Source: a virus
IMG/VR virus record: IMGVR_UViG_3300042894_006198
Span: 62,001-126,000 of that record
Length of the DNA: 64,000 bases
Direction: 5' to 3' (one strand)
The notes beneath the pieces are model-generated. The model was given only the letters and a program-made list of their open reading frames with translations, was not told the origin of the DNA and made no database searches. A program made the position numbers and the translations under genes. Positions 1 to 64,000 of this stretch are shown piece by piece. Numbering within the stretch: the first letter of the stretch is position 1; each line of letters begins with the position of its first letter.

Positions 1-3000
1 CAAACAGCACGTGCAGTGGCATTTACAACAAGTCGCCCAACACGTGAAATTAAAACAACAATTAAATTAGATCGTACAAGCTATCGTAGTACCATATCTT
101 CATGGGATGGTTCCAACACTGCTTATGCAGGACCTTTCACTGATCCATTGAATATAAGTTCTTCATTATTTTTAGCAAGTGGTGAGAATTATGGTTTAAT
201 CAGTAATAGCAATATTACCATACCAACGACATTGCCTTCTACAATTTCCGTTACTACAACCACAGATCCCACTGTGTTTAAGTCTAATCAAGTAGTTGCG
301 CTAACTGCAACGTCAGTATGGGAACCTGCTACATATGGTAATGGGCAAACCATTGTTACTTATAATACAGCAACTTCACCATTTTCATCATTTGCCATTG
401 TAGATAATCAAGGATTAAACTTTGGTGGTGGTGCAGCAGCATTACGTGGTGCAGCTATAAGTTTTGAAAGTGATGGTAATCCTGATTATGATTTACTTGG
501 TACACCACAATGGAATGGTAATAATTTAGCTAATACGAGTAACGTATATTGGAAGAGTATTTCTAGTATTACATCAGCAGCTTTAGCTACTGTTACAACA
601 ACCACTGATCATAATTTAGTTAATTGGCAAAAAGTATACCTTGCAAATATCACAACAACACCAACAAGTGGTAATGTTATTAATAATAAAACATTTTATG
701 CTAATCGTTTATCTAACAATGCTTTTTACTTGTATTCAGCTAATACTAATAGTACAGGATTAACAGCTAATGGTAATTACACAACAGGTAATATTATTAA
801 TGTAACAGGTGGAAACGTAGCTAACGTATTCAGTGTCAATGATCGTATTCAATTTGGTTCTGATGCAAACGCAGTATCGTTCATTATTTCTAATCGTTGG
901 GCAAGTAATAACAATATTCAACTCATACCACCTATTAGTGGAAATACAGGAAATGTAGGGTCAGGATCATTAATTTGGCAAACCAAACCTGAACCTACAT
1001 TAGGTTATAGTGGTGCAAATCTTATTACGGTGGGCAATGTTATACCATATATCTCTATTGTATCGTTGACAAATACCTATTCGTTTACTAATGTTGTTGC
1101 AACAAATTCTACAGTATATACGAGTGCTGCACAAAACAATCCACGTTATATTATTGGTACGATTAGTAACATTGTTGGACCACCATCAAATACATTTAAT
1201 GTCACGGTAAGTAATTTTAGCGCAAACAATGGTACATATGCTAATTGGAATATAAATTATTATATCACTGCAGCAAGTGAAGGTGTTAAGATTGACTTTG
1301 CCAATGCAAATATTGGAACCAATACAACAAGCAATGGTGTACGTGTACAGCTAGATTTTGCTAATAGTTTTGTAAGTCCTGGACAGGCGCAGGGACAAGC
1401 CATTAACTTCTATAGTGTAGTAAGTAATGCTACTACAGCAAATTTTACAGCAAATACATTTTTAACTGCTAATGTTGCATTTGATAATATATCAAACTTG
1501 TTTATTGGGCAACCTGCTTATGGTGGAAATATTGCTGCAAATACTTATATTGTAAGTATTACACCTGATCCTAATGTTGCTAATGCACCTGCAGGTACGA
1601 TACAATTTAATAATTTACAAAACCTTACACTAAGTGCTAACAATTTAGTTACATTTGCTAGAGGTTGGTATAACGAGCATATTTACTATGGTAATGTTGT
1701 TCAGGTAAGCAATAATTTTAGCAATGTTGATTTGTATTTTGACCCATTGTTTAACAATCCTGTTTCTTATGGCAATTTTACTGCAACTTATGGTTCTAAT
1801 GTTTCTAATTTAATAGCTTTTATACCTGAACCGTTAAGTGTAACGCCAAGCACAATAACCTATGCAGGTAATGTTTATATTGCAGTAAACAGTGCCACAG
1901 GCTCAAATGTATTACCTTCACTAGATTCTGCTAATTGGCAATTAGTGGGTACATCTAATCAAGCATTAAACGCTATTGATCGTATTGTGGCAGCATATCA
2001 GCCCACTGTAAATATGGTTGGTAAAGATATTAACCAACTAGTTGAAGGTACACAATATCCAAATAGTACACTATATGGTGGAATCTTAGATGAAATATTA
2101 GATCCTAATACATATTATGACAGTTATATTATCTCTCCAAGATTTACAGCGGTAGATCCTACGGTATATGATGTAAGTGGTGGACAATTTACAGATGGTT
2201 ATGCGCCCCCTGAGCTAGTTGCAGGTGTAGTATCAGATACGATAGATATTAATGTGAATACAAGGCCTGGCTCGACATGGGATTATGATTCTACTACTGC
2301 TACATTAGTTTTCCGTGTCAGCAATGTAAACCTAAGAGATAATCTAAATGGTAACAGTATTATACTACCACCTAAGGGCAGTGGTTATCGTTTACCACCT
2401 GATATTACAATTGATCCACCTCCAACATTACCTTTAGTATTTGGTGGCGTTGAGGTAACTGCTACAGGTCAACCTGTTGTCAATGGTAATGGTGGACGTT
2501 TAGGTACGCCAACAATAGGTCCTGTTGGGGCAATAAACGAAGGTAGAATATTAAGTATTCCTATTGACAACGTAGGAGCGGGGTATCGTTTAGCACCTAC
2601 AGTAATTATTGACAGACCACGTTTTGCAAACAATGTTATCAATGCTAATGGAGTACAAGCAGTTGCACGAGTTACCGTACGTAATGGTGCAATAACGGGG
2701 GTGATCATAACGCAGCCTGGGTCAGGGTATGATCCATTATACCCACCAAAAGTCACTGTTGTAGATGATGAATTAGTTGGTGTTACTGTAACAAATGGTG
2801 GCGAGGGATATAGTAATGTAACAAGTGTATATCCAACATCGACTATTACTGCACCTGATATTTTAAATACAACCATTGCAACAACTACATCAAACAGTTA
2901 TGTTATAAACGTATCAAATGTAGCAAATATTACAGCAGGTATGATTGTCAATGTTGCATATACTACAAACCTTGCAAGTAATGCTACCCTAGGTGATTCT

Positions 3001-6000
3001 AATATTACACTAGCAAATGTTACAGGCATTGCTTTAGGTGCAAGAGTAAGTTCAAATGTTGCTAACTTTATTTTATCAAACACTTATGTTGCTAACTTAC
3101 ATGCAGGTAATGTTATTGAATTAAGTACTCCTGTCATATCAAATGCTAGCACAACTGCTAATATTACGGTAAATCCTGCGTATGGAACATTAGTAACAAG
3201 TGTTGATACTGCTAATGCCAATGTCAATGTAAGTATACGAGGTGATTGGATAAGTGCATCAAATATTACATTCTCAGGTGCACAAGCTTATTCTAACGTA
3301 GTGTTAGGTCCTGTTTTAGTTGATCACACAGGATTTAATGTCGTTAACTTCACGCCAAACATTGTTAATACACAATTTACAAAAGTAATGACCTCTAATG
3401 CCAATGCTAATGTAGGCACTTTAGTTCTTAATTCAGTAGATGAAGTACGTATTGGTCAAAGTATTACAACGACTACAGCAAATATACTAGCAGCTAATAC
3501 TGTAGTTACTAATGTATACAAATCTAACTCTACCATTGGTATTAGTGCAAATACATTAAATGCTGCTAGCGCAAATACAGTGTTTACTTTTAGTGCACAA
3601 GAGTTTTCATTCAATGAAATTGTACAAACACCAATGGATTTGATACTGTTTAATATTGACCATACAAGTCCTATATTCAGAAATTCAGGATTATCTCTTG
3701 TTTATGCTAACTCTAACACAAGTACCTTAAGTTTTAATGGTGATTGTAGTTATGCTTTCTTATCTAACAATGTTATTACATTTAGCGCAAATGCTAATAC
3801 ACCAACGTCAAATACAACAACTTATCCTCAATATACAGTTTCTAATGTAAACTATAATTTAATATCGAATGTTACTACGTTAAATGTTACGCCAAACGTA
3901 GGTAATTTATCAGGTGCAGCTAATGTTTCAACATGGGTATTAGAAACTTATAATGAAACTAGAATGGTTAATTCACCAACTAATGCTGTTGATGCCAATT
4001 TATATTATGTTGATTGGACTGACAAGTTTGTTACTTTAGATTTACATTATATAGCAAATGTTGGTACACCATATATTGATGCTTATATATATGAAGTTGG
4101 TGGTGGCAATGAACTAGAGCGTACAAATACTGAAATTAATCCTGTACGTGCTAATACAACAGGTGCATTAACTGATATCTATATTGATGCTAACTATAGA
4201 GAAGTATTTTCTATTGTACGTGATCCAATATTAAGCCCAATATCAAATGCAAATAGTTTTGGCTATGTTAATCAAGTATATGCTACACCACTAGTATACA
4301 AATATACAGCAGCTAATGGTGAATATCGTAAGTTACATTATTATCCTGAGCAGTCGACTGCATATACAACAACCACAATTGCTACAACAACAAGTGGCAG
4401 TACAATACAAGTACTTGATGCACGTGGTATAATAACAGGAACTACGCTATTAAGTGAAGGTGTCAACAATACGCCAACAGTAACCGCAGTATCTTTCTCT
4501 AATATTGCGCTAAATTATTCAGGCAACGTTACTTTAGATGCTAATGTAACAATTAATTATGGTTCATTTGTTACATTTGTTGATTATACTGCTGCTGCTA
4601 ATACAGACTATTACATTGTACCACGTGATCAAGCAAATGATCCATTGGGTAAAGTTAAGATTGTATTACGTGATGCGGTAGAAGAACATGATTACTTAAG
4701 TTATGTAGTGCTTGGTAATAGTGGAGATTTTGATCCATCAACAGGCAAGACTAATTATGGCTATAGTATTCCTGAAACACAAACTACTGTATTATCTACA
4801 ACAGGTACAACCGTAGCAAATGTTACTGCAGTTGATGCTCCTAACGTAGTCATTTCTGTAAATTCTACTGCGAACATATTTGCAGGAATGGTAGCTACAG
4901 GTGGAACTATACCATCAGGTGGATCAATTGTACTAAGCGTATTAAACTCTGCTAATTTACAAATGTCAAGTGTTACAGGTATTAGTACGGGTAACAATCT
5001 TACATTCTCTTATCCACAAGCCTTTACACAAGTTGTTCCATTAGTTAATTTTGTTGGTTCACCGACTGTAACAGGTGACAACAATATTGAAAATGCGATT
5101 GTTGAAGTAAATGGTGTACGTTTATTAGATCAATTGAGTAAAGTATATATAAGTGATGGTAGTTTACCATATGCAGCACCTATACCTATACAATTAACAA
5201 GTAGTGTTAATGGTATAACAAGTGGTACAGTAACCATTGGTTCTACAACTTATACCTACTATGTTGCTGTAGGCAACAATGGATTAATTTTACTTAATAT
5301 TGATGACCCAACTAATCCTTTAGATTGGGTTCCACAGATTAATGTAACAGGTTATAATTTAAATAGCGTGGCAGTAAGTGGTACTAATATTATTGTAGTG
5401 GGTGAGCTAGGCACATGGGTAACATTGTCAACAAGTTCTATCGTAATTGCTGCATCAACACGCAGTGGATGGGTATTAAAATCGCCATTCACGGCATATA
5501 ATTTAAACTCAATTGTTTATAATGCTGTATCAAGTACGTTTGTTGTAGTTGGTGATTCACAAACCATTTACAACAGTGCCAATGATGGTTCTACTTGGAC
5601 AAATTATACTGTAGCTGATGCTACGATAACCACTGCAGGTTATACAACAACTCCTGCAACCCACAAGTACAACTTTAGAAAGATTATTTGGAACAATTAT
5701 GGTACTGCACAATCATTTGTTATTGTAGGTGATTGTAATAATTTACCTGCAGTACGTGCACCATTACCTACTGATACAAGTTATATTGGTGTAACAAACT
5801 ATGTACAAGGTATTATCATTTTAGGTAATTCTGCGGGTACTACATGGACAGTATTAGCTCCATCTGCTGAGCGTAACGATATTGGTTCATTGCGTTCAGT
5901 AAGTTATGATCCGCTAACAGGCAATGCAATTATTGTTGGACAAAACAATGCATCAACTTATATTGGTCAACCTTGGGCTAATGGTTATACAATTAACTAT

Positions 6001-7992
6001 AGTACATTAAGTATAACATCAACATGGTCAATTACTAATATTAACACATCATTAACATCGACTACTCCATTTACTGATATTGTATACATTGCAGATTATC
6101 AAAGTACTTCATTGCCTTCATTTTATGTGGTAGGCGAGTTTGATCAGATTGCTCCATTTACTTCAATGGTGTTTACAATAAGTGGTTCAGGTACATCATG
6201 GACAGGTGCACGAGTAGATAATCAAATTGATGGTGATATTCATGCTGCCATTGTACGTAGTAATTACGATACACTTACTGTGGGTCAGCATGGTGATGTT
6301 TATGACGTTAATACTGATACATATAGTATACCAACGGTAGCAAATCAAGTTTATGGATACAGCCCAACATTCTTAACATTAGGTACATTAGTTGTTACAC
6401 TGAATGGTATATTACAATCATATGGTATAGACTATACAGTAATTTACGATAGTAATGATACCCCTTATGTTGAATTTATTACAGCACCTGCAGTAGGTGA
6501 TTTAATTGAAATTTCCTATGTAGATAATACAAACATAAGTGATCCCTATGACATTGTATACAATACAGGCTTAGGTAGTGCTTTATTAACGTTGAATATA
6601 CCTGTACAAGCAGCAGGTGATGTGTTAACAGTAACAACCTTTAATCGCACTGCACAACAAAGTTTGAACACATTAAGCTTGCTTGGATCAACTGTTAATT
6701 CTATAGCATCAATTATTGTATCAGGTACAGTGGCTACAGTAACAACAATTAATACACATAGTTTCACAGGTGGACAAATTGTTCGTATTAATAGAACAAA
6801 TAGTGCGGTATATGATGGAACAGATGATTTTGGTAGTATCTATGAGATTATTGCTGCACCAACGACAACAACATTTACGATAAACGTAGATGGTGGTTCG
6901 CCTAGTATATTAGGAGCGGGTTTTGTATTCCCTGACAATCAATACTTCCTAAACCAACCTGACTTTATCATTTTAAATAAGTCAAGATTATGGGTAACGG
7001 TGAATGGTTATCGTGTTGATGAAAATAATTTTGCTTTAACTAACAATCAAGTACAAATTTTCCGTGAAATTATAGCATCAGACGAGATTGGTATATTGTC
7101 GATGACGCCTGGGGCAACGCCAAATGCTGAGTTCTTTACTATACATTTGAGTAAAACAGGTTCAGCTTCAGTATTAAGAATGCCACCTGAAGATACTACA
7201 TTTGTTACGGATGCTTTCCCAAGTGATCCACCCAATGGAATATTGTATGTACAGGATGCAGCACGTTTAATGGATAAAATTGTTCAATCAACCACTGTAG
7301 CTACGTCAACGATTAGTTTTGAAAGTGCTTATTTGGTATCAAATCAAGTTAATCGTGTTGATATTGTAGCTACAAAATATGTATCAGGTATTACTCAAGC
7401 TAGTATTGCGGTAGTTACTACAACAGTAAATCATGATTTAAGTGATGGTGATACAGTTGTGTTGAATAATGTTGGTGGTATGGTGCAAGTAAATGGACTG
7501 ACATATTATGCTAAGGTATCAGGATATGCTGCCAATCAGTTTGCACTATATGCTGATCGTGGGCTAACTACTGCATTAAATTCTACAGCATTAACTGCTT
7601 ATACAAGTGGTGGCACTTTTAATATTGAAGTAAATGGAACTTACAGTCCTGATAGTTATAACAGAATAATTGTTGAATCATACTTTACAGTGGGCACAGC
7701 AGTAGTTATTACTGTATGGATTGGGAACACTGTAATTGTCAATGGTGAATATATACGATTTACACAGTTTGATTTAACTGAAGGTACTAATAGTATTAGT
7801 GGGTTATCACGTGGTGTCAATGGTACGATAGTATCTCCAACGATTGCACGTGGTAGCTTAGTACGTCCAATTATACCAAAGAATATTTTACCAAGTACTT
7901 ACTATGGTTATTCATGGAGTGATAGTAGAAATAATCCATTACAGATTAGTGAAACTCCTGCGGCTATATTCCTAAGAAGTGCTAGTAATTAA
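1..7992 (+). CDS. Giant virion/adhesin-like protein (5' end outside window)
   Basis: Open reading frame runs in from the left edge (no stop in codons 1-5; the first possible start, GTG at 16, has no obvious ribosome site), so about 2660 residues are the C-terminal part of a larger protein. Composition is extreme: Asn, Thr, Ser, Val and Ala dominate, typical of long beta-structured phage fibres. Recognisable modules are FCCH-like repeats (pattern A-T-V-T-T-T..H-x-L..G..V) near nt 570-770, 6700-6900 and 7380-7620, Gly-Tyr 'GSGYDP/GAGYRL' repeats near nt 2380-2830, and a YCF48/BNR-like beta-propeller stretch near nt 5230-6340 with repeated V-V-G and S-G/S-x-W motifs. Related modules occur in large structural proteins of marine T4-like phages. 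The fibre or baseplate-adhesin role is inferred; attachment specificity cannot be read. Confidence 0.75.
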   Translation, partial: QTARAVAFTTSRPTREIKTTIKLDRTSYRSTISSWDGSNTAYAGPFTDPLNISSSLFLASGENYGLISNSNITIPTTLPSTISVTTTTDPTVFKSNQVVALTATSVWEPATYGNGQTIVTYNTATSPFSSFAIVDNQGLNFGGGAAALRGAAISFESDGNPDYDLLGTPQWNGNNLANTSNVYWKSISSITSAALATVTTTTDHNLVNWQKVYLANITTTPTSGNVINNKTFYANRLSNNAFYLYSANTNSTGLTANGNYTTGNIINVTGGNVANVFSVNDRIQFGSDANAVSFIISNRWASNNNIQLIPPISGNTGNVGSGSLIWQTKPEPTLGYSGANLITVGNVIPYISIVSLTNTYSFTNVVATNSTVYTSAAQNNPRYIIGTISNIVGPPSNTFNVTVSNFSANNGTYANWNINYYITAASEGVKIDFANANIGTNTTSNGVRVQLDFANSFVSPGQAQGQAINFYSVVSNATTANFTANTFLTANVAFDNISNLFIGQPAYGGNIAANTYIVSITPDPNVANAPAGTIQFNNLQNLTLSANNLVTFARGWYNEHIYYGNVVQVSNNFSNVDLYFDPLFNNPVSYGNFTATYGSNVSNLIAFIPEPLSVTPSTITYAGNVYIAVNSATGSNVLPSLDSANWQLVGTSNQALNAIDRIVAAYQPTVNMVGKDINQLVEGTQYPNSTLYGGILDEILDPNTYYDSYIISPRFTAVDPTVYDVSGGQFTDGYAPPELVAGVVSDTIDINVNTRPGSTWDYDSTTATLVFRVSNVNLRDNLNGNSIILPPKGSGYRLPPDITIDPPPTLPLVFGGVEVTATGQPVVNGNGGRLGTPTIGPVGAINEGRILSIPIDNVGAGYRLAPTVIIDRPRFANNVINANGVQAVARVTVRNGAITGVIITQPGSGYDPLYPPKVTVVDDELVGVTVTNGGEGYSNVTSVYPTSTITAPDILNTTIATTTSNSYVINVSNVANITAGMIVNVAYTTNLASNATLGDSNITLANVTGIALGARVSSNVANFILSNTYVANLHAGNVIELSTPVISNASTTANITVNPAYGTLVTSVDTANANVNVSIRGDWISASNITFSGAQAYSNVVLGPVLVDHTGFNVVNFTPNIVNTQFTKVMTSNANANVGTLVLNSVDEVRIGQSITTTTANILAANTVVTNVYKSNSTIGISANTLNAASANTVFTFSAQEFSFNEIVQTPMDLILFNIDHTSPIFRNSGLSLVYANSNTSTLSFNGDCSYAFLSNNVITFSANANTPTSNTTTYPQYTVSNVNYNLISNVTTLNVTPNVGNLSGAANVSTWVLETYNETRMVNSPTNAVDANLYYVDWTDKFVTLDLHYIANVGTPYIDAYIYEVGGGNELERTNTEINPVRANTTGALTDIYIDANYREVFSIVRDPILSPISNANSFGYVNQVYATPLVYKYTAANGEYRKLHYYPEQSTAYTTTTIATTTSGSTIQVLDARGIITGTTLLSEGVNNTPTVTAVSFSNIALNYSGNVTLDANVTINYGSFVTFVDYTAAANTDYYIVPRDQANDPLGKVKIVLRDAVEEHDYLSYVVLGNSGDFDPSTGKTNYGYSIPETQTTVLSTTGTTVANVTAVDAPNVVISVNSTANIFAGMVATGGTIPSGGSIVLSVLNSANLQMSSVTGISTGNNLTFSYPQAFTQVVPLVNFVGSPTVTGDNNIENAIVEVNGVRLLDQLSKVYISDGSLPYAAPIPIQLTSSVNGITSGTVTIGSTTYTYYVAVGNNGLILLNIDDPTNPLDWVPQINVTGYNLNSVAVSGTNIIVVGELGTWVTLSTSSIVIAASTRSGWVLKSPFTAYNLNSIVYNAVSSTFVVVGDSQTIYNSANDGSTWTNYTVADATITTAGYTTTPATHKYNFRKIIWNNYGTAQSFVIVGDCNNLPAVRAPLPTDTSYIGVTNYVQGIIILGNSAGTTWTVLAPSAERNDIGSLRSVSYDPLTGNAIIVGQNNASTYIGQPWANGYTINYSTLSITSTWSITNINTSLTSTTPFTDIVYIADYQSTSLPSFYVVGEFDQIAPFTSMVFTISGSGTSWTGARVDNQIDGDIHAAIVRSNYDTLTVGQHGDVYDVNTDTYSIPTVANQVYGYSPTFLTLGTLVVTLNGILQSYGIDYTVIYDSNDTPYVEFITAPAVGDLIEISYVDNTNISDPYDIVYNTGLGSALLTLNIPVQAAGDVLTVTTFNRTAQQSLNTLSLLGSTVNSIASIIVSGTVATVTTINTHSFTGGQIVRINRTNSAVYDGTDDFGSIYEIIAAPTTTTFTINVDGGSPSILGAGFVFPDNQYFLNQPDFIILNKSRLWVTVNGYRVDENNFALTNNQVQIFREIIASDEIGILSMTPGATPNAEFFTIHLSKTGSASVLRMPPEDTTFVTDAFPSDPPNGILYVQDAARLMDKIVQSTTVATSTISFESAYLVSNQVNRVDIVATKYVSGITQASIAVVTTTVNHDLSDGDTVVLNNVGGMVQVNGLTYYAKVSGYAANQFALYADRGLTTALNSTALTAYTSGGTFNIEVNGTYSPDSYNRIIVESYFTVGTAVVITVWIGNTVIVNGEYIRFTQFDLTEGTNSISGLSRGVNGTIVSPTIARGSLVRPIIPKNILPSTYYGYSWSDSRNNPLQISETPAAIFLRSASN

Positions 7993-7995
7993 AAG

Positions 7996-8002
7996 ATAAA
8001 TA
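7996..8002 (+). promoter_or_regulatory. T4-late-type promoter ATAAATA
   Basis: Exact ATAAATA, 6 nt before the ATG at 8009. It falls just after the stop of the giant gene. No Shine-Dalgarno lies between motif and ATG. Confidence 0.45.
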
Positions 8003-8008
8003 TAAATT

Positions 8009-8164
8009 ATGAACAAAATGGATAAAAATATTACAAAACCTGAAGTAAAAAGTACGCAAAGTTCTAAAAAACCAAATGAACAAGGTAGTTTTTATTTTAG
8101 TAGTAGCATAAAAATTTTTGATCCACAGACACAAAAAGTTTTTGTGCATAAAAGATGTAATTGA
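8009..8164 (+). CDS. 51-aa protein, possible truncated paralogue of the next gene
   Basis: ATG to TGA reading frame of 51 codons. Its C-terminal part (I-K-I-F-D-P-Q-T-Q-K-V-F, then K-R-C-N) aligns with the N-terminus of the next gene (I-K-I-Y-D-P-H-S-G-E-V-L, then K-K-N-A-I-H). The frame stops just after this shared segment. It could be a small real protein, a remnant of a duplicated gene, or an upstream regulatory ORF. A late-type promoter lies immediately upstream, which favours expression. Function unknown. Confidence 0.5.
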   Translation: MNKMDKNITKPEVKSTQSSKKPNEQGSFYFSSSIKIFDPQTQKVFVHKRCN

Positions 8165-8176
8165 TGGAAAAAATAA

Positions 8177-8791
8177 ATGGATAAATCTACGATAGCAATT
8201 CAAGGTTTTATTAAGATATATGATCCGCATAGTGGTGAAGTACTATGTGAGAAAAAGAATGCTATTCACTATGAAAACATGAGTGAAGCGATTGCATTGA
8301 CCTTGAGCAATCGTGGGTATGGTAGCATTTATCAAATGGCTTTTGGTAATGGTGGTGCTAGTGTAGATGAAACAGGTTTAATAACTTATTTGCCACCTAA
8401 TACAACAGGTCAAAATGCTGCGTTATACAATCAAACTTATCAAAAAATTGTTGATGACACTATAGCAACCAATACTAATGCAGCACGTAATCGCATGATT
8501 GTAAGTCATGTAAATGGAACATTGTATTCAGATATTTTAGTACAGTGTTTATTAGATTATGGTGAACCTGCAGGGCAACAAGCATTTGATAATGCAACAA
8601 ACAATGAAGGATTATATGTATTTGATGAGCTAGGATTATTAGCTAATTATGGTACAGATAGTACAGGAGCGGTTCAAACCAAGTTATTGAGCCACGCAAT
8701 TTTTCACCCTGTTCAAAAAGCGTTAAATCGTCAAATACAGATTGACTATACTGTGCGTATACAAACGCTAACTAACTTGGTGACCATATGA
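8177..8791 (+). CDS. Putative virion protein, 204 aa
   Basis: The N-terminus has the pattern I-K-I-Y-D-P-H-S-G-E-V-L..K-N-A-I-H-Y-E-N-M, which I associate with a family of T4-like phage proteins encoded beside fibre genes. The rest alternates Gly/Asn-rich and hydrophobic stretches and ends in a basic, strand-like segment. It sits between the giant adhesin-like gene and a tail-fibre gene in the same direction, so a structural or attachment role is inferred from context only. The start is the ATG at 8177; upstream is A-rich with no strong Shine-Dalgarno. It shares its N-terminal motif with the 51-aa ORF before it. Confidence 0.6.
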   Translation: MDKSTIAIQGFIKIYDPHSGEVLCEKKNAIHYENMSEAIALTLSNRGYGSIYQMAFGNGGASVDETGLITYLPPNTTGQNAALYNQTYQKIVDDTIATNTNAARNRMIVSHVNGTLYSDILVQCLLDYGEPAGQQAFDNATNNEGLYVFDELGLLANYGTDSTGAVQTKLLSHAIFHPVQKALNRQIQIDYTVRIQTLTNLVTI

Positions 8792-8797
8792 TAAATA
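8791..8797 (+). promoter_or_regulatory. T4-late-type promoter ATAAATA
   Basis: Exact ATAAATA immediately downstream of the 204-aa gene and 20 nt before the fibre gene start at 8818. This leaves room for a short leader containing a GGAAA-type ribosome site. Confidence 0.5.
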
Positions 8798-8817
8798 TTT
8801 AAAGATGGAAACAGAAA

Positions 8818-10773
8818 ATGGCATATCAAATTCTTAAAACTAATGGTAATTTGTTAACAACCATCCCGGATGGTACGATTTCACAGGCATACTCGACGTT
8901 GCAGTTGCCTGGGCGAAACTATAATGGGTATGGTCAATTTCTTGATACAAACTTTGTACATTTGTTAGAGAATTTTAGCAGTGCAAATGCTCCATTAAAT
9001 TCGCTTACAGGACAATTATGGTTTAATCCATCATCAAATACGTTAAGCGTGGCGATTACCGATGGCGGACCAGGCTTCACAAGCACATGGACAAGTGTTG
9101 TTACAACATCAGGTGATGTTAATAACCCTATTTTCAATGGTAACCTCACTGCAAATGGATGGTTTTATACGACAGGAAATGCACGTTTTGATGGTCCTGT
9201 TACCATAACAAATAATTCAAATAGCACATCAACAGTTACAGGAAGTTTTACTACAGTAGGTGGAGTAGGGATTGGTGGTAACTTATATGTTGGTGGTACG
9301 ATTGTTGGTACATTGTCAGGCAATGTTACAGGTAATTTAATCACAGGTGGTAGCAACAATGCAGTTGTTATTACAAATGCAAATTCTGTAGCAGTTGGTG
9401 CTTCATATTTGTCATATACAGAATCAACAGAGGCTAATTTACAAGTTGAGGGTAATTTAATTGTTGTACCACCATCGTTAAGTGGTCCACGTTTTTCGGT
9501 TGGGTCTAATGCAAACTTAGGCACAACACAAATGAACGTAGCATTTGCTAATGGTTCTTCATTCTCAGTACAAGCTAATACGATGGCGTTTACGGGACCT
9601 GGGACCTTTAGCGTAAGTACAGGTGCCAATCCAATTACATTAACAACTACTTCAAGTAATGTTGTTGTGCAAGGACAGATTGCTGCAAATAGTGTAGCAA
9701 ATGGTTCAATGGTTATTACAGTGGGTGGTAATCCTGCGTTGTCGCTAGGTCCTAATATCTATAGCAATGGATCAATGTTTGCTAAGGGTGCCATGGTTGT
9801 TGGTGCTGATGTTACAAATAGTGGTGGTTCAGGTACTACAAATGCTAGTGCAGTGTTAACTGTATATGGTACATCTGCAGCTAATTCGACAACAACAAGT
9901 GGTGCATTAAATGTACAAGGTGGTGCACGTGTTATTGGTAATTTAGTCGTAGGCACAGGTAATTCTACAGATTATGCATTTATTTTTAATACAGATAATG
10001 TTAATGCACAGTCAACATCATTTGCAACAGGAACTTTAGGTAATGGTGCTTTACAGGTACAAGGTGGTATTGGTGCAGCAGGTAACATTTATGCATATAA
10101 TACTTTATCAGGTAATGCTGTAATTTTAAGAAATGGTTTAGTATGGTTAGATACAACAGGTGAAAATAGAATTGAACGTACAGGTTCAGGGGCAAGTGCG
10201 GTAACTACTTTAGTTGTAGGTAATACATCACCCGCTATTTTTGCAAATACAAGTGCTGCTAATGCTGCTAACTTCCAATTTGGTATTACTACACCTATTT
10301 TAACTACAGGTTCGAATGCAACAAGTGGAACAATTACAGGTAATTGGACATTGTCAACAGGGTCAAAACTTAACGCTACATACGCTGACTTGGCAGAACG
10401 ATTTGAGTCTGATTATCCTTATGAAGCAGGTACAGTTGTTGAGTTAGGTGGTGAAAAAGAAATTACTGCTGTACGTCAAGATTTAAGTGAAGATGTTTTC
10501 GGTGTAATTTCTAATACAGCAGGTTATTTGATGAATGCAGGTGCAGGTGATGATGCTACTCATCCTCCTGTTGCTGTAAGTGGTCGAGTACAAGTCAATG
10601 TTTTAGGTAAGGTTAAAAAAGGTGAACGTTTAGTTAGTGCGGGTGGTGGTTTTGCACGTGCAGCCAAACATGGTGAAGCTACACATTTTACAACATTAGG
10701 ACGTGCTTTAGAAAATAAAACAACAGATGGTGTAGGGCGAGTTTTAGCAGTAGTTAATGCTAAATTAAGTTAA
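8818..10773 (+). CDS. Tail-fibre-like protein with C-terminal YADLAERF domain
   Basis: 651 residues. The N-terminal about 80 residues (L-P-G-R-N-Y..Y-G-Q-F-L-D-T-N-F-V-H-L-L-E-N-F, then G-Q-L-W-F-N-P) look like a virion-anchoring segment of phage tail fibres. The middle is a long Gly/Asn/Thr/Ser-rich, beta-repeat-like shaft. The C-terminus contains Y-A-D-L-A-E-R-F followed by Y-E-A-G-T-V-V-E-L-G-G and G-V-I-S-N-T-A-G-Y, the signature I associate with peptidase-G2/intramolecular-chaperone-type tail proteins. Autocleavage is possible but not shown. Likely a side fibre or adhesin subunit; receptor unknown. Confidence 0.7.
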   Translation: MAYQILKTNGNLLTTIPDGTISQAYSTLQLPGRNYNGYGQFLDTNFVHLLENFSSANAPLNSLTGQLWFNPSSNTLSVAITDGGPGFTSTWTSVVTTSGDVNNPIFNGNLTANGWFYTTGNARFDGPVTITNNSNSTSTVTGSFTTVGGVGIGGNLYVGGTIVGTLSGNVTGNLITGGSNNAVVITNANSVAVGASYLSYTESTEANLQVEGNLIVVPPSLSGPRFSVGSNANLGTTQMNVAFANGSSFSVQANTMAFTGPGTFSVSTGANPITLTTTSSNVVVQGQIAANSVANGSMVITVGGNPALSLGPNIYSNGSMFAKGAMVVGADVTNSGGSGTTNASAVLTVYGTSAANSTTTSGALNVQGGARVIGNLVVGTGNSTDYAFIFNTDNVNAQSTSFATGTLGNGALQVQGGIGAAGNIYAYNTLSGNAVILRNGLVWLDTTGENRIERTGSGASAVTTLVVGNTSPAIFANTSAANAANFQFGITTPILTTGSNATSGTITGNWTLSTGSKLNATYADLAERFESDYPYEAGTVVELGGEKEITAVRQDLSEDVFGVISNTAGYLMNAGAGDDATHPPVAVSGRVQVNVLGKVKKGERLVSAGGGFARAAKHGEATHFTTLGRALENKTTDGVGRVLAVVNAKLS

Positions 10774-10783
10774 TGGTGAATTT

Positions 10784-11662
10784 ATGACATATAATACTGA
10801 TGGTTTAATTCAAGCTAGTGATTATAATACACGAGAAACGATAATCGACGGTATTTGGGGACCAGGCAGCGGTAGTCGTGGATGGGGCCAATCTTCATTA
10901 TCATCAGTAAATCAATTTGACATTGTCACCGCAGGACCAAGTGGTTCTCCTGTAGAATGGGCAAAACTTATACAAACGTTAAACTATATATCAGTACATG
11001 AAAATGGTACAAACACAGGTATTACTCCACCAATGACAGGTGATTTAATTACATGGTTAAGTGCTTTCGATGGACAAATGAATACATTGTGTGATGTAGG
11101 GGCAACAAACAATCGTTTTGGTACATATGCTGCTTTTAATGACCAAGGAGAAATAGCAGGTACACATTCTTCAGCATGGGGAAGTGGTTCTTCATCTATT
11201 ACAAATATCGCATCAGTTAGTTGGGGCAGTGTTGACCAAGCAAGATATTTTTTTAATGCAGGTGGTCGTATTAACATAAACATTTCATATAGTGGAGGTA
11301 GCGGTAGTCCTCAGGACAATAATTGGTCAACAGTTTGTAGCAATGCAGGTACCATGTGGGTACAAGCAATTTCAGTTGGTGGCACTGCATCAGGTTCATA
11401 TGGATATTATGGTAGTGCAGGAAGAATGTACAGTGCAAATGGAACGGGGAGTTATAGTTCAAATACATTGACAGTCGATGTGAGTGGTCAAGGTACATCA
11501 TCATTGACGTTTACTACAACATTTACCGATAATCATAATAACATATGGTTTGACCAAGTTACAGGAACTTTTCGCATTGGTATAACAGTTCGTCGCCCCA
11601 CGACAAATGGACCAATCACAGATACTTGGGGTATTGCATCAGTGAGCGTTCCTAATTTTTAA
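10784..11662 (+). CDS. Putative tail protein, 292 aa, Gly/Ser-rich
   Basis: It follows the fibre gene by 10 nt in the same direction. The N-terminal region has the pattern G-L-I-Q-A-S-D-Y-N, then I-W-G-P-G-S-G-S-R-G-W-G-Q. The C-terminal half has many Gly, Ser and Thr and aromatic residues and is rich in predicted beta strand. No enzymatic motif is visible. Proteins of this type next to fibre genes in T4-like phages are usually small structural or fibre-tip proteins, and that is the basis for the call. It could instead be a fibre assembly or receptor-binding accessory protein. Confidence 0.55.
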   Translation: MTYNTDGLIQASDYNTRETIIDGIWGPGSGSRGWGQSSLSSVNQFDIVTAGPSGSPVEWAKLIQTLNYISVHENGTNTGITPPMTGDLITWLSAFDGQMNTLCDVGATNNRFGTYAAFNDQGEIAGTHSSAWGSGSSSITNIASVSWGSVDQARYFFNAGGRININISYSGGSGSPQDNNWSTVCSNAGTMWVQAISVGGTASGSYGYYGSAGRMYSANGTGSYSSNTLTVDVSGQGTSSLTFTTTFTDNHNNIWFDQVTGTFRIGITVRRPTTNGPITDTWGIASVSVPNF

Positions 11663-11689
11663 AAATAATTTTTATGCCTAGCAATTAAG

Positions 11690-11696
11690 TTAAATA
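11690..11696 (+). promoter_or_regulatory. Late-type promoter TTAAATA, 5 nt before ATG
   Basis: TTAAATA is followed by exactly 5 nt and then the ATG at 11702. There is no Shine-Dalgarno. One of nine starts in the window with this arrangement. Confidence 0.45.
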
Positions 11697-11701
11697 ATTG
11701 C

Positions 11702-12010
11702 ATGGACACAAAAGAAATTATTCAGACAGTTAAGTATCGTTATGACCAACGATTACACAAAAATTTACTAGAAGAAAGATACAAAAACAAGTTACTTGTT
11801 ATCAATCAAACAGGTTATTGGTTTGCAAGTCAACAACTTATATCTTTTTTATCAATTGAGGCATTAGGCGAACAAGTTTATATTCAAGATGAATATAAAA
11901 ATATTATTTTAGTAAATCGCCAAGAACTACTAAGTGTTCTTATTGAAACGTATCGTACTGCCATGAAGCAATGGGCAATTGAACTTGAAGAATTAAAACA
12001 AGTACGATGA
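11702..12010 (+). CDS. Hypothetical protein, 102 aa
   Basis: Predicted mostly helical, with charged Lys/Glu residues at both ends and a central hydrophobic stretch around I-S-F-L-S-I-E-A-L-G. It overlaps the next gene by 4 nt, so it is probably co-transcribed and translationally coupled with the glycosyltransferase-like genes. Its position between fibre genes and modification genes would fit a small adaptor or assembly factor, but nothing in the sequence identifies a function. The start is set by a late-type promoter motif 5 nt upstream. Confidence 0.5.
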   Translation: MDTKEIIQTVKYRYDQRLHKNLLEERYKNKLLVINQTGYWFASQQLISFLSIEALGEQVYIQDEYKNIILVNRQELLSVLIETYRTAMKQWAIELEELKQVR

Positions 12011-12801
12011 ATCGTGGAATAGTTATTATAGCATTTGATACAGAATATCTTGAATATACAAAAATTGCAAGATTTTGTGCTAAACGTGCTAAAGAATTTT
12101 TAAAATTACCAATCACGTTAATTACGGACAAAGAATTCATTGATCCTAATGTAGACAATGTCATTTATACCAATAATGAAAGATATCAACATCGTACGTT
12201 TGGTACTGATTTACAAAAATGGCGTAATTTTAATCGTGCCGATGTGTACGATCTTAGCCCTTATGACCATACTTTATTAATTGATTGTGATTATGTTATT
12301 AATAGTGATCAATTAAATTCTTTGTGGGATTTAGATAAAAGTTTTCTTTGTCATGGTACAACAGCAGGAGTGACAAAATTTAGTAATAGTTTGATTGAAT
12401 CTTTAGGTCAATATGAATTAAACATGTGTTGGGCAACAGTTGTTATGTTTAAAAAAGATCAATTCAGTAAATCAATTTTTCACATGTGGAAAATGATACA
12501 GCAAAATTACATTTATTATGCAGCATTATTCAAATTTAATAATCAACTTTACAGAAATGATTATGCTTTAACCATTGCTTTAAATACTATGACGGGTCAC
12601 TTAGGATATGACGAGTTTTTAATTAAATACCCACTTATTAACATCTTTACTGATGTTGAAGTCAAACGTAATGAAGATGAATTTGAGTTTTATTATCAAA
12701 AAATGGTTGCTAGCACTCTCCGTCCTTACCGTGTAAAATTGTCAAACACTGATTTTCATTGTATGAACAAAAAAAGTTTATTGGAATTTATTAATGGATA
12801 A
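12007..12801 (+). CDS. Glycosyltransferase-like protein (GT-A fold, DxD)
   Basis: 264 residues. It starts G-I-V-I-I-A-F-D-T-E-Y, a strand that usually opens a nucleotide-sugar binding fold. It then carries L-L-I-D-C-D-Y-V-I-N near residue 95, a D-x-D-type metal/nucleotide-sugar motif, followed by hydrophobic and aromatic patches. This pattern is typical of retaining GT-A enzymes of the GT8-like type found in T4-like phages. Donor and acceptor are unknown; phage DNA, virion protein or host glycan are all possible. It overlaps both neighbours by a few bases and is a close structural partner of the next gene, so they probably act together. Confidence 0.55.
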   Translation: MNRGIVIIAFDTEYLEYTKIARFCAKRAKEFLKLPITLITDKEFIDPNVDNVIYTNNERYQHRTFGTDLQKWRNFNRADVYDLSPYDHTLLIDCDYVINSDQLNSLWDLDKSFLCHGTTAGVTKFSNSLIESLGQYELNMCWATVVMFKKDQFSKSIFHMWKMIQQNYIYYAALFKFNNQLYRNDYALTIALNTMTGHLGYDEFLIKYPLINIFTDVEVKRNEDEFEFYYQKMVASTLRPYRVKLSNTDFHCMNKKSLLEFING

Positions 12802-13609
12802 AGGCATTGTTATTGTAGCACAAAATAATACCACTACAGATTATGTAGCTTGTGCTAGGGTATTAGCAAAAAGTATTAAAAAAACGAACCCTAATTTATC
12901 AGTGTCAGTTATAACAAATAATATTAGTGAAGCCGATCATCCTATATTCGATTATATTATACCATTCCCATATGAAAATACTTCAACTGAAGAATGGAAA
13001 TTATCATATGATTGGCAAGTATATGAAGCTAGTCCATATGATGAGACTATAAAAATCGAAAGTGATGTATTAATTACAAGAGATATTTCAGATTGGTGGG
13101 AAATTTGTGGATCACGACAATTAGTAATAGCACAAGGGTGCATGGATTATAAAAATAAAGATTCAACTTCTAGGTTTTATCGTAATTTTTTTGACAAAAA
13201 TGAATTACCTGATGTGTATAATGGTTTGGTATATTTTAATAAAACAGACTTAGTTCAAAAATTTTTTATGATTATTAAAGATATCTATACTAATTGGGAA
13301 CAATACAGAGATGCATTAGCGTATTGTGCATCTAGTGAAACACCAACTAATGATATTGCTTATGCAATAGCCACCAATATTATTGGTGAAGAAAATGCAT
13401 TATTACCAAAATCTGTCAATCCTTTAAAATGGGTTCATATGAAACCAAGAATAATTAATGTAATGAGTAATGATTGGACAAGAGAATGTTTTTTTGAAAT
13501 ATTAAAGTGCGGACAAGTAAGGATTAATAGTTATACGCAATACTACCCAATTCATTATGTTTATAAAGATTTAGCTAAAAAGTTTGAAAAATATTATGAC
13601 AACGATTGA
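12794..13609 (+). CDS. Glycosyltransferase-like protein, second copy
   Basis: 271 residues with the same opening as the preceding protein (G-I-V-I-V-A-Q-N) and a sugar-nucleotide-like motif I-K-I-E-S-D-V-L-I-T near residue 93, where E-S-D replaces D-C-D. It contains many aromatic residues, and the second half (V-Y-N-G-L-V-Y-F-N-K-T) matches the acceptor side of GT-A folds. The two genes overlap by 8 nt, suggesting tandem duplication and coupled translation. The substituted DxD could weaken metal binding, so activity is less certain than for the first copy. Confidence 0.5.
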   Translation: MDKGIVIVAQNNTTTDYVACARVLAKSIKKTNPNLSVSVITNNISEADHPIFDYIIPFPYENTSTEEWKLSYDWQVYEASPYDETIKIESDVLITRDISDWWEICGSRQLVIAQGCMDYKNKDSTSRFYRNFFDKNELPDVYNGLVYFNKTDLVQKFFMIIKDIYTNWEQYRDALAYCASSETPTNDIAYAIATNIIGEENALLPKSVNPLKWVHMKPRIINVMSNDWTRECFFEILKCGQVRINSYTQYYPIHYVYKDLAKKFEKYYDND

Positions 13610-13952
13610 AGATATTATAAAAGCGTTTGCGTTATTAAAAGATACTCAGCCAATTACTTACGAGTACAGATTGTACTATGATGAAACCAATGGGTTACCA
13701 ATAAAATATTCAGTCGAAAAAGAGTACGGATCTTATATTACAATTAGCAAAAAAGATTATGATATAGCTAGTTTTTTAGTGCGAGTGGTAAATGGCAGAT
13801 TGATACATCCTGTTCACCCACGTTTTTTAATTATGCATGAATCAACAGGTGGATTTACTGTAGATCCGTATGATTGGACAGTATTAGTTGATCCTGAAGA
13901 ACCACATATCTTTATCGATAGCGTAAAGGTAGAAGACATTCAGAATGAGTGA
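13596..13952 (+). CDS. Hypothetical protein, 118 aa
   Basis: I chose the ATG at 13596 over an upstream TTG at 13584. It overlaps the preceding gene by 14 nt and the following gene by 8 nt, so it belongs to the modification operon. The protein is acidic with alternating Tyr/Asp/Val segments (Y-E-Y-R-L-Y-Y-D-E-T) and a proline-rich middle (H-P-V-H-P-R-F-L). No catalytic motif or membrane segment is visible. Role unknown. Confidence 0.5.
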   Translation: MTTIEDIIKAFALLKDTQPITYEYRLYYDETNGLPIKYSVEKEYGSYITISKKDYDIASFLVRVVNGRLIHPVHPRFLIMHESTGGFTVDPYDWTVLVDPEEPHIFIDSVKVEDIQNE

Positions 13953-14874
13953 ATCGATAATTGATGTTGCAGATTTAGATGTTATATACTTAAGCTATGA
14001 TGAACCACAAAAAGAAGAATTTTGGCTTAAGATTAAACATATGGTTCATTGGGCAAAACGTGTCGATAATGTTTATGGCAGTGATGCGGCTCATAAAGCA
14101 GCAGCCATAGTCAGCGAAACTGAAAGGTTTATTCTTATTGATGGTGATAATTTGCCTCACGAAGATTTTTTCAATCTACAGTTTACCATAGACGAATATA
14201 ATCACCAAGCACAATTTAGATGGCGAGCAAAAAACCATGTTAATAATTTATACTATGGTAATGGTGGTTTAAGTTCATGGACACGTGACTTTGTTCTTAA
14301 TATGAAAACACATGAAAATAGTTTAGGTGATACACGAACAAATATAGAATTTTGTTTTGATCCGTTATATTGGCCTATGCATGATTGCTATAGTACAACT
14401 TATATTAATTATACACCTAAGCAAGCATGGCGAGCAGGGTTTCGTGAAGGTGTAAAATTGTGTACACGTGGTGGTGAAATCCCCCCATCACCTAAAGAGT
14501 TTATTGAATACCTATGGCCTAAAAACTTAAAAAATTTATCAATATGGTATAACCTAGGTCGAGATGTTGAAAATGGTTGGTGGGCAATGTATGGTGCACG
14601 TATGGGTACCTATTACTTAATGTTAAGAGATTGGGATCATACATTAGTTCGTGATTTTAAATATTTAGATGAGCTATGGGTTGAAACAGCTTATTCAACT
14701 GAAGAAGATTGCATACGATTGGGTGAGATATTAAAACATGATCTCGGAATCGATATTGTTGAATTTAATGCAAAACAAAGTAAATTTTTTAAAGATTATA
14801 TTAGTAACAATTGGTTTAATCGTGGATGCATGGTAAAAGAAATTGATGTTATAAGAGAATTGGAGGGATGGTAA
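13945..14874 (+). CDS. GT-like protein with DGDN motif
   Basis: 309 residues. The N-terminal half has V-I-Y-L-S-Y-D-E-P, then a stretch with A-H-K-A-A-A (near residue 50) and F-I-L-I-D-G-D-N-L-P (near residue 70). This order (G/S-x-A-H-K-A-A then D-x-D) is typical of GT-A-type glycosyltransferases in large phages. The C-terminal half is Trp/Tyr-rich (W-R-A-G-F-R-E-G-V-K-L). The whole protein aligns segment by segment with residues 568-795 of the large repeat protein at 20118, where the D-G-D-N is lost. Likely the active member of the pair; substrate unknown. Confidence 0.5.
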   Translation: MSESIIDVADLDVIYLSYDEPQKEEFWLKIKHMVHWAKRVDNVYGSDAAHKAAAIVSETERFILIDGDNLPHEDFFNLQFTIDEYNHQAQFRWRAKNHVNNLYYGNGGLSSWTRDFVLNMKTHENSLGDTRTNIEFCFDPLYWPMHDCYSTTYINYTPKQAWRAGFREGVKLCTRGGEIPPSPKEFIEYLWPKNLKNLSIWYNLGRDVENGWWAMYGARMGTYYLMLRDWDHTLVRDFKYLDELWVETAYSTEEDCIRLGEILKHDLGIDIVEFNAKQSKFFKDYISNNWFNRGCMVKEIDVIRELEGW

Positions 14875-15569
14875 TGCATCATCGTATATGTATCATAGGC
14901 ATCCCACGATGCGGAAGCCAATATGCTGTAGAATTAATCAAGCACAATGTAAAACACAACTTTTTTGATTTGGTTGAGCCATATACACATAGTTTGCCAC
15001 AAATAAATATTGACGAAAACAAACAGCTTTTTATTGAACCTACTCAATTTAACATTGATTCACATGAGGAAAGAATAAAATATACAAGTCGTATGCTTAA
15101 AGAAGGAGATCAAAATCAACCTCTTATTATGCGATTGTTTTTAGTTTATGAAATTGAAAAAATGTTATTTGATGTAATATCAGATGTACAAAATTGTAAC
15201 TTTCAATTTGTTATATTAAGAAGAAAAAATATTGAACATCAAATATTAAGTATGGGAATAGCTGATGCTAGAAACCAATACACTTTATTTCATCACGACA
15301 AATATCCAACTGAACCTGTGATGGTTACAAATTATAAGTTAATGTCTTGGTTGTATAGAAATCATCTAATGTTTGAACAACGTGTTACTGAAAATGATAT
15401 TGAAGGTATACCGTTAACCTATGAAACCGCTGTAGAAGATTTAGCCAAAGTATTAGATCAACCCATAAATATTTGTTTACCAATCAAAAAACAAATCGTT
15501 ACTGATCCTTATGATCAAATTATTAACAAAGATGAAGTAAAAGCATTCATTCAAAGTTTAATTAAATGA
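14874..15569 (+). CDS. Sulfotransferase-like P-loop protein
   Basis: The start is the ATG at 14874, overlapping the previous stop as TAATG: a GGAGG box lies 7 nt upstream of it but only 1 nt from the alternative ATG at 14868. The N-terminal I-C-I-I-G-I-P-R-C-G-S-Q resembles the 5'-phosphosulfate loop of PAPS-dependent sulfotransferases. F-V-I-L-R-R-K-N-I-E-H-Q-I-L-S resembles the 3'-phosphate site. Length (231 aa) is normal for the short phage/bacterial versions. Such enzymes put sulfate on sugars or tyrosines. Within this cassette the acceptor could be the glycan made by the neighbouring transferases. The assignment rests on these two motifs. Confidence 0.55.
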   Translation: MHHRICIIGIPRCGSQYAVELIKHNVKHNFFDLVEPYTHSLPQINIDENKQLFIEPTQFNIDSHEERIKYTSRMLKEGDQNQPLIMRLFLVYEIEKMLFDVISDVQNCNFQFVILRRKNIEHQILSMGIADARNQYTLFHHDKYPTEPVMVTNYKLMSWLYRNHLMFEQRVTENDIEGIPLTYETAVEDLAKVLDQPINICLPIKKQIVTDPYDQIINKDEVKAFIQSLIK

Positions 15570-16519
15570 CCAAAAAGTATATTAAGTTAGTACACAATAA
15601 CCCTGATCATGAAAATTGGTTTGTGGTAAATTGGTGTATAGGTAATACATGCAACTATAGCTGCAGCTATTGTCCAAGTGGTTTACATGATGGTAGTAAA
15701 GCATGGCCTGATCCAAACACCGTTAAACAATTTATAGCACGTCTTGCTGAACAAACATTTCCTAAAAATCTTTATTTTGAATTTACAGGTGGAGAAGTTA
15801 CTCTATGGAAATACTTTACTGATATTTGCCAATTCTGTAAAGATCTTAATATTAAGATTGGCTTGATCAGTAATGGCAGCAGAACTATACGCTATTGGGA
15901 AGAAAATAAACATTACTTTGATCATATTTGTTTGTCATATCATCCTGAAGAAGCTAACTCAGAACACTTTGTCAATGTTGTAAAAACTGTGCACAAAGAG
16001 TTGCGAACTCATGTTAATATTATGATGAGTCCTGAAAAGTTTGACGAGTGTTATATTTTAGCTACTAAAATAAAAGAATTAGGTGATTTAAGCATTGCTT
16101 TACAGCCGTTGATACATGATTTTGGTGATACGCTATATGAATATACACCTGCTCAACATACTATTTTTGACAAGCAACACGAATTAATTGTAAAGCACAT
16201 TAAGTATACTAAAGACTTTCCATATTATCGTGGAGCTATGAGAAAAGTTTTTGAAGATGGCACATCAGAACCCATGTCAGCACAACGGTTTATCAACGAT
16301 AAAACAAACAATTGGCGAGATTGGGATTGTTATGCAGGGGTTGAACAAATTGTAGTAGATATGGATGGTCGTATTTTTAGAGGATGGTGTAAGGAAGGTG
16401 GATCGATAGGGCAAATCAATGATCCTAAATTAATGATACCTCAAGACCCAATCATTTGTAGCAAAACTATGTGCCATTGTAATTTTGATATTATGGCTAC
16501 TAAAGAATTAGTGGAATGA
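15566..16519 (+). CDS. Radical SAM protein, C-terminal auxiliary Fe-S domain
   Basis: 317 residues. C29-x3-C33-x2-C36 is the radical SAM cluster motif; T-G-G-E-V near residue 75 is the SAM-binding GGE motif. The last 70 residues carry W-R-D-W-D-C-Y-A-G-V-E, D-M-D-G-R-I-F-R-G-W-C and C-x4-C-H-C, which look like a SPASM/twitch-type auxiliary cluster domain. Enzymes with this layout often modify peptides or proteins. ATGA overlap with the sulfotransferase-like gene indicates coupling. The same auxiliary domain is N-terminal in the minus-strand gene at 19016-20071. Confidence 0.75.
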   Translation: MTKKYIKLVHNNPDHENWFVVNWCIGNTCNYSCSYCPSGLHDGSKAWPDPNTVKQFIARLAEQTFPKNLYFEFTGGEVTLWKYFTDICQFCKDLNIKIGLISNGSRTIRYWEENKHYFDHICLSYHPEEANSEHFVNVVKTVHKELRTHVNIMMSPEKFDECYILATKIKELGDLSIALQPLIHDFGDTLYEYTPAQHTIFDKQHELIVKHIKYTKDFPYYRGAMRKVFEDGTSEPMSAQRFINDKTNNWRDWDCYAGVEQIVVDMDGRIFRGWCKEGGSIGQINDPKLMIPQDPIICSKTMCHCNFDIMATKELVE

Positions 16520-17664
16520 GTAAATTTTGTATTTTACCATGGATTAATCTGACGATTGACGTTAATGGTAGCACAAGACCATGTTGTCGTTTTGAACAAC
16601 CACAACATCAAAATAAACACAAATTACCTTTCATTATGCAAGATAGGTTAGATAAGGTTTATAACAATGACAGTTGGCAACAATTACGCCAAGCATTTTT
16701 AAATGGTGAAAAACCAACGGAGTGTCGTTCATGTTGGGATGACGAAAAAAGTGGTATACCAAGCTATAGAGAAGTATTTGTACAATCAAAATTTGTGGAC
16801 GTAAGTAAAGTTGATGTAAATTCTTTAACTGTAGAAGCACCATTAACATTAGATTTAAAACTTAACAATGTATGCAATTTAAAATGTAGAATATGTAGTC
16901 CACAACAATCATCAACCTATGCTAAAGAATTTAAACTGTTATATAATATTACCTACCCTAATGCTGATTATTATCCACAAGATAAAATAACTAATACTCA
17001 ACACGAAGAAGTTATAGCAAAATGGGGAGAAACTGTTCAACATATTGAAATGTCAGGTGGCGAACCCATGAATAGCCCCGAAAATGTAAAAGTGTTAAAA
17101 TTAATTAATGAAAAAAGTGATCTTAAAAATAAAACTATACTAATTAATACAAATGTTACAAAATGGAATAAACAGCTAATTGATTATCTTACCATGTTCA
17201 AAAAATCTATTATTTGTTTAAGTGTCGATGATTTATACGATAGACAAGAATACCACAGATTCCCTAGTAAATGGGACAATATTATTGAAAATATTGATAA
17301 ATTTATAGCATTACGTGATGAATTCCCTAATGTAGAGTTATTATTGTTTTGCACAGTAAGCAACTTTAACGTATATTATGTTCCTGAATATAAAGTATGG
17401 GCTGATAGTAAAAAATTACCTGTACATTGGAACATGTTACATTCTAACCCAAAATATTGTATACATAATTTACCAACATTAGCAAAGTCAAGAGTAAAAG
17501 ATAAACTAACAGATTTTCCTGATATTGTAAACTTTATGATGTTGCCACAAGAAGATGAACATTGGCAAGAATTTATTGATGAGTTAGAAATTCTTGATGA
17601 GCATCGTGGACAGAATTTTGATGAAACATTTGCTGAGTGGAGCGAAATAATTGGTAGGTATTAA
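16516..17664 (+). CDS. Radical SAM protein, N-terminal twitch domain
   Basis: 382 residues. The N-terminus (F-C-I-L-P-W-I-N-L, D-V-N-G, R-P-C-C-R at residues 4-25, and C70-x2-C73) matches the N-terminal twitch domain I know from 'twitch domain-containing radical SAM proteins'. The core cluster motif is C120-x3-C124-x2-C127, with S-G-G-E-P at about residue 185. ATGA overlap with the preceding radical SAM gene suggests co-translation. The reaction is unknown. It ends 4 bases inside the oppositely oriented gene at 17661. Confidence 0.75.
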   Translation: MSKFCILPWINLTIDVNGSTRPCCRFEQPQHQNKHKLPFIMQDRLDKVYNNDSWQQLRQAFLNGEKPTECRSCWDDEKSGIPSYREVFVQSKFVDVSKVDVNSLTVEAPLTLDLKLNNVCNLKCRICSPQQSSTYAKEFKLLYNITYPNADYYPQDKITNTQHEEVIAKWGETVQHIEMSGGEPMNSPENVKVLKLINEKSDLKNKTILINTNVTKWNKQLIDYLTMFKKSIICLSVDDLYDRQEYHRFPSKWDNIIENIDKFIALRDEFPNVELLLFCTVSNFNVYYVPEYKVWADSKKLPVHWNMLHSNPKYCIHNLPTLAKSRVKDKLTDFPDIVNFMMLPQEDEHWQEFIDELEILDEHRGQNFDETFAEWSEIIGRY

Positions 17665-19019
17665 CCATCTAACCAAACTTTAAATTCAGGAAATGTTTTA
17701 AGAAAATTAGTATTTCTTCTATCATCTAATTCAGTAAAAAATACAAAAACTTCCTCACCCTTATCGAACATGTTAAAGATATTTTGGTTCTTTTTAATTG
17801 CGTCTTGTGTTTGTTTTAAAAAGAAAAGAAATTCTTTCCATACATTAATAACTGATTGCCCTTCAAATTGTGGATCATTAATAAGTTCATTAAAGATTTG
17901 CAATGGTTGATCAAGATATGCTGCATATTCTCTAGGTGCAATAGTTGGACTTTGTTCTTTAGGCCAAGTTACAATATTACGATGAATATCAATAGGGTAA
18001 TATTTTTTACAACATGCTGCAAAATATTCAACATACTTATAAAATGATGGCAATCCTAACAAGTTTAAACATGGCATAAAATTGATTTTGACTAAGTCAG
18101 GTTTTGAAAGTAAGGTTTCTAAATTGTTTTTAAATCGATCCCATTTTACACCGTAGCGAATATATTCTAATTCTTCGCCAATATTTTCACCGCTTACTTG
18201 TACAATGACATTAAAGTATTGATTTAATATAGGTAAATAATTTAAAAACTTATTAAAATAAGATGGTGGCGTATTCATGTTGGTTGTAATGCATAACTCA
18301 ATTTTATCAACAGTGGTATCGTTTGACAAATTAATTGTAGGTTCACGCACTGTATTGCTATGAATTTCAATAAGTTTATCTAAACATTCATATAATAAAT
18401 CAGTTATTAACGGTTCGCCACCTATAAAACCAAACCTAGTTAAATGTTTAATGCCTGTTGTTTTATACCATTCCCAAAATAATTTTTCAGCTTCTTTTTT
18501 ACGTTCGCCCAATTGACTTGTATCTCTTGTCATAGGTATATTATATTTTTTCTTTTCTGCATACCATTGTGTACTATAATGTTCGCTACAGTAAGTACAT
18601 TTTGCGTCACATGTATTATTCAAAACTATTTCAATAATACTAGCATACGTGCTACGGGTAAGATTTGGAATGTTTTTTAGATCCTCTTTGTTTTGTGGCT
18701 CAAATCCTGTATTACGTTCCATATATTTTTCAAACATGTAATCATTTCTAGAGCTTTCAAACCCCTTATTTTCAAGTTGCCAACATGTATGACAATCATT
18801 ATGTTGCACGTTTGATAATAAGCTTTTACGTCTTTCTACATGTTCAGGTAGATTACTAAACAAATCTTGCCCTAATGATTTGCACATTTCATCTGTAATA
18901 CGTGTGCGTTTTAATGTTCTGCAGCAATAAGTAAAACTTGGTTCACTTATATAAAACATGAGATAATCCCAAGCATAACGACACAATGTGTCAGGACGTT
19001 GAGGATAAATGGGAATCAT
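17661..19019 (-). CDS. Radical SAM protein, twitch type, minus strand
   Basis: 452 residues. N-terminal cysteines C13, C32-C33, C76 and C79 form a twitch-like auxiliary domain (F-T-Y-C-C-R, D-C-H-T-C-W). The core has C137-x3-C141-x2-C144 and G-G-E-P near residue 200. It is encoded opposite to the previous two genes and overlaps the downstream minus-strand gene start by 4 nt (ATGA-type), so the two minus-strand radical SAM genes form their own short operon. The long C-terminal region is helical and without further cysteine clusters. Substrate unknown. Confidence 0.75.
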   Translation of the reverse strand: MIPIYPQRPDTLCRYAWDYLMFYISEPSFTYCCRTLKRTRITDEMCKSLGQDLFSNLPEHVERRKSLLSNVQHNDCHTCWQLENKGFESSRNDYMFEKYMERNTGFEPQNKEDLKNIPNLTRSTYASIIEIVLNNTCDAKCTYCSEHYSTQWYAEKKKYNIPMTRDTSQLGERKKEAEKLFWEWYKTTGIKHLTRFGFIGGEPLITDLLYECLDKLIEIHSNTVREPTINLSNDTTVDKIELCITTNMNTPPSYFNKFLNYLPILNQYFNVIVQVSGENIGEELEYIRYGVKWDRFKNNLETLLSKPDLVKINFMPCLNLLGLPSFYKYVEYFAACCKKYYPIDIHRNIVTWPKEQSPTIAPREYAAYLDQPLQIFNELINDPQFEGQSVINVWKEFLFFLKQTQDAIKKNQNIFNMFDKGEEVFVFFTELDDRRNTNFLKTFPEFKVWLDG

Positions 19020-20071
19020 TTACGGTCACCAAATAATACGTAATGTTCAGGTGCGTATCCTTCCATAATTTCAGCACCACTATCATCTTCAGGTATAGAA
19101 AACTTATTATTCATGCTACCCCGTATAGGAACAATTGCCCATGTACATAATTCTTTGAACATAGGTATTTGTTTTAATTCTTCTTCCAAACTTAATGTTT
19201 CCTCGACGTATTGTGGTGGCATCATAAATTTTACTTCTAGGTGACCTATGTTCTGATTATTGTTTTTTACTTTTTCATCTGTGATAGCTTCTACTACTTT
19301 TACAAATTTTGCACGATCATAAAATTCAAAGTGCACTGATAAGTTCAAATTGCCATAATGAATAATTTCACGATAGTATTCAGGTTTACGTGAGCCATTA
19401 CTATGTAAGCTTATATGATGACCAAAAGCGTTTAAATATCGTAACCAATCTAAAAAGTCTTTATTGGTAGTAGGTTCACCACCACTTATAATAAAGTTTA
19501 CACTTTCACCGTTCATGAATTTTTCTTCAAGTAAATTTGTAGCTTTAATTAAGTCAGCTAATGGTTTATGTGGGTCAGTATTATTGTGTATCCAAGGCCA
19601 ACAGTACGAACAATCATAATTACATCTTCTACCAATTTCCCAATAAATTTGTTTTTGGCTGCTTGCATGAGTACGTTCCATAGCAACAAATTCATTCATG
19701 GTTGGTTTATTTTTTTCCATGATAGTTGGTAATTCTTGACTTTGGCGCAGTAAAATGATTTGTTTTTCATTAACTGCTTTGGGGATAAACAAGTCTGCCC
19801 CACAACTACATACGTTTTTTGTACAATCAATCCATTCTGTAGGTACGTCAAATGTGTCCCATACACTGCCTAGTTTACCACCTACACGGCAACTTGCTGT
19901 CCATACGCCACCATCCATATCGATGAATAAGCTATCAACACCTGCGCCACATTTCCACCCTGTTAAGTAGTTTAGTTTTGCGCCAACAAGTTCATCTGTA
20001 CTCCAATCTCTCCAATGACCCATTTCATTATAGGTTCGTATAGGTTTTCCCGCTGTTTTGTGTAATGTCAT
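19016..20071 (-). CDS. Radical SAM protein with N-terminal auxiliary Fe-S domain
   Basis: I start it at the ATG at 20071, because an exact TATAAATA late promoter lies between this ATG and an upstream one at 20095. 351 residues. Residues 18-100 carry W-R-D-W, C41-G-A-G-V, D-M-D-G-G-V-W-T-A-S-C61, C83, C88-x-C90. This is the same motif series as the C-terminal domain of the radical SAM protein at 15566. The core follows with C150-x3-C154-x2-C157 and S-G-G-E-P near residue 195. The relative order of the two domains is therefore swapped. Likely a peptide or protein modifying enzyme; partner unknown. Confidence 0.75.
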   Translation of the reverse strand: MTLHKTAGKPIRTYNEMGHWRDWSTDELVGAKLNYLTGWKCGAGVDSLFIDMDGGVWTASCRVGGKLGSVWDTFDVPTEWIDCTKNVCSCGADLFIPKAVNEKQIILLRQSQELPTIMEKNKPTMNEFVAMERTHASSQKQIYWEIGRRCNYDCSYCWPWIHNNTDPHKPLADLIKATNLLEEKFMNGESVNFIISGGEPTTNKDFLDWLRYLNAFGHHISLHSNGSRKPEYYREIIHYGNLNLSVHFEFYDRAKFVKVVEAITDEKVKNNNQNIGHLEVKFMMPPQYVEETLSLEEELKQIPMFKELCTWAIVPIRGSMNNKFSIPEDDSGAEIMEGYAPEHYVLFGDRK

Positions 20072-20079
20072 AGTAGGAT

Positions 20080-20087
20080 TATTTATA
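20080..20087 (-). promoter_or_regulatory. T4-late promoter TATAAATA, minus strand
   Basis: Exact match to the T4 late consensus, reading leftward, 8 nt before the ATG at 20071. With the plus-strand motif at 20106 it forms a back-to-back late promoter pair for the two divergent transcripts. Confidence 0.55.
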
Positions 20088-20105
20088 AAGAACAATGTTT
20101 GTTAC

Positions 20106-20112
20106 TTAAATA
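20106..20112 (+). promoter_or_regulatory. Late-type promoter TTAAATA, 5 nt before ATG
   Basis: TTAAATA-N5-ATG (20118), no Shine-Dalgarno. It faces away from the minus-strand promoter at 20080-20087. Confidence 0.45.
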
Positions 20113-20117
20113 AAACT

Positions 20118-22505
20118 ATGGATGAAGAATATGAAATTGATCGTCGATATGAATTATGGCAACGTGGATATTGGGATATACCTAAAGATTTAGACACAAG
20201 TCAATTTAATTTTGATTGGCGACCTGATCCATACGATAAACCTTACACTCATGTTTTTGGTACACAATGGCAACCAAGTGGTGGACCACGCTTTGTTATT
20301 CCTGAAAGCATTGGGTATAAGTTTCAAAACAGTCAAATTGCTAAAAAACTACCAACAAAAAATAATTGGATTATACCTGATTCATTTAGTGGACAATTTG
20401 ATTATAGTTGGCATTATGATGAATTTATTGAGGCTATACATTATGAATGGAAATGTGGCGTAAAGTATGTACATCCTGATGGCATTGATACTATTTACTT
20501 AACTGAATATGATAATATCACGCCACCAATTTATGGTAAATTTTTAAGTGATGACATTGATCATTTAGTTGAAAAACAAATTAATAATTTTTGGGTACTT
20601 AATCCCTATTGTTCTTACAACCGATTTGATTTTGTATGGAAACCAAAAAGAATTGCAGAGTTACGTTATGTTAATGTTTTTGGTAACCAACATAGTCAAG
20701 ATTTAGGCATTAAATTTATAAATGTTGAAATGTACAAACGTGGGTACAAAGACTTAAACTATGTCAACAATGTAAACTTTTTCCTTGATACTAAATTGGA
20801 TATGTTTTATATCGATCATAGTAATAGTACATCAGAAATTAATTTTAATAATCTTAAATCAAGATATCCAAAAATTACTAAAGTCAGGTTTTTTGATAAT
20901 TGGGTAGACACTATTACAAGATGCGTAAGAAAAGCTACAACGCATCTTATTTGGATTGTCAATAGTTATTATGATTATACTAATTTTCAATTTGATTATT
21001 ATCCTGCACCATGGGATATGACCAATACACATGTATTTGGTACACAATGGAATGCATGGGGTAAAACTTTTTTAATTAACTGTAATCAATGGGACTTAGT
21101 TAAAAATGTCCAAGAAGTTGAAAATATACAACCAATTAAACTAATTGATAAAAAAGCAGAAATTAAAAATTGTAAATATGATAAATTACTGATTGATTTT
21201 GGTAATGAGCATAACTTAGATGCAACCTATACAGTACCTTATCAAGGTAGTTTTTTAAGCACGATTGATTATTGGTTAAAAAAAGAAAAGTATGTAACTA
21301 GTAAAAAGAATTATAAAGTGTGGGTTGTTAGCAGTATATGTGATTATGACAAGTTTGATTTTACTTACGAACCATTACCCTTTGATGAAAAACAATTACA
21401 TGTTTTTGCTACACAGTTTGATAATCAAAAAATACAATATGGTGATACGTTTTTATTAGATGTGAATGAGTTTGTTATAGTAAGATCTCTTTTTGATAAA
21501 CTTGAAGATTATACCTCAAATCTCAAGTTCGTTGATACATTAAACGTAAAACGGATGCAACATCCTGTAATATTACATGATTATGATTGTCATATTGACG
21601 CTATAAATTTACCTACAGAACCATTCCCTTATATTCAATTGCAAAACAATCAAGTAAAACATCTTGAACCAATAAATATGTGGGAATTTCCAACAATCAA
21701 AACTAATAATGATTCTACTTCAGTTTACGTGCCTACTCATGCACTATCTTATATGACAAAAGATTTATATGATTATGAACATGTTGTTAAACCTGTTCAA
21801 TTTTATGGTGGAGAACCGCTAGATATTGTTTACATTAGTAATGGTGAACCTAAAGCTGAGCAACACTATGAACATTTACAGGAAATTGTAACTAAAAAAG
21901 GTGCAAAAAATAGAATTATTAGAGTACAAGATGTAGTGGGTAGAGTTGCTGCTTATCATGCTGCTGCAAATATTAGTACAACAAGATGGTTTTTTGCAGT
22001 GTTTGCTAAGTTGCGAGTTAATCCAACTTTTGATTGGGGTTGGCAACCTGACCGTTTAAAAACACCACGTCACTATATTTTTACAGCTATTAATCCTGTT
22101 AACCGTTTGAACTATGGTCATCAAGCTATCATTGCTTATAACAAGAAATTAGTATTAGGTAACAATGGAATAGGATTAGATTTTACAATGGACAGCGATC
22201 ATGAAGTTGTCAACATGAATAGTGGTATAGCTATGTACAATACGGATTCGTGGACAACATGGAGAACTGCATTTCGTGAAGCAATTAAATTGCGTGATTT
22301 AGTTGATAAGGGTATTGACAACGATGCTGCTTATCGTTTAGAACGTTGGTGTAATGTAGGTATTGGCGAGTATGCAGCAGATAGTCAACGTGGTGCTGTA
22401 GATGGTATAGCTTATTGGGAAGAAGTTAATGGCGACTTTGATAAGTTAAAATTAAGTTATGATTGGGCTTGGTTGCGTAAAAGGTTTGAAATTAGATATA
22501 AATGA
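20118..22505 (+). CDS. Large HVFGTQ-repeat protein with GT-like C-terminus
   Basis: 795 residues from the ATG at 20118. It contains five copies of a 20-25 residue motif, F-x-F-x-[WY]-x-P-x-[PR]-[YWF]-D..H-V-F-[GA]-T-Q, near residues 30-51, 169-191, 290-311, 413-434 and (diverged) 638-660, spaced about 120-200 residues apart. Residues 568-795 align with the 309-aa GT-like protein at 13945 (V-Y-I-S-N-G-E-P; A-A-Y-H-A-A-A; W-R-T-A-F-R-E-A-I-K-L), but the D-G-D-N is replaced, so the catalytic site looks lost. Aromatic-rich repeats suggest carbohydrate or surface binding. No signal peptide. Function unknown; it may scaffold the modification enzymes encoded next to it. Confidence 0.6.
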   Translation: MDEEYEIDRRYELWQRGYWDIPKDLDTSQFNFDWRPDPYDKPYTHVFGTQWQPSGGPRFVIPESIGYKFQNSQIAKKLPTKNNWIIPDSFSGQFDYSWHYDEFIEAIHYEWKCGVKYVHPDGIDTIYLTEYDNITPPIYGKFLSDDIDHLVEKQINNFWVLNPYCSYNRFDFVWKPKRIAELRYVNVFGNQHSQDLGIKFINVEMYKRGYKDLNYVNNVNFFLDTKLDMFYIDHSNSTSEINFNNLKSRYPKITKVRFFDNWVDTITRCVRKATTHLIWIVNSYYDYTNFQFDYYPAPWDMTNTHVFGTQWNAWGKTFLINCNQWDLVKNVQEVENIQPIKLIDKKAEIKNCKYDKLLIDFGNEHNLDATYTVPYQGSFLSTIDYWLKKEKYVTSKKNYKVWVVSSICDYDKFDFTYEPLPFDEKQLHVFATQFDNQKIQYGDTFLLDVNEFVIVRSLFDKLEDYTSNLKFVDTLNVKRMQHPVILHDYDCHIDAINLPTEPFPYIQLQNNQVKHLEPINMWEFPTIKTNNDSTSVYVPTHALSYMTKDLYDYEHVVKPVQFYGGEPLDIVYISNGEPKAEQHYEHLQEIVTKKGAKNRIIRVQDVVGRVAAYHAAANISTTRWFFAVFAKLRVNPTFDWGWQPDRLKTPRHYIFTAINPVNRLNYGHQAIIAYNKKLVLGNNGIGLDFTMDSDHEVVNMNSGIAMYNTDSWTTWRTAFREAIKLRDLVDKGIDNDAAYRLERWCNVGIGEYAADSQRGAVDGIAYWEEVNGDFDKLKLSYDWAWLRKRFEIRYK

Positions 22506-22562
22506 TATTTGTTTGGCTTGACAATTTCCCTAAATAATGTCATACGACATGTGGAGGTTACC

Positions 22563-22892
22563 ATGAAATATTTTCTTATTGGTTTATTAACGTTTTTGGG
22601 TTTAACATATGCTAATACTACTTACGCAAATGGGTACCATCATGGGCATAGAATTCAGCAAAGACATTGGCATCATCACCATCCACACCATGTCCACAGA
22701 CCAAATTGGATAGCACCTGCTATTATTGGTGGAGTTGTTACCTATGCTTTGACAAGACCTTATATAGTTGAACAGCAGCCTGTGGTAGTACAACAAATTC
22801 CACAACCTGCTGTAGTACATTGTACAGAATGGCGTGAAGTTATGCAACCAAATGGTGCTATTGTACAAGAAAGAACATGTAGTCAACAATAA
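22563..22892 (+). CDS. Secreted His-rich small protein
   Basis: The start at 22563 follows a clear GGAGG box. The N-terminal 22 residues (M-K-Y-F-L-I-G-L-L-T-F-L-G-L) form a signal peptide. It is followed by a run with many histidines (H-W-H-H-H-H-P-H-H), a hydrophobic segment A-P-A-I-I-G-G-V-V-T-Y-A and a Cys-containing tail (H-C-T-E-W-R-E-V, R-T-C). His-rich periplasmic proteins often bind metals, but that is inference here. It looks bacterial rather than phage-like and may have been acquired from a host. 109 residues. Confidence 0.6.
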   Translation: MKYFLIGLLTFLGLTYANTTYANGYHHGHRIQQRHWHHHHPHHVHRPNWIAPAIIGGVVTYALTRPYIVEQQPVVVQQIPQPAVVHCTEWREVMQPNGAIVQERTCSQQ

Positions 22893-23014
22893 TGTACGAA
22901 TTATTTTTATTTTTATTTACAATAGTAGGTTTATGGTTTATAGAAGATATATACTTACCTACACAAAAGATTGATCTTACCATAAATGATGAAGTATATA
23001 AAGGATGGTATTGA
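22892..23014 (+). CDS. Small membrane protein, 40 aa
   Basis: ATG overlaps the previous stop (TAATG), giving translational coupling. The N-terminus has one hydrophobic segment (L-F-L-F-L-F-T-I-V-G-L-W-F-I) followed by a charged tail. Single-pass inner-membrane peptide of unknown role. Confidence 0.5.
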   Translation: MYELFLFLFTIVGLWFIEDIYLPTQKIDLTINDEVYKGWY

Positions 23015-23015
23015 T

Positions 23016-23099
23016 ATGGTAGATCCTGATGATAAATCGACAACGGTTTGGTTTTTTATTATTATTGTAAGTTTTATTGCAGCAATTATTCTAACGTAA
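23016..23099 (+). CDS. Tiny membrane protein, 27 aa
   Basis: It starts one base after the previous stop. It has a short charged N-terminus (M-V-D-P-D-D-K-S-T) and then one hydrophobic helix (W-F-F-I-I-I-V-S-F-I-A-A-I-I-L). Coding status is uncertain because of its length, but the tight spacing in a row of membrane peptides supports it. Confidence 0.4.
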   Translation: MVDPDDKSTTVWFFIIIVSFIAAIILT

Positions 23100-23158
23100 A
23101 AAATCTTTCGTCCTCACAACGTGAGTAAATATTTTTTACCACTTAAAGGAAATAATCA

Positions 23159-24289
23159 ATGAAATTTACAAAACGAACACTTGTGCATACTGCACTAGCT
23201 GCAATGACTGCTTTGGCTTTGGCAGGTTGTGGCAAAAAAGAAGAAGCCAAAGCACCTGCTGCTGAAGCACCTAAATCAGCAGAACCTTTAAAAATTGGAT
23301 TTATATATGTAGGTCCTGTTGGTGATGCAGGATGGACATTTGCTCATGACAATGGTCGTAAACATATTGAAGCTAAATTTGGTGATAAAATTAAAACTAC
23401 GTTTGTTGAGAAAGTACCTGAAGGTGCTGATGCTGAGCGTGTTATTCGTGATTTAGTTGGTCAAGGTAATAAATTAATCTTCGCAACATCATTTGGTTTT
23501 GGTGATGCAATGGAAAAAGTAGCCAAAGACCATCCTGACGTAAAGTTTGAACATGCTACAGGATATAAAACAGCAGAAAATCTACGAGTATATGAAGCAA
23601 GATTTTACGAAGATGCTTACATGGCAGGTATTGTAGCAGGTAGTATGACAAAAACTAATACATTAGGATTTGTTGCTAGTTTCCCAATTCCTGAAGTATT
23701 GCGTAATATTAATGCGTTTACTCTAGGTGCACGTAGTGTTAATCCTAAAGTTACTACCAAAGTTGTATGGGTGAATACATGGTTTGACCCACCAAAAGAG
23801 GGCGAATCAGCACAAGCATTAATTAACCAAAAAGCTGACGTATTGTTACAAAATACTGATTCTACTGCGGTATTATTAACTGCTGAGAAAAATAATAAGT
23901 ATGCTTTTGGTTGGGATAGTGATATGAGCGCATTTGCTCCAAAAGCACACTTAGGTTCAGCCATTGTAAATTGGGGACCATACTACGAAAAAGCTGTCAA
24001 TGATGTATTAGGTGGTACGTGGAAAACAAGTGACACTAAATGGGGTACTAAAGAAGGTACTAATGATTTAGTAAAGATTAATGATGTTGTATCTGATGCT
24101 GCTAAGAAAAAGGTTGATGAAGTCAAAGCAGGGTTAAAGGCAGGTACATTCCATGTGTTCAAAGGACCACTCAAAGACAACACAGGTAAAGTTGTATTGG
24201 AAAAAGATGTGGTTGGTGATGATGCATGGAAAGGTAAAATTAATTTCTACATTGAAGGTGTAGAGGGCAAAGTACCATCAGGTAAGTAA
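23159..24289 (+). CDS. BMP/PnrA-type ABC transporter substrate-binding lipoprotein
   Basis: 376 residues. A lipoprotein signal ends L-A-G-C with Cys24, followed by an Ala/Lys/Glu-rich linker. The mature domain opens K-I-G-F-I-Y-V-G-P-V-G-D-A-G-W, the start of BMP family periplasmic binding proteins. Later conserved features are Y-M-A-G-I-V-A-G and G-W-D-S-D-M. BMP proteins bind purine nucleosides or related small molecules for ABC uptake. No permease or ATPase gene is adjacent, so it would have to work with a host transporter or act alone. AAAGGAAA ribosome site. Unusual cargo for a phage and probably host-derived. Confidence 0.8.
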   Translation: MKFTKRTLVHTALAAMTALALAGCGKKEEAKAPAAEAPKSAEPLKIGFIYVGPVGDAGWTFAHDNGRKHIEAKFGDKIKTTFVEKVPEGADAERVIRDLVGQGNKLIFATSFGFGDAMEKVAKDHPDVKFEHATGYKTAENLRVYEARFYEDAYMAGIVAGSMTKTNTLGFVASFPIPEVLRNINAFTLGARSVNPKVTTKVVWVNTWFDPPKEGESAQALINQKADVLLQNTDSTAVLLTAEKNNKYAFGWDSDMSAFAPKAHLGSAIVNWGPYYEKAVNDVLGGTWKTSDTKWGTKEGTNDLVKINDVVSDAAKKKVDEVKAGLKAGTFHVFKGPLKDNTGKVVLEKDVVGDDAWKGKINFYIEGVEGKVPSGK

Positions 24290-24483
24290 TGTTTAATTCA
24301 GCAAGTACAAAGTTATCACTGATTGCAAAACGTGCAGGTGTTGAATACACTGAAAGCATAGAGTTATTTGCAGAGATGATAGCCGAAGAATGTGCTGAGA
24401 TTGCCGAAACAGCGTGGCAGGTAAAGTTATCTGCTGCGCCTGTTATTCGTAGACACTTTAATTTAATAGAACCTAAAGGATAA
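24289..24483 (+). CDS. Hypothetical protein, 64 aa
   Basis: The start overlaps the previous stop as TAATG. The pattern E-L-F-A-E-M-I-A-E-E-C-A-E-I-A recalls the F-A-E-x-I-x-x-E-C-A motif common in short phage proteins, and the partial gene at the right edge of the window also has it. Function unknown; probably helical and cytoplasmic. Confidence 0.5.
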   Translation: MFNSASTKLSLIAKRAGVEYTESIELFAEMIAEECAEIAETAWQVKLSAAPVIRRHFNLIEPKG

Positions 24484-24489
24484 ATTATA

Positions 24490-24639
24490 ATGAAAACAAT
24501 AACTAAAGATGATGTTTATATTGGGGTTTTTGTAGTATCAATGATATTAATTGGCATATTTTTTGACATTGGACCCGTTTGTATGACAGGATGGAACCCA
24601 ATGTTAGGTGAATGTTCTGATATCGTTAAAACTAAATAA
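24490..24639 (+). CDS. Small membrane protein, 49 aa
   Basis: ATG at 24490, 6 nt after the previous stop. One hydrophobic helix (I-G-V-F-V-V-S-M-I-L-I-G-I-F-F) is followed by a Cys-containing loop (V-C-M-T-G-W-N-P-M-L-G-E-C). It resembles the tiny membrane proteins common in large phages. Role unknown. Confidence 0.45.
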   Translation: MKTITKDDVYIGVFVVSMILIGIFFDIGPVCMTGWNPMLGECSDIVKTK

Positions 24640-24649
24640 TAGTATTGTT

Positions 24650-24706
24650 GTATGAAGTTGAAGGAAAAGTGCTGCGGACGGGGCTTCGATGCCCCCTGGT
24701 CCACCA
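24650..24706 (+). ncRNA. ssrA: tmRNA acceptor piece (permuted ssrA)
   Basis: The left part of a circularly permuted tmRNA gene. The T-arm-like hairpin GGGGC-TTCGAT-GCCCC (24680-24695) is followed by CTGGTCC and the encoded ACCA end at 24706. CTGGTCC pairs with GGGCCAG at 24774-24780 in the coding piece as a 7-bp acceptor stem. A G3-U70-type pair at the third position, the alanine identity element, is conserved. The 5' boundary (24650) is approximate. The T-loop reads as 6 nt here, one shorter than usual, which deserves a check. Confidence 0.85.
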
Positions 24707-24773
24707 AGTATGCTAGTCCGGTAGCAATAGTGTGAGTGACTACTGTCTTGTGCGAGTCAAGACCATACCTGCT
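24707..24773 (+). other. tmRNA intervening segment
   Basis: The stretch between the acceptor end (CCA) and the start of the coding piece. In permuted tmRNAs this segment is removed after transcription, giving two RNA pieces held together by pairing. No gene is seen in it. Confidence 0.6.
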
Positions 24774-24938
24774 GGGCCAGACATGGTTTCGACGGGGTAA
24801 CAAGTACGGATATGGACAACACGATAGGCGATGATCGTTAATCAAGCAAAACAAATAGACGCAAACGATGAAACATTTGCTCTAGCTGCCTAAACAAAGG
24901 TAAGCGGGGGTAGGAAATACCTAGCAACAGGAAATACC
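24774..24938 (+). ncRNA. ssrA: tmRNA coding piece with tag ANDETFALAA
   Basis: It begins GGGCCAG-ACATGG-TTTCGACGGGG, the conserved tmRNA 5' region. The tag frame is 24861-24893: GCA AAC GAT GAA ACA TTT GCT CTA GCT GCC TAA, giving A-N-D-E-T-F-A-L-A-A. That tag and the permuted order are typical of betaproteobacterial and some other tmRNAs, where the system rescues stalled ribosomes and tags the truncated products for degradation. The exact 3' end is uncertain. Confidence 0.85.
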
Positions 24939-24964
24939 ATTAGGGGCAATGCCCCTAATTTTTT
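24939..24964 (+). terminator. Rho-independent terminator after tmRNA
   Basis: 9-bp stem ATTAGGGGC/GCCCCTAAT with loop AAT, followed by TTTTT. The GGGGC-AAT-GCCCC core is nearly the same as in the porin terminator near 33270. Confidence 0.8.
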
Positions 24965-24996
24965 ATTATGTTTTGTTTTTACGTAAAGTGGTATTG

Positions 24997-25003
24997 TTAA
25001 ATA
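24997..25003 (+). promoter_or_regulatory. Late-type promoter TTAAATA
   Basis: 29 nt upstream of the ATG at 25033, with a separate AAGGAA ribosome site, consistent with a normal leader. Confidence 0.4.
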
Positions 25004-25032
25004 CTTCTTTAATTTTTTACAAGGAAATATAC

Positions 25033-25959
25033 ATGGCTATTAAAAATACAACCATTACCATTGAAGATACTCCTGTCAATACAACTTATCAAGATGTAAC
25101 AGGTACAACAACAGGTGCAGGAACAGGCGCAAAATTTGATGTTGTTAAAAATAATGGAGCATACAATGTTACATTAGACACTGCAACAGGTTCTTTTGGT
25201 ACAGGTTATGTAGCAGGTGACACTATTACGATTGCAGGAACAAGTTTGGGTGGCATAGCACCAACTAATAACTTGATCGTAACTGTTGGTACAGTAGGCG
25301 CAAATGGTGCTATTGCAACATTTGGTGCTGTGGGTGCAGGTCGTAAGGGTGATGGTAATATTGATGTTGTAGTAAAAATTGAAGGTACAGCATTAGATAT
25401 TGAAACTTATAATATGAATGGTAAAAGTACTGATTTTACTTTAACTTATGATGCTATTAATAAAGATATTATTGCAACAAGTGCACTAGCAACAAACGTT
25501 AAGTTTGTATTGGATGATGTTGAACGTGTTGCTTTTACTGATAAGCGTTTAGCATTTGATACAGTAGGAACAGATTTAGGTAAAATTATTGCTTTAATGG
25601 CAGCAGCTATTGGTGAAAATGACATTACCCCTGCTTATATTGGTGCAGGTATGTACCTACGTGAAAATTTAGGTTGGACAGTAAAAGAAATTGCTGCTAA
25701 GATTTTAACAAGCACTGAGTATCTAACTGACGCAGGAGGTACCTCAAATACCGTATTTGCTAAACATGTATGGCAAAATGTATTTGGTCGTGAAGGAACC
25801 TATGATGAAATAGCTTCAGTTATTGAAACTATTGAAAAACATGGATATAGTCAAGCAGACGTACTTATGGTAGCTGCAAATCGTCCTGAGCTATTAGCGC
25901 AGATTGACTTAGTTGGGTTGCAAACTACAGGTGTAGAATACGTTCCATTTGGTGGTTAA
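25033..25959 (+). CDS. Putative virion-associated protein with DUF4214-like C-terminus
   Basis: 308 residues from the ATG at 25033 (AAGGAAATATAC upstream). The N-terminal half is Gly/Thr/Ala-rich (T-G-T-T-T-G-A-G-T-G-A; G-T-G-Y-V-A-G-D-T), like a beta-repeat domain. The last about 100 residues, with Y-I-G-A-G-M-Y, A-K-I-L-T-S-T-E-Y-L and W-Q-N-V-F-G-R, resemble the DUF4214-type segment of S-layer and RTX proteins, and possibly of phage virion proteins. A late-type promoter lies upstream. Placement within the auxiliary block, away from other structural genes, is unusual. Could be a decoration or surface protein. Confidence 0.5.
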   Translation: MAIKNTTITIEDTPVNTTYQDVTGTTTGAGTGAKFDVVKNNGAYNVTLDTATGSFGTGYVAGDTITIAGTSLGGIAPTNNLIVTVGTVGANGAIATFGAVGAGRKGDGNIDVVVKIEGTALDIETYNMNGKSTDFTLTYDAINKDIIATSALATNVKFVLDDVERVAFTDKRLAFDTVGTDLGKIIALMAAAIGENDITPAYIGAGMYLRENLGWTVKEIAAKILTSTEYLTDAGGTSNTVFAKHVWQNVFGREGTYDEIASVIETIEKHGYSQADVLMVAANRPELLAQIDLVGLQTTGVEYVPFGG

Positions 25960-25972
25960 TCCACATTATATA

Positions 25973-25997
25973 GGGCACTAGGAGTAGTGCTCTTTTT
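25973..25997 (+). terminator. Rho-independent terminator
   Basis: Stem GGGCACTA/TAGTGCTC with loop GGAG (one G-T pair), followed by TTTTT. It separates the 308-aa gene from the nuclease gene. Confidence 0.7.
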
Positions 25998-26000
25998 AGA

Positions 26001-26008
26001 TATAAATA
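26001..26008 (+). promoter_or_regulatory. T4-late promoter TATAAATA
   Basis: Exact TATAAATA immediately after a terminator and 18 nt before the nuclease ATG at 26027, with an AAGGAAAA ribosome site in between. Confidence 0.55.
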
Positions 26009-26026
26009 TCTAAAAAGGAAAATATA

Positions 26027-26452
26027 ATGTATATATATCGTTGCAAAATCAATAAAGTTGTAGATGGTGATACAGTTGAGATTGATTTAGATCTTGGCTT
26101 TAATATTGTGTTAGTAAATCAAAAAGTACGTATGGCAGGTATTGATACTCCTGAAAGTAGAACATCTATCGCTGAAGAAAAAGAACGTGGGTTAATATCC
26201 AAGAAAAAATTAGCTGAAAAATTACCTGTAGGTAGTTGGCAACGTATTCAAACCATGCGAGCAGACAGTAACGATGATAAATTTGGTCGTATTCTTGGCG
26301 TGTTTATTATGGAAGATGGCATGAGTTTAAATCAATGGATGATTGATAATAACTATGCTGTATTGTATCAAGGTGAAAATAAAGAATTGGTACAAGAAGG
26401 TCATCGTTATAATAAACAAAAGTTGATAGAGCGTGGTGAACTAAAAGCATAA
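26027..26452 (+). CDS. Staphylococcal nuclease-like (SNase) protein
   Basis: 141 residues. V-V-D-G-D-T-V-E-I-D near residue 11 and K-V-R-M-A-G-I-D-T-P-E near residue 35 are the SNase-fold signatures (calcium-binding Asp and the active-site Arg/Glu region). K-F-G-R-I-L-G near residue 86 supplies the second catalytic Arg. These enzymes cut DNA or RNA using calcium. No signal peptide, so it acts in the cytoplasm, for example in host DNA breakdown or repair. Phage SNase-like proteins are common. Its gene is flanked by a terminator upstream and a P-loop kinase gene downstream. Confidence 0.8.
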   Translation: MYIYRCKINKVVDGDTVEIDLDLGFNIVLVNQKVRMAGIDTPESRTSIAEEKERGLISKKKLAEKLPVGSWQRIQTMRADSNDDKFGRILGVFIMEDGMSLNQWMIDNNYAVLYQGENKELVQEGHRYNKQKLIERGELKA

Positions 26453-26455
26453 ATA
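26449..26455 (+). promoter_or_regulatory. Late-type promoter ATAAATA, 7 nt before ATG
   Basis: ATAAATA overlaps the end of the nuclease gene (including its TAA) and lies 7 nt before the ATG at 26463. No Shine-Dalgarno. Confidence 0.4.
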
Positions 26456-26462
26456 CATAATC

Positions 26463-27104
26463 ATGCTAACAAGAGAATTCATGCAAGAAGGGGTCAATGA
26501 CCCCAATATCTTTAAGGCTATTTTTATGGCAGGGGGTCCAGGCTCAGGCAAAAGTTTTGTTTCCCGTAAATTAGGACTACAAGCAGCAGGACTCCGCACC
26601 ATTAATAGCGATGATGCGTTTGAATTTTTGCTTCGTAAACATCAATTAGACCCTAAAATGCCACCTGAAGAACAAGAAAAGCGTGATATTGTCAGACAAC
26701 GTGCTAAACAAATGACTAAAACAAAAGAAACTAATTTGTTATATGGTCGTATTGGTTTAATAATAGATGGTACCGCAAAAAATGCTGAAAAAACTGCTAA
26801 AACTAAAGCAGGATTAGAAAGTATTGGTTATCAAACGATGATGGTATTTGTCAATACAAGTTTAGATGTAGCACTTCAACGTAACCGTATGCGTGAACGA
26901 AGCGTTCCTGATGAAGTCGTAAAACAAGCACATGCTGAAGTACAAATTGGTAAAGATGCATTGCAGCAAGTTTTTGGATCTAATTTTGTTGTCGTGCTTA
27001 ATGACATGGATCCTGATTTTAAACCTGCTTATAAAAAAGTACAACAATTTTTACGTAAACCATTAACACCCGTTGCCCAACAATGGGTTGATCAGCACCG
27101 CTAA
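26463..27104 (+). CDS. P-loop kinase (zeta-toxin-like) with CTS-like leader
   Basis: 213 residues. Walker A G-G-P-G-S-G-K-S at residues 24-31. R-T-I-N-S-D-D-A-F-E-F near residue 45 and I-I-D-G-T-A-K near residue 100 resemble the Asp-containing loops of zeta-toxin-like and polynucleotide-kinase-like enzymes. The substrate could be a nucleotide, UDP-sugar or other small molecule. The N-terminus reads MLTREFMQE|G, a short basic/Phe leader ending in a prohead-protease-like M-Q-E site, similar to leaders of three other proteins here. It might therefore be packaged in the head and injected. C-terminus Pro/Gln-rich. Confidence 0.65.
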   Translation: MLTREFMQEGVNDPNIFKAIFMAGGPGSGKSFVSRKLGLQAAGLRTINSDDAFEFLLRKHQLDPKMPPEEQEKRDIVRQRAKQMTKTKETNLLYGRIGLIIDGTAKNAEKTAKTKAGLESIGYQTMMVFVNTSLDVALQRNRMRERSVPDEVVKQAHAEVQIGKDALQQVFGSNFVVVLNDMDPDFKPAYKKVQQFLRKPLTPVAQQWVDQHR

Positions 27105-27127
27105 TTTCTCTAAATTGTTTGTGTAAA

Positions 27128-27135
27128 TATAAATA
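27128..27135 (+). promoter_or_regulatory. T4-late promoter TATAAATA
   Basis: Exact match, 64 nt before the peroxiredoxin ATG at 27200. The leader contains a possible short stem and ends with AAAGGAGAG, a strong ribosome site. Confidence 0.5.
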
Positions 27136-27199
27136 ATATGTCAATATATTGTCATAGACATTTATTTTCGTTATTCACACACAGAAAGGAGAGATTATA

Positions 27200-27763
27200 A
27201 TGAAAACAGTAGGTTACAAACTTACACCATTTGCAATTACAGGGGTTAAGCCCCATCAACCTGAAGATGCATTCTTCACAATCACAGAAAAAAGTTTTGA
27301 GGGTAAATGGAAAATTATCGTTTATTATCCAAAAGATTTTACTTTTGTATGTCCTACAGAAATTGTAGCTTATGATAAACTAGCTAAAGACTTTGAAGAT
27401 CGTGATGCTGTATTACTTACAGGCAGCACAGACAACGAGTTTTGTAAAGTAGCGTGGCAAAAAGCGCATCCTGATTTACAGAAAATTTCACATACACAAT
27501 TTGCTGATACACAGCGTGAACACTATGATGGTGAGAAATATGTAAATTTAAGCCTTATAGAACAACTAGGTGTCTTTTATGATCCTGCAGGTGCTGCACT
27601 ACGTGCTACATTTATTATTGATCCTGACAATGTTATCCAACATGTTACAGTAAATAATTTAAATGTTGGTCGTTCACCTGAAGAAACATTGCGTGTACTT
27701 GACGCATTACAAACAGGCGAACTTTGTGCATGTAATCGTTCTATTGGTGGCGAAACTCTGTGA
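27200..27763 (+). CDS. ahpC: Peroxiredoxin, AhpC type
   Basis: 187 residues. D-F-T-F-V-C51-P-T-E is the peroxidatic-cysteine motif and the C-terminal L-C176-A-C178-N contains the resolving cysteines. The length matches AhpC of the 2-Cys type that is reduced by AhpD, whose gene lies 2.4 kb downstream. It reduces hydrogen peroxide and organic hydroperoxides and would protect the infected cell or phage DNA synthesis from oxidative damage. A late promoter and strong ribosome site precede it. Peroxiredoxins are rare in phages. Confidence 0.9.
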   Translation: MKTVGYKLTPFAITGVKPHQPEDAFFTITEKSFEGKWKIIVYYPKDFTFVCPTEIVAYDKLAKDFEDRDAVLLTGSTDNEFCKVAWQKAHPDLQKISHTQFADTQREHYDGEKYVNLSLIEQLGVFYDPAGAALRATFIIDPDNVIQHVTVNNLNVGRSPEETLRVLDALQTGELCACNRSIGGETL

Positions 27764-27906
27764 TTAGGTTATTAATTGCTTTCATAGTAGCTTTTGTAAT
27801 ACCAATTGTAATTGGATTTGGGTTATATAGCATTCGTGATGAGCATTACGCAGTAACGAATGTTTGTAATTCTACATTTTACCCTGATATATGTGGAAAG
27901 GAATAA
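27760..27906 (+). CDS. Small membrane protein, 48 aa
   Basis: GTG start overlapping the peroxiredoxin stop (GTGA). One long hydrophobic helix (I-A-F-I-V-A-F-V-I-P-I-V-I-G-F-G-L) is followed by a Cys-containing exposed tail (V-C-N-S-T-F-Y-P-D-I-C). The two cysteines could form a disulfide outside the membrane. Function unknown; coupled to ahpC by overlap. Confidence 0.45.
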   Translation: MIRLLIAFIVAFVIPIVIGFGLYSIRDEHYAVTNVCNSTFYPDICGKE

Positions 27907-27908
27907 TT

Positions 27909-28271
27909 ATGTTTGGTTTTTTAAAATTTTTGATACTTATTGTAAAATCGTTTATTCAGCTTTTAGACCCTGATCGTAACGCATTACAAGATGCACCACC
28001 ACAAATTAAGTATATAACTAGTATATTATTAGCATCTTTTTGGGCATTATCTTTTAGTTTGTTTATTGGTGAATTATCATACTTAGGATATAATATCATA
28101 GGTCATGTCGCAGTAGTTTCTATGGCATTTGTTACTTGGGTAGTATTTAAGCATTTTCATAAAACCTACACATTAAGAAATGAATATGATTTATTGCGTG
28201 ATCCTAATCGTAACCCAAAATGTTATGAACTGACTGATCAACAAAGACTTGAAGCAGCGTCGAAATTTTAA
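27909..28271 (+). CDS. Membrane protein, 120 aa
   Basis: ATG at 27909 with a GGAAAGGAAT ribosome site; two nt after the previous stop. Hydrophobic segments: F-L-K-F-L-I-L-I-V, Y-I-T-S-I-L-L-A-S-F-W-A-L-S-F and V-A-V-V-S-M-A-F-V-T-W-V-V-F. It ends in a charged tail with two Arg-Asn motifs (D-P-D-R-N and D-P-N-R-N). Unknown function; it precedes the antiporter gene closely (2-nt gap) and may be an accessory subunit. Confidence 0.5.
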   Translation: MFGFLKFLILIVKSFIQLLDPDRNALQDAPPQIKYITSILLASFWALSFSLFIGELSYLGYNIIGHVAVVSMAFVTWVVFKHFHKTYTLRNEYDLLRDPNRNPKCYELTDQQRLEAASKF

Positions 28272-28273
28272 AA

Positions 28274-29449
28274 GTGAGTAGTTTGCTTTTGATTATAGCA
28301 ACCATGGTGTTAGTACCATGGTTGTTTTTAAAATTAACACGTTTAGACAAACATATTCCATTACCAATGGCACAAATTGCTTTTGGGATATGTTTTGGTC
28401 CTAGCGCATTTGGCTCCGTATTACCTGAACTATGGTCTACAGTTTTTACCCAACCCGTTCGTTTTGGTCTTGATGCTATACAAATATTAGCAATTAGCGT
28501 ATTTGCTTTTATTGCAGGTATTGAACTTAAACCAAAAGAAATTATAGAACGTGAAGGTTCAGCAATATGGAAGCAAGCATTTCATGTAATTGTAATTCCC
28601 ATCGTATTAGCAGGTTTTAGTTTTATACTTTTTTTTGATGATCCTATATGGCATAATCCCGAAATACCATTTTGGAAATATGCATGGACTATGGGTGTTG
28701 CAACGTGTATTACTGCTATGCCTATGTTAGTTGTGGCTTGTAAATCAATGGGTATTTGGAATACACACACTAGTAAAAAATTGCTTGGTTTAGTAACTTT
28801 TGATGATTTAATATTATGGCTTACCGTAGCTGTAATTGTTAGTGTGGGTAAGTATGCAATTAATGCGTCAATATTTTTTGCTGTATTAGCTGTTTTATGG
28901 TATGCATGGCCTAAGATTTTAGAATATGCGGGTGAAAGTTCACATCCTACATTAACTGTAGCTTTAGCATTAGCTATGGCAAGTTTTAGTCATTGGGCAG
29001 GATTGCATTATGTTTTAGGCGCATTCTTTGCAGGTATGATTACACCAAGGTCAGCAATCAAGTGGAATGAAGGTATGGAAGTTCAACAAATGTATTGGCT
29101 GATGCCTGTTTTCTTTATTTGGACAGGATTAAAGTCGCAATGGACGTTAGACTTTGAAATCATTTTAGCGGGTGCGTTAGGGATGTTTGCTATAGCAATA
29201 ATAACAAAATTTGTTGGTGTATGGTTAGCATATCGAGATCAAGGCTTACAATTGGTTTTATTTAAAACAGCTTTGTTACAAAATAAAGGATTAATGGAGA
29301 TATTCTTAGTATCTATGTTATTAGGTGCAGGTATTATTAGCACCAATATGTTTGCAGCAGTTGTTATTATGAGCTTAATTAGTACAGTATCTGCTGTACC
29401 ATTAGCAAAGTTATTTTACAAACCTGAATACGTTGAAAAGGAGTATTAA
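28274..29449 (+). CDS. Monovalent cation:proton antiporter (CPA2/KefB-like)
   Basis: 391 residues starting with GTG. It has about ten to twelve hydrophobic segments, for example P-L-P-M-A-Q-I-A-F-G-I-C-F-G-P-S, I-L-A-I-S-V-F-A-F-I-A-G-I-E, and V-T-F-D-D-L-I-L-W-L near residue 175, where the Asp pair resembles the transport site of CPA2 exchangers. No regulatory nucleotide-binding (TrkA-N) domain is visible, so it is shorter than KefB/KefC. It would exchange Na+ or K+ for H+ in the inner membrane. Very unusual in a phage and placed in a run of host-like genes; no strong Shine-Dalgarno. Confidence 0.7.
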   Translation: MSSLLLIIATMVLVPWLFLKLTRLDKHIPLPMAQIAFGICFGPSAFGSVLPELWSTVFTQPVRFGLDAIQILAISVFAFIAGIELKPKEIIEREGSAIWKQAFHVIVIPIVLAGFSFILFFDDPIWHNPEIPFWKYAWTMGVATCITAMPMLVVACKSMGIWNTHTSKKLLGLVTFDDLILWLTVAVIVSVGKYAINASIFFAVLAVLWYAWPKILEYAGESSHPTLTVALALAMASFSHWAGLHYVLGAFFAGMITPRSAIKWNEGMEVQQMYWLMPVFFIWTGLKSQWTLDFEIILAGALGMFAIAIITKFVGVWLAYRDQGLQLVLFKTALLQNKGLMEIFLVSMLLGAGIISTNMFAAVVIMSLISTVSAVPLAKLFYKPEYVEKEY

Positions 29450-29584
29450 ATGTTTGAATATGAAACACTATGGGACATATATGAAGTAAAGTTTGTATTT
29501 ATTTTTTTGTCTATTGTTGTATCTATAGTGTTAGCTACATTAATGTACGACAAAAATAAGAAAGATAAAAATAAAGATGATTGA
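29450..29584 (+). CDS. Small membrane protein, 44 aa
   Basis: ATG immediately after the antiporter stop with AAGGAG upstream. An acidic N-terminus is followed by one hydrophobic helix (F-V-F-I-F-L-S-I-V-V-S-I-V-L-A-T-L) and a very basic tail (D-K-N-K-K-D-K-N-K-D). It overlaps the next gene by 8 nt. Possibly a small partner of the antiporter or TerC; not identifiable. Confidence 0.5.
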   Translation: MFEYETLWDIYEVKFVFIFLSIVVSIVLATLMYDKNKKDKNKDD

Positions 29585-30176
29585 ATTATTTTGGGCACTA
29601 GGTGCAATAATATTAATTGATGTAGTTTTAGGTGGGGAAAATGCTTTAGTCATAGCAATGGCATCAAGAAATTTACCTCCTTCTTTGCGTAAAAAAGCAT
29701 TGTTATGGGGTACATTTGGTGCGGTAGGTGTTAGATTTCTGTGTATTGCAGCGTTAACGTACTTACTGATGATACCTGGGTTAAGGTTAGTAGGTGGGTT
29801 GGCGTTGCTATATATTGCCTATCAATTGGTACGTGATAAAAAGGACGAGCATGAAGTAAATGCTGCAAATACTTTTTGGGGGGCTATGGCAACAATTGTA
29901 TGGGCAGATGCAGTGATGGGATTAGATAATGCTCTAGCGATTGCAGGAGCAGCAGGTGGCAATTGGTGGTTAATTATTTTTGGGTTACTTTTTAGTGTAC
30001 CAATTATATTGTTTGGAAGCACAGTAGTTGCTAAAATTATGGAACGTTGGCCTAAAACTATTTGGATTGGTGTTAGTGTATTAGTAATTGTAGCATTACA
30101 AATGATTTGGGCTGAACCCCTTTTACATGAATTTATAGGAGAATTTACAAGTGGCGAAATGGATAGAACCAATTAA
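29577..30176 (+). CDS. TerC-family integral membrane protein
   Basis: 199 residues, highly hydrophobic. D-V-V-L-G-G-E-N-A-L-V-I-A-M-A at residues 15-29 and M-G-L-D-N-A-L-A-I-A-G near residue 115 are the paired acidic TerC/YjbE motifs. Such proteins transport or sense divalent metals, mostly Mn2+ or Ca2+, in the inner membrane. It has the size of the bacterial YjbE type. It is overlapped by the ahpD-like gene, suggesting an oxidative-stress or metal-homeostasis link. It probably came from a host. Confidence 0.8.
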   Translation: MIELFWALGAIILIDVVLGGENALVIAMASRNLPPSLRKKALLWGTFGAVGVRFLCIAALTYLLMIPGLRLVGGLALLYIAYQLVRDKKDEHEVNAANTFWGAMATIVWADAVMGLDNALAIAGAAGGNWWLIIFGLLFSVPIILFGSTVVAKIMERWPKTIWIGVSVLVIVALQMIWAEPLLHEFIGEFTSGEMDRTN

Positions 30177-30666
30177 AGAAGCATTACCTGATTATGCAAA
30201 AGATACACGTTTAAATTTAGATGCAATAATTTTGCGTTCAACTTTAGATAAAACCGAAGCAGAATGTTGTGCTTTAGCAGCAGCAGTAGCAACAGGAAAT
30301 GGTAAAATTGTATCACTTATATTATCAAATATTGAAGATGAAAAAGAACGTGATGCAGCTATGGCAGCAGCAAGCATTATGGCACAAAATAACGTATGGT
30401 ATCCCTATGTTGAAATGACAGGTGATGATCAATTAAAAGGATTACCTGCACAATTACGCATGAATGCAATTTTATCACATGGTGGTACTACTAAAGTACG
30501 ATTTGAAGCATATAGTTTATGTGCTAGCATTGTTGGCAAGTGTCATTTTTGCGTTAAAGCACATTATGATACGCTTAAAAAAGAGGGCTACACTGTGGAA
30601 CAATTACGTGATATTGGACGCATTGCAGCAGTTATTAATTCAGTAGCAAAAGTTTTAGTAGGGTAA
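30151..30666 (+). CDS. ahpD: AhpD-like alkylhydroperoxidase / AhpC reductase
   Basis: GTG start with AGGAG upstream, overlapping the TerC gene by 26 nt. 171 residues. E119, C131-H-F-C134 and H138 match the AhpD proton-relay residues (Glu, CxxC, His). AhpD accepts electrons for AhpC, and both genes are in this phage (ahpC at 27200). Full-length for the family. It acts in the cytoplasm. Together the two could give a self-contained peroxide defence. Carboxymuconolactone decarboxylase paralogues share the fold, but the conserved His and the length favour AhpD. Confidence 0.85.
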   Translation: MAKWIEPIKEALPDYAKDTRLNLDAIILRSTLDKTEAECCALAAAVATGNGKIVSLILSNIEDEKERDAAMAAASIMAQNNVWYPYVEMTGDDQLKGLPAQLRMNAILSHGGTTKVRFEAYSLCASIVGKCHFCVKAHYDTLKKEGYTVEQLRDIGRIAAVINSVAKVLVG

Positions 30667-30669
30667 TTA

Positions 30670-31848
30670 ATGAGAATTGCAATTATTGGTGCAGGTATTG
30701 CAGGTGTACTTCCTGCGTATTTTTTGTCTAAAAAAGGACATGATGTAACAATTTTTGAACAAGAACGATATGCAGCTATGCGTACAAGTTATGCTAACGG
30801 TGCTCAAGTCAGCGTTAGTAATAGTGAAGTATGGACAACATGGGCTAATGTTACTAAGGGTTTAAAATGGATGCTCAAGAAAGATGCACCATTATTAATA
30901 CATCCTACGTTAGACTTTGACAAAATTAAGTGGATAATTAAATTCTTACAAAATACCGCTATGGGCGTTTATAAACAAAACACCATAGAAACTATTAAAT
31001 TAGGGCTAGAAAGTAGAGCATTATATAAGCAAATTATCAAAGATGAAAATCTTGAATTTGACCAAAGTAATAGTGGTATTTTACATATATATAAAGATCC
31101 AAAATATCTAGATGCTGCTTTTAGTGCTAAAGACCTGTATGAATCACAAGGATGTGAATGGAAAACTATAATTAATCGTGAAGATATCCTTGCTATTGAA
31201 CCTAATCTAAAAGATATGGGTGATTTAATTGGTGCTGCATGGACAAAAGATGATTGGGTTGGAGATATTCATAAGTTTTGTAAAGCATTACTTGATACCA
31301 TTAGAATAAAATATAATGCATGTGTTTCATTTAATGAATCAATTATTGATCCTAGAACATTACTTGAGCATTTTGATAAAGTAATTATTGCAGCAGGTGT
31401 CGAAAGTGTAGAACTTGCTAAAGAATTTGGAGAATCATTACCCATCTATCCTGTAAAAGGATATAGTATTACCGTTGAAGCAACAGATGTGAAATCATAT
31501 CAAGCCATGCCTAAAGTAAGTTTATTGGATGATCAAACAAAAATTGTTAGTTCAACCTTAGGTCCTAGATTACGTGTAGCAGGTACAGCAGAATTATGTG
31601 GATACAATCGTGATATTACAAGAAGCAGAATTGAGCCATTGTTAAATTGGGTAAATCAAAACTTTCCAAATATTGATACAAGTAACTACAGTAGTTGGGC
31701 ATGTTTGCGACCTATGACACCAAATATGATGCCTATTGTGCGTGAAAGTAAAGTAAAAAATATATACTATCATGCAGGACATGGGCATTTAGGATGGACA
31801 ATTAGTCCTGCAACTGCTATTAATTTAGTTAATCAAATCGAAAATTGA
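30670..31848 (+). CDS. FAD-dependent oxidoreductase, D-amino-acid dehydrogenase-like (DadA)
   Basis: 392 residues. G-A-G-I-A-G at residues 7-12 is the FAD-binding Rossmann loop. Near the C-terminus L-R-P-M-T-P-N and G-H-G-H-L-G-W-T are typical of the DadA/glycine oxidase family. Those enzymes oxidise D-amino acids or similar amines and pass electrons to the quinone pool. It lies 3 nt after ahpD in the same direction. Exact substrate cannot be read. An FAD amine oxidase could also make peroxide, which would explain a neighbouring peroxide defence; that link is speculative. Confidence 0.75.
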   Translation: MRIAIIGAGIAGVLPAYFLSKKGHDVTIFEQERYAAMRTSYANGAQVSVSNSEVWTTWANVTKGLKWMLKKDAPLLIHPTLDFDKIKWIIKFLQNTAMGVYKQNTIETIKLGLESRALYKQIIKDENLEFDQSNSGILHIYKDPKYLDAAFSAKDLYESQGCEWKTIINREDILAIEPNLKDMGDLIGAAWTKDDWVGDIHKFCKALLDTIRIKYNACVSFNESIIDPRTLLEHFDKVIIAAGVESVELAKEFGESLPIYPVKGYSITVEATDVKSYQAMPKVSLLDDQTKIVSSTLGPRLRVAGTAELCGYNRDITRSRIEPLLNWVNQNFPNIDTSNYSSWACLRPMTPNMMPIVRESKVKNIYYHAGHGHLGWTISPATAINLVNQIEN

Positions 31849-31854
31849 TAAATA
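31848..31854 (+). promoter_or_regulatory. Late-type promoter ATAAATA, 5 nt before ATG
   Basis: ATAAATA overlaps the end of the oxidoreductase gene and lies exactly 5 nt before the ATG at 31860. No Shine-Dalgarno. Confidence 0.45.
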
Positions 31855-31859
31855 TTAAT

Positions 31860-32111
31860 ATGAGCGAAGAGCAAAACAAAATTAAACATAGTCTTCGCAG
31901 ACTAAAAGATGAAAATGCTGTGAATAAGCAGGTACGAATTGCTAAAGAACACGGTTTTCCCGTTGATGAACCACATAAATTTGCAAAACACCATGCAATG
32001 AATTGTGGTAACCCAAAATGTTTATTATGTTCTAATCCTAGAAAAGTTTTTAAAGAAAAAACAATTCAAGAACAACGACATGAACAACAAAAACTTTGGG
32101 ATGAAGAGTAG
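31860..32111 (+). CDS. Hypothetical Cys-motif protein, 83 aa
   Basis: I use the ATG at 31860 because of the late motif 5 nt upstream; an in-frame TTG at 31845 lies in the previous gene. The N-terminal half is highly charged and helical (S-L-R-R-L-K-D-E-N). N-C-G-N-P-K-C-L-L-C-S-N-P-R-K in the middle is a conserved short Cys motif known from bacterial and phage small proteins and probably binds a metal ion. The tail is Gln/Glu-rich. Function unknown. Confidence 0.6.
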   Translation: MSEEQNKIKHSLRRLKDENAVNKQVRIAKEHGFPVDEPHKFAKHHAMNCGNPKCLLCSNPRKVFKEKTIQEQRHEQQKLWDEE

Positions 32112-32180
32112 TATAGGTAGTTATTACGTAGTAACGGTGATTATTTTCAGGTATTTTACAGTATAAGTAAATATCTACGC

Positions 32181-32204
32181 ACACATTTTAATGTGTATTT
32201 TTTT
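32181..32204 (+). terminator. Terminator-like hairpin in the porin leader
   Basis: ACACAT-TTTA-ATGTGT stem followed by A and about seven T residues, ending 18 nt before the porin ATG. A late-type motif GTAAATA (32167-32173) lies 8 nt upstream of the hairpin, so a transcript from it would meet the hairpin at once. Could be an attenuator or a plain terminator of the upstream transcript. Confidence 0.45.
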
Positions 32205-32222
32205 ATAAAAGAGGAATTGAGC

Positions 32223-33242
32223 ATGAAAAAACTTTTATTTGCAACATTGTTTGCAACAATGACAGGTGTAGCAACTGCACAAACAACGATTTATGGTTTA
32301 GCAGATGCGTACTATGGTCAAACATCAGGTAAACAAACAACGAACCAAGTTAGCTCAGGTGGCATGACCACAAGTTTTATTGGTGTAAGAGCCACAGAAA
32401 AGCTTGGTGATGTTACAGCTAGTGCAGTATTGGAAACATTTTTACGTCCTGACACAGCAGCACAAGGTCGTTTTAATGGCGATACATTTTATGCACGTAA
32501 CGCATACGTTGGATTAAGTTCAAAAGCAGGTGAGATTCAAGTTGGTCGTGTAACGACACCAATGTTTATTTCAACGATTGTTTTTAATTCATTTGGTGAT
32601 AGTTTTGTTTTTAGCCCAATGGTAACAGCACGTTATGGCGCAAACAACTTCAACTTAGGTGGGGGTGGTTCTGACACAGGTTGGAGCAACAGCGTTTTAG
32701 TCAAGACTAACGCAGGTCCATTGGCACTTACGGGTGTTTATAGTGCAGGTGTTGCAGATGATGCAGCGGGTACAAAACAAGCAGGTAAAAGTGTTGGCGC
32801 AATGTTTTTCCAAGGTCCAATCGGTTTAACAGCAACATGGCAAGATGTTGAGCAAGGTGCAGGTAGACCAAGCATGACTTCAACCATTATTGGTGGTAGC
32901 TACGATCTTAAGAAAATCAAAATGTTTGCACAGTGGAATCGTGTTGAAAATAGTGATACTATAACAAAAGAAGACAAAGGTTATAGTGTTGGTGCAACAA
33001 TGCCATTAGGTGGTGGTAATACAGCTATGGTAAGCTATGCTAAGCATGATCATAATTTTACAAACCATAAATCAGGTGAAACAGCATCGTGGGCAATTGG
33101 TTTATCACATGCAATGAGCAAGCGTACAGACGTTTATGCTGCAGTACGTGATACTAATTATACTAATGATGGTTCCGCACGTACAAATGCTGCATGGGCA
33201 GATGCTCGTACAGCAGGAGTTGGTGTACGTCATCGTTTCTAA
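32223..33242 (+). CDS. Gram-negative outer-membrane porin
   Basis: ATG at 32223 with GAGG upstream. A 20-residue signal peptide (M-K-K-L-L-F-A-T-L-F-A..A-T-A-Q) precedes T-T-I-Y-G-L-A-D-A-Y-Y-G, the start of betaproteobacterial general porins (Porin_4 type). The remaining 320 residues alternate beta-barrel-like Gly/aromatic stretches and end G-V-R-H-R-F, with the C-terminal Phe needed for outer-membrane assembly. Full length. Phage-encoded porins are known to alter the host surface and can block rival phages; that function here is inference. Followed by a strong terminator. Confidence 0.85.
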   Translation: MKKLLFATLFATMTGVATAQTTIYGLADAYYGQTSGKQTTNQVSSGGMTTSFIGVRATEKLGDVTASAVLETFLRPDTAAQGRFNGDTFYARNAYVGLSSKAGEIQVGRVTTPMFISTIVFNSFGDSFVFSPMVTARYGANNFNLGGGGSDTGWSNSVLVKTNAGPLALTGVYSAGVADDAAGTKQAGKSVGAMFFQGPIGLTATWQDVEQGAGRPSMTSTIIGGSYDLKKIKMFAQWNRVENSDTITKEDKGYSVGATMPLGGGNTAMVSYAKHDHNFTNHKSGETASWAIGLSHAMSKRTDVYAAVRDTNYTNDGSARTNAAWADARTAGVGVRHRF

Positions 33243-33262
33243 TTTAAATACAAATTTAAATG

Positions 33263-33289
33263 AAAAAAGGGGGCAATGCCCTCTTTTTT
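33263..33289 (+). terminator. Rho-independent terminator after porin
   Basis: Twelve-bp stem: A-rich arm plus GGGGGC, loop AAT, GCCCTC plus T-run. The T-run doubles as the tail. Nearly the same core as the tmRNA terminator. Confidence 0.75.
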
Positions 33290-33302
33290 TATAAGTATAG
33301 GT

Positions 33303-33560
33303 ATGCTACACAGTGTGTATGAGTGGTCAGACAAGCGTAAAGAATTGTATAATCACATAGTCAATTTAAATGGCTATTACGGTGATGCACATAAATTACT
33401 TAAAAATATTGACAATTTAGTACGTGAATTGAACATGTTAAATGTAAGATTTCGTAATCGAATTGAGCCAACTATATTACAAAAAGAAAAAATGTCTCAA
33501 ATTAACAACGCAATCGATATGTTGGAAAAATGGCTACTTGTTGTTACTTTAACTGAATAA
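33303..33560 (+). CDS. Hypothetical protein, 85 aa
   Basis: I choose the ATG at 33303: the in-frame ATG at 33276 lies inside the porin terminator. TATAAGTA, one mismatch from the late consensus, lies 5 nt upstream of 33303. The protein is helical and charged (L-Y-N-H-I-V-N-L-N-G, L-L-K-N-I-D-N-L, R-F-R-N-R-I-E-P) and lacks motifs. It ends just upstream of a strong sigma70-like promoter. Confidence 0.5.
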   Translation: MLHSVYEWSDKRKELYNHIVNLNGYYGDAHKLLKNIDNLVRELNMLNVRFRNRIEPTILQKEKMSQINNAIDMLEKWLLVVTLTE

Positions 33561-33565
33561 AAGCC

Positions 33566-33594
33566 TTGACAAGTATACCTAAGTTCGCTAATAT
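33566..33594 (+). promoter_or_regulatory. Sigma70-like promoter
   Basis: TTGACA, 17-bp spacer, TAATAT. Drives the MoxR-like gene at 33643. It belongs to a set of ten near-consensus promoters in this window. Confidence 0.75.
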
Positions 33595-33642
33595 ACACAT
33601 ATTGCATGAGGCAATGATCTAGACACTTTCTAAGGATTACAA

Positions 33643-34797
33643 ATGGGAAAAATTGATACTAGTTTTAGCTTGACAATCGATGAAGCAGAATCTGCTCTGC
33701 ATAGTCTTATTGATACCAAACTTTCAATGTTTTTATGGGGTCCCCCAGGTATCGGTAAATCAGACCTAATTCGTACGATTGCACGTAAAAATAATTGGGC
33801 AGTACGTGAAGTACGTTTGGGTCAGATTGATCCAACGGATATTAAAGGTATTCCCTTCTTTAACGCAGATAAAACTTATTTTGCGTATAATGAAAACACT
33901 AAAGAGTTTGAAGAAACCAAAGGTACCCTTGATTGGGCACCACCATCAGAGTTTCCTGATGCTAAATTTGCTGAACAATATGAGCGTGTTATTCTGTTCT
34001 TGGATGAAATGAACGTTGCCGCACCTACTGTTCAAGCTGCTGCTTATCAACTTGTGCTTGATCGTCGTGTTGGTAAGTATCGTGTACCTGACAATGTAAT
34101 TATCGTTGCCGCAGGTAATCGTGATAGTGACAAAGGTGTTACTTATCGTATGCCATCACCCCTATCAAACCGTTTTGTTCATATGGATGTTCGCCCTGAC
34201 TTTACAGTATGGCAAACATGGGCAGTACAAAACAACGTTCACAAGGATGTAGTTGGTTACTTGTCATTCGCCAAAAATGACATGTACGATTTTGATGGTC
34301 GTAACAGTGGACACGCATTTGCTACACCTCGTAGTTGGTGCGCTGTAAGTAAAATTCTACAGGAATGCGATAAGATTCCCTCAGAATTGCTTACTAAAAT
34401 TGTTGCGGGTACGATTGGTGAAGGTCTTGCAGTAAAGTTTATGGCACACCGTAAGCTTGTTGATAAGATGCCCGACCCTATGGATATTCTTGAAGGTAAA
34501 GTAAGTGAACTTCAAGTAAAAGAAGTTAGTGCCATGTACTCACTAACAGTCAGTATGTGTTACGAATTAAAAGATTTGAGCGATAACAACAAAGTTGCTT
34601 CGAAAAAGTTTCATGAAATGTGTGACAACTTCTTCAAGTTTATGATGGATAATTTCGAAACTGAGTTGGTTATTATGGGTGCTAGGATTGCGCTAAAAAC
34701 TTACAAGTTAAACATGGATCCAACCCAACTAAAGACTTTGACAGACTTCCATAAAAAATATGGTAAGTACATCAAGGAAGCAATATCAGCAAAGTAA
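33643..34797 (+). CDS. MoxR-like AAA+ ATPase
   Basis: 384 residues. Walker A G-P-P-G-I-G-K-S at residues 33-40. Walker B V-I-L-F-L-D-E at about 116-122. N-R-D-S-D near residue 164 and S-N-R-F-V-H near 178 are typical sensor/arginine-finger regions. MoxR ATPases act as chaperones that load metals or remodel proteins together with a VWA-domain partner, encoded next in this phage. Sigma70-like promoter upstream suggests early or middle expression. Similar MoxR/VWA pairs occur in other large T4-like phages. Confidence 0.85.
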   Translation: MGKIDTSFSLTIDEAESALHSLIDTKLSMFLWGPPGIGKSDLIRTIARKNNWAVREVRLGQIDPTDIKGIPFFNADKTYFAYNENTKEFEETKGTLDWAPPSEFPDAKFAEQYERVILFLDEMNVAAPTVQAAAYQLVLDRRVGKYRVPDNVIIVAAGNRDSDKGVTYRMPSPLSNRFVHMDVRPDFTVWQTWAVQNNVHKDVVGYLSFAKNDMYDFDGRNSGHAFATPRSWCAVSKILQECDKIPSELLTKIVAGTIGEGLAVKFMAHRKLVDKMPDPMDILEGKVSELQVKEVSAMYSLTVSMCYELKDLSDNNKVASKKFHEMCDNFFKFMMDNFETELVIMGARIALKTYKLNMDPTQLKTLTDFHKKYGKYIKEAISAK

Positions 34798-34805
34798 TCG
34801 TCTAG

Positions 34806-34835
34806 ATCAAGGGGGCTGAAATGCCCCCACTTGAT
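34806..34835 (+). terminator. Stem-loop after MoxR gene
   Basis: GGGGGC-TGAAAT-GCCCCC extended by ATCAA/TTGAT across a 2-nt bulge. Followed by TTAAATTATT rather than a pure T-run, so termination is likely but weaker. It overlaps the -35 box of the next promoter. Confidence 0.55.
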
Positions 34836-34859
34836 TTAAATTATTACCTATGTTATGAT
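34831..34859 (+). promoter_or_regulatory. Sigma70-like promoter
   Basis: TTGATT, 17-bp spacer, TATGAT. 26 nt before the VWA gene start at 34885. Confidence 0.6.
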
Positions 34860-34884
34860 ACTGCTATTACCTAAAGGAACATTT

Positions 34885-36180
34885 ATGACAACCACTGCAA
34901 ATACCAAAGAAAACAAAAAACTTAAAAAAGAATTTGAAGATTTGATCGGTCCTTTTGATCCTGTAATAGATCGTGAAGCACGTGATATTCTTACAAGCGC
35001 ACGTGTCGCATTGTTACTTAAGCATTCATTTTTTGGTAATCTTGCTACCCGTTTGAAGTTAATCAATGGGGATGAATGGTTAGCTACAGCAGCAACCGAT
35101 GGTAAGCGTTTTTACTACAATAGTCGTTTTATTAAAAAGCTTACACGTGGTGAAGTAGAGTTTCTAGTTGGGCATGAGGTGCTACACGTTGTATATGACC
35201 ATATCGGTAGGATCGGTCACCGTGACCGTCAAATGTTTAATATTGCCAATGACTATGCGGTTAACGCTGACCTTAAACGACACAATGTAGGTACTTTTAT
35301 TACCACTGTACCATGTTTGTATGAAGCTAAGTATGATGGTAAATCGTCTGAAGAAATTTATGATGATTTAATGAAGAACATCAAAACTATTAGTATGGAT
35401 GCACTGATCGATAAAATGATCGATGAACACCTTGAAGGTGATGGTGAAGGTGAGTCTGATGGTGATGATGGAGATATGGATAAAACAGGTCGAAGCAAGA
35501 ACGGACCTAAGAAGATGACTGATGCTGAGCGTGAGGAATTGCGTCAGGAAATTAAACAAAATATCATCAATGCCGCACGTAGTAGCGAAGCAGGTTCAAT
35601 TCCTAGGGGTGTTGAGCGCATGATTAAGGACATTACCGATCCTAAAATGCCTTGGAGAGAATTGCTTCAAACTAACATTGTTTCTACCTTGCGTGATGAT
35701 TACACTTTCCTACGTCCAAGCAAGCGTGGTTGGCATCTTGATGCTATCTTACCCTCTATGAACTTTAGCGAAGAAATTGATATTTGCGTAGCGATTGATA
35801 TGAGTGGTAGTATCAGTGATGCACAAGGTAAGGATTTTCTTAGTGAAATTCAAGGTATCATGGATATGTTCAGTCATTACAAAATTCATGTATTTTCATT
35901 CGATACTAAATGCTATAACTTGCAAGAGTTTAATTCAGATAACATGGATAGCATTACTGAGTATCAGTTAAAAGGTGGTGGTGGAACAGACTTTGATGCA
36001 ATTTTTAACTTCCTTAAAGATGAAGCTATCGAGCCTAAACGATTGGTAGTTTTTACGGATGGTTATCCTTGTGGATCATGGGGTGATGCAAATTATTGTG
36101 ATACAACGTGGATTATCCATGGTGATAAAAATCCTAACCCACCTTTTGGGACATGGGCACTTTATGATGATCAAAAGTAA
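34885..36180 (+). CDS. VWA-like protein with HExxH metallopeptidase-type N-terminus
   Basis: 431 residues from the ATG at 34885 (AAAGGAAC upstream). H97-E-V-L-H101 with V-Y-D-H105-106 after it is a zinc-peptidase-like motif in an N-terminal domain resembling DUF2201/VWA-like proteins. An acidic low-complexity linker follows (G-D-G-E-G-E-S-D-G-D-D-G-D, about residues 180-200). The C-terminal VWA domain has the metal-dependent adhesion motif D-M-S-G-S near residue 310 and G-G-T-D-F-D near 365. It is probably the partner of the MoxR-like ATPase encoded upstream. Target unknown. Confidence 0.75.
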   Translation: MTTTANTKENKKLKKEFEDLIGPFDPVIDREARDILTSARVALLLKHSFFGNLATRLKLINGDEWLATAATDGKRFYYNSRFIKKLTRGEVEFLVGHEVLHVVYDHIGRIGHRDRQMFNIANDYAVNADLKRHNVGTFITTVPCLYEAKYDGKSSEEIYDDLMKNIKTISMDALIDKMIDEHLEGDGEGESDGDDGDMDKTGRSKNGPKKMTDAEREELRQEIKQNIINAARSSEAGSIPRGVERMIKDITDPKMPWRELLQTNIVSTLRDDYTFLRPSKRGWHLDAILPSMNFSEEIDICVAIDMSGSISDAQGKDFLSEIQGIMDMFSHYKIHVFSFDTKCYNLQEFNSDNMDSITEYQLKGGGGTDFDAIFNFLKDEAIEPKRLVVFTDGYPCGSWGDANYCDTTWIIHGDKNPNPPFGTWALYDDQK

Positions 36181-36437
36181 TGGATACCTTTTGGTCTAAT
36201 ACATTCAGTGCAAAGAAAGTGGGTTCTTACAATTCTTTCCTTACCTCAAATGGTGAGGAAAGAATTTACAAATCAGTTAGTAATGGCGTAACCGTACATG
36301 AGTGGGATTTTTCTCAAAATTGTGCAGGTCTAAATTTAGAGGATTATTTAAATTGTAGGGATTTGGCTAAAACTGATGAACGTTTAGCTAAATTGTTAAT
36401 TGAACTTGAAACCATTTATTTTTTGTTAAAAAAATGA
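36180..36437 (+). CDS. Hypothetical protein, 85 aa
   Basis: ATG overlaps the final base of the VWA stop. Short, aromatic (F-W-S-N-T-F, V-H-E-W-D-F) with a helical C-terminus (R-L-A-K-L-L-I-E-L-E). Overlaps the next gene by 4 nt. No recognisable domain; operon member with the VWA gene. Confidence 0.5.
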   Translation: MDTFWSNTFSAKKVGSYNSFLTSNGEERIYKSVSNGVTVHEWDFSQNCAGLNLEDYLNCRDLAKTDERLAKLLIELETIYFLLKK

Positions 36438-36766
36438 GTAATACATTTAATTACATAGCAAGTTGGGATGAATTTGGTTTAGAAGCATTAATTAATGTTT
36501 CCAAAATTGATGAGAACAATGTTTGGAAAATATTAAAAGATGAAAGAACACAAACAGTGCCATTGCGTCAATTAATTTTGCGAGCACAATTTAATCCACA
36601 ACGTGCATATGAAATATACGCATTTGTCTCTCCTTTAACCGAAGAAGATATAAGGTTATGTTTTGAGCATACACCACAAGTTATTGTTGAACAGATTAGG
36701 CAAGTTGGACATAAATTTTTCTCTAATTATAATCCACACATTAAAAGTAAAATAAAAATCACATAA
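36434..36766 (+). CDS. Hypothetical protein, 110 aa
   Basis: 4-nt ATGA overlap with the preceding gene. W-D-E-F-G-L-E-A-L-I-N then helical, mixed-charge sequence; possibly a small adaptor of the MoxR/VWA pair by position. No motifs. Unknown. Confidence 0.5.
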   Translation: MSNTFNYIASWDEFGLEALINVSKIDENNVWKILKDERTQTVPLRQLILRAQFNPQRAYEIYAFVSPLTEEDIRLCFEHTPQVIVEQIRQVGHKFFSNYNPHIKSKIKIT

Positions 36767-36776
36767 TACTATGCTC

Positions 36777-36783
36777 CTAAATA
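36777..36783 (+). promoter_or_regulatory. Late-type promoter CTAAATA
   Basis: 30 nt before the ATG at 36814, with an AGGAGA ribosome site in the leader. Confidence 0.4.
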
Positions 36784-36813
36784 TTTGTGGTACTAGATAT
36801 TAGGAGAATACCA

Positions 36814-37521
36814 ATGGCAAGATTTATCAAACATATTGGAACGCATGGTGATCGTAAAGTAGCAGTAGTTTTCAGACAGGTTCCTAACGAAGAACATATG
36901 TGCTTAGTCGTATATACACAATTGTTAAATCAAAATATCCACGATCCACTTATGTCTACGATAGAAAGTGATATTGGACAACATAGTAAAGAACTTGCTG
37001 ATGCATTGAATCGAACACATACACGTGACGGTAAGATTATTTTACAAGTGTTACATCAAGAAGGTATGCTTAAAAAAGTTAATACTGAACAAATTGTAAT
37101 GACCCCTGCACCAAGACAAACAATACGCTTAAATGAACTTAATCGTTTATTAAATGAAATGGAACAAGGAGAACAAGCTGTACGTCGATTAGCTGAAATT
37201 GATGCAAGCAAGGGATTACAAGATCCTGTTGATATAGCCAAGCGTATGCGTGGTGAAACACCTGCTGCAGATCGTTTAATGGGTACTAAAGAAACATTGG
37301 GTGATAATGAACTAGCCAATAATTTGCGTCAGCAAGCAGCTAGAATGAGTTCTGAGGCTAAAGGTTTATTAGCTGAAGCTGATAGACTAATGAAAGAAGC
37401 TGCATCTATGGAAGGTATTATAGTTGAATCTAAACCTCCAAGGGCTAAGAAAACTGTTAAAGCTGCACCTGCTAAAAAACGTGCAGCACGTGTGTCAAAG
37501 GCTACACAAGCCGTTAGCTAA
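36814..37521 (+). CDS. Hypothetical protein with basic histone-like tail, 235 aa
   Basis: Start at 36814 (AGGAGAATACCA upstream). The N-terminal 90 residues form a compact domain (R-F-I-K-H-I-G-T-H-G-D-R-K-V-A). The middle is coiled-coil-like and charged. The last 35 residues are Lys/Ala/Pro-rich (P-P-R-A-K-K-T-V-K, A-P-A-K-K-R-A-A-R), like histone H1 or nucleoid proteins, which suggests DNA or RNA binding. It precedes a small acidic protein gene by 5 nt. I do not recognise the family. Confidence 0.5.
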   Translation: MARFIKHIGTHGDRKVAVVFRQVPNEEHMCLVVYTQLLNQNIHDPLMSTIESDIGQHSKELADALNRTHTRDGKIILQVLHQEGMLKKVNTEQIVMTPAPRQTIRLNELNRLLNEMEQGEQAVRRLAEIDASKGLQDPVDIAKRMRGETPAADRLMGTKETLGDNELANNLRQQAARMSSEAKGLLAEADRLMKEAASMEGIIVESKPPRAKKTVKAAPAKKRAARVSKATQAVS

Positions 37522-37526
37522 TTATT

Positions 37527-37823
37527 ATGTCTCCTGAAGTATTCAAAAAATGGGAAGAAATTGTTGATGATGTTGAAAAAATTAAAATTCCTGTTGAATT
37601 CATCAAAAAGTTAATTATTAAACTTGAGGGTAGAAGGCAACGTACTCTTAATATTCAATCATTGGTCAGATCAGGACATGATAATGATGAAATTGAAGAA
37701 ATTATATCCGCAAAGTTACAAGAACTTGATGATGAAATGATTAGTATAGAATTTATTTTAGATATCGAAAACATTGCTGAAACCGTACAACCTACAACAG
37801 ATGATCTTTTAAAAGGTTTGTAA
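37527..37823 (+). CDS. Hypothetical protein, 98 aa
   Basis: Acidic and helical, coiled-coil-like, with long runs of Glu, Asp, Lys and Ile (E-I-V-D-D-V-E-K-I-K; E-I-E-E-I-I-S-A-K-L). It follows the histone-tail-like gene by 5 nt, so acidic and basic partners may be co-produced. Ends before a sigma70-like promoter. Confidence 0.45.
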   Translation: MSPEVFKKWEEIVDDVEKIKIPVEFIKKLIIKLEGRRQRTLNIQSLVRSGHDNDEIEEIISAKLQELDDEMISIEFILDIENIAETVQPTTDDLLKGL

Positions 37824-37841
37824 ACTAGGATAAGTTCATGT

Positions 37842-37869
37842 TTGATTTTATAAAATGTATATGTATAAT
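37842..37869 (+). promoter_or_regulatory. Sigma70-like promoter for thyX
   Basis: TTGATT, 16-bp spacer, TATAAT; thyX starts at 37891, 21 nt after the -10 hexamer, with AAAGGATC as ribosome site. Confidence 0.65.
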
Positions 37870-37890
37870 ACATAATTAAAAGGATCAAAC

Positions 37891-38580
37891 ATGAATGTAA
37901 AATTAGTATCTTATTCTCAACCAACAGAAGAATTTAAAAGTCTTGGTCTTGAAGATGCCCAAGATTTAATTGCATATTGTGCAAGAGTTAGTAATCCATC
38001 TAACCAATTTAACACTGAAACTAGTGATAAACTTATACGTTATCTTATTAAGAACGCACATTGGTCACCCTTAGAAATGGTTAGTGCATGTATGGAAATT
38101 ACAACCACACGTGATATCGCTAGGCAAATATTGCGTCATCGTTCATTTTCATTTCAAGAATTTTCACAGCGGTATGCAGACCCAACTAAAGATTTAAATT
38201 TTGTTGTACGTGAGGCACGTTTACAAGACACCAAAAATCGACAAAATAGTATTGAGTTAGGTAACACAATTGAACATGGTGTACTGCATGATGAATGGGT
38301 TAAAAAACAACAAGAAGTAATTAAAGCTGCAAAAAATGCTTATACATGGGCTGTTATTAATGGTATTGCTAAAGAACAATCACGTGCAGTATTGCCTGAA
38401 GGATTAATGGAAAGCAGGTTATACATGAATGGTACTATTCGTTCGTGGATACATTTTATCGAACTACGCAGTGGTAATGGTACACAAAAAGAACATCAAT
38501 TAATCGCACAAGAATGTGCAAAAGTTATCGCACATGTCTTCCCTATGGCAACCGAGTTGGTCAGCAATGTCACAGCTTAA
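37891..38580 (+). CDS. thyX: FAD-dependent thymidylate synthase
   Basis: 229 residues. R-H-R-S-F-S-F-Q-E-F-S-Q-R-Y at residues 82-95 is the ThyX signature (RHRxxSxxxxSxR). ThyX makes dTMP from dUMP using FAD, NADPH and methylene-tetrahydrofolate, supplying thymine for phage DNA synthesis. Normal length. Its own sigma70-like promoter fits early expression. It overlaps the next gene by 14 nt. Confidence 0.95.
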   Translation: MNVKLVSYSQPTEEFKSLGLEDAQDLIAYCARVSNPSNQFNTETSDKLIRYLIKNAHWSPLEMVSACMEITTTRDIARQILRHRSFSFQEFSQRYADPTKDLNFVVREARLQDTKNRQNSIELGNTIEHGVLHDEWVKKQQEVIKAAKNAYTWAVINGIAKEQSRAVLPEGLMESRLYMNGTIRSWIHFIELRSGNGTQKEHQLIAQECAKVIAHVFPMATELVSNVTA

Positions 38581-38866
38581 AAATTTACTTGAACCTACTA
38601 ATGGCGAAGGAACGTATTTGCAAGATAACGTTAATTATGTAGAAGTGTGTAGGTTTAGTATGGGTGATGTAGAAGATCCTGAACTATACGCAGCACAACC
38701 TCTTTATGAATGGTTGCAAACTGAAAAAGGTAAATGGGTTAAAGAGTATAGCAGCGATATGATATATTCAATTATACCTGATGTTGAATATTATGGCTAT
38801 CGTTGTGTTGTACGTGCAGCATTTAATAATAATGCATTAGATTTATATATATTAAAGTGGAAATAA
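38567..38866 (+). CDS. Hypothetical protein, 99 aa
   Basis: The start at 38567 overlaps thyX by 14 nt. Acidic protein with P-L-Y-E-W-L-Q-T-E-K-G-K-W-V and Y-Y-G-Y-R-C-V-V-R-A, a pattern found in a conserved T4-like phage protein of unknown function. Cytoplasmic; no motifs. Coupled to thyX. Confidence 0.55.
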   Translation: MSQLKNLLEPTNGEGTYLQDNVNYVEVCRFSMGDVEDPELYAAQPLYEWLQTEKGKWVKEYSSDMIYSIIPDVEYYGYRCVVRAAFNNNALDLYILKWK

Positions 38867-38867
38867 T

Positions 38868-39833
38868 ATGATTTTTGTAACAGGTGGGCTAGGATTTATT
38901 GGACATAATGTCGTACGACAATTAGAAAAACGTAATCATGAAGTACGAATTATTGATAATTGTACTGATTATACTTTTATACCAAAAGACGAATTGGCTT
39001 ATCTTATTAAAGAACGTAAACGAGAAATCAACTCTATCCTACACAATTTTCATATTGCAGATAAACAATTACATATGGTCTTTAATATGTTAAAACCTCA
39101 TACTGTAATACATCTTGCTTCAATGCCACGTTCTAAAATCGTTAATAAAAACCCTACTCTTGGTGCATATACAATGATAGAAGGGTTATTGAACTTGTTA
39201 GAACTATGCAAAAATCATAGCGTAAAGCGTTTTGTTTATGTTAGTAGTAGCATGGTATATGGTGATTGGAATGGATGTATTGATGAATCACATCCTACTA
39301 ACCCTAAAGATATATACGGTACCTTAAAATTAACAGGTGAAAAACTTGTTAAGTTATGGGCAGAACAAAACAACCATGAGTATACTATATTACGCCCAAG
39401 TGCGGTGTACGGACCATTAGACGTTGAGGATAGAGTATTAAGTAAGTTTTTACTTAATGCTATGCGTGGTCAAGACATTATGGTAGAAGGTGAAAATGAA
39501 GTTTTAGACTTTAGTTATGTTGAAGATGTAGCATGGGGTATTACTAGTGCTGCATTATCCAAAAATACTGTGAATAAAACATACAATATTACTAGAAATC
39601 AGCCTAGTCAAATTACGTTACATGATGCAGCTAAGTTAGCTGTAGAGATAGTGGGTAAGGGAAATATTACAATTCATCCAAAAAATATTGCTTATCCAAG
39701 TAGAGGTAAGTTAAACTCAGAATTAGCAAAACAAGACTTTGGGTATAATCCATATGTTGACCTTGAAATCGGTTTGGAATGCTATCATAAGTGGCTCGCA
39801 GACAGCACCTATTGGCAATCAAAAATTAAATAA
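38868..39833 (+). CDS. NAD-dependent epimerase/dehydratase
   Basis: 321 residues. T-G-G-L-G-F-I-G at residues 5-12 is the NAD-binding Rossmann loop. S-S-S-M-V-Y-G near residue 125 and Y-x3-K (Y-G-T-L-K near 148) form the Ser/Tyr/Lys catalytic set of short-chain epimerases. UDP-glucose/galactose-type or dTDP-sugar epimerases share this layout. It probably makes a sugar nucleotide for the phage glycosyltransferases. It starts one base after the previous stop and ends at the late motif of the next gene. Confidence 0.85.
   Translation: MIFVTGGLGFIGHNVVRQLEKRNHEVRIIDNCTDYTFIPKDELAYLIKERKREINSILHNFHIADKQLHMVFNMLKPHTVIHLASMPRSKIVNKNPTLGAYTMIEGLLNLLELCKNHSVKRFVYVSSSMVYGDWNGCIDESHPTNPKDIYGTLKLTGEKLVKLWAEQNNHEYTILRPSAVYGPLDVEDRVLSKFLLNAMRGQDIMVEGENEVLDFSYVEDVAWGITSAALSKNTVNKTYNITRNQPSQITLHDAAKLAVEIVGKGNITIHPKNIAYPSRGKLNSELAKQDFGYNPYVDLEIGLECYHKWLADSTYWQSKIK
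39826..39832 (+). promoter_or_regulatory. Late-type promoter TTAAATA, 5 nt before ATA codon
   Basis: TTAAATA-N5-ATA at 39838, in frame with the DegT aminotransferase. Same spacing as at eight ATG starts. No Shine-Dalgarno. Confidence 0.4.
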
Positions 39834-39837
39834 TAGT

Positions 39838-40971
39838 ATACCATTCGTTCGTTTAGATCGACAATATCAATTACTAAAAGATGAATTATTAACTGCTACT
39901 AATGACGTATTGAAAAGTGGCAAATTAGTCAATGGTAAGTATAAGTTTGATTTAGAAGAGTATTTTTGTGATTATTTAAATTGTAAACATGCATTTGCAG
40001 TACACAGTGGTACGCAAGCTTTAGAAATAATTGCTGAAGCTAACAAGTTAATATCATCCTATAGAAAGAAAGATAATCATGTTATCTTACCTGATGTTAG
40101 CTATAAAGCTACCTTACATGCTTTTATAAGACAAGGTTACAAAGTAACATTAGTTGATGTTGACGCATATGGTATGATGAAGTGGGATGAAGTTACAAAA
40201 ATTATTGAACAAAATCCTGATATTATCTATGATATTTGTGTTGTAGGATTGTATGGTGCCAAACCATACTATAGTAATCACAAAGAAAATGATTTAAGAT
40301 ATAAAGCACTAAGCATGATTGCTTTACGTGGTGGTAAAGTATTTGAGGATGGAGCACAGCATTGGCTAAGTGGTAGAAGCGAAATGAGTGCAGCTATGGC
40401 AATAAGTTTAGATCCAACGAAAAACTTAAATGCTAGTGGTAATGGTGGCGTTATTGTTTGTAGTAGTGATGATTTAGCAAATCATATTAGAGCAATTTGC
40501 AAAAATGGTTCAGAAAATAGCATTTATGCTACACAATTAGGAACCAATAGTAAGTTAAGTGAAATTGATTGTGCACATGTTTTAGTACGTACTAAGCATA
40601 TTGAAGCATGGCAACAACGTAGAAAAGATATTGCTGCCTATTATATGCGTGAATTTGCTAAGCATAATATTGAAAACTTATGTGAATCAAAAGAAGAACG
40701 TATGTATGCATATCATAGCGTTAACAAGTTTGCGATTAGTGTAGAGAATCGTGATCGTTTACAAGAATATTTACAGTTACATGGTATAGAGACTAAAATA
40801 CATTATAAACAAAATTTATCAAGACATAGATTAGCTAAGAATAACTGTTCCTTTTTAGAGAATTCTTGGCAATTTTGCGCACATACATTATCATTACCTA
40901 TCTATCCTGAATTAACTGATGGTGAAGTTGAGCGAATAACACAGACAATTATTAAATTCATGCATAAATAA
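39838..40971 (+). CDS. DegT/DnrJ/EryC1-type sugar aminotransferase
   Basis: The family normally begins near I-P-F-V-D-L, which is encoded from the ATA at 39838 (I-P-F-V-R-L-D-R-Q-Y). The nearest in-frame ATGs (39754, 39739) lie well inside the epimerase gene. H-S-G-T-Q-A-L near residue 57 and D-P-T-K-N-L-N-A near 200 (the PLP-binding Lys) are typical motifs. These enzymes transfer amino groups to keto-sugars on nucleotide carriers. It forms a sugar-nucleotide pathway with the upstream epimerase. A start codon of ATA is unusual and not proven; 377 residues from it. Confidence 0.75.
   Translation: MPFVRLDRQYQLLKDELLTATNDVLKSGKLVNGKYKFDLEEYFCDYLNCKHAFAVHSGTQALEIIAEANKLISSYRKKDNHVILPDVSYKATLHAFIRQGYKVTLVDVDAYGMMKWDEVTKIIEQNPDIIYDICVVGLYGAKPYYSNHKENDLRYKALSMIALRGGKVFEDGAQHWLSGRSEMSAAMAISLDPTKNLNASGNGGVIVCSSDDLANHIRAICKNGSENSIYATQLGTNSKLSEIDCAHVLVRTKHIEAWQQRRKDIAAYYMREFAKHNIENLCESKEERMYAYHSVNKFAISVENRDRLQEYLQLHGIETKIHYKQNLSRHRLAKNNCSFLENSWQFCAHTLSLPIYPELTDGEVERITQTIIKFMHK
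40964..40970 (+). promoter_or_regulatory. Late-type promoter ATAAATA, 5 nt before ATG
   Basis: Overlaps the DegT stop codon and lies exactly 5 nt before the spanin ATG at 40976. No Shine-Dalgarno. Confidence 0.45.
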
Positions 40972-40975
40972 GTTT

Positions 40976-41482
40976 ATGTGGATATTATCATTATTGCCTG
41001 AGTGGGTTATACATGCTATTTTTATGGTAGGTGTGTTGGGTGTTATCCTAGGATTTGTTTTAGGATTTTTACCATTTTTAGGAAAATACAAATTGGCTAT
41101 ACAAATTATTAGTGTGCTTATATTAGCATTTGGTGTGTATCTTGAAGGTGGATTTGCTAATGAACAACTTTGGCAAATGAAAGTCAAAGAAATGGAAGTC
41201 AAAGTAAAAGAAGCTGAAGTTAAGGCTGCGCAAAAGAATGTAGAAATACAAGAAAAAGTAGTAACTCAAACACAAATTGTAAAAGAAAAAGGTCAAGACA
41301 TTATTAAATATGTGGATAGATATAGAGATCGTGAAGTATTAAAGACTATTGAAGGACCTGAACGTGTTAAAGTTGAAGAAGTAATTAAGTTTGTAGAAAA
41401 TTGTCCTATTCCACAAGATATAATTGATGCACATAATTCTGCTGCTAAAATGAATGAAGCAGCAAAAGGTGATAAAAAATGA
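40976..41482 (+). CDS. Inner-membrane spanin (Rz-like)
   Basis: 168 residues. Two N-terminal hydrophobic segments (W-V-I-H-A-I-F-M-V-G-V-L-G-V-I-L-G-F and Y-K-L-A-I-Q-I-I-S-V-L-I-L-A-F-G) are followed by a long Lys/Glu-rich coiled coil (M-K-V-K-E-M-E-V-K-V-K-E-A-E) and a Cys-containing end (V-E-N-C-P-I-P). Spanins fuse inner and outer membranes at lysis. Its gene overlaps the following small lipoprotein gene by 4 nt, the usual Rz/Rz1 layout. Two membrane segments rather than one is slightly unusual. Confidence 0.65.
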   Translation: MWILSLLPEWVIHAIFMVGVLGVILGFVLGFLPFLGKYKLAIQIISVLILAFGVYLEGGFANEQLWQMKVKEMEVKVKEAEVKAAQKNVEIQEKVVTQTQIVKEKGQDIIKYVDRYRDREVLKTIEGPERVKVEEVIKFVENCPIPQDIIDAHNSAAKMNEAAKGDKK

Positions 41483-41787
41483 CAATCTCTAAAGATTTAC
41501 GTTTTTTAATCGTTGTGTGCTTTATTATGTTATTAATGACATTAGGTGGTTGCTCATTATTCGAAAAGCAACCTATCCCTGTCAAGCGTGAATTTCCACA
41601 AGCTACGCCTGAGCTAATGAAAAAATGTGAGCAACTTAAAACTATACAGGGTGATAAAGTTGCGATTACTGAAATGTTAAAAACTGTTGTAGAAAACTAT
41701 ACGTTATATTATCAATGCTCAACCAAAGTAGAAGGTTGGCAAGAATGGTATAGTGAACAGAAAAAGATTTTTGATGAAGTCAAATGA
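41479..41787 (+). CDS. Outer-membrane spanin lipoprotein (Rz1-like)
   Basis: 102 residues. A lipoprotein signal (F-I-M-L-L-M-T-L-G-G-C) and then a mature protein with Cys, Trp and Tyr pairs (Y-Y-Q-C, W-Q-E-W-Y). It overlaps the inner spanin by 4 nt (ATGA) and would bind it in the periplasm to destroy the outer membrane. Lipidated, outer-membrane anchored. Longer than classic Rz1 and rich in charged helices rather than proline. Confidence 0.6.
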   Translation: MTISKDLRFLIVVCFIMLLMTLGGCSLFEKQPIPVKREFPQATPELMKKCEQLKTIQGDKVAITEMLKTVVENYTLYYQCSTKVEGWQEWYSEQKKIFDEVK

Positions 41788-41972
41788 AAGTTGCAGACAT
41801 AACAAAAGATTATAAATTGTATATGGCTAAAGTCACCGTAAAGCAACTTGGATACAGTGGTCAGGTTGAATTTACTGTAACTGCGCAAAACTTAAACATG
41901 GCTAAAATTCTAATGAAACGACAATATAATTTACAAGATCATCAAATTGGCTCGATAAGAGAAGTCAAGTAA
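41784..41972 (+). CDS. Hypothetical protein, 62 aa
   Basis: ATGA overlap with the spanin lipoprotein gene. Mixed-charge, strand-rich (Y-M-A-K-V-T-V-K-Q-L-G-Y, F-T-V-T-A-Q-N-L-N-M) small protein. Unknown; position suggests a lysis or membrane accessory, but no signal peptide is seen. Confidence 0.5.
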   Translation: MKVADITKDYKLYMAKVTVKQLGYSGQVEFTVTAQNLNMAKILMKRQYNLQDHQIGSIREVK

Positions 41973-41981
41973 GGAATTATT

Positions 41982-42236
41982 ATGAAAAACATTGCAATAA
42001 TTGGTTTCGTAGTGTTGTTAGCAGGATGTGCATCAAGTAAAGATCAACTATATTATGATGCAGCCAAATCGATTAGCAAAGACAATACTATGAGTCAAAC
42101 TGCTTGTTGGGCAGCTATTTCAGATATTGCTAAAGGTGGTAGTGAAGGTGCTAAAGTTGGTGCAATCAGTTTAGCAGACAAGTGCAAGAACGAACCCGTA
42201 AAGATTGAACGTCCTAGAAATTGGATGGGACTATAA
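41982..42236 (+). CDS. Small lipoprotein, 84 aa
   Basis: M-K-N-I-A-I-I-G-F-V-V-L-L-A-G-C is a lipoprotein signal with the lipidated Cys at position 16, followed by about 68 residues with two more cysteines. AAGGAATT ribosome site. Located beside the spanin genes, so it may be a lysis-related or host-surface lipoprotein; superinfection exclusion is another known role of phage lipoproteins. The gene ends 6 nt inside the opposite-strand gene at 42231. Confidence 0.55.
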   Translation: MKNIAIIGFVVLLAGCASSKDQLYYDAAKSISKDNTMSQTACWAAISDIAKGGSEGAKVGAISLADKCKNEPVKIERPRNWMGL

Positions 42237-42992
42237 TAGTTTAGCTATTTGTATAGCTAGTTCATCATTACGTGGTGCATCAGGTAAATCGTTATTGTTT
42301 ATATCACGATATCCAATGATTGGAAACTCTACGTTTTCATTTCTAATAAATCGTTGAATAAGTTCTTTTGGTGCAGCAATACCATCAGCATCCATTAATT
42401 GACCATTAGGCAATTCTAATACAGCATGATCGGCACGTTTGCCATACGGTGTGTCAGCAATTAGTACAACCACTTTACCACCATATTTTTTCTGTAGTGC
42501 TTGGGCAAAAACTACACACCCACCATCAAACGGTCCGCTATCGGTTTGTTGTACTAGTAATGTATATATTTTGTTCTTATTTTTAAATGGAAATTTACCT
42601 TCATGTATGATTTTTCTAGCTACTATACCATGACCAACAGGATATTCTTTATTAAACCTAATAGGTTGTAGCATTGGATAGAGGTATTTTGTTGTACCAC
42701 TTTGTATATCAAACTTAGAACCACGTGGTACAAGATGTTTACGCTCTAGTTTTCTAAATGTATCTTCATCTACAACAATAGGTTCGCCCACTATGATAGA
42801 ACCTATAGCAACTGCCTTACCTGTACCTGTACGAACGATGCCAACACGTTTGCCTATGTATGGGTTAAGGGATGGTCCACGCCTACTTTCGTAATACTTT
42901 TTACCATCTACTATAAGGTCAGCATAGTGTATATCACCATCGCTACGAATGTTTATGCCTATGGATGGTATATCAAACTCATTAAACTTCAT
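42231..42992 (-). CDS. Two-domain protein: PUA/ASCH-like plus papain-like
   Basis: 253 residues, minus strand. Residues 20-130 (R-V-G-I-V-R-T-G-T-G-K-A-V-A-I-G-S, P-V-G-H-G-I-V-A-R-K) look like a small RNA- or nucleotide-binding PUA/ASCH-like barrel. Residues 140-253 have G-G-C-V-V-F-A-Q-A, A-D-H-A-V-L-E and M-D-A-D-G, a Cys/His/Asp order like a papain-like or transglutaminase-like fold. Target unknown. The N-terminus M-K-F-N-E-F-D-I-P could be a weak capsid-targeting-like leader. It overlaps the 75-aa gene upstream by 11 nt. Confidence 0.45.
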   Translation of the reverse strand: MKFNEFDIPSIGINIRSDGDIHYADLIVDGKKYYESRRGPSLNPYIGKRVGIVRTGTGKAVAIGSIIVGEPIVVDEDTFRKLERKHLVPRGSKFDIQSGTTKYLYPMLQPIRFNKEYPVGHGIVARKIIHEGKFPFKNKNKIYTLLVQQTDSGPFDGGCVVFAQALQKKYGGKVVVLIADTPYGKRADHAVLELPNGQLMDADGIAAPKELIQRFIRNENVEFPIIGYRDINNNDLPDAPRNDELAIQIAKLL

Positions 42993-43209
42993 TTTTTATT
43001 TGTTCACGTTTTTCAACATACTCTTGATATAGTTCTATTTCTTTCATATTGATTAGGTATGACTTGCCACCTGTCATATGGTTTTTCAACATACCTTCAC
43101 TTAGCCATTGTAATCTTTGTTTAAATTCTTCCAAATTAGAACATTTCATATATTCATATGAATTCATGAGTTCTTTTCTTAGCGCATTTAATTTTTGTTG
43201 TTTAGTCAT
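42982..43209 (-). CDS. Hypothetical protein, 75 aa (minus strand)
   Basis: Helical, charged (L-R-K-E-L-M-N-S-Y-E-Y, E-E-F-K-Q-R-L-Q-W-L). Lies between a 33-aa ORF (43202-43303) and the two-domain protein; all three overlap, suggesting a single short minus-strand operon. No motif recognised. Confidence 0.5.
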   Translation of the reverse strand: MTKQQKLNALRKELMNSYEYMKCSNLEEFKQRLQWLSEGMLKNHMTGGKSYLINMKEIELYQEYVEKREQIKNEV

Positions 43210-43303
43210 GATCTACCGTTATATGTCCATAATTCCATCGACTCAAATTGTAATATTGAGTGGTTTCTTCTCTTGATTCAGTAATAAATTCAGTAGCTCT
43301 CAT
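43202..43303 (-). CDS. 33-aa peptide with CTS-like leader
   Basis: ATG at 43303 (minus strand) to TAA at 43202. N-terminus M-R-A-T-E-F-I-T-E|S, nearly identical in type to the leader of the 123-aa protein at 45243 (M-R-A-K-E-F-I-T-E|Q). Ends Tyr/Trp/His-rich. A late-type ATAAATA lies exactly 5 nt upstream on the same strand. Could be an injected peptide or an upstream leader for the minus-strand operon. Confidence 0.45.
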   Translation of the reverse strand: MRATEFITESREETTQYYNLSRWNYGHITVDHD

Positions 43304-43308
43304 TTATA

Positions 43309-43315
43309 TATTTAT
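43309..43315 (-). promoter_or_regulatory. Late-type promoter ATAAATA (minus), 5 nt before ATG
   Basis: Reads leftward into the 33-aa ORF. Back-to-back with the plus-strand CTAAATA at 43324. Confidence 0.5.
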
Positions 43316-43323
43316 GAGCAACG

Positions 43324-43330
43324 CTAAATA
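43324..43330 (+). promoter_or_regulatory. Late-type promoter CTAAATA, 5 nt before ATG
   Basis: Exactly 5 nt before the ATG at 43336 and no Shine-Dalgarno. Forms a divergent pair with the minus-strand motif at 43309. Confidence 0.5.
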
Positions 43331-43335
43331 TTATA

Positions 43336-44799
43336 ATGGATAAAAAGCACAAAAAATTACTAAAGTTTACTGATTGGGTTATTGGTCGTTTAGGCATAAA
43401 AAATAAACCACAGATACGATTTAGTGATGACAAAACAGAAGTTACCAAACATAGAACATTTGGTTCGACCACCCCTAATAATACCATATGGGTCCATGTT
43501 GGTGACCGTAATACCGCAGATGTAATGCGTACGTTATGCCATGAACTAGTACATGCTAAACAATTTGAAATTGGTACCGCTAAACCACAGATGGACCCAA
43601 AGCGTGAACAAGGCATAGAAGATGAAGCAAATGCTATGGCAGGACGTATGATGCGTAAGTATGGTAAGATGGATGCTACCATATATGAGAGTAAAGAACG
43701 AGCATGTTGTGCAGAATTGCGTCAAGGGTTACTAAAGCTAGAAAAGACTGATTACGATACGATTGATCGTTTAATGAAGAAAATAGCTAAAAAACATGAC
43801 ATTACTCCAAAACAATTACATGATTACTTTGTTGAAACACATGGTGTTATACCTGATACATGGATTAAAAACAAGAAGAAAGAGTTAAAAGAAAGTGATT
43901 TAGGCGAATATAAAATTGTTAACATTCCTGAGTTTAGAATACAAGAATTGATCAAAAGCGGTAATGAATACAAAGATGATATGAAAATTATTAAATCGCC
44001 TGTAAGTGATTTGTTTAGAGTAAGATTAGATATAGAGCATCCATATCGTGATTACTTTTTATATGATAAGAAAAATGATGTGTGTGTTGGTGCAGTATCT
44101 ATTGAAACTGTTACTTCAATCCCTAGAAAATCTTTTAATTCTGTACTTAAACCCAATGTAGCGGTTGTTAGTCCACATATAGTATTGGATAAACAATTTC
44201 GTCAAAGTGGATTAGGTAGTAGAATATATTCTAGTTTTTTAAATAGTAAAAAATGGGTGTTTATTACTGATAGGCATACTGAAGCAGCGTCAAAGTTATG
44301 GAATGCATTAAGCATTAAAAATGGCTTTGTGTCTATTTTTTATGATGTTGTCAAACAGAAAGTAGTTAATGATGTAAATGAAAATACCTTTCGTTTGATT
44401 GGTTCACCTGAGCATTTTAAAATGTCTTTATCAGAAAGTCGTGAAGGGTCATTAACGCATGAAGTAGCTGACAGTTTACCACATGCTTATGTATTACCTG
44501 ATATTAATAGTGGAAATCCTTACTTGCAATATAAGTTTGGTGTAGCGATTGCATCAGCACGAGGAGCACAAGCACGTAAAGATGATGATATTAACCCATT
44601 TGACGAAAACGGTATGCTTGATGTTTTTTCTGATAAAGAGTTTGTAGTAAGTTTCGATCCACACATTGATCAAATTATTAGTGCTGCTTTAAAAAAAATT
44701 GGTATGCCTGATAATAAAAAATTAGTTGGGGTAAAAGGTAGTAAAGAGGATAAGGATGTTGACAAAGTAAGTCCTGTCATAGGGTTTAGAGGATTTTAG
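43336..44799 (+). CDS. Zinc-peptidase-like/GNAT-like multidomain protein
   Basis: 487 residues. H69-E-L-V-H73 with E96 downstream is a zinc-metallopeptidase-like motif (WLM/IrrE-type). Residues about 200-320 resemble a GNAT acetyltransferase (V-V-S-P-H-I-V-L, R-Q-S-G-L-G-S-R-I-Y is the acetyl-CoA loop). The last about 130 residues (D-I-N-S-G..A-I-A-S-A-R-G, then D-K-V-S-P-V-I-G-F-R-G-F) are shared with the 123-aa protein at 45243. The C-terminal module may be a head-targeting or interaction domain. Substrates unknown. Confidence 0.5.
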   Translation: MDKKHKKLLKFTDWVIGRLGIKNKPQIRFSDDKTEVTKHRTFGSTTPNNTIWVHVGDRNTADVMRTLCHELVHAKQFEIGTAKPQMDPKREQGIEDEANAMAGRMMRKYGKMDATIYESKERACCAELRQGLLKLEKTDYDTIDRLMKKIAKKHDITPKQLHDYFVETHGVIPDTWIKNKKKELKESDLGEYKIVNIPEFRIQELIKSGNEYKDDMKIIKSPVSDLFRVRLDIEHPYRDYFLYDKKNDVCVGAVSIETVTSIPRKSFNSVLKPNVAVVSPHIVLDKQFRQSGLGSRIYSSFLNSKKWVFITDRHTEAASKLWNALSIKNGFVSIFYDVVKQKVVNDVNENTFRLIGSPEHFKMSLSESREGSLTHEVADSLPHAYVLPDINSGNPYLQYKFGVAIASARGAQARKDDDINPFDENGMLDVFSDKEFVVSFDPHIDQIISAALKKIGMPDNKKLVGVKGSKEDKDVDKVSPVIGFRGF

Positions 44800-44800
44800 C

Positions 44801-45235
44801 ATGAAAATTTATGAAATTTTAAAAGAAGATACATCAGATCGTCCTCATTTATCTAAAGAACAATTGGATGCAGTTGAACGTTTTGCCGATAAGTTATGGG
44901 AAAAATTAGGTATAGATGTAAAGTTTGGCACTCATTTTTTAGAACGTTTATATCGTTATGAAAATGACCCACCTATTTCAGGAGCAGAGTTAGTTCGTTT
45001 ATTCAAACAAGAATATCAAAAATACGGTAAAGAAATTGCTTCACTACCACCTGAAACTGAAGGTGTTTTTATGGATTTACTCACTAATGTAAACCTACCA
45101 TTTGTGATTAAACAGCGTGATGATGATGAACCTAAGAAAATATTAGGGCAAACGATAATGCGTAAACCTAGTAATACCACTAAAGGACAATTTGTCCCTA
45201 AAGGTCCTGCATTTAAAATTGGTAGAACGGATTAA
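44801..45235 (+). CDS. Hypothetical protein with CTS-like leader, 144 aa
   Basis: N-terminus M-K-I-Y-E-I-L-K-E|D: a short basic, hydrophobic leader ending in an L-K-E prohead-protease-type site. The rest is charged and helical with a proline/Thr-rich C-terminus (K-P-S-N-T-T-K-G-Q-F-V-P-K-G-P). It starts 1 nt after the previous stop. A packaged (injected) protein is inferred from the leader only. Confidence 0.5.
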   Translation: MKIYEILKEDTSDRPHLSKEQLDAVERFADKLWEKLGIDVKFGTHFLERLYRYENDPPISGAELVRLFKQEYQKYGKEIASLPPETEGVFMDLLTNVNLPFVIKQRDDDEPKKILGQTIMRKPSNTTKGQFVPKGPAFKIGRTD

Positions 45236-45238
45236 ATA
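45232..45238 (+). promoter_or_regulatory. Late-type promoter TTAAATA, 4 nt before ATG
   Basis: Overlaps the preceding stop codon; the ATG at 45243 follows after 4 nt. No Shine-Dalgarno. Confidence 0.4.
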
Positions 45239-45242
45239 CAAT

Positions 45243-45614
45243 ATGCGAGCTAAAGAATTTATAACAGAACAAAACAGTATTGGTGAACCACCTGTACGTG
45301 CTAGAGAAGCATCACGTGGATTGCATAAGTTTCGTGACATTGAAGGTATGGATCGTATTTACGAACTTAATCGTGTTATGATGGCAGTTGCTTGTACAGA
45401 TGGAACAAAACCTGTCGAGTTAAATTCAGAAAGTTATACAGGTAGATATAATACAGCACATCCTTATACAAAAGAAGAACAAGATATGTTAAAAGTTGCA
45501 TATGCTGCAGTGGGTTCAGATATGCATGATTTTAATAACGGTGATATGCGTAGTTTAGAAGTAAAAGAAACTAATAAATCAAGCCCAATACAAGCTTTCA
45601 AAGGCTTTAAATAA
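45243..45614 (+). CDS. Hypothetical protein with CTS-like leader, 123 aa
   Basis: N-terminus M-R-A-K-E-F-I-T-E|Q matches the 10-residue capsid-targeting type. The body ends with S-P-I-Q-A-F-K-G-F-K, the same C-terminal motif as the 487-aa protein encoded two genes upstream (S-P-V-I-G-F-R-G-F), with a matching segment D-I-E-G-M..M-M-A-V-A before it. Function unknown; probably a head-associated protein delivered with the DNA. Confidence 0.5.
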   Translation: MRAKEFITEQNSIGEPPVRAREASRGLHKFRDIEGMDRIYELNRVMMAVACTDGTKPVELNSESYTGRYNTAHPYTKEEQDMLKVAYAAVGSDMHDFNNGDMRSLEVKETNKSSPIQAFKGFK

Positions 45615-45662
45615 TTTTACTTCCGTCTTAATATCGTATAAGTAGTTACACAGAGGACTACT

Positions 45663-46358
45663 ATGAAAAATATTGATATAAACAAAACAATTGATGCTGT
45701 GAAATTAAAATGGTATCACGAATGGTTAGCCACACATATCTACGATGAAGGTGAAAGCGGATTTCACGAACAACTTACCAGACAAGTTGTTGAAAAATAT
45801 ATTGACCCACTTAATTTAAGCAAAGACGCAAAGATTTTAGACATGGGCTGCGGTCCAGGCTACTTTATGAACGAACTTAAAAAACGTGGTTACAATAATT
45901 ATCTTGGTATAACATTAAGTCAAGGTGATATTGATATTTGTACAAAAAATGGGCATACGGTAGAATCATATGATTTAAGCTTTTTACCGCAAAAGAAAGG
46001 GTATATAGATGAATCTGTTGATTTTATTTTTTGTAGACATGCTTTAGAACATAGCCCTTACCCATTGTTTACTTTGGTTGAATATAATAGAGTTTTAGTA
46101 CAAAATGGTAAAATTTATATTGAAGTACCTGCACCTGATTGTGACAGAATGCATGAATTTAATATTAATCATTATAGCATTTTAGGTGAGCGCATGTTAG
46201 CTGCATTGTTACAGCGCACAGGATTTACCATTAATGCGTTTGAAAATTTAGAATTTGATTTAAGTATTGGGCAAAATGAAGATGGTACACCAAAGAAAGT
46301 ACGTGAAAAATTTTATTGTGTAGTTGCTACAAAGGCTAGACCACTTGATTTAAAATAA
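45663..46358 (+). CDS. SAM-dependent methyltransferase, class I
   Basis: 231 residues. I-L-D-M-G-C-G-P-G-Y-F at about residue 58 is SAM-binding motif I, and F-I-F-C-R-H-A-L-E-H near 120 resembles motif IV of small-molecule or sugar/protein methyltransferases. No DNA-target motif (such as N-P-P-Y) is seen, so DNA modification is not indicated. GAGGA ribosome site. Lies apart from the modification cassette; the acceptor is unknown. Confidence 0.75.
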   Translation: MKNIDINKTIDAVKLKWYHEWLATHIYDEGESGFHEQLTRQVVEKYIDPLNLSKDAKILDMGCGPGYFMNELKKRGYNNYLGITLSQGDIDICTKNGHTVESYDLSFLPQKKGYIDESVDFIFCRHALEHSPYPLFTLVEYNRVLVQNGKIYIEVPAPDCDRMHEFNINHYSILGERMLAALLQRTGFTINAFENLEFDLSIGQNEDGTPKKVREKFYCVVATKARPLDLK

Positions 46359-46363
46359 CACTC

Positions 46364-46370
46364 ATAAATA
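46364..46370 (+). promoter_or_regulatory. Late-type promoter ATAAATA, 5 nt before ATG
   Basis: Within the near-palindrome CTCATAAATATCTTTATGAG (46361-46380); ATG at 46376 follows after exactly 5 nt. Confidence 0.5.
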
Positions 46371-46375
46371 TCTTT

Positions 46376-46570
46376 ATGAGTGATTTAGATGATTTAAAAA
46401 AATTGGCAGGTATTACCCTGCCAAATTCTTCTGACTATGGCGCAGCCATTAGTATGTCTGCAACCCAAAAAGCACAAATCATGCGTGAAAAGAATATAAA
46501 ACCTGGAGATGCGGCATGGTTTAAATTATGGTTTGCACAAACTCATCTAACAGGTGAAAAACCAATTTAG
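46376..46570 (+). CDS. Hypothetical protein, 64 aa
   Basis: N-terminus M-S-D-L-D-D-L-K-K-L-A-G-I resembles the end of the 798-aa protein at 49940 (L-D-R-I-R-K-L-S-G-L). The rest is small and amphipathic with Trp-Phe (A-A-W-F-K-L-W-F-A-Q). The late promoter is 5 nt upstream; no Shine-Dalgarno. Possibly a head-associated peptide. Unknown. Confidence 0.5.
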   Translation: MSDLDDLKKLAGITLPNSSDYGAAISMSATQKAQIMREKNIKPGDAAWFKLWFAQTHLTGEKPI

Positions 46571-46577
46571 ATAAATA
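46571..46577 (+). promoter_or_regulatory. Late-type promoter ATAAATA
   Basis: Overlaps the end of the 64-aa gene; 23 nt before the ATG at 46601. Confidence 0.45.
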
Positions 46578-46600
46578 ATTTATATTGGGAATTTTAAAAA

Positions 46601-48319
46601 ATGGCAGAACCTAATCCATCAAATGTAGCACCTTGGTATTTACGTAATATTAATCAAGCACTTGCTTTAGACTCAACTACGGGCAATGTATATGTTCGCA
46701 CTGATGCTAATATAAGTTTTGGCAATGCAAACCTAACAATTGGAAATGTAGGTATCACAAGTTTAGGTAATGTGGTAATAAGTGGTAATACATTACCTGT
46801 TACTGTAAGTGGTGGAAATTTAAACGCTAATGTTACAGGTAGTACTGTATCATTAAGTGGTAACTTAGCGGGTATTACAGGTAATGTAACCATTGTTGAT
46901 GGTGGTGGAAGCATTACAATAGATGGTACAGTTGGTATTAGTGGTAATGTCAATATTGGCACAATGCCTAATGTAAACGCTTCAATTTCAGGAAATGTTA
47001 ATATTGGTACAATGCCTGAAATTGAAATTAAAAATGATTCAGGTAATCCCATACCTGTATCAAAAGATACCAATGTTAATAGTGTAACTAATCCACTTTA
47101 TGTAGAGGGAGTAAACAATGCAAGTTTTTTTGCTCCAACACAAAGTGATAGTTTTGGTAGATTGCGTGTAAGTAATCCACAAACATTATTTGATACACAA
47201 AGTAGATATTACAACCATAATCAGTTTGCTAGTAATGTAGCAGGCGCAGGTACATATACATTTGATAGCAACAGTAGCACATTTGCTATGGCAGTCAATA
47301 CCGCTAGCGGTGATAAAGTATATGCAGAAACATACAAAGTTTTCCCTTATCAGCCAGGTAAGAGTTTACTAATTTATTCATCATTCTGTATGAATATTGC
47401 TAAACCTAATCTACGCCAACGTGTGGGTTATTTTAGTAGTCAAAATGGCATCTACTTTGAACAAAGTGACAGCACATTATATATGGTTATTCGTAGTTAT
47501 AGTTCAGGTAGTGTAGTAGAAACTAGAGTAGCACAAAGTAGTTGGAATGGTGATCCATTAAATGGCCTTGGACCGAGCGGTATTGAATTGAACCCCGCAG
47601 TAGACCAAATCTTTTTCTGTGATATTGAATGGCTAGGTGTAGGTAGTGTTCGTACAGGATTCATCATTGGTGGTCAATATATTGTTGTGCATACATTTGA
47701 ACATGCTAATATAGCAGGTAATACTACAACTTATATGAGTACTGGTAGTTTACCACTAAGATTTGAAATTGAAAACACAGGTACAGCAAGTAGTTCTAGC
47801 ACACTAAGACAAATTTGTAGTACAGTAATTAGTGAAGGTGGTTACTCATTGTCAGGAACACCTAGAAGTATTGGACATAATTTAGGTACTCCTGTACGAT
47901 TGCCTAATGACCAAAGTTTTCTACCATTGTTAAGCATAAGGTTATTAAGCACTCGTCCTGATAGCATTGTATTGCCTACATTCTTTACCATAGCACCCGT
48001 AGCACAAAGTACATTTAAGTACCGTATATATAGTAGAGCAGTTACTACTGGTGGAACATGGACCAGTATCGGAGCATCAAGTCCTATTGAATACAATTTA
48101 GCACCTACTGCGGTCAGTAGTGGAGAAATTGTTACTGAAGGATTCATCATGTCAAGTAACCAAACTGCGGCAGCTCCCAGTCAGGAATCATTTGGTTTTG
48201 AAGTTCAACTACAAAGACAGCCTTTTACTAATGTAATGTACGAATATGTAATGACAGCCGCAACTATTGGTACTAACCAAGATGTTTATGCAAGTATTGA
48301 ATGGCAAGAAGTCAATTAA
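46601..48319 (+). CDS. Putative virion structural protein, 572 aa
   Basis: The N-terminal 170 residues contain short Gly/Asn/Val repeats (S-G-N-V-N-I-G-T-M-P occurs twice). D-S-F-G-R-L-R-V-S-N-P-Q-T-L-F-D-T-Q marks the conserved C-terminal part of a virion protein family of T4-like phages (F-G-R-L-R-V-S-x-P-x-T-L-F-D). The rest is beta-rich with aromatic and Ser-rich repeats. Late-type promoter upstream. Fibre, whisker or decoration protein; exact place in the virion unknown. Confidence 0.65.
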   Translation: MAEPNPSNVAPWYLRNINQALALDSTTGNVYVRTDANISFGNANLTIGNVGITSLGNVVISGNTLPVTVSGGNLNANVTGSTVSLSGNLAGITGNVTIVDGGGSITIDGTVGISGNVNIGTMPNVNASISGNVNIGTMPEIEIKNDSGNPIPVSKDTNVNSVTNPLYVEGVNNASFFAPTQSDSFGRLRVSNPQTLFDTQSRYYNHNQFASNVAGAGTYTFDSNSSTFAMAVNTASGDKVYAETYKVFPYQPGKSLLIYSSFCMNIAKPNLRQRVGYFSSQNGIYFEQSDSTLYMVIRSYSSGSVVETRVAQSSWNGDPLNGLGPSGIELNPAVDQIFFCDIEWLGVGSVRTGFIIGGQYIVVHTFEHANIAGNTTTYMSTGSLPLRFEIENTGTASSSSTLRQICSTVISEGGYSLSGTPRSIGHNLGTPVRLPNDQSFLPLLSIRLLSTRPDSIVLPTFFTIAPVAQSTFKYRIYSRAVTTGGTWTSIGASSPIEYNLAPTAVSSGEIVTEGFIMSSNQTAAAPSQESFGFEVQLQRQPFTNVMYEYVMTAATIGTNQDVYASIEWQEVN

Positions 48320-48337
48320 GATATTTTAAGATATGTA

Positions 48338-49903
48338 ATGAATAGTAGTATTCAACTTATAAAGAATCCTTATGAACTAACTACGTTTAAGGATGATAAA
48401 CAGTTACAAGATTTTATAAAATGTTGTGATCCAAAACATGGTTATCTATATTTTATGGATAACTTTTTTGTTATACAACATCCCACTAAAGGTAGTATGA
48501 ATTATCATCCCTACCCTTATCAAAAAAAATTAATCGAAACCTACCATAATTATCGTTTTAGTATTTCTCTTATGCCACGTCAAAGTGGTAAATCAACAAG
48601 TGCAGCAGGATATCTATTGTGGTATGCCATGTTTGTGCCTGATAGTACAATTTTAATTGCAGCACATAAGTATGCAGGTTCGCAAGAAATTATGCAACGT
48701 ATACGATATGGTTATGAAAACTGCCCATTACATATTAAAGCAGGTGTAGTGACTTATAATAAAGGATCACTAGATTTTGAAAATGGTAGTAGGATAATTA
48801 GTGCTACAACCACTGAAAATACGGGTCGTGGTCTTTCTATATCATTATTATATTTGGACGAATTTGCCTTCGTTCGCCCAGGTATTGCTAAAGAATTTTG
48901 GACTTCTATTGCTCCTACCTTAGCTACAGGTGGTAAAGCAATTATAACATCTACACCTAATAGCGATGAAGATCAATTTGCTTTGATTTGGAAAGGTGCT
49001 AATAAAACACAAGATGAGTATGGTAATGAGACAGAATTAGGTGTAAATGGTTTTAAATCTTATAAGGCACATTGGAGTGAGCAGCCTGGGAGGGATGAGG
49101 CTTGGGCTGAATCAATGAAAGCACAATTAGGTGAGGAGCGATTTAGACGTGAAATTGGTTGTGAATTTGTCATTGGTGATGAAACATTAATTAATCCACT
49201 GATGCTTACCACATTAGAAGGAATTGAACCCATTGAGCGTATGGGACAGGTAAGATGGTATTCAAAACCACAAAAAGGCAATATTTACTGTGTGGGATTA
49301 GATCCAAGTTTGGGAACAGGAAGTGATCCTGCCGCTATTCAAATATACGAAGCTAATACTACAAAACAAATTGGTGAATGGAAACACAATAAAACAACCA
49401 TACCTGAGCAAATTAAACTATTAGCAAAAATTAATGAGTATATTGTTGATATAACCAATGAACCTAATAATCTTTACTATAGTTTAGAGAATAATACAAT
49501 TGGTGAAGCAGCATTAATTTCATTGAGTGAATATGGTGAAGAAAACATTAAAGGCACTATGCTAAGCGAACCTAAAGCTGTTGGTGCTACACGTAGATAT
49601 CGAAAAGGATTCAATACCACACAAAAAAGTAAATTAGCAGCATGTAGTAAGCTGAAAAACTTAATAGAAAGTGGTAAAATGCAACTAAAAAGTAAAGCTT
49701 TAATTACTGAACTAAAAGCATTTGTTGCTGCAGAAGGTAGTTATGCAGCTAAGATCGGTGAAACAGATGACTTAGTTATGGCTACACTATTAGTAGTAAG
49801 AATTCTCCAACACTTGCAACATTATCATAGTGATTTGGATAGTCATGTTAGGGATCATAGTGAGTATATTGAACCCATGCCTTTTATAATGACGCTTGGA
49901 TAA
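48338..49903 (+). CDS. Terminase large subunit (gp17-like)
   Basis: 521 residues. ATPase Walker A P-R-Q-S-G-K-S-T at 80-87, Walker B L-L-Y-L-D-E-F at 170-176 and S-T-P-N near 205. The nuclease domain starts G-L-D-P-S-L-G-T-G-S-D with D322 as a likely metal ligand. It is the motor that cuts concatemeric DNA and packages it through the portal. The gene begins 18 nt after the previous stop; no strong ribosome site. I see no small-subunit (gp16) gene beside it. One of the clearest T4-superfamily markers. Confidence 0.95.
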   Translation: MNSSIQLIKNPYELTTFKDDKQLQDFIKCCDPKHGYLYFMDNFFVIQHPTKGSMNYHPYPYQKKLIETYHNYRFSISLMPRQSGKSTSAAGYLLWYAMFVPDSTILIAAHKYAGSQEIMQRIRYGYENCPLHIKAGVVTYNKGSLDFENGSRIISATTTENTGRGLSISLLYLDEFAFVRPGIAKEFWTSIAPTLATGGKAIITSTPNSDEDQFALIWKGANKTQDEYGNETELGVNGFKSYKAHWSEQPGRDEAWAESMKAQLGEERFRREIGCEFVIGDETLINPLMLTTLEGIEPIERMGQVRWYSKPQKGNIYCVGLDPSLGTGSDPAAIQIYEANTTKQIGEWKHNKTTIPEQIKLLAKINEYIVDITNEPNNLYYSLENNTIGEAALISLSEYGEENIKGTMLSEPKAVGATRRYRKGFNTTQKSKLAACSKLKNLIESGKMQLKSKALITELKAFVAAEGSYAAKIGETDDLVMATLLVVRILQHLQHYHSDLDSHVRDHSEYIEPMPFIMTLG

Positions 49904-49911
49904 TAAAGTAG

Positions 49912-49918
49912 ATAAATA
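49912..49918 (+). promoter_or_regulatory. Late-type promoter ATAAATA
   Basis: 21 nt before the ATG at 49940, right after the terminase gene. Confidence 0.45.
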
Positions 49919-49939
49919 CACTATCATAGTGGATTTATC

Positions 49940-52336
49940 ATGCCTAAAAGTAATGAATTAATTAACGTCGATCTTGATAATTTCTTGAATGCAAGAAATC
50001 TAGATGCTGTACCGTACGATAGTAGCGGTAAACAAGTTCCTATTCCTGATGATGCTGAAGTATTTCAGTTTACATTTGCGCCAAATGGTAGTGAACAAGG
50101 CACAGCCACGGTATCAATTGATGGTACTAAGTCATTAAACTTATATTATGATGATGCAATAATTAAAGAAGATGACCACGATGAATGGTTTGATTTTGTA
50201 AAATCACTTAAACGTTTTGCAACACAGCATCAATTAAGTTTTAAAACAAAAAATATTGACAGATTGGCAAATGATATGAAAAAACGTGAACATCTTAAAA
50301 AACTAGAAGAAGGATATTACGGTACACGTCATACAAGTTATAGCGACAAAAACCCAGGTACCGTCAAAATGATCATCAAACATAGCAGACCACTTGATGA
50401 GAATGATCAGCGTTTTCGTAATATTGAAAAGATTTTCCTTGAAACTGAAACAGGCGAGCGTTTTTTGCTTGATACCAAAAAACCAAGTATTGGTCGAGCA
50501 TATGCACGTCATTTAGCTGAAGGTGGACGTTATAATGATGAGCGTTGGAACCACATTCAACAAATTGCTGAAGATATTAATAAATTAGGTGGTTTTGTAC
50601 GTGCTACACGTAATAAACAATTCAATGAAAGTGCTGTAAAATTAGTTAATGAAGCACAAAATCATTACCAATCATTACGTGAAACAATAAAACAACTACA
50701 AGGATCACGTGGTTATAAGAATTATTTCGAAAGTTGGAAACCAACATTAAATGAAACAAGTGATGATAGTGCAGTAACAGAAATGTTTTTAACACAAAAG
50801 CTAGACCCACGTGTTGAAAATGCACTACCTGTTTTAAATCGTTTAGCAAAGAACTTAACAGAAATAACTGAGGTTGCTGAGTTTGAAAGTTGGGCAAATG
50901 ATATTGTTAGTGAAGTTATGCACCCAACCCAAGAAGGTACATTAGATGATTTAATCGATTTACTAGGTTCAGACAGTGATTTTTTAGCATTAGGTCCTGA
51001 TGGAAAAAATGCAATTAATGAATTAAATGGCATACTTGATAATCAAAGCTTATATGCACGTTTGCAAAAAGCAGGACGCAGTGACCCTGATCAAGACGCA
51101 CGTCCTATAATTATTGGTTGGATGCAGGAAAATGCAACTGACGAGCATTATGAAGATGTTTTAGATAAAATTGAAAAAGAACAACAGGTAACACCTGCGG
51201 CTAAACCTGCACCTCAACCTGAACAAAACAAACCAAAAACTGTCCCACCACCTCCACCTGAAGTTGCTGAGGATTATGATCCACGTTTGTCACAGAAAAC
51301 ACAAATTGCAGGTACCTTACCAACTTATCGTTATGCTAAAGGTTTGTTGGATAAGGTAGAAGGACCACAAGGTAAGACATTAGACTTTGGTGCGGGATTG
51401 GGATTAGGTTCAGCGGAAATAGGTGCTGATAGTTATGAAATGCATCCAAAAGCAGGATTCAAGCCTAACTTTGACCGTGTTGACAGTATACCTGATGAGT
51501 CATATGCAAAAATTGTATCATTAAATGTTCTTAATGTTATACCTAATGATAAAGGTTGGCGTGATGCAGCAGTAAAAGATATTGGTCGTATTCTTATGCA
51601 AGGTGGTTCAGCACTTATCACTACACGTGGTAAAGATGTGTTAGCTGCAAAAGGTGAGCCACAAGATGAACCTAATAGTATCATAACAACTGCAGGAACG
51701 TTCCAAAAAGGATTTAGCCCACAAGAACTAAAAGGTTATGTACAAAATGTACTTGGTGGTGGGTTCACCGTTAAGACTGTAAAAGTAGGTAGTGCACCTG
51801 CAGCAATCTTAGTCACTAAGGGTGGTGAGCAAGTTAATGAACTTAAAGGTAAGATGCCTACACCTGACGAAGTAAAAGCACTGTTACAAAAACAAAAAGA
51901 TCGTTTTGCTCAACAAGGTTTTGTACGTGCTAAAGATGAAACAGAACAAATGCTTAAACAACGTGATACGCAACCTAGTGCTAAAGTGGAGGAATATTTA
52001 AAAGAGTTTGAAGGTGAAATTGAAGAGGCATGTTGGAAAGGCTATCATAAAGAGGGTATGAAAACCATGTTTGGTAAAAAATATCCTAATTGTGTAAAAA
52101 ATAAAGCCAATGAAAGTTCAGTACAAGAAGCATCTAAAGATAAAGAATCTTCAGTAACCGTACGTAACCCTGTAGCCAAAAATGCAATGGCAGGAATTGG
52201 TGGTGGTGGTATGGGCAAACACAAAGATAAAAAACAAGCTGATAAGCGTGGTGAAGTAAAACATAAAAAAGATAAAGTCCCAATGGATCTTGAAGAAGGA
52301 TCACTTGATAGGATTAGAAAACTATCAGGTCTATAA
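49940..52336 (+). CDS. Large conserved phage protein with internal methyltransferase domain
   Basis: 798 residues. The N-terminal about 270 residues are helical and charged (K-H-S-R-P-L-D-E-N-D-Q-R-F; L-N-E-T). A Pro-rich linker near residue 435 leads to a class I methyltransferase fold: L-D-F-G-A-G-L-G-L-G-S (residues about 479-489), then V-S-L-N-V-L-N-V-I-P. Near residue 697 C-W-K-G-Y-H-K-E-G-M-K-T-M-F-G-K matches a motif I associate with head-region proteins of T4-like marine phages. It ends basic then L-D-R-I-R-K-L-S-G-L. Likely virion-associated; the methylation target is unknown. Confidence 0.55.
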   Translation: MPKSNELINVDLDNFLNARNLDAVPYDSSGKQVPIPDDAEVFQFTFAPNGSEQGTATVSIDGTKSLNLYYDDAIIKEDDHDEWFDFVKSLKRFATQHQLSFKTKNIDRLANDMKKREHLKKLEEGYYGTRHTSYSDKNPGTVKMIIKHSRPLDENDQRFRNIEKIFLETETGERFLLDTKKPSIGRAYARHLAEGGRYNDERWNHIQQIAEDINKLGGFVRATRNKQFNESAVKLVNEAQNHYQSLRETIKQLQGSRGYKNYFESWKPTLNETSDDSAVTEMFLTQKLDPRVENALPVLNRLAKNLTEITEVAEFESWANDIVSEVMHPTQEGTLDDLIDLLGSDSDFLALGPDGKNAINELNGILDNQSLYARLQKAGRSDPDQDARPIIIGWMQENATDEHYEDVLDKIEKEQQVTPAAKPAPQPEQNKPKTVPPPPPEVAEDYDPRLSQKTQIAGTLPTYRYAKGLLDKVEGPQGKTLDFGAGLGLGSAEIGADSYEMHPKAGFKPNFDRVDSIPDESYAKIVSLNVLNVIPNDKGWRDAAVKDIGRILMQGGSALITTRGKDVLAAKGEPQDEPNSIITTAGTFQKGFSPQELKGYVQNVLGGGFTVKTVKVGSAPAAILVTKGGEQVNELKGKMPTPDEVKALLQKQKDRFAQQGFVRAKDETEQMLKQRDTQPSAKVEEYLKEFEGEIEEACWKGYHKEGMKTMFGKKYPNCVKNKANESSVQEASKDKESSVTVRNPVAKNAMAGIGGGGMGKHKDKKQADKRGEVKHKKDKVPMDLEEGSLDRIRKLSGL

Positions 52337-52337
52337 T

Positions 52338-54239
52338 ATGTCAGCATCAATACTGTTGGAATCTGCTAAACCACCTGTTGGTCGTGAATTCCAACACCTT
52401 GAAGATTTAATCTACATAGAAGGCGCACGTGGTATAAAACGAGTGCTTGAATGTATTGCAGGTATTATTAAACGTCAACCATTAGAAGTAAAATGGGATG
52501 GTAGCCCTGCTATAATTTTTGGTAGAACAGACAACGGTCGTTTTCACTTTGGTGACAAATATAGTCGTGATATTGTAGACAGCCCACAAGCAGTATATGA
52601 ACAATATATTGGACGTAAACCTAAGCGCACTTTTGAACGTGAACAATTTGCACGTGATATGGCAGCATTGTATGAAATATATGAAGCAGCAACCCCGCAA
52701 GATTTTCGTGGTTTTATGGAAGCAGGATTGCTATATAAAGGGTCACCATCATTAAACGAAGATTGTTTCCAATGTAACCCAAATACTGTAATTTACAAAA
52801 TCAACCCTCAAAGTCAATTAGGACAGCGTATTGCTAATAGTGAAAGTGGATGTGCTGCAACAGCATACTTTCAGCACTTACCTGCTACAGGTGGTAGACG
52901 ATATCCTGTAGGTGATTATGCTAATAGTTTTAAAGGTAATCAAGTTGTTGTTATACCACCATTACACACAAGTGATTCACCAAAATTAGAACGTTCATTG
53001 CTAGAAAAATATTGGAACTTTGCCAAACAAAAGCGTTATAGTATTAATGAATTTGTGTCTCCAATGGTTATAAAAAAGATACTATACGAATATGTTAATA
53101 GCCAAATAAATGAAAATGATTTAAGCGCATTGAATAATTTAGGAGATAATTTCACTACCTATGCACGTGATAGTTTATCTGCTAAGGAGCAAAACATATT
53201 AGCTGAACATTTACAAAATAATTTAGATGGAGCTAATGATACTTTTAGGATGATACGTGCTACTATGAAAATTAAGGATTTAATTGTTGACCAACTTGAA
53301 GAAAGCACATTACGCAAGTTAGGCATTGAGGCAGAATTACCTGATGGACAACGTGGTGGTGAAGGATTTGTTTATGATATCAACGAAGGTGTCAACCCAA
53401 TAAAACTAGTCAAGCGTGGCGCATTTACTAGAGCAAATAAATTTAAGAATGAATCAAAATATTTAAAAGAATCAATTAGTCGTAACGGTAAGAGTGATCG
53501 TGCAGTAATTACTTTTGGTCGTTGTATGGGTCATCGTGGACATATGTATCTTGCTAATAGTGTGTTTAGCACTGCAAAAGAACAAGGTGCAGACCCTTAT
53601 GTTATATTAAGTAGAACGATGGGTGAAGATGATCCACTTACGCCAAATGAAAAATTATCCATCTACCATAAAGTATTTCCAAACCAAAAACAATGTTTTG
53701 TTGCTGCTGATGATAGTATGCCCACATTAATGAGTGCGTTAAAAAAATTAAATGAATTAGGGTATAAGCATGTTACTGCTATATTTGGTAATGATCGTGC
53801 TGATAGTATGGGGCATGTTAAAGAATACAATGGTAAGAGTTATCAATTTGAAACATTGAATGTTATTAGTAGACAACAAACAAATGATCCATACAAGAAT
53901 ATAAACGGACCACGTGGCACTGATATGCGTAAAGTATTAAGTGATCCTAATTTGTCTGAGCAACAAAAATTTGGATATTGGCGCAAGTGTATGAGTCCAC
54001 AATTGAGCGATGATGATGTACAATATATCATGAGCATTGTACAAAAACGTATGGGTAATCAATTGGATGAAGCTGATAACCCAAATTATTTTGGTGCTAA
54101 TAGTGCATCACCGATTCCTGGTACGCCTGAAGATTTACAAGATGTTCGTACACCTGCCCAAAAGCGTAAAGATGCTATCAGAGCGGTTAAAAAAGCACGT
54201 GAATTACGCAAATTTATGGGTCATAATGAAGTACGTTAA
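52338..54239 (+). CDS. Ligase-like plus HxGH nucleotidylyltransferase two-domain protein
   Basis: 633 residues from the ATG at 52338. K52-W-D-G55 (motif I), G-E-G-F-V-Y (IV, about 341) and K-L-V-K-R (V, about 356) are in the order of RNA/DNA ligase-type nucleotidyltransferases. The C-terminal domain from about 388 has I-T-F-G-R-C-M-G-H399-R-G-H402 and a downstream L-S-R-T-M motif, typical of HxGH cytidylyl/NMN-adenylyltransferases. I recall related myovirus proteins annotated as a DUF family (possibly DUF6267). It may link nucleotide or NAD chemistry to end-joining. Both activities are inferred. Confidence 0.5.
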   Translation: MSASILLESAKPPVGREFQHLEDLIYIEGARGIKRVLECIAGIIKRQPLEVKWDGSPAIIFGRTDNGRFHFGDKYSRDIVDSPQAVYEQYIGRKPKRTFEREQFARDMAALYEIYEAATPQDFRGFMEAGLLYKGSPSLNEDCFQCNPNTVIYKINPQSQLGQRIANSESGCAATAYFQHLPATGGRRYPVGDYANSFKGNQVVVIPPLHTSDSPKLERSLLEKYWNFAKQKRYSINEFVSPMVIKKILYEYVNSQINENDLSALNNLGDNFTTYARDSLSAKEQNILAEHLQNNLDGANDTFRMIRATMKIKDLIVDQLEESTLRKLGIEAELPDGQRGGEGFVYDINEGVNPIKLVKRGAFTRANKFKNESKYLKESISRNGKSDRAVITFGRCMGHRGHMYLANSVFSTAKEQGADPYVILSRTMGEDDPLTPNEKLSIYHKVFPNQKQCFVAADDSMPTLMSALKKLNELGYKHVTAIFGNDRADSMGHVKEYNGKSYQFETLNVISRQQTNDPYKNINGPRGTDMRKVLSDPNLSEQQKFGYWRKCMSPQLSDDDVQYIMSIVQKRMGNQLDEADNPNYFGANSASPIPGTPEDLQDVRTPAQKRKDAIRAVKKARELRKFMGHNEVR

Positions 54240-54384
54240 GAATATATATTTTTTGCGTTACTGTTTATCCTAAATACTTTTGACACAGAAAGAAATCAAG
54301 TAACATTCAATCTGTAGTCGAAGTTCTCGAAACTACACTTAGGTCTCATTTTAGCTACATTTTAACTTATTAAGGAGAAAATAA
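54240..54384 (+). promoter_or_regulatory. gp32 leader region
   Basis: Holds a late-type CTAAATA (54270-54276), an inverted repeat TGTAGT..ACTACA that could form a stem, and TTAAGGAGAAAATAA before the ATG. A structured leader would fit the known self-regulation of gp32 synthesis in T4, but a specific binding site is not proven. Confidence 0.35.
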
Positions 54385-55380
54385 ATGTCATTAGCTGCTA
54401 TTCGTGCTAAATTGGCTGCACAAGAAGCCAAAACCAATGCCCAAGGTTCAACTACATTTTCGGGCGATAACGCAATCTACCCACATTGGAATATGGAAGA
54501 AGGTACAACGACAACGGTTCGTTTCTTGCCTGATTCAGATGGTTTGAATGATTATTTTTGGGTTGAGCGTAATATGATTAACCTTGAGTTTCAAGGTATT
54601 AAGGGGCAAGCATCAAACCCTGTAACGGTAAAAGTACCGTGTGTTGAGATGTATGGTGAGAATTGTCCTGTTCTTGCTGAAGTACGTACATGGTATAAAG
54701 ATGAATCCATGAAACCCATTGCTAATAAGTATTGGAAAAAGCGTACTTATATTTTCCAAGGATTTGTCCGTAACAGTCAAATGACAGAGGAAAATGTACC
54801 TGAGAATCCCATTCGTAGGTTTATTATTTCCCCACAAATTTTTGGTGTTATTAAAAATAGTTTGATGGATCCTGATATTGAAGAAATCCCTACACACTAT
54901 ATGCGTGGTTTAGATTTTAGAATTATTAAAACAAGCAAAGGTGGTTATGCTGACTACAGTACTAGTGGATGGTCACGTAAAGAAAGTGCATTAACTTCAG
55001 ATGAGCAAGCTGCAATTGAAAGATTTGGTTTGTTTAATTTGAAAGATTTCTTACCTAAAAAACCTAGCGAAAGTGAATTACGTGTTATCAAAGAAATGTT
55101 TGAAGCTAGCGTAAATGGTGAAGAATATGATACAGACAAGTGGGGCGCATATTACCGTCCAAGTGGTGTACAAGCACCTACATCAGCACCTGTATCACAT
55201 GATGATGAAGAATCTTCGTATGTAGTTCAATCTCCTGTAGCTACAAAACCTGTAATCACACAGGTTAGCGAAGAACCTGCTGAAGCAACTGACGTTAAGG
55301 TTACTAAGCCAACTGAATCAAAGCAAAACGTTACTGATGTTCTTGCCATGATTCGTAGCAAGCGTAACGCACAAGCGTAA
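54385..55380 (+). CDS. Single-strand DNA-binding protein (gp32-like)
   Basis: 331 residues. N-terminus basic (L-A-A-I-R-A-K-L-A-A-Q-E-A-K) for cooperative binding. The core has R-F-L-P-D-S-D-G, W-V-E-R-N-M-I-N and C-V-E-M-Y-G-E-N-C-P, with Cys spacing suggesting the zinc site of T4 gp32. The C-terminus is acidic then basic (residues about 270-331), the usual partner-docking tail. It coats single-stranded DNA in replication and recombination. It lies directly upstream of uvsX and uvsY. Strong AAGGAG ribosome site. Confidence 0.9.
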   Translation: MSLAAIRAKLAAQEAKTNAQGSTTFSGDNAIYPHWNMEEGTTTTVRFLPDSDGLNDYFWVERNMINLEFQGIKGQASNPVTVKVPCVEMYGENCPVLAEVRTWYKDESMKPIANKYWKKRTYIFQGFVRNSQMTEENVPENPIRRFIISPQIFGVIKNSLMDPDIEEIPTHYMRGLDFRIIKTSKGGYADYSTSGWSRKESALTSDEQAAIERFGLFNLKDFLPKKPSESELRVIKEMFEASVNGEEYDTDKWGAYYRPSGVQAPTSAPVSHDDEESSYVVQSPVATKPVITQVSEEPAEATDVKVTKPTESKQNVTDVLAMIRSKRNAQA

Positions 55381-55397
55381 ATAGCATTGTTCAATCA

Positions 55398-55419
55398 GGG
55401 TAGCATTACGATGCTACCC
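55398..55419 (+). other. Perfect hairpin GGGTAGCAT-TACG-ATGCTACCC
   Basis: Nine-base-pair stem with TACG tetraloop between the gp32 gene and the next gene, followed by AATTCTAAGGAG (ribosome site). No T-run, so a processing or stability element rather than a terminator. Confidence 0.55.
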
Positions 55420-55438
55420 AATTCTAAGGAGATTAAAA

Positions 55439-55672
55439 ATGACTTTACCTGATGAAAGGTACCGAGCGTTAAAACAAGGTAAAAAGTTATTGGAAGAACT
55501 ATGCGACCCAGGCCGAACCCCACGTGTTCCAAGTATGGTACGTGATCGTGCTAGAGCAGCACTAAAACATTTCCCCAATGATTTTGATATTGATTGTTTA
55601 GCAGACTCTGCACCAACAATTCTTGATAAACAACTATTTAAAGTATATACAAATAATTCTATTGCAAAGTAA
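55439..55672 (+). CDS. BPSL0761-like small protein, 77 aa
   Basis: M-T-L-P-D-E-R-Y-R-A-L then R-V-P-S-M-V-R-D-R-A-R-A-A-L-K-H-F-P matches the N-terminus and core of the BPSL0761-like proteins of Burkholderia. Unknown function in the family. In a phage it is unusual and supports a betaproteobacterial host. AAGGAG ribosome site. Located between gp32 and a free HNH gene. Confidence 0.6.
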   Translation: MTLPDERYRALKQGKKLLEELCDPGRTPRVPSMVRDRARAALKHFPNDFDIDCLADSAPTILDKQLFKVYTNNSIAK

Positions 55673-55676
55673 AATA

Positions 55677-56165
55677 ATGCCAAGATTTTTAGAAAGACAA
55701 AAAGCATTACAAGCAGGGTTACCTACCTACTTTACAGGTAGACCATGTAAAAGAAATCATATTTCAGAACGTTTTACGTCTTCATGGATTTGTGTAGAAT
55801 GTTCAAGAATGGATCTTTATAAGTCTGACCGAGATCGTTATAGAGAAATGAAAAATACTTTAGAATTCCAATTTAGACAAAGAAGAAACGCTGCGCTTAA
55901 GAAAGGTATACCATTTACTATAAATTATGAAGAATTAAATCAACCTGAATTTTGTCCAATATTAGGCATAAAACTAAACTATGGATGGGGTGGTTTAAAT
56001 GGGCATCTTAGAGACCCTGCTAAAGCAACAATAGATAAAAAAATACCAAAGTTAGGCTATATAAAAGGAAATGTATATATAATATCTTGGAGAGCAAATA
56101 AGCTTAAATCTGATATGACATTAGATGAATTAGAAAAAATTTTAAACTATTTAAAAAAGGTATAA
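55677..56165 (+). CDS. HNH-type homing endonuclease-like protein
   Basis: Start ATG at 55677. 162 residues. N-terminal C-x-R-N-H, W-I-C-V-E-C (zinc ligands) and then F-C-P-I-L-G-I-K-L, A-T-I-D-K-K-I-P-K-L-G-Y and G-N-V-Y-I-I-S-W-R-A-N-K-L-K-S-D. These are the C-terminal motifs of small HNH nucleases that cut DNA at non-coding or intron sites. It sits between the gp32 region and uvsX, 3 nt before uvsX, as free-standing homing endonucleases often do in T4-like phages. The D-K-K variant of the catalytic region may be divergent. Confidence 0.6.
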   Translation: MPRFLERQKALQAGLPTYFTGRPCKRNHISERFTSSWICVECSRMDLYKSDRDRYREMKNTLEFQFRQRRNAALKKGIPFTINYEELNQPEFCPILGIKLNYGWGGLNGHLRDPAKATIDKKIPKLGYIKGNVYIISWRANKLKSDMTLDELEKILNYLKKV

Positions 56166-56168
56166 TCA

Positions 56169-57233
56169 ATGCAGAAACCGTTTGACATTGCACGTTTTCG
56201 TAAAGACGTAACAAAAAGTATTGAAGGAATTAGTATAGGATTTCATGATCCTACTGATTGGATTTCTACAGGCAACTATGCTTTAAATTATCTAATCAGT
56301 GGTGATTTTAATAAAGGTGTACCACTTGGAAAAGTCACTGTTTTTGCAGGTGAAAGTGGTAGTGGCAAATCATATATTTGCAGTGGAAATATCGTAAAAA
56401 ATGCACAAGAACAAGGTATCTATGTTGTTCTTATTGATAGTGAAAACGCACTTGATGAAAGTTGGCTACATGCACTAGGGGTTGATACAAGTGATGATAA
56501 ATTACTTAAAATGAATATGGCAATGATTGATGATGTTGCCAAAACTATCTCAACCTTTATGAAAGATTATAAAGAAACACCTGTTGCTGAAAGACCTAAA
56601 GTATTATTTGTTATTGACAGTTTAGGTATGTTAATGAGTCCAACTGAAGTAAACCAATTTGATAGTGGTGATTTAAAAGGTGACATGGGACGTAAAGCCA
56701 AAGCACTTAAAGCACTTGTCACTAATTGTGTAAACATGTTTGGTTCATTTAATGTAGGCTTAGTTGCTACTAATCATACATATGCTTCGCAAGATCCATA
56801 CAACCCTGACCCTAACGTAAGTGGTGGACAAGGATTTGTTTTCGCAAGCAGTATATTAGTTGCCATGAAAAAATTAAAACTCAAAGAAGATGAGGAAGGT
56901 AATAAAACTTCAGATGTGCTAGGCATACGTGCAGGATGTAAAGTAATGAAAACACGTTTTGCTAAACCATTTGAAGATGTTGAAGTACATATTCCGTATG
57001 AAACAGGTATGAATCCTTATAGTGGATTTTTTGACCTAATTGAGAAAAAAGGATTTGTTACTAGAGAAGGTAACCGTTATATGTATACAGATCAAAACGG
57101 TGAAGTACATCGTTACTTTCGTAAAGAATGGGCTAAAAACGAAAACGGTATTATGGATTTAGTAATGAAGGAATTCTCGCAACGTGAAAAACAAGTAAAT
57201 ACAGAATTAGCGGAGGCTGAACAAAATGCTTGA
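56169..57233 (+). CDS. uvsX: UvsX recombinase (RecA-like)
   Basis: 354 residues. Walker A G-E-S-G-S-G-K-S at 61-68; Walker B V-L-F-V-I-D-S-L-G near 150. The sequence T-N-H-T-Y-A-S-Q-D-P-Y and G-G-Q-G-F-V-F-A near 200-225 matches phage RecA homologues. It forms the recombination filament on single-stranded DNA, loaded by UvsY and limited by gp32, for replication restart and repair. Same orientation as gp32 and uvsY, and it overlaps the next gene by 8 nt. Confidence 0.95.
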   Translation: MQKPFDIARFRKDVTKSIEGISIGFHDPTDWISTGNYALNYLISGDFNKGVPLGKVTVFAGESGSGKSYICSGNIVKNAQEQGIYVVLIDSENALDESWLHALGVDTSDDKLLKMNMAMIDDVAKTISTFMKDYKETPVAERPKVLFVIDSLGMLMSPTEVNQFDSGDLKGDMGRKAKALKALVTNCVNMFGSFNVGLVATNHTYASQDPYNPDPNVSGGQGFVFASSILVAMKKLKLKEDEEGNKTSDVLGIRAGCKVMKTRFAKPFEDVEVHIPYETGMNPYSGFFDLIEKKGFVTREGNRYMYTDQNGEVHRYFRKEWAKNENGIMDLVMKEFSQREKQVNTELAEAEQNA

Positions 57234-57489
57234 TACAGTTGCAGCAGTATATGAAGTGCTCAAACGTTATATCAATACTACTGATATGCGTGATGCAGCA
57301 GAAGATGTATTGAATGTTCTTGTTGATCATGACTTAAGTTACGATGAAATACGTGACGCTTTTATAGGTGAAAAAGAAATGGTAAGCGCACTAAAAGCTT
57401 ACCAAGCAGACGAAGATGATTTTGATGATGATGAGGACTTCGCAGAAGACGAAGATGATTGGTATAACGAAGATGACGATTATCAGTAA
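57226..57489 (+). CDS. Acidic protein, 87 aa, downstream of uvsX
   Basis: An N-terminal helix (V-A-A-V-Y-E-V-L-K-R-Y) and a C-terminal third consisting almost entirely of Asp, Glu and Tyr. Such acidic tails mimic DNA and often interact with basic or DNA-binding proteins; it could modulate UvsX or gp32. Overlaps uvsX by 8 nt and precedes uvsY by 2 nt, so it is part of the recombination operon. Unknown family. Confidence 0.6.
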   Translation: MLDTVAAVYEVLKRYINTTDMRDAAEDVLNVLVDHDLSYDEIRDAFIGEKEMVSALKAYQADEDDFDDDEDFAEDEDDWYNEDDDYQ

Positions 57490-57491
57490 TC

Positions 57492-57953
57492 ATGGGTTGG
57501 TTTACAGAAATAACACAGGATATCTCAGTACTACCTGAGTTTATCGAGCATTATCATCATGAACTTAACCAAGCTAAACATGAAGTAAAGATAATTAAAG
57601 GCGAACGTGTTGAACGATTGTTGGCGATGCTGCCTGGGGTGACGGAGCATCGTTTTAACCAACTACAAGAAATTGAAGCTATCCTTGATTATATGAATGG
57701 GCAACTTCGTAAAACACGTAGCTTAGCTTTTAAAAAATATTTAGAGAATTATCCACGTCAGCTAACATCACGTGATGCTGAACGTTATGCTGATGCTGAG
57801 CAAGATGTTATTGACATGGAAACCCTAGTCAATGAAGTTGCATTGATGCGTAATCAATGGTTAGGTATTATGAAAGCACTTGAGTCTAAAAACTTTATGT
57901 TGGGGCATATCGTACGTTTGCGTGTTGCAGGAATGGAAGATATTACAATTTAA
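57492..57953 (+). CDS. uvsY: UvsY recombination mediator
   Basis: 153 residues. R-F-N-Q-L-Q-E-I-E-A-I-L-D-Y-M-N, L-R-K-T-R-S-L-A-F-K-K-Y-L-E-N-Y, R-D-A-E-R-Y-A-D-A-E and R-N-Q-W-L-G-I-M-K-A-L-E match the conserved blocks of T4-superfamily UvsY. It displaces gp32 so UvsX can load on single-stranded DNA. Its gene lies immediately after the acidic-protein gene and completes the gp32-UvsX-UvsY set. Confidence 0.9.
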   Translation: MGWFTEITQDISVLPEFIEHYHHELNQAKHEVKIIKGERVERLLAMLPGVTEHRFNQLQEIEAILDYMNGQLRKTRSLAFKKYLENYPRQLTSRDAERYADAEQDVIDMETLVNEVALMRNQWLGIMKALESKNFMLGHIVRLRVAGMEDITI

Positions 57954-57966
57954 TATAAAAAAACAC

Positions 57967-57995
57967 TTGACAGGTTATCTAAATTCACTTATACT
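57967..57995 (+). promoter_or_regulatory. Sigma70-like promoter
   Basis: TTGACA, 17 bp, TATACT; TATAG appears 5 nt after the -10 box. Drives the 97-aa gene at 58030. Confidence 0.75.
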
Positions 57996-58029
57996 TCCCA
58001 TATAGTTAGTCAACACCAAGGGGAATACG

Positions 58030-58323
58030 ATGAAAATTGCAGTTTACACTCAATACTTCGAAAACTACGGTACTGTTGAAGCTCCTCGTTGGAAGTCCAA
58101 AGGTGGTTCAACCTATCTTATAAACAACCTTAGTGTTAAAGATGTTTTCTTCTTAAAAGACAACCTCGATGTAATTAGTGACAAATTTAACTTTAGCAAT
58201 GAGTTTGCTGAGGAAATCGTTGCTAACTTTACTATTCACGATGATGACGATATGTCATTCTGTAAAGAGTGGGAATTACCCTATATGAAACAGTTTTCAC
58301 GTAGCGACTTTGCCACTGCTTGA
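58030..58323 (+). CDS. Hypothetical protein, 97 aa
   Basis: K-I-A-V-Y-T-Q-Y-F-E-N-Y-G-T-V resembles the opening of a phage family of unknown function. The C-terminus is acidic. Promoter upstream is near-consensus, so probably strongly expressed early. AAGGGGA ribosome site. Confidence 0.55.
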   Translation: MKIAVYTQYFENYGTVEAPRWKSKGGSTYLINNLSVKDVFFLKDNLDVISDKFNFSNEFAEEIVANFTIHDDDDMSFCKEWELPYMKQFSRSDFATA

Positions 58324-58348
58324 CAGTGGTAGAGTTTTTACCTATAAT
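58320..58348 (+). promoter_or_regulatory. Sigma70-like promoter overlapping gene end
   Basis: TTGACA, 17 bp, TATAAT. The -35 box begins in the stop region of the 97-aa gene. TATAG follows 5 nt downstream of the -10 box. Confidence 0.75.
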
Positions 58349-58382
58349 CACTATATAGTAAATACTTCAAAAGGAAACAAAA

Positions 58383-59099
58383 ATGATGTATGCGAATCGT
58401 GAAGCTGAAGAAAACATGATTTTTGTGCGTTCCCGTATTAAGTATTCACACGGTGTATACACGTCACCCAAACAACGTTGGTTTTGGATGGACAAACCAA
58501 AAGATCTTATTGAAAAAGAAGATCGTACTACTCCTTATGGACTAGAAGTTAAAGCAGGTGAACGTATCTTATCGATTGATTCTGTTGCTGTATGGGCAGG
58601 ATATGGTGTACGTAGTAAAGTACCTGTTGTCCATGTCGCAATCCTTGATCGTGTTGGTGTACGTGCTTTCTATAAACTAGGTGGTAAGGGTAACCTACGT
58701 GATGGTTGGGCACCTGACCCCAAGAAAACTAAATTAGTGTGGGAGCGTCCTGCAGATGTTGTGGGATTACCTGAAGAAGAACCCAAAGAAGTTAAAAAAT
58801 CTGTAAAAATGGGTGAAGTTGGTGATACCATCATCGTAGAGGGTACCGTAGTCAAGCATGAAGTGTTGCCAACTGTTTATGGTACTGTTGACAAGTTTAT
58901 TATTAAAGATGCTAATGACAACCTATACATGTACAAGGGTACAAAGTTTCTAACTGAAAAAGGTGGTTTCGTTAAACTTGAGACTAAAGTAAAAGATCAC
59001 TTTGAGATGGGTGACGCATCTAATAATTGGATCACCATTCTTGGTGGTAAGGGTAAAAATTCGATGAATGTGTTAATTCAAGAAAGTTTTCAAACATGA
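58383..59099 (+). CDS. Hypothetical protein, 238 aa, possible OB-like C-terminus
   Basis: AAAGGAAAC ribosome site. The N-terminal half has aromatic and basic residues (Y-T-S-P-K-Q-R-W-F-W-M-D-K-P-K). The C-terminal half, with G-D-T-I-I-V-E-G-T-V-V, V-D-K-F-I-I-K-D and Y-M-Y-K-G-T-K, alternates strands like an OB-fold nucleic-acid binding domain. No catalytic motif. Driven by a strong early-type promoter; possibly a DNA- or RNA-binding takeover protein. Confidence 0.5.
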   Translation: MMYANREAEENMIFVRSRIKYSHGVYTSPKQRWFWMDKPKDLIEKEDRTTPYGLEVKAGERILSIDSVAVWAGYGVRSKVPVVHVAILDRVGVRAFYKLGGKGNLRDGWAPDPKKTKLVWERPADVVGLPEEEPKEVKKSVKMGEVGDTIIVEGTVVKHEVLPTVYGTVDKFIIKDANDNLYMYKGTKFLTEKGGFVKLETKVKDHFEMGDASNNWITILGGKGKNSMNVLIQESFQT

Positions 59100-59242
59100 G
59101 ATTATTAATTAAAGATTATAAGTTGACACCTTTAGGTTGGTTTATTGCATTGTTGTTTGGATTGTTTTATGTACCACTATGGATATTATTTCATCCTAAA
59201 GAATTTTGGCAAGAATCTTTAAAACCATGGTTTAAAGAATGA
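59096..59242 (+). CDS. Small membrane protein, 48 aa
   Basis: ATG overlaps the preceding stop (ATGA). One hydrophobic segment (W-F-I-A-L-L-F-G-L-F-Y-V-P-L-W-I-L-F) and a Trp-rich basic tail. Overlaps the next gene by 4 nt. Unknown. Confidence 0.45.
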   Translation: MRLLIKDYKLTPLGWFIALLFGLFYVPLWILFHPKEFWQESLKPWFKE

Positions 59243-59451
59243 ATAATCACTTACGTACTATTGCAACTAAAGCTAGTCGTGATATTGATTTAGCATATAT
59301 GGGTGATGCTTATGCCATCTCACTTACTAAAGCCATTATTAAAGATTTAACTGATGAATTAGGCAAGGTTAAATGGATGGGCGATGATGAAGGATGGGAC
59401 AAAGCTATACAAGCTGTACAAAAAGAAATTAAATCACGTTATGGGTTGTGA
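59239..59451 (+). CDS. Hypothetical protein, 70 aa
   Basis: Helical, mixed-charge protein with a tryptophan-containing G-W-D-K-A-I-Q-A-V-Q segment. Its 3' end overlaps the minus-strand gene at 59434 by 18 nt. Co-transcribed with the two genes upstream. Unknown. Confidence 0.5.
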   Translation: MNNHLRTIATKASRDIDLAYMGDAYAISLTKAIIKDLTDELGKVKWMGDDEGWDKAIQAVQKEIKSRYGL

Positions 59452-59727
59452 TCGATTGTTGATAACTTCATCATAAGTTTTTACAATATCTAATTCTTGT
59501 GGGTCATGATTTTTATCATAAGGCACAGGTAATTCTTGCCATTCGTTTTCGCTTACATCACATGTAATTAAAATTTTATATTTGTGTCCATCACTTGTAT
59601 AAAGTTCGATATTTTCCAAACCTATAACACTATGGCTTGCTTTAATCAGTGCTTCACCTAGTGATTTTAGTGCCAATTTTTCACCAATAATATATGCACG
59701 TCCGTTAGGTTCAGAATGATTGTGCAT
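59434..59727 (-). CDS. Hypothetical protein, 97 aa (minus strand)
   Basis: Start at 59727, preceded by AAGGTAGG as ribosome site; an in-frame GTG at 59754 would overlap the polymerase gene but has no such site. The N-terminus is His-rich (M-H-N-H-S-E-P-N-G). It probably shares a transcript with the DnaE-like gene just upstream (20-nt gap). Unknown. Confidence 0.5.
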   Translation of the reverse strand: MHNHSEPNGRAYIIGEKLALKSLGEALIKASHSVIGLENIELYTSDGHKYKILITCDVSENEWQELPVPYDKNHDPQELDIVKTYDEVINNRSQPIT

Positions 59728-59746
59728 ATGTAACCTACCTTTTATA

Positions 59747-61420
59747 TTATTCACGATATAAATCCTTTATTTTAAAACGCTTATGTTTTTTGACGGTAAC
59801 ATACTCCGTATTATTTTTATAACCTAATTGACCAACGCCCCATAATATAGGTTGATCATGAAAACTAATGGCTTTGTCAACAATTACGTCAAGGTATCGA
59901 TTGTTACCTGTTCCTAATGTAACAAATGTTATATATTCTTTTGGTTTACTTTTGAAAACACGATAGTTAGCTACTAGACCACAGAATTCGATTTCACCTG
60001 GTTTGCGGATTTCATTGCAAAAAGGTAAGAATTTTTTACTGTGCCATTTGCCCTCTTTAGATAATTCTGATAGTTCATTGCCTTCGTAAATACTAACCAC
60101 TGCGTCAGCCAATTTAGCCTCGTGATGATATACCCATCGACTATAACTACCTTGACAATGTTTTAAAGTAGCTTGCCAAAACTTTTGTGGGTTATGTGCT
60201 TTTTGATAGGCAATCGCCCATATTAGTCGCCCTAAATTTATGGCATGAGCACGACACAAACCAAAATTACTAAGTTCACGTAGAGCAAAAAATATTTCTT
60301 CTTTGTGCTCATGTTCGCCAATCATTTTCATAAATTCAAATATTTTTTCTTCGTCTTTTTTGGCAAATGCTCTGCGCCACATATCAGCATCATATTGGTT
60401 ACAACCTAACAATTCACTAATTAATATGATGGCATCATCCTCAAAAACTATAGTATTATTAAAATTATCCTTGCTCCAATCTTGAAAAAAACTGGCTTTA
60501 CGTCTACCTTGTGTAGCAACAGGTCTGATTAAAGCAGTTGCCAATACACAATCTTCACGTTTCTTTGGTTTTATTGCACGTAATAATCGACGCATGGCAG
60601 GACTTTCAGCTTGCGTTACACCAAGTACATTACCACTACTCAATAATTCAGATGTTTTTTCATCATACTCAGGATAGTCTAATAAGTTCATATTAGGATC
60701 AATCTCGTGCAATTGTGATAATCCACGATTAGCAAGAATATCAATTTTAAAATGTTCTAAATCTTCAATCTCATATTTGTCGAGTAAAATTTGATTTTGA
60801 GCATTGATCAAACTTTTAGGTACAGAACGATCAAAGATTAGTATTCCACCACAATGTTTACTAATACATCGTTTTTTACCAAGTAATTTATTTGCCAATC
60901 GTTTAGCATCTTCAGCATATTCAGGAACAACTTTTTCTAAATTTAAATCACGTGGTAGTCTACCTTTTGCGCCAAAGCGTTTAGCTGCTTCACGCACTGC
61001 GCTTTTTTCTTTATAGGTAACATAATTGCTTACTCTAGCTGATTGACCTTTCCATTTGTTAAATATTCGATTCATAACTGTTTCTTGTTGCCAATGTGGA
61101 AAGTCTAAATCAATGTCAGGCAAATCATCACGCTTAGGGTTCATGAAGCGTGATAGTGGTATTTTTTCTTTAATTGGGTCAACGTCACTAATTCCAAGTA
61201 ACCAACATACTAAACTACTACCTGCGCTACCACGTGTCATGTGTGGTATGTCAACCGTAAGTTTTAATATATCAACCACTCGTAAAAAATGCTTTGCAAA
61301 GTTAAGATCAAGTATGAGATTTAATTCTTCTTCAAGTCTTGATTCGTATTCAGGTAGTTGGGGTAATGATCTTGTAAAGTGACTAACTAACGTTTCTAAT
61401 TGCTTTAATCTTTCTTCCAT
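59747..61420 (-). CDS. DnaE-type DNA polymerase III alpha, PHP-less
   Basis: 557 residues, about half of bacterial DnaE. R-G-S-A-G-S-S-L (63-70) and P-D102-I-D104-L-D-F are palm motifs, and D227 in F-K-I-D-I-L-A is the third catalytic Asp. So the C-family active site is intact. The N-terminal PHP domain is missing and the protein starts just before the palm. Fingers and an OB-like C-terminus appear retained. It could assist replication or be a specialised repair polymerase. Weak AAGGCAC ribosome site; a minus-strand ATAAATA lies 40 nt upstream. Confidence 0.75.
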   Translation of the reverse strand: MEERLKQLETLVSHFTRSLPQLPEYESRLEEELNLILDLNFAKHFLRVVDILKLTVDIPHMTRGSAGSSLVCWLLGISDVDPIKEKIPLSRFMNPKRDDLPDIDLDFPHWQQETVMNRIFNKWKGQSARVSNYVTYKEKSAVREAAKRFGAKGRLPRDLNLEKVVPEYAEDAKRLANKLLGKKRCISKHCGGILIFDRSVPKSLINAQNQILLDKYEIEDLEHFKIDILANRGLSQLHEIDPNMNLLDYPEYDEKTSELLSSGNVLGVTQAESPAMRRLLRAIKPKKREDCVLATALIRPVATQGRRKASFFQDWSKDNFNNTIVFEDDAIILISELLGCNQYDADMWRRAFAKKDEEKIFEFMKMIGEHEHKEEIFFALRELSNFGLCRAHAINLGRLIWAIAYQKAHNPQKFWQATLKHCQGSYSRWVYHHEAKLADAVVSIYEGNELSELSKEGKWHSKKFLPFCNEIRKPGEIEFCGLVANYRVFKSKPKEYITFVTLGTGNNRYLDVIVDKAISFHDQPILWGVGQLGYKNNTEYVTVKKHKRFKIKDLYRE

Positions 61421-61460
61421 AATGTGCCTTAGTGTAGTAATAGTATGTTGTAAGCATGGT

Positions 61461-61467
61461 TATTTAT
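61461..61467 (-). promoter_or_regulatory. Late-type ATAAATA (minus) upstream of polymerase gene
   Basis: Reads leftward, 40 nt before the ATG at 61420. Shared upstream region with the divergent sigma70-like promoter at 61493. Confidence 0.35.
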
Positions 61468-61492
61468 GGATGCCGATGCCGAAGAATAAAAT

Positions 61493-61521
61493 TTGACAAG
61501 GTTGTAAGGGTATGGTACAAT
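61493..61521 (+). promoter_or_regulatory. Sigma70-like promoter
   Basis: TTGACA, 17-bp spacer, TACAAT. Drives the 45-aa gene at 61547 (AAGGAGAAC ribosome site). Confidence 0.7.
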
Positions 61522-61546
61522 GCAGTATTGTACAAGGAGAACAAAC

Positions 61547-61684
61547 ATGATTTATTTGTTTATCAGTGCATTGACTTTGATGATAGCAGTAAAAGACTTT
61601 AATGATATGGACAATAAGCTAGGATGGTTTGGTATTGTAATATCTGCTTGTAACTTTTCAGCTTTTTTATTTGAATATTTCTAA
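61547..61684 (+). CDS. Small membrane protein, 45 aa
   Basis: One or two hydrophobic segments (I-Y-L-F-I-S-A-L-T-L-M-I-A-V and F-G-I-V-I-S-A-C-N-F-S-A-F-L-F) separated by a charged loop. Clear AAGGAG site and strong promoter, so probably real despite its length. Unknown. Confidence 0.6.
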   Translation: MIYLFISALTLMIAVKDFNDMDNKLGWFGIVISACNFSAFLFEYF

Positions 61685-61687
61685 ATA
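61681..61687 (+). promoter_or_regulatory. Late-type CTAAATA, 5 nt before ATG
   Basis: Overlaps the preceding stop codon and lies exactly 5 nt before the ATG at 61693. No Shine-Dalgarno. Confidence 0.4.
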
Positions 61688-61692
61688 TACCT

Positions 61693-61827
61693 ATGAGTAA
61701 TTTTATTTGGTTTATACTAGGTGCTCTATTATGTTTCTTACTTGGAGCTATCATAGGATTTTGGGTAGAGGAATTAACTTATTCGCCACTTACACGTGGT
61801 TTTTATGAATGTAAAGGATGTTGGTAA
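61693..61827 (+). CDS. Small membrane protein, 44 aa
   Basis: One hydrophobic helix (F-I-W-F-I-L-G-A-L-L-C-F-L-L-G-A-I-I-G-F-W) with a Cys-containing tail (Y-E-C-K-G-C-W). It shares its stop with the start of the next gene (TAATG). Could be holin-like by size and topology; not provable. Confidence 0.45.
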   Translation: MSNFIWFILGALLCFLLGAIIGFWVEELTYSPLTRGFYECKGCW

Positions 61828-62054
61828 TGAAATTGTTTGATACGTATGAAAATATTGATAGTATGAAACCTTGTATGAAGCGACCTATTGTTGTACATGC
61901 GGTACAAGTTCATGAAGAATTTAGAGTAAATAGTTTAGAAGGTGACTATGCACAAGGTAAAGCAGGTGATTACTTAATGCGTGGTATAAACGGTGAACTG
62001 TATATTTGTGACCGTGAAATTTTTGAGAAAACATACGATTTTGTAAATGTCTGA
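61827..62054 (+). CDS. Hypothetical protein, 75 aa
   Basis: ATG overlaps the preceding stop. V-V-H-A-V-Q-V-H-E-E-F-R-V, then G-D-Y-L-M-R-G-I-N-G-E-L-Y-I-C-D matches a small, widespread phage protein of unknown function (PGDYG-like). Overlaps the next gene by 8 nt. Confidence 0.55.
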   Translation: MKLFDTYENIDSMKPCMKRPIVVHAVQVHEEFRVNSLEGDYAQGKAGDYLMRGINGELYICDREIFEKTYDFVNV

Positions 62055-62283
62055 TAAATTAGTTGAATTAATTAAACGTGCAGGATTTAGTAAAACTTAC
62101 GAACAAGTTCGACTTGAACGTTTGATATGGCTAACTGCACTAGAAATTAGTCCACTATTAACTGAAGAAGATTGGACAAAAGTAAAAGAATTGTTGCAGT
62201 TACCTGATGATGTACAGCAACGTAAAAACTTTAATTACTTAACAAAATTTAAACAAGAAGATCCTGAAGGATATATGAAATAG
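62047..62283 (+). CDS. Hypothetical protein, 78 aa
   Basis: 8-nt overlap with the preceding gene. Helical, charged (L-V-E-L-I-K-R-A-G-F-S; W-T-K-V-K-E-L-L-Q-L). No motif. Followed by a near-consensus promoter. Confidence 0.5.
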   Translation: MSDKLVELIKRAGFSKTYEQVRLERLIWLTALEISPLLTEEDWTKVKELLQLPDDVQQRKNFNYLTKFKQEDPEGYMK

Positions 62284-62298
62284 TTGTAAAAATACAAC

Positions 62299-62327
62299 TT
62301 GACAGTATATCCAATTTTTACTATAAT
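62299..62327 (+). promoter_or_regulatory. Sigma70-like promoter
   Basis: TTGACA, 17 bp, TATAAT, perfect consensus boxes; TATAG follows 5 nt after the -10 box. Drives the Cys-rich gene at 62357 (TAGGAGATAG ribosome site). Confidence 0.8.
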
Positions 62328-62356
62328 TTCTCTATAGTCAGATATAGGAGATAGAC

Positions 62357-62716
62357 ATGCCACTCGTTCAATACATGGATCACACTCACCCTGATGCATT
62401 CGTAGATTTTGAAAAGCTTGAACCAATGGTTAATACAGGTTATACCAAACCATGTCCTGTTTGCCAATGTTACGGTGGTTGGAATCTTAAACTCAACGCA
62501 TACCCTTTACACAATTATCCCAATACTGCAGAAAATCGTCATCGTTATTCGCACTTTCGCAGTAACTGCTCACATTGTAACGGGTATGGTTATACGTTAC
62601 CTACTGAAACTTGCAGTGGTCATGAGTGGGAGCGCAAGCAAAACCTAGGTCGTTGCTACAATTTATATGTGTGTATAAAATGCAACAAGCACATGGAAGT
62701 TGATTCTAGTGATTAA
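62357..62716 (+). CDS. Zinc-finger-like protein, 119 aa
   Basis: C-P-V-C-Q-C near residue 34, C-S-H-C-N-G-Y-G near 70, and C-Y-N-L-Y-V-C-I-K-C near 106 form at least two probable zinc-binding knuckles; histidine-rich between. Such small proteins often bind nucleic acids or host RNA polymerase. Strong promoter points to early takeover function. Family not identified. Confidence 0.55.
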   Translation: MPLVQYMDHTHPDAFVDFEKLEPMVNTGYTKPCPVCQCYGGWNLKLNAYPLHNYPNTAENRHRYSHFRSNCSHCNGYGYTLPTETCSGHEWERKQNLGRCYNLYVCIKCNKHMEVDSSD

Positions 62717-62719
62717 ATA
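62713..62719 (+). promoter_or_regulatory. Late-type TTAAATA, 4 nt before ATG
   Basis: Overlaps the preceding stop; ATG at 62724 after 4 nt; no Shine-Dalgarno. In this early-type region it could be chance. Confidence 0.3.
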
Positions 62720-62723
62720 GTAC

Positions 62724-63149
62724 ATGGAACATAATTTTTACAAACTTAAACAACGTTTACAAGAACAAGGATGGTATGTTGCATGGGCACATCCTTGTTG
62801 CCAAACTTGTGCATGGCAAGAAGTACCATATGAACATCCTGATGGGCCTAATGAAGGTAAGGAATTAGATTGGAATAAATTACTATTCAATCATGAACAA
62901 GATTGCAACATGGAATGTGAGTATGACGAAGAAAATGATGAATACATCTTACCTGATGGCATGACAAAAGATGATTACTGCACATTTCCAACACACAAAC
63001 CTGAACAAACATCAGGCTCATTATTTTGTTTCAATGGTGATGAACAAGGTGTAAAAAACTTAATCGAAGTATTACCAATCATTGAAGAAAGCGGATGCAC
63101 TTGGAGTTGGAACAAAACAGGTAATGCAAGAATTTACATAGGGTGGTAG
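62724..63149 (+). CDS. Hypothetical protein with Cys cluster, 141 aa
   Basis: H-P-C-C-Q-T-C-A-W near residue 27 is a conserved motif that I associate with DUF6891-type proteins, although that assignment needs a search. The C-terminus is acidic with Trp and Gly (W-S-W-N-K-T-G-N-A-R-I-Y-I-G-W). Unknown function; may bind a metal. Confidence 0.5.
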   Translation: MEHNFYKLKQRLQEQGWYVAWAHPCCQTCAWQEVPYEHPDGPNEGKELDWNKLLFNHEQDCNMECEYDEENDEYILPDGMTKDDYCTFPTHKPEQTSGSLFCFNGDEQGVKNLIEVLPIIEESGCTWSWNKTGNARIYIGW

Positions 63150-63167
63150 TTGTATAATTACAACGTA

Positions 63168-63196
63168 TTGACAATATATCTCAATTAATGTACAAT
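63168..63196 (+). promoter_or_regulatory. Sigma70-like promoter
   Basis: TTGACA, 17-bp spacer, TACAAT. The spacer starts ATATATCTCAAT, like other promoters in this set. Drives the 98-aa gene (AACGGAGAT ribosome site). Confidence 0.7.
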
Positions 63197-63232
63197 AGTT
63201 TTTGTGGTGATTAATTCTTAACGGAGATTGAA

Positions 63233-63529
63233 ATGAGTAAAGCCCTAGTAAACAAACTTGCCAAGATTCGTGCTGAAATTGCTCTCTTGAAGGTAGCAGA
63301 AAAGAAGGTTGAAACTGCGTTGATTACTGCTGCCAATTTCGATAGCATGACTTTTTTCGGTACTGCTACGGTTGCCACGGTAGTTCCCCAACACGAACGT
63401 GCTAGTGTTAAATATGAAGCTATGGTGCGTGATGTACTTGGTGATGCCAAAGTAGAATCGCTTGCTGAAGCATATACCAAAATCAGCAAAGTTAGTGCTG
63501 CTGTGAAATTGTCAACCTTAGTAAAATAA
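63233..63529 (+). CDS. Hypothetical protein, 98 aa
   Basis: Lys/Ala/Val-rich, helical N-terminus (L-V-N-K-L-A-K-I-R-A-E-I) followed by a strand-like region (A-T-V-A-T-V-V-P-Q). Basic overall; nucleic-acid binding is possible. Strong upstream promoter suggests high early expression. No recognised domain. Confidence 0.5.
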   Translation: MSKALVNKLAKIRAEIALLKVAEKKVETALITAANFDSMTFFGTATVATVVPQHERASVKYEAMVRDVLGDAKVESLAEAYTKISKVSAAVKLSTLVK

Positions 63530-63532
63530 TTC

Positions 63533-63561
63533 TTGACTACAGATATATTTTTAGATATACT
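63533..63561 (+). promoter_or_regulatory. Sigma70-like promoter
   Basis: TTGACT, 17 bp, TATACT, starting 4 nt after the 98-aa gene ends. Confidence 0.65.
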
Positions 63562-63598
63562 TGTATCTGTAGTAACTAATAAACAAAAGGAACAGACG

Positions 63599-63772
63599 AT
63601 GAGCATTTTCAAGAAGATCAAAGAGTTTTTCAATGAACCAGATCAAATGGAGTTGATTGAAGAGCGATTCTACAAGAAGTTGGAAGACATGAATGCTCAC
63701 CCTGAAAAGTACCAACACATTCTGAACAAGAACTCTGCCCAATCTAAGATTCCTCCAGTGTCTCTGTTTTAA
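63599..63772 (+). CDS. Small protein, 57 aa
   Basis: I take the ATG at 63599 (AAAAGGAACAGACG upstream). The upstream in-frame frame contains the promoter, so it is not used. Basic/acidic alternating helix (F-K-K-I-K-E-F-F-N-E, Q-M-E-L-I-E-E-R-F-Y-K-K-L-E). Unknown. Confidence 0.55.
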   Translation: MSIFKKIKEFFNEPDQMELIEERFYKKLEDMNAHPEKYQHILNKNSAQSKIPPVSLF

Positions 63773-63781
63773 CCCTACAGG

Positions 63782-63810
63782 TTGACAGGTCTTTGAAGTG
63801 GTTGTATAAT
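63782..63810 (+). promoter_or_regulatory. Sigma70-like promoter
   Basis: TTGACA, 17 bp, TATAAT, perfect consensus; TATAG follows 5 nt later. Drives the partial gene at 63841 (AAGGAGCAAGAG site). Confidence 0.8.
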
Positions 63811-63840
63811 ATGGGTATAGTAAACAACAAGGAGCAAGAG

Positions 63841-64000
63841 ATGAACGAACGAATTAAAGAACTTGCTAAACAAGCTCAGGATTGGGCAGATGCTCATGCA
63901 CCTTATGCCAGTGAAGAACACGAATACTTTGCTGAAAAGTTTGCCCTGTTGATTGTGAGAGAATGTGCTACTGCAATTACCAATGACGATTTGGCAAAAG
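63841..64000 (+). CDS. Hypothetical protein (3' end outside window)
   Basis: 53 codons seen. Contains E-Y-F-A-E-K-F-A-L-L-I-V-R-E-C-A, the short phage motif F-A-x-x-I-V-R-E-C-A also present in weaker form at 24289. Truncated by the window edge. Function unknown. Confidence 0.55.
   Translation, partial: MNERIKELAKQAQDWADAHAPYASEEHEYFAEKFALLIVRECATAITNDDLAK

What the first reader, a model, noticed from the sequence alone, without database searches (positions are those of the whole stretch)
15566..20071. Four radical SAM genes in a convergent block, two with the auxiliary domain on opposite ends
Seen: CxxxCxxC cores in four adjacent genes; two plus-strand genes converge on two minus-strand genes (4-nt overlap at 17661-17664). 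The 15566 protein has a Cys-rich auxiliary domain (W-R-D-W, C-x-A-G-V, D-M-D-G, C, C-x-C) at its C-terminus; the 19016 protein has the same motif series at its N-terminus. The other two carry N-terminal twitch-type Cys sets. The swapped order suggests a permutation or fusion of the same module and cooperating enzymes. Four together, next to glycosyltransferases and a sulfotransferase-like gene, is an arrangement I do not know as a described phage system.
Basis: partly seen in the sequence, partly recalled or inferred. Interest (0 to 1): 0.72.

Follow-up and report, generated by a model that had tools for sequence, protein, structure and literature searches.

The report
Phage radical-SAM cluster with domain-swapped pair
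This virus of aquatic bacteria carries four adjacent radical-SAM enzyme genes, two of which are the same two-part enzyme built in opposite order, and the pair is conserved in dozens of uncultured phages next to tail-fibre and sugar-transfer genes, so it probably builds unusual chemical groups on a glycan, most likely one on the virus particle.

Summary
Four gapless, overlapping radical SAM (rSAM) genes A, B (+) and C, D (-) lie at 15566-20071. A (rSAM + C-terminal aux domain) and D (aux + rSAM) are the same two modules in opposite order: hhalign aux/aux E 1e-22 with all five Cys in register, rSAM/rSAM E 1.5e-25, and matching predicted secondary structure. D is monophyletic in both domain trees among proteins that otherwise have the A order, which fits one permutation. 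B and C belong to a different, known family (N-terminal twitch, NF033640).

The A/D pair is widespread in uncultured aquatic phages. It is either tandem (A then D) or convergent, bracketing a variable cassette of rSAM, sulfotransferase-like, methyltransferase-like and nucleotide-sugar genes, downstream of fibre and glycosyltransferase genes. A is fused to a glycosyltransferase-like domain in some phages. D has a T4-type late promoter motif (14/37 exact matches against about 0.15 expected).

Best reading: a late-expressed glycan-tailoring module, probably decorating the virion. Substrate and chemistry are inferred.

rSAM-rich modules in T4-related phages are already described (CP220/CPt10, a TARA genome, pelagimyophages). 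New here are the permuted pair, its conservation and bracketing layout, the fusion and the late promoter.

The parts
15566..16519 (+). Gene A: rSAM domain (about res 1-215) followed by C-terminal five-Cys auxiliary domain (about res 222-317)
   Evidence: PF04055 E 2.4e-9; 46-sequence alignment with all rSAM and aux Cys invariant; AF2 pLDDT 91.9; best PDB fold matches BlsE, EpeE, viperin, anSME
16516..17664 (+). Gene B: N-terminal twitch/SPASM radical SAM protein (NF033640 family)
   Evidence: NF033640 300.9 bits against cut-off 170, PF13186 at 5-74
17661..19019 (-). Gene C: second N-terminal twitch radical SAM protein (NF033640 family)
   Evidence: NF033640 215.7 bits against cut-off 170; Pfam Radical_SAM below cut-off
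19016..20071 (-). Gene D: N-terminal five-Cys auxiliary domain (about res 16-111, numbered from the TTG at 20095) then rSAM domain (about 133-345); permuted counterpart of A
   Evidence: hhalign of both domains against A; 43-sequence alignment; AF2 pLDDT 87.3; domain trees
20080..20087 (-). T4-type late promoter motif TATAAATA directly upstream of D
   Evidence: 3 copies in window against 14.4 expected, all intergenic by the predicted starts; 14 of 37 distinct D upstreams have it against about 0.4% per comparable stretch
14868..15569 (+). Sulfotransferase-like P-loop protein (PRCGSQY motif), overlaps A by 4 nt
   Evidence: no Pfam, NCBIfam or PDB hit; homologous to families with PRSGSTWL (c81) and PRTGSTWL (c34) by hhalign
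13945..14874 (+). Glycosyltransferase-like protein h5 with a conserved DGD (DxD-like) motif; same domain is fused to A in other phages
   Evidence: alignment D66/D68 at least 90% conserved; fusion proteins of 754-941 aa; no Pfam family above cut-off
12007..12801 (+). GT8-like glycosyltransferase 1
   Evidence: same protein cluster as 12794; joint profile matches glycogenin E 3e-4
12794..13609 (+). GT8-like glycosyltransferase 2
   Evidence: phrog_1903 E 1e-11; joint profile matches glycogenin
20118..22505 (+). Divergent neighbour: repeat protein with a C-terminal domain related to h5 (ATG at 20118)
   Evidence: BLASTP h5 against 20058 ORF E 5e-11; sequence

Best explanation
A and D form the conserved core of a late-expressed phage glycan-tailoring module. 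Each is a twitch-type rSAM enzyme: the CxxxCxxC cluster cleaves SAM to a 5'-deoxyadenosyl radical that abstracts H from a sugar (or glycosylated acceptor), and the five-Cys aux domain carries an auxiliary Fe-S cluster that anchors substrate or takes up an electron. D is a permuted copy of the same enzyme and would act at a second position or step. B and C (N-twitch rSAM) and the exchangeable neighbours (sulfotransferase-like, methyltransferase-like, carbamoyltransferase, NDP-sugar dehydrogenase, cytidylyltransferase, B12-rSAM) add further decorations, and the adjacent GT-A-like enzymes transfer the sugar. Because A/B sit in the fibre gene string and D has a T4-type late promoter motif, the most likely target is a glycan on a tail-fibre or baseplate protein. 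Shown: gene anatomy, homology, permutation, conservation, fusion, late-promoter motif. Inferred: substrate, chemistry, virion target.
For: rSAM and aux Cys invariant in 46 A and 43 D sequences. A fused to the GT-like h5 domain in contigs behind L072/073, L076/078, L080 and L085/088. Conserved order fibre-h7-gt-gt-h13-h5-(ST)-A. Interior genes and neighbours include carbamoyltransferase, NDP-sugar dehydrogenase, cytidylyltransferase/cupin, B12-rSAM and sulfotransferase-like families. A's fold matches include sugar-acting BlsE, DesII, AbmM, SpeY and BtrN. NATAAATA sites also precede virion structural genes in the window, e.g. 46571 before 46601 and 49912 before 49940. 14/37 exact TATAAATA before D; motif as T4/cyanophage late promoter (PMC2984593). 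No uncovered base in the block for a precursor peptide gene.
Against: Peptide-acting enzymes (EpeE, anSME, SuiB, SkfB) match A's fold about as well as sugar-acting ones. The h5 family has no Pfam match above cut-off. Virion and host-surface targets are not separated by any result here. A few A-bearing records have no detectable D. The predicted D transcript in the window would be almost leaderless.
Confidence: 0.42

Rival explanations
1. The same enzymes modify the host surface glycan (LPS O-chain or capsule) during infection, changing the receptor to exclude competing phages or to stop progeny being adsorbed to debris.
For: Proposed for glycosyltransferases in the pelagimyophage host-recognition cluster, where rSAM cassettes also occur (PMC7029224); tailoring genes resemble those of bacterial polysaccharide loci.
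Against: Late promoter motif on D and location in the fibre gene string favour virion assembly timing. No flippase, polymerase or ligase was recognised among the neighbours I read.
Confidence: 0.22
2. The rSAM proteins directly modify amino-acid side chains of a virion protein (a RiPP-maturase-like system acting on fibres), for example epimerising, cross-linking or oxidising residues.
For: Twitch/SPASM rSAM enzymes often act on peptides; EpeE, anSME, SuiB and SkfB are among the best fold matches; fibre genes lie upstream.
Against: No precursor peptide gene fits in the block; the accessory genes are sugar-type; A is fused to a GT-like domain.
Confidence: 0.18
3. They make a soluble metabolite or nucleotide product (auxiliary metabolism, viperin-like nucleotide chemistry, or DNA-base modification) unrelated to virion or envelope.
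For: rSAM cores show weak similarity to viperin and QueE.
Against: Those matches cover the rSAM core, not the aux domain; neighbours are GTs and tailoring enzymes. PADLOC was not searched.
Confidence: 0.1
4. D arose by independent fusion of an aux domain to another rSAM domain, not by permutation of an A-like gene.
For: Trees are small, single-method and midpoint rooted; the aux domain gives only about 80 columns.
Against: Both D domains group as one clade each, next to A and the paralogues, with the same internal grouping; secondary-structure elements match with a constant offset of 206 residues in the aux domain.
Confidence: 0.08

Closest known systems
Multi-rSAM modules of Campylobacter phages CP220/CPt10 (Timms 2010, PMC2853527) and CP21
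   Same: T4-related phages with 11-12 rSAM genes and an interchangeable module of five; CP21_027 is a distant A-like protein with a Cys-rich C-terminus
   Different: No member of the D family found in the CP21 stretch read; A is only 23% identical; different neighbours
rSAM gene cassettes in the host recognition cluster of pelagimyophages (PMC7029224) and the 12-rSAM TARA T4-like genome (PMC5332604)
   Same: Aquatic T4-like phages; hypervariable fibre region with glycosyltransferases and rSAM genes in the former
   Different: The passages read give no domain architecture, no A/D pair and no mechanism
NF033640 N-terminal twitch radical SAM proteins
   Same: B and C are members over cut-off; N-terminal aux domain
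   Different: D also has an N-terminal aux domain but of another family (hhalign D aux/B aux prob 2.7%) and scores only 24.6 bits against the cut-off of 170
BlsE, BtrN/SpeY, DesII and EpeE (solved twitch/SPASM-type rSAM enzymes)
   Same: Predicted fold of A: partial TIM barrel plus C-terminal aux domain
   Different: 11-17% identity; D has the two domains in reverse order; substrates cannot be transferred
STM4011 family rSAM (NF038073) and prokaryotic viperin (NF038283)
   Same: Closest NCBIfam models for A's rSAM core (E 1e-16)
   Different: About 60 bits, far below cut-offs of 200 and 180

Membership tests
Radical SAM superfamily | CxxxCxxC motif in a Radical_SAM domain | tested here: met
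   Motif in all four; A, B, D over Pfam cut-off, C via NF033640
Radical SAM superfamily | [4Fe-4S] cluster and reductive SAM cleavage | not testable with these tools
   needs purified protein
SPASM/twitch subgroup (A, D) | Auxiliary Cys-rich domain beside the rSAM core | tested here: met
   Five invariant Cys in each; fold matches of A to SPASM/twitch enzymes; PF13186 itself not matched in A or D
SPASM/twitch subgroup (D) | Canonical C-terminal position of the aux domain | tested here: not met
   Met by A; D has it at the N-terminus
NF033640 N_Twi_rSAM | Score over curated cut-off 170 | tested here: met
   B 300.9, C 215.7 bits; A and D do not meet it (16.2 and 24.6)
RiPP maturase system | Precursor peptide gene next to the maturase | tested here: not met
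   No uncovered base in the window block; at most 35 nt in five other blocks; a distant or structural-protein substrate is not excluded
Prokaryotic viperin | NF038283 score over 180 | tested here: not met
   A 59.8, D 41.9 bits
Multi-rSAM module of T4-related phages (CP220-like / HRC cassettes) | Several rSAM genes in an exchangeable block near fibre genes | tested here: met
   1-15 rSAM matches per related record; variable interior between A and D
T4-type late transcription | NATAAATA upstream of the gene | tested here: met
T4-type late transcription | gp55/gp33 homologues and late transcripts | not tested
   not searched; no RNA data

The most novel reading that the evidence does not exclude
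A and D are a mirror-order enzyme pair, rSAM-aux plus aux-rSAM, that works as a two-enzyme complex on one glycan. D would be a permuted twitch rSAM family that I found no description of, and the pair would be the fixed core of a phage system that installs radical-made sugar modifications on virions while the enzymes between them are swapped.
Probability: 0.25. Interest if true: 0.75.

Novelty: new variant of a known kind. Interest (0 to 1): 0.52.

Why it matters
rSAM-rich phages have been noted since 2010 with no function assigned in the papers read. A conserved, domain-permuted pair with a late promoter motif and a glycosyltransferase-like fusion gives a concrete, testable hypothesis (radical chemistry on virion or envelope glycans) and a defined enzyme pair to express. 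It is also a natural example of a domain-order swap in a radical SAM enzyme, useful for asking how the auxiliary cluster must sit relative to the active site.

Tried and rejected
tblastn of A, C, D and h5 against 50,697 phage records gave no match at the limits used; A at E up to 5 gave CP21 as best, 7e-5. PDB sequence search for h5 and ST gave nothing useful. Long A matches in some loci looked like introns or inserts but are A followed by D's aux domain. A small-ORF search for precursor peptides found no ORF in gaps and the script then stopped with an error; one search replaced it by measuring uncovered bases. Coordinates of the AF2 models were not available, so superposition was replaced by profile alignment and secondary-structure offsets. 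WRDW as a shared motif was rejected (not in register).

Full report
The observation. The four ORFs stand at the stated coordinates: A 15566-16519 (+), B 16516-17664 (+), C 17661-19019 (-) and D 19016-20071 (-). Neighbouring genes overlap by 4 nt and the block has no uncovered base. All four have CxxxCxxC. A, B and D exceed Pfam's Radical_SAM cut-off; C exceeds only that of NF033640. The 158-kb record has just these four Radical_SAM matches.

The two auxiliary domains. I cut the A and D families into domains and compared profiles. A's C-terminal and D's N-terminal domains align over 74 columns with probability 99.5 and E 1e-22, all five cysteines in register (C-x19-C-x22-C-x4-C-x-C in A, one residue fewer in the middle spacer of D). 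The rSAM cores align with E 1.5e-25. Neither aux domain resembles the N-terminal twitch domain of B (prob below 3%). AlphaFold models are confident (pLDDT 91.9 and 87.3). The aux secondary-structure elements of A and D correspond with an offset of 206 residues (e.g. strands 234-237/28-31, helix 239-244/33-38, strands 261-264/55-58, 269-271/63-65, 280-283/74-77), and each core has the strands of a six-stranded partial barrel.

Permutation. Related phages carry further A-order paralogues elsewhere in their genomes. In separate trees of the rSAM and the aux domain, D proteins (including divergent 32-41% identical and 415-417 aa forms) are one clade (support 0.98 and 0.90) with the same main internal groups, while A and the paralogues with a detected aux domain have the order rSAM-aux. 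One order swap at the base of D, from an rSAM-aux ancestor, is the simplest account. Trees are small (36-37 rows) and midpoint rooted.

Distribution. IMG/VR scans gave 50 loci for D and 80 (of 86) for A; these lists contain redundant contigs. A, C and D have no match in cultured phage records at E 1e-5, and D hits only one GTDB contig, in a Bdellovibrionaceae MAG, where A precedes D. Searching 49 whole viral records (my reading of a truncated list), A and D are both present in about 38. The five with D only have it within about 7 kb of a contig end on the cassette side. Four records with A well inside the contig show no clear D. There are two layouts. In the tandem layout A is directly followed by D, mostly within a few bases. 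In the convergent layout A and D point at each other and bracket 2 to about 20 kb of other genes; this holds for all 19 such records I read and for the window. The interior varies: N-twitch rSAM genes, B12-binding rSAM proteins of about 700 aa, sulfotransferase-like, methyltransferase-like, NDP-sugar dehydrogenase and other genes. Carbamoyltransferase and cytidylyltransferase genes lie beside it or in it. Records have 1 to 15 rSAM matches.

Links to glycan work. Upstream of A the order fibre, h7, two GT8-like genes, h13, h5 is widely kept. The GT profile matches glycogenin at E 3e-4. h5 has a conserved DGD motif but no Pfam family above cut-off, so its GT-A nature is inference. In contigs behind L072/073, L076/078, L080 and L085/088, an h5-like domain is fused to a complete A (63-66% identical), in proteins of 754-941 aa. 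The 14868 gene matches no library, but its family aligns with two families carrying PRSGSTWL or PRTGSTWL, a sulfotransferase-type 5'-phosphosulfate-binding motif by my knowledge. The methyltransferase-like label for the families c16, c30 and c42 is my reading of their sequences, not a database match.

Timing. TATAAATA occurs three times in the window against 14.4 expected, once directly before D. In 37 distinct D upstreams, 14 have it within 90 nt, where about 0.15 would be expected from the density in the same loci, and many others have NATAAATA. In the window NATAAATA also precedes virion structural genes at 46601 and 49940. T4 uses TATAAATA and the cyanophage S-PM2 NATAAATA as late promoters (PMC2984593). 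A has no exact TATAAATA near its start (0 of 79 A loci); A and B overlap the fibre-side gene string, so they probably read through from it. No gp55 search and no RNA data support this.

Function. A's best fold match is BlsE, a cytosylglucuronate decarboxylase, with sugar- and peptide-acting enzymes following; D's matches are weaker and mostly confined to the core. I conclude that A and D most likely act on a sugar or glycosylated acceptor made by the adjacent transferases, late in infection, hence most likely on the virion. Probability: about 0.6 for glycan tailoring of any kind, 0.42 for the virion version.

Known background. CP220 and CPt10 carry 11 and 12 rSAM proteins and an interchangeable block of five (PMC2853527). 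A TARA T4-like genome has 12 (PMC5332604). Pelagimyophage host-recognition clusters differ by rSAM cassettes (PMC7029224). A paper search for circular permutation with radical SAM found no description, within the limits of that library. So the kind is known and the permuted, bracketing A/D pair is the new part.

Noticed in passing
24615-24984: tmRNA gene with tag ANDETFALAA in the phage record.
   Followed up: no
23159-24289: BMP-family-like ABC-transporter lipoprotein (by my reading of the sequence) next to the rSAM block, 88-92% identical in four related contigs.
   Followed up: no
20118-22505: Protein with repeated modules (F-D-x-x-P-x-P-x-D ... H-V-F-G/A-T-Q) and a C-terminal h5-like domain that seems to lack the DxD motif in this phage.
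   Followed up: partly
L121 (record G045), whole 92-kb record: Fifteen Radical_SAM matches in one 92-kb viral record, more than the 11-12 reported for CP220/CPt10.
   Followed up: no
L134:3141-5230: A and D in tandem on a contig binned in a Bdellovibrionaceae MAG; may be a phage contig and hint at a host.
   Followed up: partly
window, 17 sites: ATAAATA is depleted in the window (17 against 47 expected), consistent with selection against stray late promoters.
   Followed up: partly
L136:10711-28078: Vibrio phage K566 has four annotated rSAM genes plus further N-twitch-like ORFs, some in a convergent block.
   Followed up: no
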